DNA of 39,752 bases from an uncultured bacterium (GCA_949293185.1 CASFCQ010000011.1:1-39752); one strand, 5' to 3'. Positions 1 through 39,752 are shown, counted from the stretch's first letter. Notes: generated from the sequence alone by a model not told the origin. Program-made: numbers and translations.

Positions 1-2
1 AT

Positions 3-188
3 TTTTCAGGCTTCACCACAGTTCAGCCGAAAAAGAAGGCAAAGGTGAGCAGTGACGGCTCGAAGGCTCGAGGCGGCAACTGCGACACTAGATTAGATAT
101 TGAAATGCAGGCAGAGCCTATATTCAATGCACAACCACAAATCAATTGTGCACTGCCTGTTCATCAAAAATCGAAAACTTACTGCTGA
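3..188 (+). CDS. possible 3' end of a gene cut by the window edge
   Basis: One plus-strand frame is open from the left edge to a TGA at 186-188 and would give about 61 residues with a Lys-rich start (QPKKKAKV) and an end QKSKTYC. The other two plus frames close within the first 60 bases. The frame would overlap the minus-strand DUF2997 gene tail-to-tail by about 10 bases. I do not recognise the protein. A hairpin with arms TGCACAA (128-134) and TTGTGCA (146-152) lies inside it but has no T-tract, so it is not a clear terminator. The frame could be chance; low confidence. Confidence 0.3.
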   Translation, partial: FSGFTTVQPKKKAKVSSDGSKARGGNCDTRLDIEMQAEPIFNAQPQINCALPVHQKSKTYC

Positions 189-385
189 GAGTTATAAAGA
201 TTGTTATCTTCATAGACTTCTGTCTCGTAGTATTCCGCAGTAAGTTCCTGTGAGGTTATTTTTGCGTCAGCAAGCTGTTCTAAAAGTTTTGCATAATCGA
301 GACATTTTTTGCCTTTAACGCCTTCTGTATGCATTTTTATTTCACCGTTTGGCAAAAGTTGTATCTTTAGCTTTTTATTGTCCAT
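179..385 (-). CDS. DUF2997 family small protein
   Basis: This 68-residue protein has the pattern I associate with DUF2997: a short N-terminal strand, PNGEIK, then EGVKGKKC, then a helix leading to LTAEYYE and an acidic tail. The molecular function of the family is unknown. Members are small proteins often encoded with DUF1257 (Ycf35-like) proteins and a Ycf46-type AAA ATPase, especially in cyanobacteria, and that is the arrangement here. It is the last gene of a five-gene minus-strand run, 12 bases after the DUF1257-like gene. An AAAGGTG ribosome site lies about 8 bases before the ATG. Assignment is from sequence pattern plus context; function is not inferred. Confidence 0.75.
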   Translation of the reverse strand: MDNKKLKIQLLPNGEIKMHTEGVKGKKCLDYAKLLEQLADAKITSQELTAEYYETEVYEDNNLYNSQQ

Positions 386-397
386 ATTAACACACCT

Positions 398-955
398 TTA
401 ATTAAGATTTATCGTAAGCATAATAGAATTGTCTTCAAGTACTTCTTCTTCGTCAATTTGAAGATTTTTTTGAGCAAGCCGTTCTTTTATTTTTAGATAA
501 GATTCTTCCTGTGCATTCAATCCGTATTCGGAGCTCAAATCATGAAGAATGGCTGTGTCATCACAGTTTTGGTCACAGGTTACTTTTAGTTTAAACGGAG
601 TTGTTTCATCATCGCGGAAAAAGTTAAGATGGAAATTTTCCACATCCGCTTCAACTTTGTTTTTATCAACCATAAGTGTTTGTATGCCGTATTCCTGCAG
701 TGTTTTCATAAGCAAATCTCTGTCCATAAAAACAGTGTCATACTCATTACAGATTTTTTCGATGCTTTCTTGCGTAATAGATTGCGGATTCTGCAGGTTT
801 TCTTGAAGGTTTGCGTTTATACGGTCTTTTATCTCTTTTTCGCTAATTGCTTTTTGAGTTTCTCGGCTTTCTCTCTCTGTTTTAATTCCGTAAGCTATAG
901 AGGATACAACAGCGTATAAGAGTCCGAACGGAAGTGCTGAAATTGTACAAGACAT
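398..955 (-). CDS. DUF1257/Ycf35-like protein with N-terminal hydrophobic segment
   Basis: The C-terminal half of this 185-residue protein (about residues 75-185) resembles the DUF1257/Ycf35 family. It has a short 'RDLLMKTLQEYGI' opening, a middle strand region, and a YLKIKERLAQ helix followed by EEEVLEDNSIMLTI, like the usual end of that family. The first 75 residues are different: a hydrophobic start (LPFGLLYAVVSSIAYGI) and then a charged helix, which suggests a membrane anchor or a lineage-specific extension. It sits 18 bases after the Ycf46-like ATPase gene and before DUF2997, the usual partners of this family. AAAGGA stands upstream of the ATG. Family assignment is moderate because the conservation is weak; the function is unknown. 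Confidence 0.6.
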   Translation of the reverse strand: MSCTISALPFGLLYAVVSSIAYGIKTERESRETQKAISEKEIKDRINANLQENLQNPQSITQESIEKICNEYDTVFMDRDLLMKTLQEYGIQTLMVDKNKVEADVENFHLNFFRDDETTPFKLKVTCDQNCDDTAILHDLSSEYGLNAQEESYLKIKERLAQKNLQIDEEEVLEDNSIMLTINLN

Positions 956-973
956 AAAGTTATAATCCTTTCA

Positions 974-2605
974 TTAAAAATCTAAAGAACGTCCGCCGCG
1001 TGTTTTTGAAACATCCTTTTGCTCGTCGTCTTTGTCAATATTGTTGTTGTAGTGTGTCATATCTTCTTTTTTGGTTGCGGCAACAGCTCTTACATTTGCC
1101 CAGGCTCTGAGTGAAAGTATTTGTTCTCTTTGTGTTGTAGAAAGAGGAACGGTATTTTTTATTGTTTTTTCCAGGTCTTTAAGTTCAAGCGCTCTTTTTT
1201 CAAAGAATGCCTCGTAAAGCGCAGATATAACAACCTGTTCAATTTCTGCACCTATAAAGCCTTCTGTGAGCGATGCGAGTTTTTGGCACAGCTCGTCTGT
1301 AACCTGTACTTTTTGAGCAACATCTTTGTCCTTCAACCTTTTTTGAAGATGGAGTCTGAATATTTCCACCCTTTCGTTAAAGGTAGGAATATCAACAAAG
1401 AAAATTTCGTCGAATCTGCCCTTACGCATAAGCTCCGGAGGAAGATTGTTTATGTTGTTTGCGGTTGCAATAACGAATACGGGAGCTTCTTTTTCCTGCA
1501 TCCAGGTCAAAAACTGTCCGAAGATTCTTGATGTAACCCCGCTGTCACCGCCGCCGGAGTTTACGCCGCTCAAACCTTTTTCTATTTCATCAACCCAAAG
1601 GATAGATGGAGCAACAGCCTCTGCTGTTGCAATTGCGCGGCGCATGTTTTCTTCCGAACTACCGACAAGCCCGCTGAATATCTTGCCTAAATCGAGCCTT
1701 AAAAGCGGCAGCTGCCATATTGCGCTCATTGCTTTTGCTGTCAAACTTTTACCGCAGCCCGGAACCCCTGTAATAAGAACACCCTTAGGTGCAGGGATAC
1801 AGTATTTCTTTGCATTTTCAGACCAGGAGTTGTTGCGTTTTTTCAACCAGCTTTTAAGGTTATCGAGACCGCCTATGTCGTCTATGCTGAGATTTGTTGT
1901 CACAAACTCAAGGATACCGGTTTTTTTGATGACCTGCATTTTTTCATCCATAATAATTTTTAAGTCATCAATGCTTATTGTTCCGTCATTGACCATTGCA
2001 AGCGCAAACGCATTTTCTGCCTCTTGAAGTGTCAGACCTAATGCTGCTTTACACAGTCTTTCCTTATCTTCTTCCGTAAGAGTATCTGATTTAACCTTTA
2101 CGTTTTGAGTAATCATTGTATTTAATTTTGTGCTGATTTCCTTTAAGGATGGCAGCGGGAAATTACAAATAGTTATATCTTTTTGAAGAGTATCAGGTAT
2201 TATTAAATCCGGTGAAATAAAGAATACATTTTTTCGTGCCTGACTTGTTTTTAGTACGCTGACAAGGTCTCTCAGCCTTCTTACGAGTTCATAATCACAT
2301 CCGCGGTTGTTTACACCGAAGTATACATGAAGGTCATAGAATAAGAAGACTGCATCTTTGTCGCATTTTTCAACATACTCAAGAGCTTTTGACGGAGTAA
2401 CTGTTCCTGGAATCGGTTTTTCTGTTTCATCATTAACAAGTCCGTTTGTTTGCGTCCATATATAGACATCTCTCGGTACTTTTACGAGTTTTGGCTCTCT
2501 TACTATTTTTTTTAGAAGATTTGTTACCCTTTCTTCTTCGTATGTTGTGATGTAAATGTAAGGAAACCTTGCCCTTATCAGGTTTGATAACTTTTTAACA
2601 AGCAT
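974..2605 (-). CDS. ycf46: Ycf46-like AAA ATPase
   Basis: The 543-residue protein carries a single AAA module. Walker A is GVPGCGKS at residues 280-287, Walker B is [10 protein letters not shown] at 335-344, and an RKGRFDE arginine-finger region is near 394-400. The N-terminal 230 residues begin with [19 protein letters not shown], the typical Ycf46 opening, and lack the membrane helices of FtsH. The C-terminal lid is followed by a charged tail ending in TRGGRSLDF. Ycf46 occurs in cyanobacteria, many plastids and some other bacteria; its substrate is not established as far as I know. The start overlaps the end of the radical SAM gene by 11 bases, and CGGAG precedes the ATG, so translation is probably coupled. 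Confidence 0.85.
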
Positions 2606-3212
2606 AATTTTTCTCCGGTATTTGAGTATTTTTAGTTATATATTGTTTAATCTTTTTAAAGTCTGCCATTCCGTTTATAAAAACTGCTCCGTTTTTATCT
2701 ATACGTACTTCCACTTTATTTTTATATTCCATAATCTCTTTTTGTGAATAACGCTCTGAAAGAAATATATAGCGCTGGTTTTTTGACCCTGTCCAGGGGC
2801 GTGAAAGGTCAAATTCTTGTTCTTTAAATTCTCCGTCAATCAGCAGGTCTGTATATTTTAAAAGGTTTTGCACGTGTATATCTCTGCTGTCTTTTAAATA
2901 ATCATAAGAATTTCCGGTGAATGTTAACACCGAAAGCCCTGATTCCTGAACTTTTTTAGCAAGTTCAGATAAAGCTTCTGCCTGTTCAAACGGTTCTCCG
3001 CCAAGGAATGTTACTCCTTCTATATCATTTTGAGATTTTATCATCTTAAAAATTTCATCTACTGTCATAAGTTTGTTTGTGCTGTGAGACCATGTTGTTT
3101 TTGCGTGGCAGCCCTTGCAACGGCGTGAACACCCTTGCACCCACAGGCAAAATCTTTTTCCCGGACCTTCTGCCGTTGTTTTATTTAATATTTTGAAAAC
3201 GTTTACGTTCAT
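2595..3212 (-). CDS. radical SAM protein (small, NrdG-like activase type)
   Basis: The 205-residue protein has the radical SAM cluster motif CX3CX2C at C28, C32 and C35 (QGCSRRCKGC) and a GGEPF motif near residue 75, which fits SAM binding. It is a minimal radical SAM protein of the size of anaerobic ribonucleotide reductase activases (NrdG) and similar 4Fe-4S single-cluster proteins. No nrdD is nearby, so an NrdG role is not supported. The gene starts with an ATG that shares one base with the stop of the HhH gene (TAATG) and its end overlaps ycf46, so it is tightly built into the operon. Its substrate is unknown; a modified protein partner within the operon is possible but is inference. Confidence 0.8.
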   Translation of the reverse strand: MNVNVFKILNKTTAEGPGKRFCLWVQGCSRRCKGCHAKTTWSHSTNKLMTVDEIFKMIKSQNDIEGVTFLGGEPFEQAEALSELAKKVQESGLSVLTFTGNSYDYLKDSRDIHVQNLLKYTDLLIDGEFKEQEFDLSRPWTGSKNQRYIFLSERYSQKEIMEYKNKVEVRIDKNGAVFINGMADFKKIKQYITKNTQIPEKNYAC

Positions 3213-4078
3213 TACAGGTCTATGATTCTTTCCGCTTTTGCTTTTTTAACCTTTTTCATATTTACCTTATTAACACAAATTTGGGTGCTCAGCTGTTTTG
3301 CAAAGTGAGGCTTTATTCCCATAACTTCAATAAAATCATCTACTGATTTAAAAGGTCTTACAGTATCTCTGTAATTTATTATTTTTTTTGCAATTACTAT
3401 ATTTATTCCGCTAAGAGCGGTGAGTTCAGCTTCGGATGCATTGTTTACATCAACCAGACCGTCTGTGAGTTTTACAAAATTTTCTATTTCTTTGTTAAGT
3501 TTTTGGTTTTCTTTATTGCCGGAAGAGGATGCTTCTTCGTATTTTTTTGCAACTTGGGATTTTGGATTATCCTGATTCGTGTTCGCAGTTGATTTAACCG
3601 GTTTTGATGAATATACAGATTCTGTAATTATTGCGGTAGCTCTTAAAGAATTCTGAATATCGTCGTATTTAGTGCTATAGTTAAATCTTTCGCACATCAG
3701 ATCAAAGTATTCATCAATATCCATCGGGCTGAAGTTTTTGGCAGTGAGCATCATGCATTTTCCGTTTGTATCGTATTCTTTGCTTATGCAAACAATAATA
3801 TCGCCGGTTTTATTTCTGTTGAGAGTGCAAAATTTGTTTGACAGAGTAAGAGAGCCGAATATGTTTTCATACGGCTTCAGGTAATTTGATGCTGTTTTAA
3901 GGGCTGCAATCCTTCTGTTTCTTTTATTGACTTTATTTGCTGCCCAGGAAAAAATATCATTAATCGGTCGCGGACGATCATAGTAATAGTCGTCATATCC
4001 GAAATAACCGCCTCTTCGAGATCCGCCAAGAAATGCGCCTATAATCATTATGATAATGTATACTACAAAATACGGCAT
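3212..4078 (-). CDS. membrane-anchored protein with ComEA-like helix-hairpin-helix domain
   Basis: The 288-residue protein starts with a membrane segment (residues 2-18) and a Gly/Tyr/Arg-rich stretch. A central region of about 150 residues is one I do not recognise. The C-terminus (about 205-275) is a ComEA-type helix-hairpin-helix unit: VDVNNASEAELTAL, then GINIVIAKKIINYR, then the FKSVDDF region. In ComEA this domain binds DNA, but it also occurs in proteins with no role in transformation. It is the first gene of the operon that continues into the radical SAM and ycf46 genes, with AAAGGT about 12 bases before the ATG. A role in DNA uptake is possible but not shown; no other com genes are nearby. 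Confidence 0.6.
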   Translation of the reverse strand: MPYFVVYIIIMIIGAFLGGSRRGGYFGYDDYYYDRPRPINDIFSWAANKVNKRNRRIAALKTASNYLKPYENIFGSLTLSNKFCTLNRNKTGDIIVCISKEYDTNGKCMMLTAKNFSPMDIDEYFDLMCERFNYSTKYDDIQNSLRATAIITESVYSSKPVKSTANTNQDNPKSQVAKKYEEASSSGNKENQKLNKEIENFVKLTDGLVDVNNASEAELTALSGINIVIAKKIINYRDTVRPFKSVDDFIEVMGIKPHFAKQLSTQICVNKVNMKKVKKAKAERIIDL

Positions 4079-4166
4079 AAATATCGCTGACCTTTATTAT
4101 GGGGAATTATTTATAATATTCTCCTTTAATTAATAAATTTAAAACCGCCAAATATATGAGATTAAT

Positions 4167-4199
4167 AAAAAGACCTCTCGATTTAAGAGAGGTCTTTTT
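4167..4199 (-). terminator. bidirectional Rho-independent terminator between operons
   Basis: A 13-base-pair perfect stem (arm AAAAAGACCTCTC at 4167-4179, loop 4180-4186, arm 4187-4199) has A/T tracts on both sides. It lies 15 bases past the nifS stop and upstream of the HhH gene. It probably ends the nifU-nifS transcript on the minus strand and insulates the next operon. Confidence 0.85.
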
Positions 4200-4214
4200 A
4201 TTGATATCCTTTGG

Positions 4215-5426
4215 TTATTTATGCTTTTGTTCCAGTTCTTTAAGTTCTCTCTGGTATGGTGAGATGTGGTTGAGCTTTTTGATTACATCCGGAAGAACAT
4301 CAAGTACATAGTCTATTTCTTCTTCCGTTGTAAAGCGGCTCAGGCTGAAACGAATACTGCCGTGCAATGATTCAAACGGAACTCCCATTGATTTTAAAAC
4401 ATGGCTCGGCTCAAGACTTCCGGATGTGCAGGCGCTGCCTGAACTTGCACAAATACCCAAATCGCTTAAATGCAAAAGAATCAGCTCTCCTTCTATATAC
4501 TGAAATCCGATATTTGTTGTATTGGGTACTCTGTTTGAGGTTGAACCGTTGACTTTTGCGTTGTATACACGTTCGAGAATTCCCTGCTCCAGTTTATCTC
4601 TCAGACGTTTTACCTCGGTCATTTCATAGTTGAGTGAATTTTTGGCTATTTCACATGCTAGCCCAAGCCCGACAATATACGGAACATTTTCAGTACCTGC
4701 TCGTTTTCCGCGTTCCTGATGTCCGCCGATTACGAATGCCGGTAGAAGTGTTCCTGTTTTGACATACAGAGCACCTATGCCTTTGGGGGCATGTATTTTA
4801 TGTCCTGCTATAGTCAGCAAGTCTATATCCGTATTCTTTACGTCTATAGGAATTTTGCCTGCAGCCTGTACGGCATCAACATGAAATTTTATTTTTGGAT
4901 TTTTTTGTTTAACTATTTTTGCTGCTTTTTCAACAGGCAGAATCACGCCGGTTTCGTTATTTGCATACATAATGCTCACGAGTGCGGTGTCATTGGTTAT
5001 TGAATTGTTCAACTGGTTTAAATCCAAATTACCCTGAGAATCAACATCAAGGTATGTTACTTCATAACCTTGCTTTTCAAGATATTTGTATACATTTAAT
5101 ACTGCAGGGTGTTCGATTTTTGTGGTAATAATATGTTTTTTACTTTTGTTTGCTTCAAGAACCCCGCGTATGGCCATATTGTCGCCTTCAGAACCTGATG
5201 CTGTGAATATAATTTCTTTTGCATCTGTTGCACCAAGAAAGTCTTTCACCTGTTCTCTTGCTTTATCAACGGCTTTGTGTACCTGACCGCCAAAGTAGTG
5301 CATACTTGAAGGGTTGCCGTACAGCTCGCAAAAGTACGGTTTCATAGCTTCAAATACTTTAGGATCAACCATTGTGGTTGCATTGTTGTCTAAGTAGACA
5401 ACTTTGTGTGTGTTATTTCCCGGCAT
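4215..5426 (-). CDS. nifS: cysteine desulfurase (NifS/IscS class)
   Basis: This class V aminotransferase-fold, PLP-dependent enzyme removes sulfur from cysteine and passes it as a persulfide to the NifU scaffold. Visible marks are the start YLDNNATT, EHPAV with the ring-stacking His (H106), the PLP lysine in AGHKIHAPKG (K210), and the active cysteine in SSGSACTSG (C333) on the short-insertion loop typical of group I enzymes. At 403 residues the length is normal for NifS/IscS. The gene follows nifU with only two bases between, with a GGAGG ribosome site inside the end of nifU. No nitrogenase genes are in the window, so this is probably the general Fe-S assembly system, as in many anaerobes that carry NifSU. 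Confidence 0.93.
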   Translation of the reverse strand: MPGNNTHKVVYLDNNATTMVDPKVFEAMKPYFCELYGNPSSMHYFGGQVHKAVDKAREQVKDFLGATDAKEIIFTASGSEGDNMAIRGVLEANKSKKHIITTKIEHPAVLNVYKYLEKQGYEVTYLDVDSQGNLDLNQLNNSITNDTALVSIMYANNETGVILPVEKAAKIVKQKNPKIKFHVDAVQAAGKIPIDVKNTDIDLLTIAGHKIHAPKGIGALYVKTGTLLPAFVIGGHQERGKRAGTENVPYIVGLGLACEIAKNSLNYEMTEVKRLRDKLEQGILERVYNAKVNGSTSNRVPNTTNIGFQYIEGELILLHLSDLGICASSGSACTSGSLEPSHVLKSMGVPFESLHGSIRFSLSRFTTEEEIDYVLDVLPDVIKKLNHISPYQRELKELEQKHK

Positions 5427-5428
5427 GA

Positions 5429-6250
5429 TTACACCTCCACAACTTCAATATCTGGAGAAATGTGTTCTTTAAGCGAAGCTTCCACAAAATTTTTCAATGT
5501 ATTAGATGAAAATTTGCAGGATTTGCACATTCCTTTGAGCGAGACATAGACCTTGTTGTCTTTTACGTCAATAAGCTCAATATCTCCGCCGTCTTTTCTC
5601 AATTCGTTTGAGATATATTTTTCAATAACATTATTAATCTTTAACACAAGCTGTGTTACCGACATGTTTTTTATGTCTACTTTTTCTTTTTTATTTTTCA
5701 GTTCATCAATGATTTTTTGTATAGCCACATGGCATTGTCCGCAAGCACCGCCTGCTTTTGTGTAGTTCATTACATCTTCAAGATCTGTCAGGTTGTTTTG
5801 TTCGATTGCCTCGCGGATTACGTTTTCTGTGACGTGGTAGCACTGACATATGATTTTTTCATCACAGTGCAGGGCAGCGTCTTCTCCTTTGTAGTTTGCA
5901 ATAGCTGATTCAAGAGCCTCATGCCCCATAACTGAACAATGCATTTTTTGCGGAGGCAGACCGCCTAATGCATCTGCTATTTGCTGGTTAGTGATTTTAG
6001 ACGCTTCTTCAATTGTCATTCCTTTAATCATTTCCGTTAAAACGCTTGAAGATGCAACTGCTGAACCGCATCCGAATGTCTGAAATTTTGCGTCAGTTAT
6101 AACTCCTTTTTCATCAACTTTAAGATACAACTTGAGTGCATCTCCGCAGACTAAAGAACCGGCTTCTCCTATAGCGGATGGGTTTTCTATCTCGCCAACG
6201 TTTCTCGGATTTTTATAATGATCCATTACTTTATCTGTATAATCCCACAT
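5429..6250 (-). CDS. nifU: NifU Fe-S scaffold, full three-domain form
   Basis: The 273-residue protein has all three NifU parts. The IscU-like scaffold has C35, C61 and C105. The central Bfd-like [2Fe-2S] domain has CQC at 135-137 and CGQC at 170-173. The C-terminal Nfu domain has CKSC at 242-245. It builds [4Fe-4S] clusters with sulfur from NifS and hands them to apo-proteins; likely clients here include the radical SAM protein and the dehydratase activase. The ATG at 6248-6250 follows an AAAGGAA ribosome site. It is the first gene of the nifU-nifS operon. The three-domain layout makes this assignment firm. Confidence 0.94.
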   Translation of the reverse strand: MWDYTDKVMDHYKNPRNVGEIENPSAIGEAGSLVCGDALKLYLKVDEKGVITDAKFQTFGCGSAVASSSVLTEMIKGMTIEEASKITNQQIADALGGLPPQKMHCSVMGHEALESAIANYKGEDAALHCDEKIICQCYHVTENVIREAIEQNNLTDLEDVMNYTKAGGACGQCHVAIQKIIDELKNKKEKVDIKNMSVTQLVLKINNVIEKYISNELRKDGGDIELIDVKDNKVYVSLKGMCKSCKFSSNTLKNFVEASLKEHISPDIEVVEV

Positions 6251-6287
6251 AATACATTCCTTTTCTTTTTCAGGTATTGTATCTTTT

Positions 6288-6300
6288 ACAGCAGTGCTGT
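6288..6300 (-). promoter_or_regulatory. short palindrome upstream of nifU
   Basis: The perfect 6-1-6 palindrome ACAGCA-G-TGCTGT lies 38 bases before the nifU start. A minus-strand TACAAT hexamer (6276-6281) between the two could be a -10 box. The palindrome may be a regulator site for the Fe-S operon, but no regulator with a known matching site is recognised, and a 13-base palindrome can arise by chance. Confidence 0.3.
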
Positions 6301-6474
6301 TTTATGCGATACTCAAAATTTACATCAATATTTTAGCTCAAACTGTATTAATGTTAAATAGAAATTTTGTATTTTCAAGCTATGTAAATTTTCTTAACAA
6401 TGATGGATGCAATGCTAAAGTTTGGGTGGACTCATACCGATAACTTTTTTGTAATAAATTAAGGAGTATATTTT

Positions 6475-6606
6475 ATGGATAAATATTTTTGGCCCGGCGC
6501 ATACAGCTTTAAATTTGAATTGAAGGCACTGCTTGAAAGTCTAAAAGAACAGATAGATATTATTCTCTATAAAATAGATAAAGCTGATAAAATGACACAG
6601 TTATAA
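6475..6606 (+). CDS. small protein of 43 residues
   Basis: An ATG at 6475 is preceded by a strong AAGGAG ribosome site (6461-6466) with good spacing. The frame runs 43 codons to TAA at 6604-6606. The product starts MDKYFWPGAY, then has an amphipathic helix (FKFELKALLESLKEQIDIIL) and a charged tail. It has no signal peptide, no Cys and no known domain that I can name. It lies alone between divergent nifU and the glucokinase gene. The strong ribosome site is the main support, and nothing indicates a function. Confidence 0.55.
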   Translation: MDKYFWPGAYSFKFELKALLESLKEQIDIILYKIDKADKMTQL

Positions 6607-6687
6607 CATTTTTATTTGTAAACATTATCAGGTGTATTCTCAGGTTATTTTCGTTACCTCAGGATTGTATATGTATAAACAGTATTG

Positions 6688-6696
6688 TGCTATAAT
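6688..6696 (+). promoter_or_regulatory. extended -10 promoter for the ROK kinase gene
   Basis: TGCTATAAT is a consensus extended -10 element (TGnTATAAT), 31 bases before the ATG at 6727, followed by a GTGGAG ribosome site. The -35 region is weak (TATATG at 17-base spacing), which is common for extended -10 promoters. Confidence 0.6.
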
Positions 6697-6726
6697 CTAT
6701 ATACAGACAGTTTAGTGGAGTAATAT

Positions 6727-7713
6727 ATGCCCAATTATGCAATCGGAATTGACTTAGGCGGAACTAAGATTTTGACAGGTCTTGTTAACAAAGGCAACGG
6801 TGAAGTCCTTTTTTCAATTAAACAAAAAACAGGCAAAGAAAAAGATGCAGAATCTATAGTTGAAAAAATAAAACTGTCTGTAAACGAACTTTTAGAAAGC
6901 TCGCATTTTGATATAGCACAAATTGACTCAATCGGAATAGGTGCACCCGGGCAAGTTGACAGAGAGCGGGGAGTGTTAATTTCTGCGCCTAACCTCAACT
7001 GCGAAAACCTGAATCTTAAAGCTATATTGGAAAGAGAATTTTATGTACCTGTTTTTTTAGGCAATGACGTAGAGATTGCGACTCTTGGTGAGATGAAATT
7101 CGGCGCCGGCAAGGGATGTGATGACTTTGTATGTATCTTTGTCGGTACGGGTATAGGCTCGGGAATAGTACAAAACGGCAGCGTGCGCCACGGTGCAACA
7201 GGCACGGCAGGAGAAATAGGACATATTATCGTTGATGCCGGCGGACGTCCGTGCGGCTGCGGCTCTAACGGATGTCTGGAAGCTTATGCATCGCGCAGCG
7301 CTATAGAAGCAAGGATAATGGGGGCATTGAAAAAAGGAAGAGCGTCTGTTATTACTGAATTTATGCGCGATGACAAAGCAATAAGCTCTAAAATGATACG
7401 CAAATCGCTTGAACATAAAGACGAACTTATTACACAAATTCTTTTTGAAGCGTCGGATTACCTGTCTAACGGGCTTGCAACGATAATTAATTTTTACAAC
7501 CCCGAGCTTATCGTTTTGGGCGGCGGGCTGATTGAAGCTGTAGATGAATTTTACGAAAGAACAATAACCAAAGCTAAAACAAAAGCCCTGCCTGTGCCTG
7601 CATCTAAAATACAGTTTAAAAAAGCACAGCTGGGTGATTTTTCCGGTGTTGTCGGGGCTTGTTTTCTGGAAGATGTACAGAAAATAAAAAAAACATCTAA
7701 CGTTTTAGGTTAG
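6727..7713 (+). CDS. glk: ROK family sugar kinase, probably glucokinase
   Basis: The 328-residue cytoplasmic kinase has the ATP phosphate-binding motif GIDLGGTKI at the N-terminus, the catalytic aspartate in LGNDVE (D114), the ROK glutamate and histidine in GEIGHI (E163, H166) and the zinc-binding cysteine set CGCGSNGC (176-183). These features are those of ROK glucokinases that phosphorylate glucose at the start of glycolysis. Other ROK sugar kinases (N-acetylmannosamine or allose kinase) cannot be excluded from sequence alone. No N-terminal helix-turn-helix is present, so it is an enzyme and not a ROK repressor. It is monocistronic, with its own promoter and a terminator over the stop codon. 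Confidence 0.85.
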   Translation: MPNYAIGIDLGGTKILTGLVNKGNGEVLFSIKQKTGKEKDAESIVEKIKLSVNELLESSHFDIAQIDSIGIGAPGQVDRERGVLISAPNLNCENLNLKAILEREFYVPVFLGNDVEIATLGEMKFGAGKGCDDFVCIFVGTGIGSGIVQNGSVRHGATGTAGEIGHIIVDAGGRPCGCGSNGCLEAYASRSAIEARIMGALKKGRASVITEFMRDDKAISSKMIRKSLEHKDELITQILFEASDYLSNGLATIINFYNPELIVLGGGLIEAVDEFYERTITKAKTKALPVPASKIQFKKAQLGDFSGVVGACFLEDVQKIKKTSNVLG

Positions 7714-7719
7714 ATGTTT
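7691..7719. terminator. shared terminator of converging genes
   Basis: The 11-base-pair stem AAACATCTAAC (7691-7701) with GTTAGATGTTT (7709-7719) has a 7-base loop and overlaps the end of the kinase gene. Read on the minus strand it is followed by a long T-tract (opposite the A run before 7691), so it is an excellent terminator for the 7755-9179 gene. Read on the plus strand the T-tract is poorer. Confidence 0.75.
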
Positions 7720-7754
7720 GATTATTAGTGTATTAAGTAGAATTATTTTTAATT

Positions 7755-9179
7755 TTAAGACAATGTTGATCCTGACTTTTTCAGCATAGCGCTGCTTGTA
7801 AGAGCGGAACTAATTGTTTGCCCTGCTTGTTGTACACCTTCTGATGTTTTGCCTTGTGCTATTGTTGCAGCTGATGTAGTTGCTCCGCCGGCGGTTGTTG
7901 TTGCAATACCAATCATTTCTGTAGTTTTACCAGGAATGAATGTCCACGCAAATGCTTGCGCTGCAACACCTGTTGCTGTTACTACGCCGCCTGTTGTAGT
8001 TGTAACTGCGCCAATTGTTTGTGCTGTCTGAGCTGCTTTTTGACCATCTTGGTTTGCAGCCTTCTTGGTATTACCTGTAGATTGGGTTTTAGAAGCAAAT
8101 GCCATTGCATTAGCTATAATACTTTTACTGGATGTTCTCATAGATGCAATCTTGCTTGTGTTAATTCCCATTGACGATTTTTTGGACTCAACTTGAGATT
8201 GCAAATCTTGTATTTTATCAGCATTTTTACCTTTTGATTGAACCAGATTGCTGCCAAATGATTTTAATGAGTTGGCTGAAGAATTTGCTCCTGCAGCCTG
8301 CTTATTTGCTGCCTGTTGTTGATTTTGGTTTTTCTGTGTTTGTCCTGATTGTTTAGCATTTTCACTATTTTTTGCGGATGTTGCTGTTATGGAGGTTGGA
8401 GCATAATCAGCACCGCCATTAGACGGTAATGAATTCATTGCAAATCCACCGGTCATTGAACCAAATCCTCCTGATGCCATTCCTCCAGCTTCTCCTCCAG
8501 AACTACCACTACTTGGTGCTTGTTGAGTTGCATTAGCTGTTGTTTGTGCTTGTTGAGCACCTTGAGCTTGGTTTTGTTCCTGTTGGGCTTGAGCAGCCGG
8601 AGCTTCATCATCAGCAGAAATAGTTTCCGGAGTATATTCTTCACCGTCTTCTGCCATTAATGCGGCTATTTCATCATTTAAACTATTAGCATCACTAGCT
8701 AAAGTTTGGTTTTCGGCTTTAAGTGCGTCTGTTTCTGAATTATTCTTTTCTACTGCAGCAGTAGCTTGTTTTTCTTTATTTTTATTTTGTTTTGTAAGTT
8801 TTTGCATTTGTTTTACATCATCTTCTGCAGTTTCTGTTGCTTTATTTGCCTTAGTTTTTGCACTTTCTGCATCAGATTTAGCAGATTTACCTTCTTCATC
8901 TGCAGATTTACATTCTTGTATATCCTGTGCTTCTTGAGAATTTGCTGTTGTACTGCGCGTAAACCCGTCGTAGTTTTCGAACACACCGTTTGTGGTCGCC
9001 ATGGACCCGCCGTTTTGTCCTGCCAAAGAATAAACATCCGTAGACTTTAGCTTTTGAGTTTCTTGTGCTTCACGAGTTTCTTTTGTGTTCTCGGTTTTAC
9101 CGGAATCACCAGTACCTTGTACACCCTGTTGACGTTTTAATAAATCTTCTGACGTAATTGCGAATGGATTGCTACCCAT
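7755..9179 (-). CDS. low-complexity Q/A/S/T-rich protein of unknown function
   Basis: I do not recognise this 474-residue protein. It has no signal peptide. Residues 1-70 are polar. About 75-180 form a Lys/Glu/Ala-rich probable coiled coil. About 190-330 are rich in Gln, Ala, Asn, Gly and Ser, with tracts such as QAQQEQNQAQGAQQAQ and a GGMASGGFGSMTGGFAM patch. The C-terminal 90 residues are Thr/Ala/Gly/Val-rich (AVTTTTGGVVTATGVAAQAF) and could pack as two helices or insert in a membrane. It has only one Cys. An AGGTGG ribosome site precedes the ATG. The layout recalls secreted or surface-exposed structural proteins, but no secretion signal supports that. It is the only gene between 7.75 and 9.18 kb and has its own terminator. 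Confidence 0.7.
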   Translation of the reverse strand: MGSNPFAITSEDLLKRQQGVQGTGDSGKTENTKETREAQETQKLKSTDVYSLAGQNGGSMATTNGVFENYDGFTRSTTANSQEAQDIQECKSADEEGKSAKSDAESAKTKANKATETAEDDVKQMQKLTKQNKNKEKQATAAVEKNNSETDALKAENQTLASDANSLNDEIAALMAEDGEEYTPETISADDEAPAAQAQQEQNQAQGAQQAQTTANATQQAPSSGSSGGEAGGMASGGFGSMTGGFAMNSLPSNGGADYAPTSITATSAKNSENAKQSGQTQKNQNQQQAANKQAAGANSSANSLKSFGSNLVQSKGKNADKIQDLQSQVESKKSSMGINTSKIASMRTSSKSIIANAMAFASKTQSTGNTKKAANQDGQKAAQTAQTIGAVTTTTGGVVTATGVAAQAFAWTFIPGKTTEMIGIATTTAGGATTSAATIAQGKTSEGVQQAGQTISSALTSSAMLKKSGSTLS

Positions 9180-9469
9180 TTTACCACCTGCGTTTCTTAC
9201 TTAATACACTTATATATATAAAAACAAAGAATATACTCTGTATTCACAAAGTATATATTTTTGTTACAAAACTTAATAATTGTACAAGCTAGTGACGGCT
9301 ATTCTGTTGCTATTTACGTCATTCTAGCATAAGTCTTTGTTTTTGTCCTTCTGCACAAATATGAAGAATCTTTGATTCTTGATTCTAATGATCATCTGAA
9401 AACAAGGGTTCTGCGGATTGATAAATCCGCCCTGCGTTACTTAGTATCACGTTTTTGAGTCACCGAGTT
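9180..9469. other. hairpin-rich intergenic region
   Basis: This 290-base gap holds the promoter region of the minus-strand 7755-9179 gene plus three hairpins with no assigned role. The first has arms GCTAGTGACG (9288-9297) and 9317-9328, with a two-base bulge. The second has AAGAATC (9364-9370) and GATTCTT (9374-9380) around a TTT loop. The third has GCGGATT (9413-9419) and AATCCGC (9424-9430) around a GATA loop. None has a T-tract. No open frame with a ribosome site was found. A structured leader or small RNA is possible. Confidence 0.4.
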
Positions 9470-10063
9470 TTAAAGAATATACTTCTTTACCTTAAACAGT
9501 TCTTTAAGCTCGCCTGATTTTGTAACTTTTTCAATAATATCCAAAATTTCTTGAAGTTCGTTTTCCGAGGGAATTTTTATTTGCGGGGGAAGTTTTATAT
9601 CAGCAGTTGTTTTTGCGTTCACAAGAAAGTTGTTTGTTGTCAAAAAATCTTTATACACCTGCATAACTTCAGCCCAGTCAGCAGGAATATTACAGGTTTT
9701 GCCGAGGTAATATTGGCAATCTTTTTTAAGTTTATCAATATAATTTATTGCATAATTCACTTCAAAAAGCATTGCCTCTGCATCAACGCTCTTGCCCAAA
9801 AAAGAATTGTCCAGTATTTCTTTCGGAGCATCTTTAAAATTTTGTGTAATAAAAGTTGCCCACAAAAGACATCCCAGATAAAAAGAAACTGTCTGCTCAA
9901 GCAATTTTAAAAGCTGCGGGTACACAATCTGGAACTTAAACTTTCTTTGATGAGGTGCTTTTATTGAAAACAGCATATTATGCGCTGCATCAATGTTTTG
10001 GGCAAACGGAATCAAAAACTTTGAATACCCCGGGTCAAACAATACTCCTTTTGAAAAATCCAT
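9470..10063 (-). CDS. hypothetical protein
   Basis: I do not recognise this 197-residue protein. It appears soluble and mostly helical, with FDPGYSKFLIPFAQNIDAAH near the start, a more hydrophobic stretch around LLEQTVSFYLGCLLWATF (about residues 53-70), and a Lys/Glu-rich C-terminal helix. There is no signal peptide and no motif suggesting catalysis. The start is supported by GAGGTT just before the ATG. It is divergent from the dehydratase activase gene and stands alone after the hairpin-rich gap. Base composition is like that of its neighbours. Confidence 0.65.
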   Translation of the reverse strand: MDFSKGVLFDPGYSKFLIPFAQNIDAAHNMLFSIKAPHQRKFKFQIVYPQLLKLLEQTVSFYLGCLLWATFITQNFKDAPKEILDNSFLGKSVDAEAMLFEVNYAINYIDKLKKDCQYYLGKTCNIPADWAEVMQVYKDFLTTNNFLVNAKTTADIKLPPQIKIPSENELQEILDIIEKVTKSGELKELFKVKKYIL

Positions 10064-10125
10064 ACTAACCTCATCTATTCCTGATTACTAAATAATTATA
10101 TTATTTTCGGACATAAAAATAAAGT

Positions 10126-10154
10126 TTGAAATCCCGCTATGTTTTATTTATTAT
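10126..10154 (+). promoter_or_regulatory. promoter of the dehydratase activase gene
   Basis: TTGAAA (10126-10131), a 17-base spacer and TATTAT (10149-10154) form a good housekeeping promoter. Transcription would begin near 10161, just before the GAGAGGG ribosome site. This favours the ATG at 10180 over the upstream in-frame TTG at 10159. Confidence 0.65.
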
Positions 10155-10179
10155 TTAATTGGTAAGAGAGAGGGAAAAA

Positions 10180-11184
10180 ATGTCGTTAAATGTATATTTA
10201 GGGATTGACGTAGGCTCGGTTACAACAAAACTTGCACTTGTTGACGAGACTGGCAAGTACGTTGACAGTTATATGCTCAGAACTTCTGGGAAGCCTGTTA
10301 TAGCTGTACAAACCGGCATGCGTGAACTGCTAAACAAAGCTATTTGTGAATATAATATTCAGGGCGTAGGTACAACAGGCAGCGGTAGAAACCTTGCCGG
10401 TGCTCTTGTCGGGGCTGACGTTATTAAAAACGAAATCACGGCTCATGCCGTTGCTGCAAGCACCTATGTCCCCGGGGTTCAAACTATTCTTGAAATCGGC
10501 GGACAGGACAGTAAAATTATCATTTTAAGAGACGGTATTGTTACCGACTTTGCTATGAACACAGTTTGTGCTGCAGGTACGGGAAGTTTTCTTGACCAGC
10601 AGGCTAACAGATTGAATGTTCCTATTGCGGAGTTCGGCGCTACCGCTTTAAAATCAACTAACCCTGCACGTATTGCAGGACGCTGTGGTGTTTTTGCGGA
10701 AAGCGACCTTATACACAAACAGCAGCTCGGCTATCCTGTAGAAGACTTATTATACGGGCTTTGTCAGGCGCTTGTAAGAAACTACTTAAGCAACCTTGCG
10801 CTGGGTAAAGAGCTTTTGCCTACTGTATCATTCCAGGGCGGAGTTGCAACAAACTCCGGCATGGTTAAGGCTTTTGAAGAAGCTCTCGGTACAAAAATCG
10901 TTGTACCTGACAATCACCAGACAATGGGGGCTATCGGTGCTGCGCTTCTTGCAATGGAAAACCACCAGTACACCGACAACAAAACCAAGTTTAAAGGCTG
11001 GGAAGTCGGGAACATGCACTTTAACTCCATAACAAACCAGTGCAACGGATGTTCCAACAACTGCGAGGTTATTACGATAGTGGAGGGCGAAATGCCTGCC
11101 GAGCACCCGAAAGATATCAAAGATATCAAGGGTAATATCATCGCCAGATGGGGCGGCACATGCGGAAGATGGGATATTTCATAA
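10180..11184 (+). CDS. acyl-CoA dehydratase activase (BadF/BcrA/HgdC family ATPase)
   Basis: The 334-residue ASKHA-fold ATPase starts YLGIDVGSVTTK (phosphate 1), then GGQDSK (phosphate 2 region), and has the two cysteines that hold a [4Fe-4S] cluster between subunits of a dimer (C130 in TVCAAGTGSF, C169 in GRCGVFAESD). The family uses ATP to push one low-potential electron into 2-hydroxyacyl-CoA dehydratases or benzoyl-CoA reductases. It is longer than the simple activators of about 260 residues: the last 50 residues add CNGCSNNC (C288, C291, C295) and GGTCGRWD (C328), a probable extra metal site. No dehydratase subunit is encoded in the window, so the partner is unknown. Strict anaerobiosis is implied. 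Confidence 0.85.
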   Translation: MSLNVYLGIDVGSVTTKLALVDETGKYVDSYMLRTSGKPVIAVQTGMRELLNKAICEYNIQGVGTTGSGRNLAGALVGADVIKNEITAHAVAASTYVPGVQTILEIGGQDSKIIILRDGIVTDFAMNTVCAAGTGSFLDQQANRLNVPIAEFGATALKSTNPARIAGRCGVFAESDLIHKQQLGYPVEDLLYGLCQALVRNYLSNLALGKELLPTVSFQGGVATNSGMVKAFEEALGTKIVVPDNHQTMGAIGAALLAMENHQYTDNKTKFKGWEVGNMHFNSITNQCNGCSNNCEVITIVEGEMPAEHPKDIKDIKGNIIARWGGTCGRWDIS

Positions 11185-11197
11185 TATGTTTATAAAA

Positions 11198-11230
11198 AAG
11201 GGATACCGGTTCGGTGTCCCTTTCTTCTTA
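11198..11230 (+). terminator. Rho-independent terminator after the dehydratase activase gene
   Basis: The stem AAGGGATACCG (11198-11208) pairs with CGGTGTCCCTT (11212-11222), with one T-G wobble and a 3-base loop, and is followed by a T-rich tail (TTTCTTCTT). It starts 13 bases after the stop. Confidence 0.8.
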
Positions 11231-11296
11231 TTTAATAAAAAATTAATAAAGGGTTACAAAATAACAAAAAAATATTATCAGGGATATTAAAGCAAT

Positions 11297-12739
11297 ATGA
11301 ATATAACGCCAATACATTCAGGATTATTTTATAAAACCAATTATACACCCGCGCTAAATGCCAAGCCGCAGCCAATGTTTTCGCTGCCGCTTGCAAAAAT
11401 CCATTCGCAGGCTGTGACAGATACTGTATCTTTTAAACGTGCACCGTCTTTGCAGGGTTCGCCTTTTGTTCATGACCCAAGAGAACTGGAGCTTCACTGT
11501 GCTTGCTGCGGAAGGCGTATGTTAAAAAATTCCGATGTGCAAAAATTTATGGACAGAAAAGTGTATTTTCCGGCTTATATTGCACTTGAGAAAATCAAAT
11601 ACGAGCAAAACTTCAAATTAAAAGAACAGCCGTTTCCTATGCAAAGAGCATATTCCTTTATCAAAAATGAAGCAAATAAACATAAAGATATGAATATGGA
11701 TGAGTTAATGCAGACGGAAAAGGTTACAAATTACAGACGCAATAACTCAAAAGCTCAATACAAAGCTCTGGCTGAACTAAGGGACAGATGCAGAGTTGTA
11801 ACGCATAATATAGATTACCTTGTTGATGAAATAGAAAAACTAAATCCTGATTTTCAAAAGACAGAAGCAGCTGTTTTTCAGGAATTAAAAATGCTGGCAA
11901 AAATGCATCCTACAGAGTCCATAAAAACTATCCTCACAACACCGGAGATTAGGGAATACTATCTTATCAAACTGCAGAAAAAACAAAATGCGAAACTGAA
12001 AAAAGTTACACCGCTCATACAGCAGCTCAGTCCACAGTACGCAAAAAGAGCAAACAATGCATTAAATCAGTCTTACCGTATTTTTAATAACGAAAGTTCT
12101 GACATATTGCACAAAAGACAGCGTGTAATAGACCTTTTTGCAAATGCACTCGCCCCGATGCCTTTTGAAACTCCGACAGACAGACCTGTCGCTGATTTGA
12201 TTATGAAAAGACTGGAGAGTTTGCCGGATTCAAAAAACGATGCAAACGCTTTTATAGTAAAATATGCTCCGCGAGGTTCTAATAAACTTGTGGAAGTTCT
12301 TGTAAAACGTTTAAGAAACACAAAAGAACACGTAAAACCCCAGCACAGAAAAGGAGATAACGGAGAAAGCGATAAGAAAAACTATATCTATCTCTGCGGA
12401 AAATGCAACCACGAAAGAATGACGCAAAAATATGATGAGTTTATTGAAAAACATCCGCAAATGCCGCAAAACACGCAGAATCAGATTGATGAAATCTGTG
12501 ATTTCATCAATCAAGGATACCTTGATGACTATGACACATGGCCTAACGACATAAAAGAGCCGCTGGGTGATGAATCCGAAGGTTTAATAATAATTGATAC
12601 AAGCAGGCTCAATGTAGAGCAGGCTAGAAAAAACAGATCAAAAAAACTTGCCACCTTTATTGAAGAACAAAAACAAGCAGCGCAAACACCAGACACGCTT
12701 ATGACAGGTCCGTACAGACGCCACGGAAAAAAGATATAA
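11297..12739 (+). CDS. lineage-type protein with two Cys pairs (possible zinc-binding fold)
   Basis: I do not recognise the function of this 480-residue protein. The first 50 residues are low-complexity and include TVSFKR, a short N-terminal tag-like pattern I associate with Gastranaerophilales proteins (from memory, not verified). A CXXC pair lies at C68/C71 (HCACCGRRM) and another near residues 365-368 (YLCGKCNHERM). The spacing and the 'CGKCN' signature resemble split zinc knuckles of HNH-type nucleases, but a convincing HNH catalytic histidine set is not visible. The stretch between them is long, charged and helical. The gene converges on the tolC-like gene with 11 bases between stops. 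There is no good ribosome site next to the ATG. Confidence 0.55.
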   Translation: MNITPIHSGLFYKTNYTPALNAKPQPMFSLPLAKIHSQAVTDTVSFKRAPSLQGSPFVHDPRELELHCACCGRRMLKNSDVQKFMDRKVYFPAYIALEKIKYEQNFKLKEQPFPMQRAYSFIKNEANKHKDMNMDELMQTEKVTNYRRNNSKAQYKALAELRDRCRVVTHNIDYLVDEIEKLNPDFQKTEAAVFQELKMLAKMHPTESIKTILTTPEIREYYLIKLQKKQNAKLKKVTPLIQQLSPQYAKRANNALNQSYRIFNNESSDILHKRQRVIDLFANALAPMPFETPTDRPVADLIMKRLESLPDSKNDANAFIVKYAPRGSNKLVEVLVKRLRNTKEHVKPQHRKGDNGESDKKNYIYLCGKCNHERMTQKYDEFIEKHPQMPQNTQNQIDEICDFINQGYLDDYDTWPNDIKEPLGDESEGLIIIDTSRLNVEQARKNRSKKLATFIEEQKQAAQTPDTLMTGPYRRHGKKI

Positions 12740-12750
12740 TAAAAACAAGT

Positions 12751-14181
12751 CTAGATGTTTTCGCTTGGTTCCTGCTGTTCGGGTTCTTTAATAGAGTACA
12801 AGTCCTGTCCGCCTGTTGCTTTATAAAGGCTTATTGTAGATATAAGGCAGTTAATTTTGTTGGAGACTTCTTCTCTTTTTGTCATCAGCTCTGTTTGTTT
12901 GTTGTAGAGTAAATCAAGGTCGGATGCCGCGCCTATTTTATTCTTATGATCCATTAAAACATATCTTCTATGTTCAAGATTGTATCTTTCTACGCTCTCA
13001 TCATAGTTTTTGAGATCTGTTTTCAATTGCGCAGCCGAGTCGTTAACCTCCTGCAAACCTGCAAGTACAGCTTTTTCATATTCATGTCTTGCTTCTTCAT
13101 AGCGGTATTTTTGCAGTTTTAAAATTGCCGTTTTTCTTCCGCCAGAGAACAGGTCAAAAGACGGCATAATACCTACATTAGCGAGTTGTGAATAATTATT
13201 GAAAAGCTTATCCCAATGATATGCATTCAGCCCGATTTGACCGTATATAATGAACTTTGGTAAAAATTCTTTTCTTGCAACACGCACATCATAGCCGATT
13301 TTTTTGATATTGTCCTCAGACTGTATGTAATCAGGACGCTGCTCAATAACAGTACCGTCCATTTTTAAAGGAAGGTTGCGCATTACAGCAAGGTTGTCGC
13401 AGTCAGTGCGCTCGATTGTTTTTGTGTCATCGGACAAATAAACTTTGAGCTGGTTTTCAAGAATTGTGCGAGTGTGTTCCAGATTATTCAAAAGCTCTTT
13501 TTGTGTTGTCAGCATTTTCTCTTCTGCAATAACTTCATTTACACTGCACAAACCGATATCAAACTTCTTTTGCGTTTTTTGTGCAATCTCAGTTTGGATA
13601 TCAACAATCTGCTTTTGGATTTCCAAAAGTTTGTCTGTTTTAACAAGATTAAAATAAGTTGATGCAAAAGCAGATGTTAAAGAAATATAGCTGGCACGCT
13701 CAGCCTGTCTGATAATATCCAGCTGTTTTTCAACACTTTTGGTTCTGATTCTGTTTTGCCCCCAGATATCAACCTCATATGTTGCGGTGAACGGGAATTG
13801 ATAACCGTATTGAGCATAGCTCGGGATAAGCATACTTCCGTATTGTTGATTACTTGAACGCATTACTCTTCCGAGGTTTCCGTCAAAAGTCACCTGAGGA
13901 AGTTCGTTAGCTAACGACACTTTAACCATTTTTTCGCCCTCTTTTACCTTAAGAGCGGCTATTTTAAGATCGTGGTTTTTGTCGTAAAGCTCCTGCAAAT
14001 ATCCTGTCAAAACAGGGTCATTGTATTTTTCCCACCAGCTTAGATTCAGGTATTGTGTATGGAGCGCTTCTTCATTTTGTTCATTTTTATTTTTTCTTGC
14101 CAGAGCACTTGTAGAAGCAAGCGGTGCAAAAATTTGCACGACAAATAAAAGTGTTATTAATGCGGTCAGTGTTTTCTTCAT
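12751..14181 (-). CDS. TolC-like outer-membrane efflux channel
   Basis: The 476-residue precursor has a clear signal peptide (MKKTLTALITLLFVVQIFAP, cleavage near ALA), then two related halves typical of the outer-membrane efflux family: long helices with 'LKIAALKVKEGEKMVKVS...LPQ' in the first half and the 'LPKFIIYGQIG...DLFSGG' region in the second. It forms the trimeric channel through which the EmrAB-like pump expels drugs. The start was placed at 14181 because the open frame upstream adds 16 polar residues ahead of the signal peptide; GGAAG precedes this ATG. It is divergent from marR-emrA-emrB and shares their control region. The absence of a lipobox separates it from OprM-type lipoproteins. 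Confidence 0.85.
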   Translation of the reverse strand: MKKTLTALITLLFVVQIFAPLASTSALARKNKNEQNEEALHTQYLNLSWWEKYNDPVLTGYLQELYDKNHDLKIAALKVKEGEKMVKVSLANELPQVTFDGNLGRVMRSSNQQYGSMLIPSYAQYGYQFPFTATYEVDIWGQNRIRTKSVEKQLDIIRQAERASYISLTSAFASTYFNLVKTDKLLEIQKQIVDIQTEIAQKTQKKFDIGLCSVNEVIAEEKMLTTQKELLNNLEHTRTILENQLKVYLSDDTKTIERTDCDNLAVMRNLPLKMDGTVIEQRPDYIQSEDNIKKIGYDVRVARKEFLPKFIIYGQIGLNAYHWDKLFNNYSQLANVGIMPSFDLFSGGRKTAILKLQKYRYEEARHEYEKAVLAGLQEVNDSAAQLKTDLKNYDESVERYNLEHRRYVLMDHKNKIGAASDLDLLYNKQTELMTKREEVSNKINCLISTISLYKATGGQDLYSIKEPEQQEPSENI

Positions 14182-14204
14182 AAAAATTAATCTTCCATTT
14201 TTTA

Positions 14205-14232
14205 TTCTTGTGTTATGATGATAACACAAGAA
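14205..14232. promoter_or_regulatory. perfect 12-4-12 palindrome, probable MarR operator
   Basis: Arm TTCTTGTGTTAT (14205-14216), spacer GATG, arm ATAACACAAGAA (14221-14232): no mismatch. It lies 23 bases before the tolC start codon and upstream of marR. A minus-strand -35-like TTGCAC (14242-14247) would place the tolC -10 inside it, so binding would block tolC. The half-site GATAACAC (14220-14227) recurs at 14317-14324, touching the marR start codon. MarR-family proteins bind such palindromes. Confidence 0.75.
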
Positions 14233-14293
14233 AATATTTTAGTGCAACTTTTCCATAAATAATTGTTAAATATACAAGATATTTTCTGAAAAC

Positions 14294-14311
14294 ATGAATC
14301 TCCGGATTCAT
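14294..14311. promoter_or_regulatory. second palindrome in front of marR
   Basis: ATGAATC (14294-14300), spacer TCCG, GATTCAT (14305-14311): a perfect 7-4-7 inverted repeat 14 bases before the marR ATG. It has a 4-base spacer like the larger operator but a different sequence. It could be a second protein site or an RNA hairpin in the leader that affects marR translation, which has no clear ribosome site. Confidence 0.4.
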
Positions 14312-14325
14312 TATGAGATAACACT

Positions 14326-14799
14326 ATGCAGGAAACAAAAATACCAAATAATCTGTTAAATAAAAGAGTGGGTGCAATACTGGTTGCCACAGGCGTGTTA
14401 TGGAGAGTAATGTCTCTGCAAAAATATGCACAGCAAAAGTTCGAAATTACGCCGGAACAGTATCTTGTCTTATCCATAATCATGGACTCCGGCGGTGAGC
14501 TTTATCAAAGACAGATTTCAGAAATCCTATACAAAGACAGACCGAATGTCACAAGAATTATAAATATTCTTGAAGAAAAAGGTCTGGTTAAAAGAGTGGA
14601 AGATGTAAACAAAAGAAAGGTTTATAAAATTGCGGTAACCCGAGACGGCATTGATATGCGAAAAAAAATTCAGCCGACTATGTGGGATTTAAGAGCAATT
14701 GCAACGCAGGGCATAAGCGAAGAGGATCTTGAAAAAACTTTAAAAATCCTTGAACAAATGCTCAAAAATATGAAAGAAAAGGTAACTTTACAAATTTAA
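14326..14799 (+). CDS. MarR-family transcriptional regulator
   Basis: The 157-residue protein has the MarR winged helix: an N-terminal dimer helix, ITPEQYLVLSIIMDSGG, then the recognition helix region ISEILYKDRPNVTRIINILEEKGLV and a wing with RKVYKIAVTRDG, followed by the C-terminal dimer helices. These proteins usually repress their own operon and efflux genes and leave DNA when a phenolic or toxic compound binds. It is the first gene of marR-emrA-emrB and diverges from the tolC-like gene, with two palindromes between. The ribosome site is not evident, so the 14294-14311 hairpin or a leaderless message should be considered. No cysteine-based redox switch is obvious. Confidence 0.88.
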   Translation: MQETKIPNNLLNKRVGAILVATGVLWRVMSLQKYAQQKFEITPEQYLVLSIIMDSGGELYQRQISEILYKDRPNVTRIINILEEKGLVKRVEDVNKRKVYKIAVTRDGIDMRKKIQPTMWDLRAIATQGISEEDLEKTLKILEQMLKNMKEKVTLQI

Positions 14800-14819
14800 G
14801 ACAATCAGAGGAATAATAC

Positions 14820-15965
14820 ATGAGTAACGAGGATCAAAACCAACAACCGAAACAAAATGACAACATTCAAAACGAAGAAGAAAATGTAAAAAGCCAACCG
14901 GCGCAAACAGATACCCAAGATGAGGAAGACGACGGCGAAGACCACCGCCCTAGTTACAAAAAGAAAAGAGTTATTGTACCGGCAATAACAGCTCTTATAT
15001 TTTTCCTTACAGGTATCTACTTTATGGTGCACGCATTGCACTTTCAGTCAACGGATGATGCCTTTGTAGAAGGACACATAGTTTCCGTAGCTCCGAGGGT
15101 ATCAGGACCTGTTATACAAATGCTTATAGATGATAACAAACCTGTCAAAAAGGGTGATTTACTTATTGTCATCGACCCGAACGACTATGAAGCAAAACTT
15201 GCCCAGTCCAAAGCACAACTTGCACAGGCTAAAGCTGCACTGAACATATCAGAGAAAGACATAACAAGATCAGAATCGGGTCTGGAAGAATCTGCTCACG
15301 ACATAGCATCAACAACTTCAAAACTTGATTTTGCAAAAAAAGATTTTAAAAGATATTCAGCTATGTACAAAGAAGGTATAGCTTCAAAACAGGATTATGA
15401 CTCAAGTAAAACAGCGCTGACCGTTGCAAAATCAAACCACAACTCTGCTATTGAACGCCAGAGAGCCGCAAAAGCAATGCTTGATAGCGCAAAAGCAAAA
15501 AAAGAAGCTTCTCTTGCCGATATAGAAAAGCTTGAAGCACAGGTGAAAACTGATGAATTGAATCTGTCTTATACAAAGATTTATGCTCCGCAAGACGGGC
15601 TTATTACAAACAGAACAGTAGAATTAGGCAACTATCTTCAAACAGCACAGCCTATGTTTGCCATTGTTCCGCAAAAGGTATGGGTTGTTGCTAACTTTAA
15701 AGAAACACAGCTCACTTATATGAAACCCGGACAGCCCGTAACAATAAAAATCGATACATATCCTGGCAAAAAATTCAAAGGCAAAGTCGACAGCATACAG
15801 CGTGCAACAGGTGCAAAAGCCAGTTTGTTCCCGCCGGAAAACGCTGTAGGAAGTTATGTAAAAATTGTACAAAGAGTGCCGGTAAAAATTGTATTTGAAG
15901 AAGATATTTCAAACTACAACATAGTCCCCGGCATGTCAGTTGTGCCGGAAGTTAAAGTCAGATAA
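14820..15965 (+). CDS. emrA: HlyD/EmrA-type membrane fusion protein of a drug pump
   Basis: The 381-residue periplasmic adaptor links the inner-membrane pump to the TolC-like channel. A charged cytoplasmic stretch of about 50 residues comes first, then one membrane helix (VPAITALIFFLTGIYFMVHAL). The first lipoyl half follows (DDAFVEGHIVSVAPRVSG and NKPVKKGDLLIVIDPNDYEAKL), then a long coiled-coil hairpin (about 105-225), the second lipoyl half (IYAPQDGLITNRTVELGNYL) and the beta-barrel part. This layout matches EmrA. It starts 20 bases after marR with an AGAGGA ribosome site and precedes emrB by 12 bases. Confidence 0.9.
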   Translation: MSNEDQNQQPKQNDNIQNEEENVKSQPAQTDTQDEEDDGEDHRPSYKKKRVIVPAITALIFFLTGIYFMVHALHFQSTDDAFVEGHIVSVAPRVSGPVIQMLIDDNKPVKKGDLLIVIDPNDYEAKLAQSKAQLAQAKAALNISEKDITRSESGLEESAHDIASTTSKLDFAKKDFKRYSAMYKEGIASKQDYDSSKTALTVAKSNHNSAIERQRAAKAMLDSAKAKKEASLADIEKLEAQVKTDELNLSYTKIYAPQDGLITNRTVELGNYLQTAQPMFAIVPQKVWVVANFKETQLTYMKPGQPVTIKIDTYPGKKFKGKVDSIQRATGAKASLFPPENAVGSYVKIVQRVPVKIVFEEDISNYNIVPGMSVVPEVKVR

Positions 15966-15977
15966 GGAAGTGCTTAG

Positions 15978-17549
15978 ATGACCACTACCGAAGCCGTAAC
16001 ACAAACAGGCAATCCGCTGCCGAAAATAAAAACGCCTAAAGAAGCACCTCTGTGGCTGGTAGCTTTTACAATCCTGCTGCCGACCTCGTTTGCAATGCTT
16101 GCAACGTCTGCAACAAACGTAGCAATACCTTATATTGCAGGGTATTTTGGCTCTACTGTAGATGAGGCAAACTGGGTTATCACAATTTATATGATAGCAA
16201 ATGCCATCCTTATTCCGCTCACAGGCTGGCTGGAAAATTACATGGGCAGGGTAATGTTCTTAAAAGTATTTATTACAATATTTACCATAGGCTCAATCAT
16301 CTGTGCTTTTGCGCCCAGCTTGAACTTCCTTGTTGTCGGACGTCTTATCCAAGGGATAGGCGGCGGACCTATGATGCCGATTTCGCAGGCAATATTGATT
16401 GCAAGTTTCCCTTATAACAAAAGAGGTCAGGCAATGGCTCTGTTTGCGCTTGCCGTAATGGTATTTTCGATTATGGGTCCGACTTTCGGAGGATTTATTG
16501 TTGACAATTCCGCCTGGCAGTGGATTTATCTTGCAAATATTCCCGTCGGGATATTTTCTGTAGTGCTTGTTCACTGCAATATTTCTGAAATAAAAAACAG
16601 AGTAAAACCGGATAAAGTTGATTATATCGGATTTATTTCACTTGTGTTATGGCTTATGTCAATGCAGATTGTACTGGATAAAGGACAACAGTACAACTGG
16701 TTTGACTGCACATGGATATGCTGGCTTGCAGGTATTTCTTTATTCTCATTTATTTTCTTTATAATCTGGGAGTTGGAATACCACAGCCCGATAGTTAACC
16801 TTCGTATTTTTAAAGATAAAAACTTTTTTATCGGAACTATTCTCGGGTCATCCGTAAACATGATTATTTATGTAACTATTGTTCTTTTACCGAGCTTTTT
16901 GCAGAGTCTTATGGGCTACACTGCTATGCTTAGCGGTATGTCTTTAGCGCCGAGGGTATTTTCCTGTATTATTATGCTGATGATTATAGGTCCGATGGTT
17001 GAGTTTTTGGATAACAGAATTTTGATAGCAACAGGGTTCTTTTTCCTGGGGCTTTCTACAATAATGTATGCTAACTTAAACCTCGGCATATCTTTTGATT
17101 ATGTTATCATACCTAACATTTTAATGGGTATCGGTGTAATACTTGTTTTTATTCCGGTATCGGGTTTGGTATTGGGTACTTTGCCAAAAACAGAACTGTC
17201 TAACGGTGCAGGGCTGCACAGTTTGTGCAAATGTGTAATGACAGCGTTTGTTGTTTCTATGTCATCAACACTTGTTGCCAGATTGTCACAGGTGCATCAG
17301 ACATACCTTATACACAACCTTTCAAACTTCAACCTTGCGTTTCAAACAAGAATGCATTCTATGGCGGGACATTTTATGCAATTTGCCTCAAATTATGCAA
17401 CACACAAAGCCGGCGGGCTATTGTACAAACAAATGCTCGCTCAGGCAAAGCTTATGTCTTATGTAGATGTGTTTGAGATGTTTGCATTGATTGCTTTTAT
17501 ACTAATTCCGTTTGGATTCCTGCTAAAAGTACCCAAAAAGAGTAATTAA
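15978..17549 (+). CDS. emrB: MFS drug-proton antiporter, DHA2/EmrB type
   Basis: The 523-residue inner-membrane protein has the many hydrophobic helices (about 14) of the DHA2 family. Motif C-like sequence (MGPTFGGFIVDNSAWQWIY) is near residue 165 and the GRLIQGIGGGPMMP stretch is near residue 115, both usual in EmrB. With EmrA and the divergent TolC-like channel it would form a tripartite pump for hydrophobic toxicants, driven by protons. It is the last gene of the marR operon with an AAGGAAG ribosome site. The substrate cannot be read from the sequence. Confidence 0.9.
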   Translation: MTTTEAVTQTGNPLPKIKTPKEAPLWLVAFTILLPTSFAMLATSATNVAIPYIAGYFGSTVDEANWVITIYMIANAILIPLTGWLENYMGRVMFLKVFITIFTIGSIICAFAPSLNFLVVGRLIQGIGGGPMMPISQAILIASFPYNKRGQAMALFALAVMVFSIMGPTFGGFIVDNSAWQWIYLANIPVGIFSVVLVHCNISEIKNRVKPDKVDYIGFISLVLWLMSMQIVLDKGQQYNWFDCTWICWLAGISLFSFIFFIIWELEYHSPIVNLRIFKDKNFFIGTILGSSVNMIIYVTIVLLPSFLQSLMGYTAMLSGMSLAPRVFSCIIMLMIIGPMVEFLDNRILIATGFFFLGLSTIMYANLNLGISFDYVIIPNILMGIGVILVFIPVSGLVLGTLPKTELSNGAGLHSLCKCVMTAFVVSMSSTLVARLSQVHQTYLIHNLSNFNLAFQTRMHSMAGHFMQFASNYATHKAGGLLYKQMLAQAKLMSYVDVFEMFALIAFILIPFGFLLKVPKKSN

Positions 17550-17569
17550 GTTTTTATTTATAAAAGAAA

Positions 17570-17590
17570 GCCCTGATAATATATCAGGGC
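17570..17590 (-). terminator. terminator between emrB and rubrerythrin
   Basis: The stem GCCCTGATA (17570-17578) pairs with TATCAGGGC (17582-17590) around a 3-base loop. On the minus strand it is followed by TTTCTTTTAT, which fits termination of the rubrerythrin transcript; it may also stop emrB transcription. Confidence 0.7.
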
Positions 17591-17640
17591 ATAGGTCTTG
17601 TGTTTATTTTTTCTTGAGTTGCGAGTGTTTTAAATACTTT

Positions 17641-18180
17641 TTAATAGTTTTTTGCAGTCATAAAGAAATATGCTCTCGGGTGTTTGCAAACAGGACATAC
17701 TTCAACTGATTTTACCCCTTTATGTCTAAAGCCGCAGTTTGCACATTCCCATTCGACTTCTTCTTCTTTTTCAAAAACTTTTCCGTTTTTAAGGTTTTCA
17801 AGCAGTTTTTTGTATCTGTCTTCATGGTGCTTTTCAATTTCGGCTACCTTATTAAACAGAAATGCTATATCTTTAAAGCCTTCTTCTTCGGCTTCTTTTG
17901 CAAATTGTGCATACATTTGTGTCCATTCGTAGTTTTCGCCGTTAGCTGCATCTTCGAGATTCGTCATAGTATCAGCAATCTGTCCGTTATGAAGAAGTTT
18001 GAACCAGAGTTTTGCATGTTCTTTTTCGTTATCTGCTGTTGCTTCAAAAATCTTTGATATTTGCACGTAACCTTCTTTCTTTGCTTGTGATGCGTAATAA
18101 GTGTACTTGTTACGAGCCTGGGATTCTCCTGCAAACGCTTCCATTAAATTCTTTTCTGTTTTACTGCCCTTTAATTCCAT
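17641..18180 (-). CDS. rbr: rubrerythrin (non-haem iron peroxidase)
   Basis: The 179-residue protein has an N-terminal four-helix ferritin-like di-iron domain (E19 in [10 protein letters not shown]; the EKEHA ligands near 52-56; [10 protein letters not shown] further on) and a C-terminal rubredoxin domain with CANC and CPVC around one iron. It reduces hydrogen peroxide to water in anaerobes, taking electrons from rubredoxin. Length and order are those of classic rubrerythrin. It lies downstream of perR-like and rubredoxin genes on the same strand, so the three form a peroxide-defence operon. An AAGGAG site precedes the ATG. A hairpin in the 97-base gap before it may tune its level relative to rubredoxin. 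Confidence 0.95.
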
Positions 18181-18204
18181 ATTCGCTCCTTTTCTTAAAT
18201 ATAA

Positions 18205-18237
18205 AGGGACGGCTTTAAGTTTATTTTAGCTGTCCCT
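18205..18237 (-). promoter_or_regulatory. hairpin between rubredoxin and rubrerythrin genes
   Basis: AGGGACGGCT (18205-18214) pairs with AGCTGTCCCT (18228-18237), one wobble, with a 13-base loop. It lies just before the rubrerythrin ribosome site on the minus strand. The T-tract after it is weak, so it may act as a partial terminator, a processing site or a transcript stabiliser. Confidence 0.45.
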
Positions 18238-18276
18238 CTCTCCATTGTTTATTTAGATTATTTATCTGTTGTGATT

Positions 18277-18417
18277 TTATTCTTCCGGTGAAAAATCTTC
18301 TTTACCCACTCCGCACAGCGGACAAACATAATCATCAGGTAAATTTTCGAAAGCTACATTATCGTTTTCTGCCGGATCATATACATATCCGCATACATTA
18401 CATACAAACTTTTTCAT
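18277..18417 (-). CDS. rubredoxin
   Basis: This short gene of 46 codons is easily missed. The product starts [15 protein letters not shown] and ends with [11 protein letters not shown], so it has the two CXXC loops (C6/C9 and C32/C35) that bind one iron, and the usual YVYDP and [11 protein letters not shown] motifs. It carries electrons, most likely to the adjacent rubrerythrin. It starts 10 bases after the stop of the perR-like gene with GGAGAACC as ribosome site and is followed by a 97-base gap before rbr. The size is slightly below the usual 52-54 residues but no key residue is missing. Confidence 0.93.
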
Positions 18418-18427
18418 CTGGTTCTCC

Positions 18428-18880
18428 TTATTTACTGAGTTTTTCTAAACATTTGTTGCAGATTCCTCTAATCTGAACATTGACGTCTTTTATTTTACCA
18501 TATTTATTTGCATTTTTGGGTATATTAATTTTTTCGTCAGGTTCTAAAAATATATCGTATACTTCGTTGCATTGTGTGCAAATAAAATGACTGTGAGGAG
18601 TTTTATCAGCGTCGAATCTAGCCTTTGGAAGCTGGTTGTCTACTCTGAAAACCATATCCAATTCTTCAAGAGAAGCGAGGGTTCGATACACGGTATCCAT
18701 AGAAACATTAGGCATTTTATCTTTTACAGCTTCATATACAGTTTCTACATCCGGATGTTTGCAGGATTTTGCAACTTCTTTAAATATTGCTATCCTTTGC
18801 GGTGTTACCCTCATTCCTTTTGTATGACAAGCTTCTTTAAGTTCTTCAACTTTTGCTTTTAAGTATGATTCTTTATTCAT
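18428..18880 (-). CDS. perR: Fur-family peroxide regulator (PerR-like)
   Basis: The 150-residue protein has the Fur layout: winged helix with [18 protein letters not shown] and [17 protein letters not shown], then a dimer/metal domain with HSHFICTQC and GICNKC (the two CXXC pairs that bind structural zinc). PerR and Fur cannot be separated by sequence alone. PerR is chosen because the gene heads an operon with rubredoxin and rubrerythrin, the usual PerR targets in anaerobes, and has a PerR-box-like site next to its own promoter. In PerR, iron-catalysed oxidation of a histidine releases DNA. No iron transport genes are nearby, which argues mildly against Fur. Confidence 0.8.
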
Positions 18881-18893
18881 ACACTTTCCTAAG

Positions 18894-18941
18894 TAATAAC
18901 AATTACTATTTAGATTATAACAAATTTTGATATTTATTCAA
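18894..18941 (-). promoter_or_regulatory. perR promoter with PerR-box-like site
   Basis: On the minus strand TTGAAT (18936-18941), a 16-base spacer and TATAAT (18914-18919) form a promoter. Directly downstream, 18894-18908 reads TAGTAATTGTTATTA on that strand and matches the 7-1-7 PerR-box consensus at 10 of 14 defined positions. Repressor bound there would block initiation, giving autoregulation of perR, rubredoxin and rubrerythrin. Confidence 0.6.
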
Positions 18942-18984
18942 GTCCTATAAAACTAAAATTTAAACAATTGTAATTTATATTTTC

Positions 18985-19019
18985 TTGACAAATTGTTCGG
19001 CATGCCATACAATTTATCT
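18985..19019 (+). promoter_or_regulatory. promoter with operator palindrome between -35 and -10 of the DtxR-family gene
   Basis: TTGACA (18985-18990), a 17-base spacer and TACAAT (19008-19013) are an almost perfect promoter. A 26-base palindrome fills it: arms AAATTGT (18990-18996) and ACAATTT (19009-19015) flank a central GGCATGCC (18999-19006), with only 2 mismatched pairs in 13. Transcription should begin at about 19020, which is the A of the ATG, so the message would be leaderless. Confidence 0.7.
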
Positions 19020-19409
19020 ATGCAAGAATTCAAAGGTAAAAATATTTCATCAAGTCTTGAAGACTATCTTGAAGCTATATATGAAATCTATACCCAGAAA
19101 AACGGTGTCAGAGCTATTGACATATCAAAAAAACTGGGCGTCGGACGTTCTTCTGTGACAGAAGCTCTTAAGACTCTTGCTCAAAAACATCTTGTCAACT
19201 ACAGCCGCTACGGAATTTTGTCTTTAACACCATCCGGTGAGGCTGCTGCAAAAAATGTTATAGAGCGCCACAAAATTTTATATAGCTTTTTTAAAAATAC
19301 TCTGAACCTTGATGAAGAAGAGGCTCAGGGAAACGCCTGCCGTGTTGAGCACGTGCTTTCTGAAAAGGCTTTTCAAGCTCTGATTGATTTTGTAAATAAC
19401 AGCAGTTAA
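19020..19409 (+). CDS. DtxR/MntR-family metal-dependent regulator
   Basis: The 129-residue protein has an N-terminal winged helix (SSSLEDYLEAIYEIY, then ISKKLGVGRSSVTEALKTLAQKHLV) and a short dimer domain but no SH3-like third domain, so it is the MntR size class. D15 and E18 match MntR metal ligands, while ACRVEHVLS matches the DtxR/IdeR site (Cys, Glu, His). The metal (iron or manganese) is therefore open. The ATG at 19020 was chosen over an upstream TTG (18993) and ATG (19002) because both lie inside the promoter and operator. No ribosome site is present, in line with a leaderless message. It likely represses itself; other targets are not visible here. Confidence 0.85.
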   Translation: MQEFKGKNISSSLEDYLEAIYEIYTQKNGVRAIDISKKLGVGRSSVTEALKTLAQKHLVNYSRYGILSLTPSGEAAAKNVIERHKILYSFFKNTLNLDEEEAQGNACRVEHVLSEKAFQALIDFVNNSS

Positions 19410-19421
19410 AATTTTTTGCGC

Positions 19422-19451
19422 ACAATGTTTGTGGTTGCGAACATTGTTTTG
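19422..19451 (+). terminator. hairpin after the DtxR-family gene
   Basis: ACAATGTT (19422-19429) pairs with AACATTGT (19440-19447), 10-base loop, followed by TTTTG. It may be a weak terminator separating the regulator from the membrane protein gene. The arms resemble the half-sites of the upstream operator only loosely. Confidence 0.4.
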
Positions 19452-19479
19452 AAATATAAACATAATTGGGAAAAATAAT

Positions 19480-20445
19480 ATGAAAATTTTACGCATAGCC
19501 GGAAAATATCTGGACCAACCCAAATTGGTATCAGATTTTGCTGATAAAGTACCCTTACTATTAACAACGGGCATGGGTTTGTACGGAGCAAAACAGGTTG
19601 TTGATGCTCCGAGAGGTAAAAAGAAAGATACCGCCATAAGGCTCATGTCCGTCTTATCTTTAACGGGTATCAGCGCTTTGTTGTTGAGAAGAAAGCCCCA
19701 TTTTGACAGAATAAAGCAGGCTGCTTTGATTGATGATTTTATTAAAACAGCTGATAAAAAACTCCTTTCGAAAACCGCCAAAGTGCTTGAAAAAGCAAAA
19801 AACAAAATTTTATCCCCCACAGAAATAAAACTGCTGGATGAAAATTTGTCTAAAACAAAAAACGGCAGAGACTTTTTTAACAAATTTATCCCCGAGCCGG
19901 AAAATATTACATCAAAAGAAATTTTTAAAGAGATTAAATATCTTTCTTTAATGGGATTAATGCCTGTAGCCGGCGGAGTAACTGGAGGAGTAATCGGAGA
20001 TGCCCTGACCGATAAACAATGGAAGAAAAAACTTCCGGACAAAATAAAAGAAGGCGCTTACCAGTTTCTTGCAAACATATTTTTGTGCAATGTAGGAGCA
20101 GGAGCGGCTCTCGGGATTATGGAAAAGTTTAAAATAAAAAACAAATCAGCCCGTGCTGCAGGTATGATATGCGGTATTACAGCAACCGGAATTGTCGGAG
20201 GAAACTGTATAGCAAACTTTATCGGTAAAAAATGTATTGATCCTCTTTTCAAAAATGCGTCTGCTTCGGGCAGAAAGCCCGAAGCTCTGGATGTAGGACT
20301 GCATGTTGATGATATTGCAACAGTTGCTGTGTTATCCGGTTTAAAATGGATTGAACCGGCTTTGCCGATTTTATATTCAATCTCCGGTTTCAGAGCGGGT
20401 ATCGGATATCGCAATGTGCATTTTCAAGAAAGCAAATGTAAATAA
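19480..20445 (+). CDS. membrane protein of unknown function
   Basis: I do not recognise this 321-residue protein. It begins MKILRIAGKYLDQPKLV and has several short Gly/Ala-rich hydrophobic stretches that could be membrane segments: LMSVLSLTGISALLL (about 51-65), LMPVAGGVTGGVIG (about 160-173), LANIFLCNVGAGAALGI and AAGMICGITATGIVGG. A charged, possibly cytoplasmic stretch (about 70-145) separates the first from the rest. The end (GFRAGIGYR) is basic. The pattern resembles uncharacterised Gastranaerophilales membrane proteins, from general impression only. It follows the metal regulator by 70 bases but a hairpin lies between, so co-transcription is uncertain. Confidence 0.65.
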   Translation: MKILRIAGKYLDQPKLVSDFADKVPLLLTTGMGLYGAKQVVDAPRGKKKDTAIRLMSVLSLTGISALLLRRKPHFDRIKQAALIDDFIKTADKKLLSKTAKVLEKAKNKILSPTEIKLLDENLSKTKNGRDFFNKFIPEPENITSKEIFKEIKYLSLMGLMPVAGGVTGGVIGDALTDKQWKKKLPDKIKEGAYQFLANIFLCNVGAGAALGIMEKFKIKNKSARAAGMICGITATGIVGGNCIANFIGKKCIDPLFKNASASGRKPEALDVGLHVDDIATVAVLSGLKWIEPALPILYSISGFRAGIGYRNVHFQESKCK

Positions 20446-20447
20446 TT

Positions 20448-20475
20448 TTGTTATTTTTCTGATTTTTTATATAAT
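20448..20475 (+). promoter_or_regulatory. promoter of the CoA-transferase operon
   Basis: TTGTTA (20448-20453), a 16-base spacer and TATAAT (20470-20475) precede the subunit A gene by 42 bases. The ribosome site in the leader is weak. Confidence 0.55.
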
Positions 20476-20517
20476 AAAGCAGATATTTGTACTAGAATAT
20501 TTGTAAAGTATTGAATT

Positions 20518-21168
20518 ATGAAACAAATTTTATCTGCACAACAGGCAATAAGCTTAATAGAAGAAGGTTCTACCGTTATGATAGGTGGTTTTTTAAGCTG
20601 CGGTGCTCCTGATAAACTGATTGACGAGCTTGCTGACAGTCATATCTCAAAATTAACGGTGATATCCAACGACACATCTTACCCCGATGTGGATAAAGGC
20701 AAACTTATTGTTAACAAGCAGGTAAAAAGGCTGATAACATCGCACATAGGTACAAATCCCGAAACCGGAAGACAGATGAACTCAGGAGAACTTGATGTTG
20801 AGCTTGTGCCAATGGGTACATTGATTGAAAAAATCAGGGCTCACGGTACAGGTCTGGGCGGAGTGCTGACTCCGACAGGGGTTAATACAATCCTTGAAGA
20901 AAGCAAAGAAACCATGGAAATCGGCGGTAAAAAATTTATTTTTGAAGAGCCTATAGGCGCTGACTTTGCTTTGATTTACGGAACAAAGGTTGATAAATTC
21001 GGCAATGTTGCGTATTACGGAACAACAAGAAATCTCAATACCGTTATGGCTACAGCCGCTGATACGGTGATTGTACAGGCAGACGAGCTTGTTGATTGCC
21101 TTGACCCGAATGAAGTTGTTATTCCCGGATTATTTATTGATTATATTGTAGTAAAACAAGACTCTTAA
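20518..21168 (+). CDS. ctfA: CoA-transferase subunit A (acetoacetate/butyrate type)
   Basis: The 216-residue alpha subunit of a family I 3-oxoacid CoA-transferase has the typical start (LIEEGSTVMIGGFLSCGAPDKLIDEL) and the later TGLGGVLTPTG and FEEPIGADFALIYG motifs. With subunit B it moves CoA between short-chain acids, for example acetoacetate or butyrate and acetate, in fermentation. The next gene is the B subunit 17 bases on. Which acids are used cannot be told from the sequence; atoD/atoA or ctfA/ctfB naming depends on that. Length is usual for the family. Confidence 0.85.
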   Translation: MKQILSAQQAISLIEEGSTVMIGGFLSCGAPDKLIDELADSHISKLTVISNDTSYPDVDKGKLIVNKQVKRLITSHIGTNPETGRQMNSGELDVELVPMGTLIEKIRAHGTGLGGVLTPTGVNTILEESKETMEIGGKKFIFEEPIGADFALIYGTKVDKFGNVAYYGTTRNLNTVMATAADTVIVQADELVDCLDPNEVVIPGLFIDYIVVKQDS

Positions 21169-21185
21169 CTGTTGGAGAATCACAT

Positions 21186-21881
21186 ATGGTCTTAACAATG
21201 GAAAAAGAATATAATACAGAACTTACAAAAGAAAAAATAAGAGAAATCATTGCCAAAAGAGCAGCAAAAGAGTTTAAAGAAGGCGATGTTGTAACACTCG
21301 GTATCGGCTTGCCTACTGAGGTTGCAAATTATGTTCCAGAAGATATGCATGTAATTTTCCAATCTGAAAATGGTTTGTTAGGAGTAGGTAAAAAGCAAAA
21401 AGAAGACAATATTGACCCGCGTATTATTAACGCAGGCGGCGGATATGTTGAGGCAAAAAAGGGCGCTTGTTTTTATGATTCTCAAATGGCATTTACCATG
21501 ATGAGAGGCGGACATATAGACGCTACAGTATTAGGAGCGCTTCAGGTTGACGAAGAAGGCAGCCTCGCAAGCTGGATGATTCCCGGCAAGATGGTTCCCG
21601 GCATGGGCGGGTCGATGGATCTTGTTGTCGGTGCTAAAAAGGTTATTGTTGCAATGGAACACCTTTCCAAAGGTCAGGTTAAAATAGTAAAAAAATGTAC
21701 CCTTCCTTTGACTGCATACAAAGAGGTGGACACAATAATTACCGAAAGATGCGTTTTTGATATTTCTAAAGACGGGCTTGTTTTGATAGAAATAAATCCG
21801 ATGTTTAGTATTGACGATATAAAAAATACGGTAGAAGCTGATTTTAAAGTTGCACCGAATCTAAAATATATGGAAATTTAG
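21186..21881 (+). CDS. ctfB: CoA-transferase subunit B with catalytic glutamate
   Basis: The 231-residue beta subunit holds the active glutamate in SENG (E61 in FQSENGLLGVG) that forms the glutamyl-CoA thioester. The GIGLPTEVANYVP motif before it and GGHIDATVLGALQVD are typical. The ATG at 21186 has GGAG 8 bases upstream; a second ATG four codons in would also be possible. The gene overlaps functionally with subunit A just upstream and is followed after only 2 bases by an SGNH hydrolase gene, so all three are co-transcribed. Confidence 0.87.
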   Translation: MVLTMEKEYNTELTKEKIREIIAKRAAKEFKEGDVVTLGIGLPTEVANYVPEDMHVIFQSENGLLGVGKKQKEDNIDPRIINAGGGYVEAKKGACFYDSQMAFTMMRGGHIDATVLGALQVDEEGSLASWMIPGKMVPGMGGSMDLVVGAKKVIVAMEHLSKGQVKIVKKCTLPLTAYKEVDTIITERCVFDISKDGLVLIEINPMFSIDDIKNTVEADFKVAPNLKYMEI

Positions 21882-21883
21882 CT

Positions 21884-22498
21884 GTGAAATATATTCTTTG
21901 TTACGGTGACAGCAACACTTTCGGATTTAATCCCGCTGACGGCTCGCGTTATAAAAAAAATGAACGCTGGAGCGCAATACTTTCCGATATTTTAGGCAGC
22001 GGGTATAAAGTATTGGAAGAAGGCTGCAACAACAGAACCCTGTACTTTAAAAACCCTGCAGGATTTGAACAAAGCGGATGCGGTTATTTTTGTAAATGTT
22101 TGGAAAAATGCAATGAACCTGATTGGGCAATACTTGCTCTGGGCATAAACGATACCCAGTTTTTGTATAAAGCGGATGCATCAACATTTGAACAGGGGAT
22201 GTTGTATTTGGTTGAAAATATTCATAAGAAATTTGCTAATACAAAAATATTAATACTCGGACCATCTGTTATAACCAAAAATATTTTAAATAGTTTTTTT
22301 GCACAGATGTTTGATGAAACATCTATAGAAAAATCAAAAATTATTTGTAATATATACGAAAAGATTGCAAAAGAACACAATTGCCGCTTTCTGGATTTAA
22401 ACAGCATTGTCACAACTTCTGAAATTGACGGTTTGCACTACGATGTTGCTTCTCATAAAAAGATAGCAGAAGCTGTTGCCGGCATTATAAATGGCTAG
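21884..22498 (+). CDS. SGNH/GDSL-type hydrolase
   Basis: The 204-residue enzyme has the SGNH blocks: GDSN with the nucleophile serine (S10), a central Gly/Asn-containing stretch (EEGCNNRT), GIND (block III) and DGLHY with Asp and His of the triad. It has no signal peptide, so it acts inside the cell, as a lipase/esterase or arylesterase-like enzyme. It uses a GTG start 2 bases after the CoA-transferase stop, which suggests coupling. The link may be hydrolysis of an acyl ester or thioester in the same fermentation route, but that is inference. Confidence 0.8.
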   Translation: MKYILCYGDSNTFGFNPADGSRYKKNERWSAILSDILGSGYKVLEEGCNNRTLYFKNPAGFEQSGCGYFCKCLEKCNEPDWAILALGINDTQFLYKADASTFEQGMLYLVENIHKKFANTKILILGPSVITKNILNSFFAQMFDETSIEKSKIICNIYEKIAKEHNCRFLDLNSIVTTSEIDGLHYDVASHKKIAEAVAGIING

Positions 22499-22568
22499 GA
22501 TATGTGTATACAACATTTTTGCCTGATAGATTAATAGTATTAACTTTATAAAAAAATAATATAATCTT

Positions 22569-25181
22569 ATGAAAAATTATAAGATTATATTTATTTTATT
22601 TTTAGTATTTTTAATCCAATCTCAAGTTTTTGCAAATGATATAAATATATCCACATTTCAGCAGTTGATTAACACAGAAGCTAAAGACGGAGATGTCTTT
22701 ATTTTTAGTAATAATTTAAGCTCAGATGAAACAATCGGGCGTCATTTTGAAGGATATAATGTGACTTTTGACGGAAACAATTACTATATAAACGGCAATG
22801 ATGACTTTGGCGGTTTTGTTTTGACTCAGGACAGTACATTTAACGATGTAGGGATAAGAAATTGTAAAGGTCAATATTATCAAGGTTCAACATTTGCCGG
22901 TGCAATATTTAATGACGGTGGACATACAGATATTCACAATTCAACATTTAGCGAAAACTTTGTTGATGCGGCAGGACAAAATTTTGGTGTAGCAGGTGCA
23001 TTATACAACTTAAGCGGCGGCAGTGTTGACATTGATTCTACGGTTTTTGAAAAAAATTATACTTACGGAGCATCTTCCTATGGCGGTGCAATAGCCAACG
23101 GATATAGAGACAGCGTCTATGTTGCAAGTATGACAATCAACAACTCGACCTTTATAGATAACTATGCATACGGCACAGTTGTTCCCCATGGCGGAGCTAT
23201 TTTTAATAACGGTAATATAACAATCAATAATACAAGCTTTAAAAATAACAATGTACTGGGTGACAATGCAATGCTTGTATATGGAGGCGCTTTATATAAC
23301 GTAGGCACAATGACCATAGACGGTGCAAATTTTGAAAACAATGCAGCCGATGGCTCTTCTACAGCTCCTGCTGTCGGCGGTGCAATATATAACAATGCAG
23401 ACTTAACAGTAAACAATTCCGTTTTCAGAAATAACACGGTAAAGTCATCTTACTATGCAGACGGGGCAGCTATATATAATGATACAAACGGAAACACTAA
23501 AATAATGAACTCTCTTTTAGAAAACAACCGTGTTGATTCTTCTGCTGCAATATCTGATGGCGGTGCTGTTTATAATCAGGGCCGGCTCTCAATAGAAAAC
23601 TCAACATTAAAAGATAATTATGATAAAAACGGAGAACTAAACGACATACACAACACTGACAGCGGGGTTGTTGAATTTAACGGAAGCGGAACTACAAATA
23701 TTTTAAGCGGCATAAACGGCAGCGGCACTGTCAGCAAAAACGACAGCGGAGTACTAAATCTCGGCGGAAAAAACGACAATTATACCGGTACTTTTAATCT
23801 CACGGGCGGAACAGTCAATTTGTTAGCAAACAGCAGCTATTTTAATGCCCAGAACACAAATTTTTCTAATAACGTTAATTTTAATATGGTTAACAATGAA
23901 ATTAACAATGTTAATTTTCACAATTTGAGCTTAAACGGAACAACAAATATTTATGCGGATGTTAACTTTAACACAAAAACAATGGATACCATATCAGCTG
24001 ATTCGCTGAGCGGCAGCGGTGATTTGTTTGTTCGTAATCTTGCTCTGCACGGGGCACCTGAGGGAAAAGAAATATCTATACCTTTTACTGACAGTATTTT
24101 AAAAGATTCCGTTAAATATACTCCGTCAACCCTGCATACTTCTATATATGATTACAGAGCCAGCTATGATTCGTCTAACGGATATTTTAATTTTACAAGA
24201 GGCGGATTTAATTCCGCTATACTGGCAGCTCCTATTGCCGCCCAGCTTGCAGGTTATCTTACACAGATTGATACTTACCGTAATATATTTGCAAATCTTG
24301 ATATGGTTATGATTTCCCCGCCTGATGTTAAAACATCTTATAATTTCTGTAATAAATTAGTAACTTCTGACAAAAATTTTACCTACTCTCCTTTTTTAAT
24401 GCCTGAACAAAGAACAGGCATCTGGTTTAAACCGTATTCTACTTTTGAAAACGTATCCTTAAGAAGAGGACCTGATGTTTCTAACGTTAGTTACGGAAGC
24501 CTTGTGGGAGCTGAAAGCGGATTAAAAAAGCTTAAAAAAAACGGCTGGTATGCTTTATATGGAGCATATGCGGCTTATAACGGTTCACATCAAGCCTGGC
24601 AGGACAACAGTATATATAATAACGGCGGATTAATCGGACTGGATACAGTTTTTTATAAAGGAAAGTTGTTTTCAGCCTGGACAGCGAACATAGGGGCAAC
24701 TTCCGCCGAAGCTTCCACAAATACTGGGAATGATAATTTTTCTATGTTGAACACAGGTATTGCGCAGATGACAGGCTATAATTTTGAAACCTTTAAACGG
24801 AGGCTTATTATACAGCCGGCTTTTCTTGCATCGTATTCTTTCATTAATACATTCAACTACACAACATCTTCCGGTGTTCATATAAACGCATCTCCTTTGC
24901 ATGCTTTACAGCTTGAGCCGCGAATAAAATTCATAGGCAATTTTAAAGACTATTTACAGCCGTATATTGCTGTTTCTATGGTATGGAATGTCATTGACCA
25001 CGCAAAATTTCAGGCAAATGACATTTATCTGCCAAATATTTCCGTTGAACCGTTTGTTCAATACGGAGCAGGCATTCAAAAAAGATGGGGGGATAGATTT
25101 ACCGGCTTTTTTGAAACAATGATACGCAACGGCGGACGCAATGGCATAGCTCTGATGTTCGGGATAAGAATAAGTATTTAA
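22569..25181 (+). CDS. autotransporter with Pmp-like repeat passenger
   Basis: The 870-residue protein has a signal peptide (MKNYKIIFILFLVFLIQSQ, cleavage after VFA). The passenger (about residues 25-440) has repeats of 'GGAIYN/GGALYN' followed by a 'NNSTFxxN' or 'NFENN' type unit every 35-45 residues, the pattern of chlamydial polymorphic membrane proteins and pectate-lyase-like beta-helices. The C-terminal 260 residues, starting near 'GIWFKPYSTFENV', are an autotransporter beta-barrel. It ends in 'LMFGIRISI' and not in Phe or Trp, which is unusual. It should be exposed on the cell surface as an adhesin. There is no ribosome site next to the ATG. Its last 4 bases overlap queH. Confidence 0.85.
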   Translation: MKNYKIIFILFLVFLIQSQVFANDINISTFQQLINTEAKDGDVFIFSNNLSSDETIGRHFEGYNVTFDGNNYYINGNDDFGGFVLTQDSTFNDVGIRNCKGQYYQGSTFAGAIFNDGGHTDIHNSTFSENFVDAAGQNFGVAGALYNLSGGSVDIDSTVFEKNYTYGASSYGGAIANGYRDSVYVASMTINNSTFIDNYAYGTVVPHGGAIFNNGNITINNTSFKNNNVLGDNAMLVYGGALYNVGTMTIDGANFENNAADGSSTAPAVGGAIYNNADLTVNNSVFRNNTVKSSYYADGAAIYNDTNGNTKIMNSLLENNRVDSSAAISDGGAVYNQGRLSIENSTLKDNYDKNGELNDIHNTDSGVVEFNGSGTTNILSGINGSGTVSKNDSGVLNLGGKNDNYTGTFNLTGGTVNLLANSSYFNAQNTNFSNNVNFNMVNNEINNVNFHNLSLNGTTNIYADVNFNTKTMDTISADSLSGSGDLFVRNLALHGAPEGKEISIPFTDSILKDSVKYTPSTLHTSIYDYRASYDSSNGYFNFTRGGFNSAILAAPIAAQLAGYLTQIDTYRNIFANLDMVMISPPDVKTSYNFCNKLVTSDKNFTYSPFLMPEQRTGIWFKPYSTFENVSLRRGPDVSNVSYGSLVGAESGLKKLKKNGWYALYGAYAAYNGSHQAWQDNSIYNNGGLIGLDTVFYKGKLFSAWTANIGATSAEASTNTGNDNFSMLNTGIAQMTGYNFETFKRRLIIQPAFLASYSFINTFNYTTSSGVHINASPLHALQLEPRIKFIGNFKDYLQPYIAVSMVWNVIDHAKFQANDIYLPNISVEPFVQYGAGIQKRWGDRFTGFFETMIRNGGRNGIALMFGIRISI

Positions 25182-25738
25182 GATTTTCTTATACTAAACT
25201 CGCAACCGCAGTATTGTTGACGGTAAAAATTATTTTCTTTTGCCAGCTGCATAGTTTTTAAAAAACCATTTTGCTTTTTAAAATCCACAGCCAAAAATTT
25301 AACCCCGTATTTTTCTGCAGCGTTGTTTCCGGCTGTGAAAACATTTTTTGATACTTTATGCGGGCTGACGGTTAGTGTTGTTGTAAAAAACTCAATACCG
25401 GACTCTTTGGCCTTTTGAGCTGCCCTGTCCAGACGGAATTCGAAGCATTTGTTACATCTTGCACCTTTTTCCGGCTCATTCTCCAGCCCGGATATGTATA
25501 CGCGCCATCTGTCTGTATCATAATCCCCTATAGAATACTCGTATCCCTTTTCCTCGCAATAGCGAATCAATTCATCCCGGCGTCTAAGATATTCCATTTC
25601 GGGATAGATATTAGGATTATAAAACCAGACTACGGGTTCGTAGCCTGATTTGTCAAGGGTTTTAAGCATTTCTACTGGATATGCCATACAAACGGCACAG
25701 CAGGCATGCAGCAATATTTTGGGTCTATTATCTTTCAA
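25178..25738 (-). CDS. queH: epoxyqueuosine reductase QueH
   Basis: The 186-residue protein is of the QueH (formerly DUF208) family, which reduces epoxyqueuosine to queuosine in tRNA and replaces the cobalamin enzyme QueG in many anaerobes. The cysteines that bind [4Fe-4S] and iron are visible: HACC near the start (C13, C14), RCNKC in the middle and YCGC at the end. The PVVWFYNPNIYP and LRRRDELIRYC stretches are usual. It starts 11 bases inside the end of the VKOR-DsbA gene and overlaps the autotransporter tail by 4 bases, so it is tightly packed. Confidence 0.88.
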   Translation of the reverse strand: MKDNRPKILLHACCAVCMAYPVEMLKTLDKSGYEPVVWFYNPNIYPEMEYLRRRDELIRYCEEKGYEYSIGDYDTDRWRVYISGLENEPEKGARCNKCFEFRLDRAAQKAKESGIEFFTTTLTVSPHKVSKNVFTAGNNAAEKYGVKFLAVDFKKQNGFLKTMQLAKENNFYRQQYCGCEFSIRKS

Positions 25739-26924
25739 CAGCCCCTGCCTTTATAAGTTTTGCTTTTAATTCTTCATACGGCATAACCCCTACATGGGTT
25801 TCCATATTCAGTCTTATTGCGGGAGTTCCGTCTATACCGATTTTTATTGCCTCATCAATTTCTTTTTTAAGCTCATTTTTAACCTTATCACTGTTAACAT
25901 CAGCTTTCAGTTTTTCTAAATCAAGCCCTTTGATTTCTTTTGCGGCTGCAAGCACATCTGCCTCATCAACAAATTCTTTATCAAAAAGCAGATTATTCAT
26001 ATCCCAGTATTTTCCCTGCAAACCCGCAGCAATAGCATATCTTGAAAGCATACAAGAACCAGGATGCATTTGCTGTTTCATCATCGGATTGCATTCCATA
26101 TCCAGCGGCACATTATGATGTACAACTTTAAGATTTTTTAATTCACTCACAGCTCTGTGCATCATAGTATTAAGCACAAAACAGAACGGACATTGATAGT
26201 CAGTGTATTCGTGGACAACAACAGTAGCCTTTTCATCGCCGAGGACATTGCCGCTTACGCTTCCGTAATCACCGGCTTTTTTAGAAAATTCTTTCTGCAT
26301 TTTTACCTGAGGTGCAAGCACATCACTGACCGTTGTATATGATAATAATCCGATAGCCGCAATTACAAGTACACTAAACAAGATAGCATATCTTTTTACT
26401 TTTAATCCGTCTATCAAGTCTTTAACACTAATAACAATAACAGACCAAAGATTTTCGCCTTTTGGTTTTGCTATTATTGCAAGCAGCAGATTTAGAAAAT
26501 ATGTAAAAAAGCATAATATACAAATTTTTTGAATCTCAAATACGGAAAGACATGCCAGAGAGATTGAAATTAAAAATGCAATTTCGCCAAGAGCACACAT
26601 ATAGGCTTCGGGATTTTTAAAAACATCGAAATATGCAAAAATTCTAAAGCCTTTAATCTCTATATTTTTAATCTTATCCACATATGAGAAAAACAGGAAC
26701 ACAAAGTATAAAAACAGTCCCCAGAATGCCAGAGGTATACCAAAGAACTGTGAATGCGAAGTCTTGGCAACACCGTCGCAATCTATAAGTTCATTTATTG
26801 AACAAAAGCTCGGGAGTGCATAAGGGTTAAAATTAGCATCCCAGTATATCAATGCAAGTTTTAAAGAAGTAAGAAAACCGATTATAGCAACTACAGTTAA
26901 TGCTATTCTCTTTGCCAGATTCAT
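25728..26924 (-). CDS. VKOR-DsbA fusion for disulfide bond formation
   Basis: The 398-residue inner-membrane protein joins a vitamin K epoxide reductase domain (about 1-160; cysteine pair C41/C49 in a periplasmic loop and C135-XX-C138 in a helix) to one further membrane helix (about 178-197) and a DsbA-like thioredoxin domain with the active site CPFC (C245, C248) and a cis-Pro GTPA near 370. The VKOR part passes electrons to quinone and reoxidises the attached thioredoxin, which makes disulfides in periplasmic proteins. Such fusions are known in cyanobacteria. The gene begins 2 bases after the O-antigen ligase-like gene. Confidence 0.9.
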   Translation of the reverse strand: MNLAKRIALTVVAIIGFLTSLKLALIYWDANFNPYALPSFCSINELIDCDGVAKTSHSQFFGIPLAFWGLFLYFVFLFFSYVDKIKNIEIKGFRIFAYFDVFKNPEAYMCALGEIAFLISISLACLSVFEIQKICILCFFTYFLNLLLAIIAKPKGENLWSVIVISVKDLIDGLKVKRYAILFSVLVIAAIGLLSYTTVSDVLAPQVKMQKEFSKKAGDYGSVSGNVLGDEKATVVVHEYTDYQCPFCFVLNTMMHRAVSELKNLKVVHHNVPLDMECNPMMKQQMHPGSCMLSRYAIAAGLQGKYWDMNNLLFDKEFVDEADVLAAAKEIKGLDLEKLKADVNSDKVKNELKKEIDEAIKIGIDGTPAIRLNMETHVGVMPYEELKAKLIKAGAVER

Positions 26925-26926
26925 TT

Positions 26927-28312
26927 TTATACCTCGTTATTCTCAATTAATCTTTTATTAACAACAGATGACGCCATAGCAATCATAGTCCAGAAAACAA
27001 ATTGCACCTGCGGTCTAAAGTATATTGTATCAAACATTCCGTGCATCATCACACCCAGAACTGTTAATATTGCTGCACAAACTATTACCTTATCGGCTAA
27101 GCTGTTTGTACTATCATTGTTTGTTATAAATTTGTAACCATCATAAATAAACCATAACAAGAAAACCACAAAGGCAATCAATGCAAAGATTCCGGCTTCA
27201 ACAGCAATCTCTAACGGCACGGAATAAGTGCTCAATGCATCGTAACCTGTCAGCATATAAAGTCCGTATATCTCGCGGAAAGTCTGATTGCCGGCACCTA
27301 TCCCCAGCAGCCAGTTGTCGCAAAACATCTGCCAGGAGGAATGATAAACATTCATTCTGAATGAAGTTGAAGAATCTCCTCTTAAAATAAATATAGACAA
27401 AATTCTTTTAGTTATCTTAGGCACTGCAATAAGAAGCAGCACAAAAGCGCCGCACAACGCAGCAACTACCTTATGCCATATGGATTTTAATTTTTCCTGT
27501 GTTTTAAAATCAGTATTTATGACTATTGTCACAAGAACTATAAGACCTGCAACAATAGCGCCCAGCCCCAAATATGCACCCCTTGAACCTGTTACAAATA
27601 CGGCAAGAGCAGAAATTAAAAACGCAGCAACTGAAATCAACAGAGATTTGTAGTGCTTTTTTACAAGCATTAATGCTGCAGTCCCGATAATACAAGGAAT
27701 GGAACAAACAAGATAACCGCCGAGCAGATTGGGATTATACGGCTTTAATGTTCCGTATGCACGAGCGATTGCATCTTCGGGATTTATATACCTTGAATCC
27801 TGCCAGGTAGAAATTTGTTCAACGCCGGCGCAATTTTGCACAAGAGCAATTACCCCTTCCATACAGCACAGAGAGGAAATCAGTAAAAATACATATTTTA
27901 TCTTACTCTGATTTGTTTGAAAATAATTTGCCGCACAGAAATAATAAAAAATATAAATAACTGTTTTTAAAAAGCCGTGGATACTCTGCGGAAGTAACGT
28001 TGAATTTATTGTACTTATCAGGCATATAATAAAATATACACTAAGCGCTGCATCAAACCCTGTCATAACGACTTTTGCACCGCGTTTTGTATGCAATTTT
28101 ACAAGAGTGAGCAGCACTATTGCTATCGCAAAAACAGCTATATGCTCGCTGGGCATAAATGACGATACAAAGAGGGTTAAGCCGATAAATAACAGAATTA
28201 TCTCATCTATCTTCTCCAATATCCGGCTATTACTAACGACATTCTCTAATTTATTTTGAAAAAAAGAGTAATATCTGTTCTTTAACTCCAGTAATTTACT
28301 TTCTATTATCAT
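26927..28312 (-). CDS. O-antigen ligase (WaaL)-like membrane protein
   Basis: The 461-residue protein has about 11 hydrophobic helices and the long periplasmic loop of the O-antigen ligase/Wzy superfamily, with GSRGAYLGLGAI (the conserved Arg/Gly motif) and the WLLGIGAGNQTFREIYG stretch before the loop. It joins O-antigen to lipid A core or polymerises sugar repeats at the periplasmic face. Start is ATG at 28310-28312 with a weak ribosome site, directly after the DUF4330-like gene. It is in an operon with heptose kinase, which supports a lipopolysaccharide role. Whether it ligates or polymerises cannot be told here. Confidence 0.8.
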   Translation of the reverse strand: MIIESKLLELKNRYYSFFQNKLENVVSNSRILEKIDEIILLFIGLTLFVSSFMPSEHIAVFAIAIVLLTLVKLHTKRGAKVVMTGFDAALSVYFIICLISTINSTLLPQSIHGFLKTVIYIFYYFCAANYFQTNQSKIKYVFLLISSLCCMEGVIALVQNCAGVEQISTWQDSRYINPEDAIARAYGTLKPYNPNLLGGYLVCSIPCIIGTAALMLVKKHYKSLLISVAAFLISALAVFVTGSRGAYLGLGAIVAGLIVLVTIVINTDFKTQEKLKSIWHKVVAALCGAFVLLLIAVPKITKRILSIFILRGDSSTSFRMNVYHSSWQMFCDNWLLGIGAGNQTFREIYGLYMLTGYDALSTYSVPLEIAVEAGIFALIAFVVFLLWFIYDGYKFITNNDSTNSLADKVIVCAAILTVLGVMMHGMFDTIYFRPQVQFVFWTMIAMASSVVNKRLIENNEV

Positions 28313-28331
28313 TTTTATTCACTTTTTATTG

Positions 28332-28961
28332 TTATTTCTTTTTTACTGTTTCTTTTGGCTGAGCCTGTTCTTTAATTTCCGGCGCAGCTGCTTTGTCTTT
28401 ATCTTTTTCAGCTTTTTGTGTTCTTTTGGCATCCATAAGCATTTGCTTGATAATAGCCATATCTTCATCACTCAAAATTCTTACGTTAACAATTGTTCCG
28501 CCGAACCTGTAATCAAACCCTTCTAAAACTATCGGCAAGCCCATTTTTAACTTGTTGCCGCCTACAACAGGTCCGTCTTTTGTGATTTTGGCATCATCGA
28601 TAAGTGTAACAACAAAATCATACTGATAAGGTGCAGAAAAATCGTTTACAACAATAAACGGCTGTTCCGGATCATCAGCAGGCAGCATGATTTTTTTCGG
28701 CTGGTAAACATAATCAATTATCTGTAATTTTGTATACGGAACGTTTCTTATTGTAATAAAAGTTTCATCACCGACTTTAAAAGGTGCTTCGGATTTTGTA
28801 AAAGAAACTCCTCTCATCATAACCTGAAAAGCAACTTTTTTATTTGCTTCTACAGGAGATTTAGAAAATTTATTTTTATGCATAAGCACCAGCACAAACA
28901 CAATTGCCAGCACAATAACAGCTGCAATAAGCACATAATCAAATGGTTTAAGTTTTTTCAT
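28332..28961 (-). CDS. membrane-anchored DUF4330-like protein
   Basis: The 209-residue protein has one N-terminal helix (YVLIAAVIVLAIVFVLVLM) and a periplasmic beta-rich part, with VGGNKLKMGLPIVLEG followed by FGGTIVNVRI, a pattern like that of DUF4330. The last 45 residues are Lys/Ala/Glu-rich and low-complexity. The function of DUF4330 is unknown; its place between heptose kinase and O-antigen ligase genes suggests an envelope role. AAGGAG is well placed before the ATG. Confidence 0.55.
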   Translation of the reverse strand: MKKLKPFDYVLIAAVIVLAIVFVLVLMHKNKFSKSPVEANKKVAFQVMMRGVSFTKSEAPFKVGDETFITIRNVPYTKLQIIDYVYQPKKIMLPADDPEQPFIVVNDFSAPYQYDFVVTLIDDAKITKDGPVVGGNKLKMGLPIVLEGFDYRFGGTIVNVRILSDEDMAIIKQMLMDAKRTQKAEKDKDKAAAPEIKEQAQPKETVKKK

Positions 28962-29024
28962 CCGTAACTCCTTATTCTCTCAGTGATTTAATATTTTTCA
29001 ATATAAACATAAAATTAATATGTT

Positions 29025-30086
29025 TTATGCTTTAATAGTATAATTGTCCATATCTAATTTGTTCAAGTTTTTTAAGATTTCTTCAATTGAAGTTGTTGCG
29101 CAGCCAAATGACCGGATTACAATACTTGCCGCGATATTACCGATAATAGCGGCATATTTCGGCTCTGCTCCGGCAGCCAGTGCTAATGTAAATGAAGCAA
29201 CTACAGTATCTCCTGCACCTGTAACATCAAATACACTTGTTTTATTAAATACAGGAACGTCAGTATGTTCAGTTTTGCCTTTTTCAAATACAGCCATACC
29301 TTCCGCACCTCTTGTTAAAAGCAAAACCTGCGCATCCGTTAACGCTAAAATATCCGCACCCGCAGAGTTAAGTGTTTTCTTGTCTCTTATAAAATAGCCT
29401 ACAGCCTTTTCACTATCGGGCTGGTTTGGAGTAAGAGCATATACACCTTTGTAGCGGTACATATCTTTTTGAACATCGGCAACAAGAATTTTTCCGTGCT
29501 TTTTACAAATTGCAACAGTAGCCTGTATAAGCCTGTCAGTAAGAAGACCGCAGTTGTAATCGGAAAGTATTACCGCGTCATGCAAAGGAACTGCTTTTTC
29601 TATATTTTTAATAAGTTCATCCTCAACTTCAGGACTCGGAGCTTGCTCATTAAGACGGTCAATCCTCACAACTTGCTGGGTAACGGAATGAAAACTAGAG
29701 CCGGAGATTCTGGATTTTACAGTAGTCGGGCGGCTGTCATCTTTAACCATAAATTCTGTGTTAATTCCTGCTTTTTCAAAAGCCTCAAGCAGCATAGGTC
29801 CATAGTAATCATTTCCGTAGAGTCCGATTGCGGAAACTTTTCCTCCGTTAATTGTCGCAAGGTTATTTGCCGCATTCGCTGCCTGACCTAGTATAATCTT
29901 AGTATTTGAATGTCTCAAAATAAGTACTGGAGCTTCTCTTGAAATCCTTTCGGTTTCTCCGTAAATCATTTCATCAATGCCCATGTCACCTATTATAAGC
30001 ACACGGGGGCTGTTCAATTTTTCTATATAGTTTTTAAGTTTTTGTTTATCAAAATCAAAACTTTCAAAGTTCTGTTCTATTCCCAT
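29025..30086 (-). CDS. rfaE1: D-glycero-beta-D-manno-heptose-7-phosphate kinase (HldE kinase part)
   Basis: The 353-residue PfkB-family kinase has VLIIGDMGIDEMIYG at the start, GQAANAANNLATING for the sugar, and FDVTGAGDTVVA with the catalytic aspartate near the end. It phosphorylates heptose 7-phosphate on the route to ADP-heptose for the inner core of lipopolysaccharide. The C-terminal adenylyltransferase domain of the bifunctional HldE is absent, so a separate partner is needed elsewhere. It is the first gene of the minus-strand envelope operon, with AAGGA before the ATG and a promoter region shared with the divergent gene at 30173. Confidence 0.88.
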   Translation of the reverse strand: MGIEQNFESFDFDKQKLKNYIEKLNSPRVLIIGDMGIDEMIYGETERISREAPVLILRHSNTKIILGQAANAANNLATINGGKVSAIGLYGNDYYGPMLLEAFEKAGINTEFMVKDDSRPTTVKSRISGSSFHSVTQQVVRIDRLNEQAPSPEVEDELIKNIEKAVPLHDAVILSDYNCGLLTDRLIQATVAICKKHGKILVADVQKDMYRYKGVYALTPNQPDSEKAVGYFIRDKKTLNSAGADILALTDAQVLLLTRGAEGMAVFEKGKTEHTDVPVFNKTSVFDVTGAGDTVVASFTLALAAGAEPKYAAIIGNIAASIVIRSFGCATTSIEEILKNLNKLDMDNYTIKA

Positions 30087-30096
30087 AAGTCTATCC

Positions 30097-30125
30097 TTAA
30101 TATTTTAAAATATATGTTGTATAAT
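30097..30125 (+). promoter_or_regulatory. promoter for the gene at 30173
   Basis: TTAATA (30097-30102), a 17-base spacer and TATAAT (30120-30125) lie between the divergent rfaE1 and the unknown gene. AAAGGA at 30155-30160 could serve as ribosome site. Confidence 0.45.
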
Positions 30126-30172
30126 ATAATCAGTTTAGCACAAAAAATAAAAGCAAAGGAATTTACCGGTGT

Positions 30173-30751
30173 ATGCCTGACAAAGACAACGAAATGGATT
30201 TTGACGAAAAAAAAGAAATAGAAAAACTCCAGGCAACAATACGAAGCATGAGTAATTTTTCTGATGACTCGGAAGGTTTTCTTTCGCAAAGTCCGCGTGC
30301 TCTTATGGGTGACAGTGCATTAGGCAGTATTGCGGATTCCGAGCAAAAAGATGATGATGAGTACGATCCTTATGCAATACTGGAAAGACCTGTTGAAAGA
30401 AAAAAAGGTCCGAGAGCTAAAAAATTCGTTGTAATGGTCGATTCCGAAAATGTCGAATTCTTTGACAAAATTCCAATGGAAGAAAGAACAAAACTCTTCA
30501 ATACTTTGCTTTCCGAATACAAAAGCAATCTGGATATCAATAATAAGAAAAAGAAGGCAATTAAATACACGAAACATTTAATTGTTTCTATTTTAACAAT
30601 ATTGATTTCCTTGCCTATTATGTTTATTGTTGTAAAAAAATCAATTCAATTAACAATAAAAAATTATAAAGATGTGCAATACAATTTTGAAAAGCTTTAT
30701 GAAAGTAAAAATCAAAACAGATTTACCGATGTCCATAAGACAATTTATTAA
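30173..30751 (+). CDS. single-span membrane protein of unknown function
   Basis: The 192-residue protein has a long acidic, polar N-terminal part (MPDKDNEMDFDEKKEIEKLQ) that is probably cytoplasmic, a basic middle (ERPVERKKGPRAKKFVVMV), one membrane helix near residues 138-156 (LIVSILTILISLPIMFIVV) and a short C-terminal tail. I do not recognise a domain. It is followed after 9 bases by the RNase H-fold-like gene, so the two are co-transcribed, but nothing else points to a function. Confidence 0.65.
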   Translation: MPDKDNEMDFDEKKEIEKLQATIRSMSNFSDDSEGFLSQSPRALMGDSALGSIADSEQKDDDEYDPYAILERPVERKKGPRAKKFVVMVDSENVEFFDKIPMEERTKLFNTLLSEYKSNLDINNKKKKAIKYTKHLIVSILTILISLPIMFIVVKKSIQLTIKNYKDVQYNFEKLYESKNQNRFTDVHKTIY

Positions 30752-30760
30752 AGGTTTTTA

Positions 30761-31417
30761 ATGATTACTAACAGCAATTTAAAAAAGAATATAAAATTTG
30801 AAAACAAATTATTTTTTGTCGGAATCTCACTGGGTTCAAACTCCACAAATGAAACCGGAGTAGCAATTTTAGACAGAAATTTAAAAATCATTACACTGGA
30901 CAAGCTGTTTTCAATGGAGGATGTAAGATTTTTTCTCAAACGTCTTGTCGGAAAACAAAATGCGATAATAAATATAGCGTTACCTGAAAACCCGCAAATG
31001 CTAAACGCTAAATGGAAACTTATCTCAAGAGAATACCAGCTTATACAAAGCAGCGAACTTATTAACCATGACAGTGACTGGATACAGAGATACTCTCACA
31101 GAGGGTGTGATCATTTTCTTGAACTAAAAGAACAGGGCATAGATATTTTCAGATACGATATTCACGAATTAAAACATGCCTTTGGTTTGTCAGGAATATA
31201 CAAAGACCGCTCACCCGTTGACTGCAAAGCTTTGCAAAGCGCTTTAAAATACAAATTCGGCTTAAGAGAACTTCCGTCCAACATGATACCTGTGTCACAG
31301 CTCGAAGCAATACTGGGTGCATATCTCGGACTCATTATGGCAAGTAATGATACAGAATATAACTGCAAAGTGAAAACACAATATCAGGGAATAGAAGTTA
31401 TCGGAATAGATTTATAA
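30761..31417 (+). CDS. predicted RNase H-fold protein (DUF429-like)
   Basis: The 218-residue protein starts a beta-hairpin with FVGISLGSNSTNETGVAILD, similar to the first strand of RNase H-like folds of the DUF429 family, and ends with SQLEAILGAYLGLI and IEVIGIDL, which also fit. The catalytic acid normally in the first strand (GID) is replaced by Ser (GIS), so activity is uncertain. The AAAGG ribosome site precedes the ATG. No assigned role; it is coupled to the membrane protein gene upstream. Confidence 0.5.
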   Translation: MITNSNLKKNIKFENKLFFVGISLGSNSTNETGVAILDRNLKIITLDKLFSMEDVRFFLKRLVGKQNAIINIALPENPQMLNAKWKLISREYQLIQSSELINHDSDWIQRYSHRGCDHFLELKEQGIDIFRYDIHELKHAFGLSGIYKDRSPVDCKALQSALKYKFGLRELPSNMIPVSQLEAILGAYLGLIMASNDTEYNCKVKTQYQGIEVIGIDL

Positions 31418-31433
31418 AATAATAAAAAAGCTC

Positions 31434-31461
31434 TTTACAAAAAAAAATCAGCATGTATGAT
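31434..31461 (+). promoter_or_regulatory. probable promoter upstream of tRNA-Ala
   Basis: TTTACA (31434-31439), a 16-base spacer and TATGAT (31456-31461) could start a transcript near 31468 that runs through the repeat region into the tRNA gene and stops at 31765. Confidence 0.4.
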
Positions 31462-31485
31462 AATAATTGTCGCTGATACAAGCTG

Positions 31486-31662
31486 ACAAATTGAAATCCG
31501 GCATCGTTCAGATGCTAAAATACAAAGAACTCGTGGGGCTGCCCGTGTTTGGTCGGTTGGCATTAAGCACAAGGTTTAGCTCACGCCCAGGTAAAGCGCT
31601 AGCTTTACAAATTGAAAATTAAGCACCTGTTGCAGGTGCGGATATACAAAGAACTCGTGGGG
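31486..31662 (+). repeat. mosaic direct repeat with swapped hairpins before tRNA-Ala
   Basis: The module ACAAATTGAAA + hairpin + ATACAAAGAACTCGTGGGG occurs twice: 31486-31538 and 31607-31662. The outer parts are identical but the hairpins differ: GCATC/GATGC with loop GTTCA in the first, GCACCTG/CAGGTGC with loop TTG in the second. Further shared words: ATTAAGCAC at 31562 and 31618, and GGTTTAGCTCA at 31573 and in the tRNA at 31662. The second copy runs into the first bases of the tRNA. Confidence 0.75.
31573..31608 (+). pseudogene. tRNA-like 5' fragment (tRNA-Ala remnant)
   Basis: From GGTTTAGCTCA the sequence follows the 5' half of the neighbouring tRNA-Ala: GGTAAAGC versus GGTAGAGC in the D-arm and AGCTTTACA versus TGCTTTGCA at the anticodon loop, with small insertions. 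It stops there and passes into the repeat. The T-arm and acceptor 3' side are missing, so it cannot be a working tRNA. It also forms a perfect hairpin GTAAAGC/GCTTTAC (31591-31608). Confidence 0.5.
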
Positions 31663-31734
31663 GTTTAGCTCAGCTGGTAGAGCACCTGCTTTGCACGCAG
31701 GGGGTCAGGAGTTCGAATCTCCTAACCTCCACCA
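31659..31734 (+). tRNA. tRNA-Ala (anticodon TGC), CCA encoded
   Basis: This is a 76-base tRNA. The acceptor stem GGGGGTT pairs with AACCTCC and contains the G3-U70 pair that marks alanine tRNAs. The D-arm is AGCTCAGCTGGTAGAGC. The anticodon stem CCTGC/GCAGG holds loop TTTGCAC, with anticodon TGC at 31692-31694, and the T-loop is GTTCGAATC. The 3' end ACCA is encoded. A strong terminator follows 9 bases later. It is a lone tRNA and not part of a visible rRNA operon. Confidence 0.97.
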
Positions 31735-31743
31735 ATTAAAGAT

Positions 31744-31765
31744 AAGAGCCGTAAGGCTCTTTTTT
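31744..31765 (+). terminator. Rho-independent terminator after tRNA-Ala
   Basis: The stem AAGAGCC (31744-31750) pairs with GGCTCTT (31755-31761) around a GTAA tetraloop, and a T-tract follows to 31765. Confidence 0.9.
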
Positions 31766-31957
31766 AGTGCGTTTCAGTTTTTTTTAAATGTAGTTTGTTA
31801 ATAAAGGTGAAAAAGGTACATTTTATAGAATCACTATCCTGCAGCCTATAGTAATTGTTGATAACGTGTAAGCCCAATGACAAACAATAAACTCATTCAA
31901 TGTTGTCACTTAGAGTGTACAAAAACAAAAATTGATTTTTATTATGTCATCCCTCTA
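31766..31957. other. intergenic stretch without recognised feature
   Basis: Between the tRNA terminator and the end of the DegT-like gene I see no gene with a ribosome site, no hairpin with a T-tract and no repeat. A plus-strand open frame starting at 31877 runs into the antisense of the next gene and is taken as chance. Confidence 0.5.
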
Positions 31958-32887
31958 TCATTTTTTTATTGCTTGCACGATACGCAGCATATCTTGTTCG
32001 TCATATCTTTGATCAATAGGCAGCGGAAGCAAATATTTTTGAAAATAGCCTTCCGTGAAATTTTCAGAAAGTTTATTCCAGTATGTTTCAACATAAATTT
32101 TATTTTTGAGCAAATACTCTTTTAATCCTTCAACTTTATTCAAATACGGATACACCATAGGGACATCATCAATATCCGTTTCAAACTCAAGTTCATTAGA
32201 GTCCGCCAGTTCTTTATGCAATATTTGAAAATTATCCAGTCTTATTTTTCTTGCCGCATCAATATCCTGCGCGGCAGTCAAAAATTTCGTCAATTTGGAC
32301 ATATATTTAACAGGCTCATCATTCAACGATAACTCATTATTCCAAAACTCATAATAAGCACTGCCATTACTGTTTAAAAGATGGGAGCAGCGGTTGAAGG
32401 ATTTGTCTATATCAAAGTTTTCATTAAGTTTTTTATCACATTGCAAAATAGAACCGTCCGGCACACCAAAAAATTTTCTAATTGAATTAAACGACGCAAT
32501 GCCGTACTTAGGCATATAAAATGCCTGTGCGTTATCTACAATAAGATTTTTATATTTTTTAGCCAAAGCTTTTACATTCTTTGCACAAATACCAAAATAA
32601 TTTGTGTATAAGACAAAATCGTCTTTCGGGAAATCAATTAACGGCAAAAAAGTTTTATCTATATGATAAAACTTCATTTTGCAATTTTCTTTTTTCACTG
32701 ATTGCCAGACAACAGGACAGGTATAATACGGAAGCCAAATTTCTTTTATTTCAAAAGCTTTTATGACATATTTCAATGAGCTTCTGGCAAGATTAAGCGC
32801 GATAATATCATTATTTACAAAAATATTATTTGTATTTTTTGAGAATTCTAAAGCAAAACATCTGCCTATTTCTTTCAAAGAATCCAT
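31958..32887 (-). CDS. DegT/DnrJ/EryC1-like sugar aminotransferase
   Basis: The protein of about 309 residues resembles a PLP-dependent sugar aminotransferase fold: NIFVNNDIIALNLARSSL near the start (the cofactor loop), LPYYTCPVVWQSV, VDNAQAFY and FNSIRKFFGVPDG. The last has a Lys at the place where such proteins carry the PLP lysine, but in an Arg-Lys context and not the usual one. It is shorter than the usual 370-400 residues, so it is a divergent member and activity needs proof. It would act in making amino sugars for surface polysaccharide. The ATG at 32887 was preferred over a GTG three codons upstream. Confidence 0.6.
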   Translation of the reverse strand: MDSLKEIGRCFALEFSKNTNNIFVNNDIIALNLARSSLKYVIKAFEIKEIWLPYYTCPVVWQSVKKENCKMKFYHIDKTFLPLIDFPKDDFVLYTNYFGICAKNVKALAKKYKNLIVDNAQAFYMPKYGIASFNSIRKFFGVPDGSILQCDKKLNENFDIDKSFNRCSHLLNSNGSAYYEFWNNELSLNDEPVKYMSKLTKFLTAAQDIDAARKIRLDNFQILHKELADSNELEFETDIDDVPMVYPYLNKVEGLKEYLLKNKIYVETYWNKLSENFTEGYFQKYLLPLPIDQRYDEQDMLRIVQAIKK

Positions 32888-32960
32888 ATCACACACCCGT
32901 TGCTTTTATGAATATGGTATAACTTATTTTAATTTATAGCATATATTAACAATAGCGGTT

Positions 32961-35900
32961 TTACAGTTTTTCTGCATGCAATCCTTCATACCACGCAAGC
33001 AAATCTTTTCTCTTGACTTTTTGTGTAGATGTTTTTGGCAAATCTTCTCTTCTGAATACAACTACCGTAGGCGCTTTGTAAGGTGCAAGGTTTGCCTCTG
33101 AAAGTTTTTTGACCTCGGTTTCAAGTTCTTTTTGGATTTCGTCATCAGATTTTTGAGCAAGTTCATCGGTAGGGACAATTATGACTCCGACTTCTTCCGT
33201 ACCTGCTTTGTTACCTGATTTTATTTTTAAAGAAAGCACACAGAGTTCTTTTATTAAATGAGATTGTTCCAAAACAGCCTCGACTTCTTCAGGAAATATT
33301 TTCTTTCCGCCGCCTAAAACAATCATGTTTTTAATTCTACCGGTAATCTTAATGAATCCGTCTTTATCGATTTCACCTATATCTCCAGTATGAAACCAGC
33401 CGTCTTCATCAATCACTTCTGCTGTCATCTCAGGTTTGTTGTAGTAGCCTTGCATAACATTCGGACCAGACACAAGGATTTCACCCTGTTCAGAGAGTTT
33501 TACAGTAACAGAAGGAAGAGGTTTCCCGACAGTGCCTATTTTGTGAGCTTCATAACGGTTAGTAGAAATAACGGGACTTGTTTCTGTTAGTCCGTAGCCT
33601 TCAAAAGCAGGGACGCCGATTCTTTCGAAAAATTCAGCAATTTCCGCGTCAAGCGGAGCACCGCCTGATATAAAACATTCAAATTTTCCGCCGAACCCGT
33701 CAATAATTGATTTAAACATTATTCTTCTGGCAAATCTCGGCATATATTTTGCCGCTGCATACATCATATTAAACATTTTCTGTATATGTGCGGGTTTCTT
33801 TTTGAGTTGTTTATCCACGCTGTTTTTGAGCATTTTAGCAACCAAAGGAACTACAATCATATTTGTAACTTGTTTTTCCAGCATTGCATTAGCCAGTTCT
33901 TTGGGATTAAGTGTTTTTATATAAACAATTTTTGCACCCATAAACAACATTCCGAAAAAGCCTACATTAAGCTCAAGAAGGTGATTTAACGGTAATATTG
34001 ATAAAAGCGTATTATCTTTTGATAGCTTAAACAACTTTTCAAAATCTTTCATCTGTGAATAAATATTACCGAAACTAACCATAACTCCCTTTGGATTTCC
34101 GGTTGTTCCTGATGTATAAACAATAAGAGCAGTTTCATCCATTGAACGTGGACGCCCAATGCTTTTTTCTACATCCGCATTAAGTTTTGAAACAGATAAA
34201 ATTTCCGGATGTTGTCTTTCCTCATCATCAAGAACATAAATCTCACGAATAGAAGGAACAGTATTTTTTAATTCAATTGCATGGTCAAGATAGTGGCTTG
34301 AGCAAAGCAAAATTTCAGGTGTGCAATCTGAAAGTATATGAGTATGCTCTGGTATTGTAAGTTTTACATCCAACGGAACAGTTATTGCACCTGTTTGAAT
34401 TGAGGCGAAAATCCCGACAGCAAATTCCGGACGGGATTCACAAAGCATTGCTATTCTGTCATTTCTCTGCACATCTGCCTTTTCCATCAGGTAATTTGCA
34501 AACTTTTTAGCCCTTCTGCTCAAATCAACATAGCTTATTTCTTCATAGCCGTTTTTAACCTTTAACGATACCGCCTTTGTTTGTCCGTAGGTATCGCTGT
34601 ACTGTTCCATTATATCTAGGAAGTTTGTATATTGTGTGTCTTTAATATTATAAAAAGCTCTGCTATCAAGTGCTCTTTTCATAAATCGGACACGCTGCTC
34701 CAGTTCTTTTGTGATTTCTTTTTCATCAGCAGACAAGTCAGTAACAGGCTGACCAAACTGTATAATAATAGTTGTAAACAGTTTCGGATTTTTTCTGAAT
34801 TTTCCCCAGGCTTCAAAACCGCCTTTAATTGCAAAAGGTACTATTGGGCAGTTTGCCTCTTTTGCCATAATAGCAACACCTCTGTGGAATCTTCCGGGAT
34901 TTCCGTCAGAAGTGAACTTTCCTTCCGGAAAAATAATTACCGCTTCACCGTGTTTAAGTTTTGTGACTCCGGATTCAATTGCTTCCATACCGACACCAAA
35001 ATTAAGAGGCAAAACATTAAACCATTTGAGCATATGTCTTATCACGGGGACTTTAAATGCAGCAGGTCCTGTAACAAACCACAAATTACGTTTTGTTGCC
35101 ATTTGCAGAATAAAAGGATCTAAATGTCCGGTATGATTTCCGGCAAGAATAACTTTACCTTTTTTAGGGATATTATCTACACCTTCAAATTTGTAAATAA
35201 ACAAACATTTAAAAATCTGACCGAGGGTAATTCTGAGCACAAAATATCTGAAATCCTTGTTCAATGCCAAAATCAGCACTGCCATCAACGCTGACAACAC
35301 AGCTATTCCATGGAATATAGCCAGAGGATGTATAATATCCGCACATACAGAAACAAAGCCTATACCGATAAGCGACACAAAAGTTTCTAACATAGAAGCA
35401 AAAGCAAATATTTTACCTCTTATAAAATTAGGAGAAACTTTTTGCAAAATTGTATCTACAGTAATCTTCAAAATAGCGGCACACAGCCCTATAGCCCCGA
35501 GCCAAAATCTTGCTTTAAAAAACGTTGTACACAAGGCAGCCGTTATCAAAAACACAAACAAGCCAAGAAACGCAGTAACAAGAGTTCTGGTAGTTTTAAG
35601 ACGTCTGCCGAACAATATCATTACAAACACACCGCATAAAGTTCCGCAGCCAAGCATCAATTTCAATCTAGCCAGCCCCTGAATGCTAACCTGATATACA
35701 TCAGTAGCAAGTGCATTCATTGCATTATAAAAAATTGCGGAAATTAAAGAAATTACAACCGCTATTATTATCATAGACAAAGCTTTTTTGTGTTTTTCCA
35801 AAAACGAAAAAGTCTGTTTTATATCATTTACTAAATCAAAGCTGGTTTCGTCAGAATCTTCATCCTGCCTTAATTGAACACCAAAAAGAAATAACGGAGC

Positions 35901-36467
35901 AATGAAATATAAAGCGCAGGTTACATAAAACATACTTAAAATACCGACTTTAACAAGAATTGCACTAATTAGTGTTGCTCCGAAGGTCAAAGCCAATGTA
36001 CCAGAACCCGATACCAGTGCGTTAGCTGATTTTAACGCCTGAACACTCACAACATTAGGCACTGCAGCCATTTTTGCAGGATACAAAAATGCAGTACCTA
36101 TGCCGATTAAAAGACTTAACACAACACCAAAAATTTTCACCATAGGTAAAAGCGAAGCATCACCCAACAGAATTGAATACAGCAACACTCCTAAAATAAG
36201 TACCGCGCCTCTATATAAAGAACTAAATATCATCACTTTTTTACGTGAAAAACGGTCAACAATACTGCCGGCAAAAGCACTGACAATTAATGACGGAAAC
36301 ACAAAGGAAAACAGCATCATCGCTATCAAGCTTCCGGGTTTTTCCACGCTGTTTATCAGTATTGCCATCAAAATTATCTGTATAGCAGCGTCGCCCAAAT
36401 GAGTCAACAATTGCCCCAAAAATAAATTGATAAAGTTTTTATTAAACAATTCTTTTTTTGCTCCCAT
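32961..36467 (-). CDS. aas: three-domain fusion: MFS transporter, PlsC acyltransferase and acyl-ACP synthetase (Aas-like)
   Basis: The 1168-residue protein joins three parts. Residues about 1-400 are a 12-helix MFS transporter like LplT, which flips lysophospholipids inwards. About 410-610 are a PlsC-type acyltransferase with the HX4D motif (NHTGHLD, near 440) and FPEGKF. About 625-1150 are an AMP-forming acyl-CoA/ACP synthetase with YTSGTTGNPKG (near 782) and GYGLTETSP (near 955). Together they take up lysophospholipid, activate a free fatty acid and re-acylate the lipid. In E. coli LplT and Aas are two proteins; fusion in one chain occurs in other bacteria. AAGGTTGACGG precedes the ATG. It is a single gene with a 333-base upstream gap. 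Confidence 0.88.
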   Translation of the reverse strand: MGAKKELFNKNFINLFLGQLLTHLGDAAIQIILMAILINSVEKPGSLIAMMLFSFVFPSLIVSAFAGSIVDRFSRKKVMIFSSLYRGAVLILGVLLYSILLGDASLLPMVKIFGVVLSLLIGIGTAFLYPAKMAAVPNVVSVQALKSANALVSGSGTLALTFGATLISAILVKVGILSMFYVTCALYFIAPLFLFGVQLRQDEDSDETSFDLVNDIKQTFSFLEKHKKALSMIIIAVVISLISAIFYNAMNALATDVYQVSIQGLARLKLMLGCGTLCGVFVMILFGRRLKTTRTLVTAFLGLFVFLITAALCTTFFKARFWLGAIGLCAAILKITVDTILQKVSPNFIRGKIFAFASMLETFVSLIGIGFVSVCADIIHPLAIFHGIAVLSALMAVLILALNKDFRYFVLRITLGQIFKCLFIYKFEGVDNIPKKGKVILAGNHTGHLDPFILQMATKRNLWFVTGPAAFKVPVIRHMLKWFNVLPLNFGVGMEAIESGVTKLKHGEAVIIFPEGKFTSDGNPGRFHRGVAIMAKEANCPIVPFAIKGGFEAWGKFRKNPKLFTTIIIQFGQPVTDLSADEKEITKELEQRVRFMKRALDSRAFYNIKDTQYTNFLDIMEQYSDTYGQTKAVSLKVKNGYEEISYVDLSRRAKKFANYLMEKADVQRNDRIAMLCESRPEFAVGIFASIQTGAITVPLDVKLTIPEHTHILSDCTPEILLCSSHYLDHAIELKNTVPSIREIYVLDDEERQHPEILSVSKLNADVEKSIGRPRSMDETALIVYTSGTTGNPKGVMVSFGNIYSQMKDFEKLFKLSKDNTLLSILPLNHLLELNVGFFGMLFMGAKIVYIKTLNPKELANAMLEKQVTNMIVVPLVAKMLKNSVDKQLKKKPAHIQKMFNMMYAAAKYMPRFARRIMFKSIIDGFGGKFECFISGGAPLDAEIAEFFERIGVPAFEGYGLTETSPVISTNRYEAHKIGTVGKPLPSVTVKLSEQGEILVSGPNVMQGYYNKPEMTAEVIDEDGWFHTGDIGEIDKDGFIKITGRIKNMIVLGGGKKIFPEEVEAVLEQSHLIKELCVLSLKIKSGNKAGTEEVGVIIVPTDELAQKSDDEIQKELETEVKKLSEANLAPYKAPTVVVFRREDLPKTSTQKVKRKDLLAWYEGLHAEKL

Positions 36468-36801
36468 AATTACACCGTCAACCTTAATTCCGTTAATTCT
36501 TTCTACTTAAAGTATTTGCAAAACACAAATTTAATCTATCGTAGCATATTTAAACATGCATTTTAAATACAATTTTTGATTGAGATTTAAAAAACAAACA
36601 CCTAAAAACAACGAAAACAAGCATAAACGAGCTACATTTTGCATCACACGTAATCTGTATATGCGTCTCAATGCCTCAGAGCAGCAACGATGGTTAAAGT
36701 TAACAGTTTTATTTATAAAAAATGTCCACAGGTATTTAGCACGTGTTATTTTTTTGATAGAATAAAATCAAATTTTCTTTACAGCTAAGGCAAGGATTGG
36801 A
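36468..36801. other. intergenic region between aas and the polysaccharide genes
   Basis: This 334-base, AT-rich divergent gap holds the aas promoter region (minus) and that of the gene at 36802 (plus). An inverted repeat TATTTAAA (36547-36554) / TTTAAATA (36562-36569) with spacer CATGCAT is the only clear structure and could be an operator. A 61-codon plus-strand frame within 36580-36765 has no ribosome site or recognisable protein and is not called. Confidence 0.5.
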
Positions 36802-37203
36802 ATGGACGGAGATTTAAAAAAACATCTTGAGCATATAAAATTTGAAAAATACCTGACTAAGCTCAATAAAAGACTCAAAAATAAAACAGTTGTTGTTTAC
36901 GGCTCAGGTGCGTTGTTTCAATACATTCAAGAGCACTACGACCTGTCAAAGCTGAATATTATAGGGATATCTGATATGAAGTTTTCTCCGGAGCAGGAGG
37001 GGCAAGATTTTTTAGGATACAGAATTATCCCAAAAAACAAAATGAAAGAGTACAACCCTGATGTTGTGCTGGTTGCGACATTACAATATCTTGGAATAAT
37101 AGAGGATTTTGAAATAAATATTTTCGACAAAACAAAAACAAAAGTATATCCGCTTGCGCGGATTCCTCTGGCGGATTTAATCAGAGAAATCTGGAGTAAA
37201 TAG
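36802..37203 (+). CDS. small Rossmann-fold protein of a polysaccharide locus
   Basis: The 133-residue protein has the first half of a Rossmann fold: KTVVVYGSGALFQYIQEHY followed by LNIIGISDMKF, with a Gly-rich nucleotide loop of type GSGALF. The second part (NPDVVLVATLQYLGI) fits the next strand. Similar short proteins or domains stand in capsule and teichoic-acid loci, often as a partner or N-terminal domain of a larger protein. It precedes the CDP-glycerol transferase-like gene by only 3 bases. AAGGA lies 6 bases before the ATG. Substrate unknown. Confidence 0.6.
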   Translation: MDGDLKKHLEHIKFEKYLTKLNKRLKNKTVVVYGSGALFQYIQEHYDLSKLNIIGISDMKFSPEQEGQDFLGYRIIPKNKMKEYNPDVVLVATLQYLGIIEDFEINIFDKTKTKVYPLARIPLADLIREIWSK

Positions 37204-37206
37204 CCT

Positions 37207-38505
37207 ATGTATATTCCTTACGACAAAATTGCACAGACAGCTGCTTTATTTCTTCCTTCAAAATACAGAGAAAAACTGCGGGATTTTGGCATAAATCTTA
37301 AAGTATTTTTTAATGTTAAATACATAAACAAAAATAAAAAATACGTAATAAAAGCCATACGACAAAAAGCTAAAAAATCACAACTTAATGTGGCATTTTA
37401 TGTTTATGATGAAACAAAATGGAAATGCCAGAGCCTGTATGACCTGCTGGAACAAGACAAACATTTTATCCCTCATATTTTTGTAACAAAAAATGATGCT
37501 CCAAAAGATAATTTTAATTTTCAACCCGCTGATGAGATAAAAAAAGTATTTGATTTTTTTAAATGTCAAAATATGCGTGTGTCTTATGCATATGATTTTG
37601 AAAACAACAGATACATACCTTTTGAACAAATGAACCCGAAACCTGATATTATAATTTACCAGCATCCCTGGTACGTAGAAACAACTCAAGGACCTGTTGT
37701 TTGTTCCCGATTCGCTTTGACTTATTATGTACCATACTTTGTTGCTACATCAGTATCCCCCATCGAGTATTATTTACGATTCCATCAGTATATACAGACA
37801 CATTATGTTTTAGATGATTTAATAAAAGATTATTATTCACGGAATATGACAAATAAGGGAAAAAACTTAAAAGCCGTGGGACACCCTATGCTGGATTATT
37901 TTTATCTGAATAAAAATAAGCTAGAACCCAAAAACTATGTCATATATGCTCCGCACTGGTCTATAGACAAAGACAACAATCTTTGCTGGGGCACATTTTT
38001 GAGCAACGGAAAATTTATGCTCGGGTACGCTCAAAGACATCCCGAAATAAACTGGGTGTTTAAGCCTCACCCGTGCCTTAAGAACTATTTGGTTAAACAT
38101 AAATATATGACAAAACAGCAAGCCGAAAACTATTGGAATGAATGGTCTAAAGCAGGTGTAGTATGCGAAACCGGCAACTATCTTGATATGTTTATGCAGT
38201 CAAAAGCTATGATAACCGACTGCGGCTCTTTTGAAACAGAATATTTTTTAACAGGAAAACCTCTTGTCTATTTAAAATCACCTGATGCAACACCATTTAA
38301 CCCTTCTGTACAAAAGATTGTTGACGTTTATTATAATGTGACGGATATAAAAGAACTGGAACAGGTGCTTGATGAAGTTGTTGCAGGCAACAATGACTAT
38401 TTAAAAGAAAAAAGATTAAAATTATTACAAGACAGCGGTTATCAGGGTAATTACGCAGCAAAAAATATTTTAACAGATATAAAAAATTTTCTGGAGATTG
38501 TGTAA
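37207..38505 (+). CDS. CDP-glycerol glycerophosphotransferase-like protein (TagB/TagF family)
   Basis: The 432-residue protein has the family's C-terminal GT-B half: VIYAPHWS (near 248), FKPHPCLKN (near 285) and ITDCGSFETEYFLTGKPLVYL (near 340), in the order seen in teichoic-acid polymerase-like proteins. There is no membrane span. In Gram-positive bacteria these enzymes add glycerol or ribitol phosphate; in Gram-negative ones members decorate capsules or O-antigens. It starts 3 bases after the Rossmann gene and its stop overlaps the next ATG by 1 base, so the three genes are one operon. Which polyol is transferred is not known. Confidence 0.75.
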   Translation: MYIPYDKIAQTAALFLPSKYREKLRDFGINLKVFFNVKYINKNKKYVIKAIRQKAKKSQLNVAFYVYDETKWKCQSLYDLLEQDKHFIPHIFVTKNDAPKDNFNFQPADEIKKVFDFFKCQNMRVSYAYDFENNRYIPFEQMNPKPDIIIYQHPWYVETTQGPVVCSRFALTYYVPYFVATSVSPIEYYLRFHQYIQTHYVLDDLIKDYYSRNMTNKGKNLKAVGHPMLDYFYLNKNKLEPKNYVIYAPHWSIDKDNNLCWGTFLSNGKFMLGYAQRHPEINWVFKPHPCLKNYLVKHKYMTKQQAENYWNEWSKAGVVCETGNYLDMFMQSKAMITDCGSFETEYFLTGKPLVYLKSPDATPFNPSVQKIVDVYYNVTDIKELEQVLDEVVAGNNDYLKEKRLKLLQDSGYQGNYAAKNILTDIKNFLEIV

Positions 38506-39506
38506 TGGCGGCAATTTCAATAGTCATACCTGTTTATAATTGCGCTGAATACCTCAGAGAATGTCTGGACAGCATTTTAACCCAGTCTTTTAAAGATATT
38601 GAAGTATACTGCGTTGATGACGAATCAACAGACATGTCTGTTGATATTCTTACAGAATATCAACAAAACGATACAAGAATACATATCTTACAACAGAAAA
38701 ACTCCGGTCAGGGGGTTGCAAGAAATAACGCTCTACAATACGTTACCGGTAAATATGTTATTTTTGTAGATAGTGATGACTGGCTCGAGCCTGACGCTCT
38801 GCAGCTTATGTATGACAAAATGGAAAAAGATGGCTCTGAGATATTGTTGTTTAACGTTTACGAGGTAGGTGCAGACAATAAAAAACAAGTCTACAAACCG
38901 GCTGATGCATTTTTCTCAAAATTTGGAGAACTGGTATTTTCGCCGATTGAGGCTAAGGATTTTATCTACAATACAACCCCGCGTCCTTTCAGAATGTACA
39001 AACGCGACAGTATGATAAAATACGGTTACAAATACGCAGCACACAGGCATCTGGAAGACCACAGTCCTTTTTTCTGCTTTTTTGCTAGTGTTGACAAGAT
39101 GAGCGTATTAAACAAATGCCTGTACAATTACAGGTTAAGGGAGAATTCTTCGACAAGAACCGTTGAAAGATGCATAAACGCTTTTTATGAAGACTTTTTA
39201 CTCTGCGAAAAAGCGCTAAAAAACACAAAAAACGGAGAAACTTTTTTTGAACAGTTTGTACTAAGAAAAATAAGAAACTTTTTCTACCATTACAAACATA
39301 TAACTCCTTGTGCAAAATCAAGATTTTACAAAGTAATGCAAAAAACATTTAAATACATTCACAAAAATATAGGTGATTCCGTAGTGTCTAAAAGCGAGTA
39401 TTTTACGCAATACAAGTCCGTATTAAAAATGCCGTATTTTGTTTTTAAATATCAGGATAAGGTAAAAAAGACTTGTTTAGCGATTAAACAGTCAATAGCC
39501 GTTTAA
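38505..39506 (+). CDS. GT2-family glycosyltransferase
   Basis: The 333-residue enzyme starts ISIVIPVYNCAEYLRECLDSIL, has the DDESTD and NSGQGVARNNAL motifs and the DSDDW metal-binding site (near 90-95), all typical of inverting GT-A family 2 enzymes that use nucleotide sugars. The later HRHLEDHSPFF stretch is usual in LPS/capsule members. It lacks membrane helices. It begins inside the stop codon of the previous gene (TAATG), so it is translationally coupled to it. It probably adds a sugar to the same surface polymer. Confidence 0.9.
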   Translation: MAAISIVIPVYNCAEYLRECLDSILTQSFKDIEVYCVDDESTDMSVDILTEYQQNDTRIHILQQKNSGQGVARNNALQYVTGKYVIFVDSDDWLEPDALQLMYDKMEKDGSEILLFNVYEVGADNKKQVYKPADAFFSKFGELVFSPIEAKDFIYNTTPRPFRMYKRDSMIKYGYKYAAHRHLEDHSPFFCFFASVDKMSVLNKCLYNYRLRENSSTRTVERCINAFYEDFLLCEKALKNTKNGETFFEQFVLRKIRNFFYHYKHITPCAKSRFYKVMQKTFKYIHKNIGDSVVSKSEYFTQYKSVLKMPYFVFKYQDKVKKTCLAIKQSIAV

Positions 39507-39559
39507 AAATCGGACATATTTTGAAGTGTACTGTTATCGCTTTACAGTGATAATATTTA

Positions 39560-39744
39560 TTATGTAATATTACTGGGGATTATTATATTTTCAGCCGGAA
39601 GTTTCATTTCAAATTCAGATACTGCGCTTTTACAACAACTAATTTCAACTCCAAGCTCGCGAACTCGGATTTTTTTATCTTATTTAAGTTTTCTTTATTA
39701 TCATCAAAGAAAAAATCCTCAAACACACTCGCTTTGTTGTTGTT
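39560..39744 (-). pseudogene. frameshifted 3' fragment, HAD-like hydrolase (cut by window edge)
   Basis: Reading the minus strand from the right edge, one frame gives SVFEDFFFDDNKENLNK and then loses sense. Adding one base in the run of seven T (plus strand 39670-39676) lets it continue as IRVRELGVEIS, then EMKLPAENII, to a stop at 39560-39562. FFFDDNKEN resembles the late acidic motif of HAD-superfamily enzymes. A further TGA at 39745-39747 lies just upstream in the same frame, so the gene may have two lesions. A sequencing error in the homopolymer would also explain the shift. Confidence 0.5.
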
Positions 39745-39752
39745 TCAATAAG

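Follow-up and report, generated by a model that had tools for sequence, protein, structure and literature searches.

The window analysed here, a 39,752-nucleotide stretch of DNA from an uncultured bacterium (GCA_949293185.1, CASFCQ010000011.1:1-39752), carries on its minus strand a five-gene operon that runs from position 4078 down to 179. In the direction of reading, it encodes a membrane-anchored helix-hairpin-helix (HhH) protein, a small radical SAM protein (rSAM), a Ycf46-like tandem AAA ATPase, a protein designated orf185, and a DUF2997 protein (Table 1). The genes are tightly packed: the HhH and rSAM genes meet in a TAATG junction with a 1-base overlap, the start of ycf46 overlaps the rSAM gene by 11 bases, the ATPase gene is 18 bases away from orf185, and 12 bases lie between orf185 and the DUF2997 gene. 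A sequence-only reading of this DNA had already described five genes on one strand with the TAATG coupling and the 11-base overlap, and all of these were recovered at the same coordinates. The operon is preceded by nifS, which is followed by an inverted repeat and a T-run, likely the nifS terminator; this element was seen by direct reading only and is absent from the listing of an automated scan. Because it lies between nifS and the HhH gene, the operon is probably transcribed separately from nifS.

Table 1. Genes and sequence features of the five-gene operon in the window, with the evidence for each.
Feature	Position	Strand	Evidence
Membrane-anchored helix-hairpin-helix (HhH) protein, 288 aa	3212..4078	-	Pfam HHH_3 3.2e-16; cross-phylum alignment
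N-terminal membrane segment of HhH protein, residues 1-22	4013..4078	-	hydropathy scan
HHH_3 domain of HhH protein, residues 208-267	3278..3457	-	Pfam
C-terminal tag ERIIDL of HhH protein	3215..3232	-	sequence; common among relatives
NrdG-like radical SAM protein (rSAM), 205 aa	2595..3212	-	Fer4_12 4.2e-37; Radical_SAM 5.1e-9
Radical SAM cluster motif C28-x3-C32-x2-C35	3108..3131	-	three Cys invariant, 36 relatives
Ycf46-type tandem AAA ATPase, 543 aa	974..2605	-	Pfam AAA 1.8e-28
C-terminal tag RGGRSLDF of ATPase, on disordered linker	977..1000	-	sequence; AlphaFold model
orf185, divergent DUF1257 (Ycf35) relative with extra N-terminal region	398..955	-	hhalign
DUF2997 protein, 68 aa, invariant Cys28	179..385	-	Pfam DUF2997 3.9e-13, 49.5 bits
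Inverted repeat, then T-run, after nifS (agacctctc-gatttaa-gagaggtct)	4171..4195	-	read by eye

Conserved proteins of cyanobacteria include Ycf46, Ycf35/DUF1257 and DUF2997, the first two of which are also conserved in algal plastids; to our knowledge, no biochemical function has been assigned to any of the three. Membership of the ATPase in the Ycf46 family is evident from 45–47% identity to cyanobacterial copies over residues 4–512, and its C-terminal AAA module is Walker-competent, the motif GVPGCGKS being invariant, or nearly so, in two alignments. The AlphaFold model (mean pLDDT 87) matches p97/Cdc48 in Foldseek with an E value of about 1e-24 over ~550 columns and a TMq of up to 0.61; the modelled fold thus comprises two tandem AAA modules, with the N-terminal half resembling the first AAA module of p97. 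Residues 522–543 have pLDDT values below 50, so that the tail is predicted to be disordered, and docking of the tail in cis was rejected on this ground. In a quick tree, the ATPases of five-gene loci fall into one set of 58 rows, apart from the classical Ycf46 proteins, with a support of 99; a few members of this set are without HhH or rSAM genes in the DNA examined.

The two small partners of the ATPase differ in how readily they are recognized. The DUF2997 protein is identified by Pfam PF11211 at 49.5 bits (cut-off 24.1), and G14, G25 and C28 are invariant among 31 relatives. The DUF1257 assignment of orf185, as proposed earlier from the sequence, stands in part: Pfam DUF1257 (PF06868) has no match in orf185, and one relative reaches 20.4 bits (cut-off 22.2), but a profile–profile comparison by hhalign of the orf185-relative alignment with DUF1257 proteins gives a probability of 96.6 and an E value of 6.6e-10 in the C-terminal domain. 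It is also this domain (residues about 68–185) for which the structure model is confident. Foldseek returned no match to the fold under an E value of 0.001, and VIA-align matched it to beta-adaptin appendage domains (Z 9.0 and 8.7) and TBP (Z 8.2), values near the common background, so that an appendage-like fold is not relied on. Such a fold would provide a peptide platform suited to a receptor of C-terminal tags, and this, too, is not relied on.

The rSAM contains, in line with the earlier description of a small CX3CX2C radical SAM protein, a Fer4_12 and a Radical_SAM domain with C28, C32 and C35 as the cluster cysteines; these are conserved together with a GGEP motif and a C-terminal hairpin in the 36-relative alignment. 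Its best NCBIfam model is that of the anaerobic ribonucleotide reductase activase NrdG (TIGR02491), with 116.8 bits falling below the cut-off of 126.1. The HhH protein had been likened to a membrane-bound ComEA. The HHH_3 domain and the N-terminal membrane segment are borne out, whereas the comE model (TIGR01259) scores 44 bits against a cut-off of 152.35. Most relatives have one to three hydrophobic segments near the N terminus, followed by a variable middle region and a single HHH_3 domain; a short spacer, again variable, connects this domain to the tag that is described below. The tagged end would face the cytosol; a role on DNA, as suggested by the HhH fold, may be considered.

For an account of the distribution, an ATPase-alignment scan restricted to one genome per species was used, from which 80 Ycf46 loci in named genomes were kept, and the four partner families were sought around these loci by profile searches. 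All five genes occur together in 42 of the 80 loci, in seven bacterial phyla, including Gastranaerophilales, Bacillota (Neobacillus, Paenibacillus, Clostridium), many Actinomycetota, Bacteroidota, and metagenome-assembled genomes (MAGs) of Sebaldella, a planctomycete and an Armatimonadetes member. In a Methanosphaera MAG, the locus holds the ATPase and HhH genes only. The genes are arranged (H, HhH; R, rSAM; Y, ycf46; O, orf185; D, DUF2997) as HRYOD in 13 loci, as YODHR in 11, and further as YDOHR, DHRYO and others; since the gene order differs among loci, the linkage of the five genes survives rearrangement. The same set is present, with independent annotation, on plasmids of Rhodococcus and Paenarthrobacter. 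Phages yielded only distant Ycf46-like ATPases, and among the neighbours of the Ycf46 loci no further partner recurs across phyla.

Within the home clade, full-length ATPase copies are patchily distributed and most are accompanied by rSAM and HhH genes. Two genomes of the home genus have the order nifU-nifS-[HhH-rSAM-ycf46-orf185-DUF2997]-c4-c5-c6, and two others have nifU-nifS-c4-c5-c6, with exactly the five module genes missing; in the remaining genomes of the genus different genes follow nifS, so that the site is variable. The all-or-none presence of exactly these five genes behind nifS shows that the module is mobile as one piece. Adjacency in this genome alone would have made the operon incidental; it recurs both across phyla and within the genus, and the addition of HhH and rSAM genes to the Ycf46/DUF1257/DUF2997 set is thus a recurrent one. 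The module is real, widespread, horizontally moving and self-contained, and the membership of its parts is mostly settled. All module genes for which dS could be estimated are under purifying selection (dN/dS 0.02–0.36, with dS near saturation), and the HhH, rSAM and orf185 proteins evolve several-fold faster than the ATPase or nifS. In the open-licence literature, no published description of the five-gene module was found, in keeping with the earlier statement that the operon could not be assigned to a described system.

The most informative feature of the module, overlooked in the sequence-only reading, is a common C-terminal motif. The HhH protein shares with the ATPase, to which it is not related, the ending [G/E]-R-x-(I/L/V)-(D/E)-hydrophobic-COOH, and a description of this shared tag was likewise not found in the open-licence literature. 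Across the 80 loci, 60 of the 65 HhH proteins end in R-x-[ILVM]-[DE]-hydrophobic, and so do 51 of the 82 ATPases; among 3758 other ORFs of 100 aa or longer, 8 (0.2%) have this end. Tail-free search models were built to avoid circularity, and with the HhH model rebuilt in this way 61 of 65 matches are still tagged (allowing two residues of slack). Among tag-bearing HhH proteins, 59 of 60 have Asp-2 and the last residue is hydrophobic, while the invariance of Arg-5 in tag-bearing proteins follows from the definition of the pattern; in an HhH alignment made without selection on the tail, however, R284 and D287 are both invariant. In a tandem array of Gastranaerophilales, every gene that retains the HhH domain ends in ER-x-(I/L/V)-D-(L/I/F). 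The ATPases end in RGGR-x-(L/I/V)-(D/E)-(F/V), with RGGR being invariant in 16 close relatives. The tails of the two proteins do not co-vary by locus, their pairing being no better than shuffled.

The tag extends to proteins of other kinds encoded beside the ATPases, namely TPR proteins and an Mrr_cat nuclease without an HHH_3 match (three loci) and short membrane or proline-rich proteins (four loci). At another locus, a GYF-domain protein also carries it. A pattern scan of 14 genomes—eight with and six without the module—gave 57 matches, and confirmed tagged ORF ends were seen only in these operons among the loci examined; a general proteome-wide signal was rejected for this reason.

A DUF1257-like gene lies near 55 of 58 tailed ATPases versus 6 of 22 tailless ones (p 2e-9, kinship ignored), and a DUF2997 gene near 53 of 58 versus 8 of 22 (kinship again ignored). 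Seven loci combine an ATPase tail with the DUF1257-like/DUF2997 pair and have no HhH or rSAM gene in the DNA examined, one of them ending at a contig edge; a few five-gene loci (L082, L083) have a tailless ATPase. The main cyanobacterial Ycf46 paralogue ends in EYQR[LM]EF, which is related but not identical, with the Arg being one position off, and other cyanobacterial paralogues have no tail. Three cyanobacteria with this ending are without a strong rSAM match. As the same or related tails occur where no HhH and rSAM genes accompany the ATPase, both at some loci and in cyanobacteria, the ATPase tail is independent of the rSAM, and for the same reason we read it mainly as a docking motif and not as an rSAM substrate.

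On this basis, the following model is proposed as the best supported option, which we hold tentatively, at somewhat less than an even chance. The Ycf46-family ATPase would form a p97/Cdc48-like protein-remodelling ring as the core of the module, with flexible tails that end in a short linear motif. The tag would be a docking motif read by a common receptor, for which the DUF1257-like or DUF2997 core is the likeliest candidate, these being the ancestral partners of Ycf46 proteins that have a tail. Whereas the ATPase tail would dock to its old partner, the membrane HhH proteins would copy this tail and thereby be recruited to the ring, either as its client or as its anchor; the NrdG-like rSAM may then modify this client or one of the core subunits, e.g., at the invariant DUF2997 cysteine. 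The data are consistent with the earlier suggestion that the ATPase may remodel an rSAM-modified protein at the membrane. Several observations weigh against the docking model: HhH and ATPase tails pair within a locus no better than shuffled ones, a few five-gene loci have a tailless ATPase, the Arg of the cyanobacterial tail is shifted by one position, and the association of the tail with the DUF genes is uncorrected for phylogeny. Precedent for the docking logic, by analogy of logic and not of sequence, comes from p97, whose C-terminal tail binds PUB domains, with motifs of OTULIN and SPATA2 binding the same kind of domain (PMC5135002).

Two other readings of the tag were weighed. It might itself be the rSAM substrate, modified, for instance, at Asp-2 or the terminal residue as in peptide-maturing radical SAM systems, with the ATPase or DUF proteins presenting the tail. 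The motif sits at the exact C terminus with Arg-5 and Asp-2 near-invariant in HhH proteins, and the rSAM is present in most HhH-bearing loci; against this, the seven loci with an ATPase tail and no HhH or rSAM gene and the related tail of cyanobacteria without a strong rSAM match, together with an NrdG-like rSAM of about 200 aa in which no SPASM extension was seen, make this reading unlikely, if still worth weighing. Somewhat more doubtful is an unfolding or degradation signal drawn into the ATPase pore in the manner of ssrA-type C-terminal tags: a flexible C-terminal linker of membrane proteins bearing the tag beside a predicted p97-like unfoldase would fit, but the ATPase is itself tagged and would hence be its own substrate, and a protease is absent from the recurrent neighbours.

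Two further explanations concern the module or its rSAM as a whole. The patchy, mobile and plasmid-borne occurrence of the module, the tag on Mrr_cat nuclease and TPR proteins at some loci, and the tandem amplification of HhH genes could point to a defence or conflict system acting on DNA or invading elements, with the tagged HhH, TPR and Mrr-type proteins serving as interchangeable effectors. However, PADLOC gives only generic AAA (IetA) and radical SAM (viperin-like) similarity, no defence neighbour recurs, and dN/dS indicates purifying selection, so that we consider this improbable. That the rSAM is simply the anaerobic ribonucleotide reductase activase of the genome, with an incidental neighbourhood, is suggested by its best NCBIfam model, yet the score is under the NrdG cut-off, the sole NrdD of the home genome lies elsewhere (C31) and is directly followed by an activase-like gene of its own, and the rSAM gene moves together with the rest of the module; this candidate was rejected as highly improbable.

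Returning to the docking model, its widest form would be an undescribed class of prokaryotic machine in which the C-terminal docking code of a p97-like ring itself recurs on interchangeable membrane, TPR and nuclease proteins, with the rSAM modifying tagged clients at the ring, and the whole moving between phyla as a five-gene cassette. We regard this as possible, with the balance leaning against it; if true, it would be a tail-code recruitment system without known counterpart. The common tag makes module function directly testable, as there are six residues to delete and a peptide to be used as bait, and cultured carriers are available in Neobacillus, Paenibacillus, Microbacterium and Micromonospora. 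The tag could also reveal the role of the Ycf46, Ycf35 and DUF2997 proteins and the target of an NrdG-like rSAM that is without a glycyl radical enzyme.

Among known systems, the NrdG and PFL activases share with the rSAM the Fer4_12 and Radical_SAM domains, CX3CX2C and GGEP; they differ in that the module includes no glycyl radical enzyme, NrdD being encoded elsewhere, and in the sub-threshold NrdG score. ComEA resembles the HhH protein in having an N-terminal membrane segment and one HHH_3 domain, whereas the module protein is tagged, contains long variable regions, and is genetically tied to the ATPase module. Spirochaete contractile-injection loci combine a radical SAM protein, a Ycf46-type ATPase and DUF2997 with a near-terminal R-x-[LI]-E-[LM] tail, but are without the HhH protein and set among injection-system genes.

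The cyanobacterial system of Ycf46 (Slr0374), Ycf35/DUF1257 and DUF2997 has the same ATPase family, the same two small partner families and, in the main Ycf46 paralogue, the related tail; in contrast, no HhH partner is described there, and the five-gene ATPases make up most of a separate clade. In Synechocystis, ycf46 shares an operon with slr0373 and slr0376 (PMC7496141), and the duf2997-ycf35 pair is listed with the ferredoxin fed7 (PMC4284462); according to the account in PMC7496141, loss of Ycf46 reduces the activity of the carbonic anhydrase EcaB (Jiang et al. 2015). Compared with p97/VCP/Cdc48 and its PUB cofactors and PIM motifs, the module has a degenerate first AAA half, a motif of unrelated sequence, a radical SAM partner and no ubiquitin system, but the two are alike in the tandem AAA fold, in a motif at the C-terminal tail and in comparable motifs on their partners (PMC5135002).

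Within the genus of the source genome, the region downstream of nifS, the gene adjoining the five-gene module, is a variable insertion site, since the gene sets located 3' of nifS differ between the genomes of the genus (L327-L333). On one contig (L043 and L060), about eight HhH genes are arranged in tandem upstream of the rSAM gene, most of them with tagged ends and with divergent N-terminal parts. At loci L039 and L045 the module takes a second, divergent form: TPR proteins bearing the shared C-terminal tag replace the HhH proteins, and an Mrr-type nuclease, tagged in L039, is also present.

Coordinates of a plasmid-borne membrane protein and of further ORFs of the window
Location	Positions	Feature	Remarks
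Paenibacillus polymyxa plasmid (L269)	8859-9479	membrane protein adjoining rSAM	C-terminal end SRVIHF
window	22569-25181	870-aa protein	autotransporter-like, parallel-beta segments repeated (read by eye)
window	32961-36467	ORF of 1168 aa	apparent transporter, acyltransferase and acyl-activating enzyme fusion (read by eye)

The C-terminal end of the P. polymyxa membrane protein is perhaps a variant of the tag in which His replaces Asp. Ycf46-type ATPases are common on large viral contigs (L186-L265), mostly at 34-44% identity and mostly without the full tail. NrdG-like rSAM proteins together with Ycf46-type ATPases are contained in three contractile-injection loci, namely that of a Treponema succinifaciens plasmid (L268) and those of L113 and L121, the latter two additionally comprising DUF2997; in all three, R-x-[LI]-E-[LM] tails occur near a protein end.
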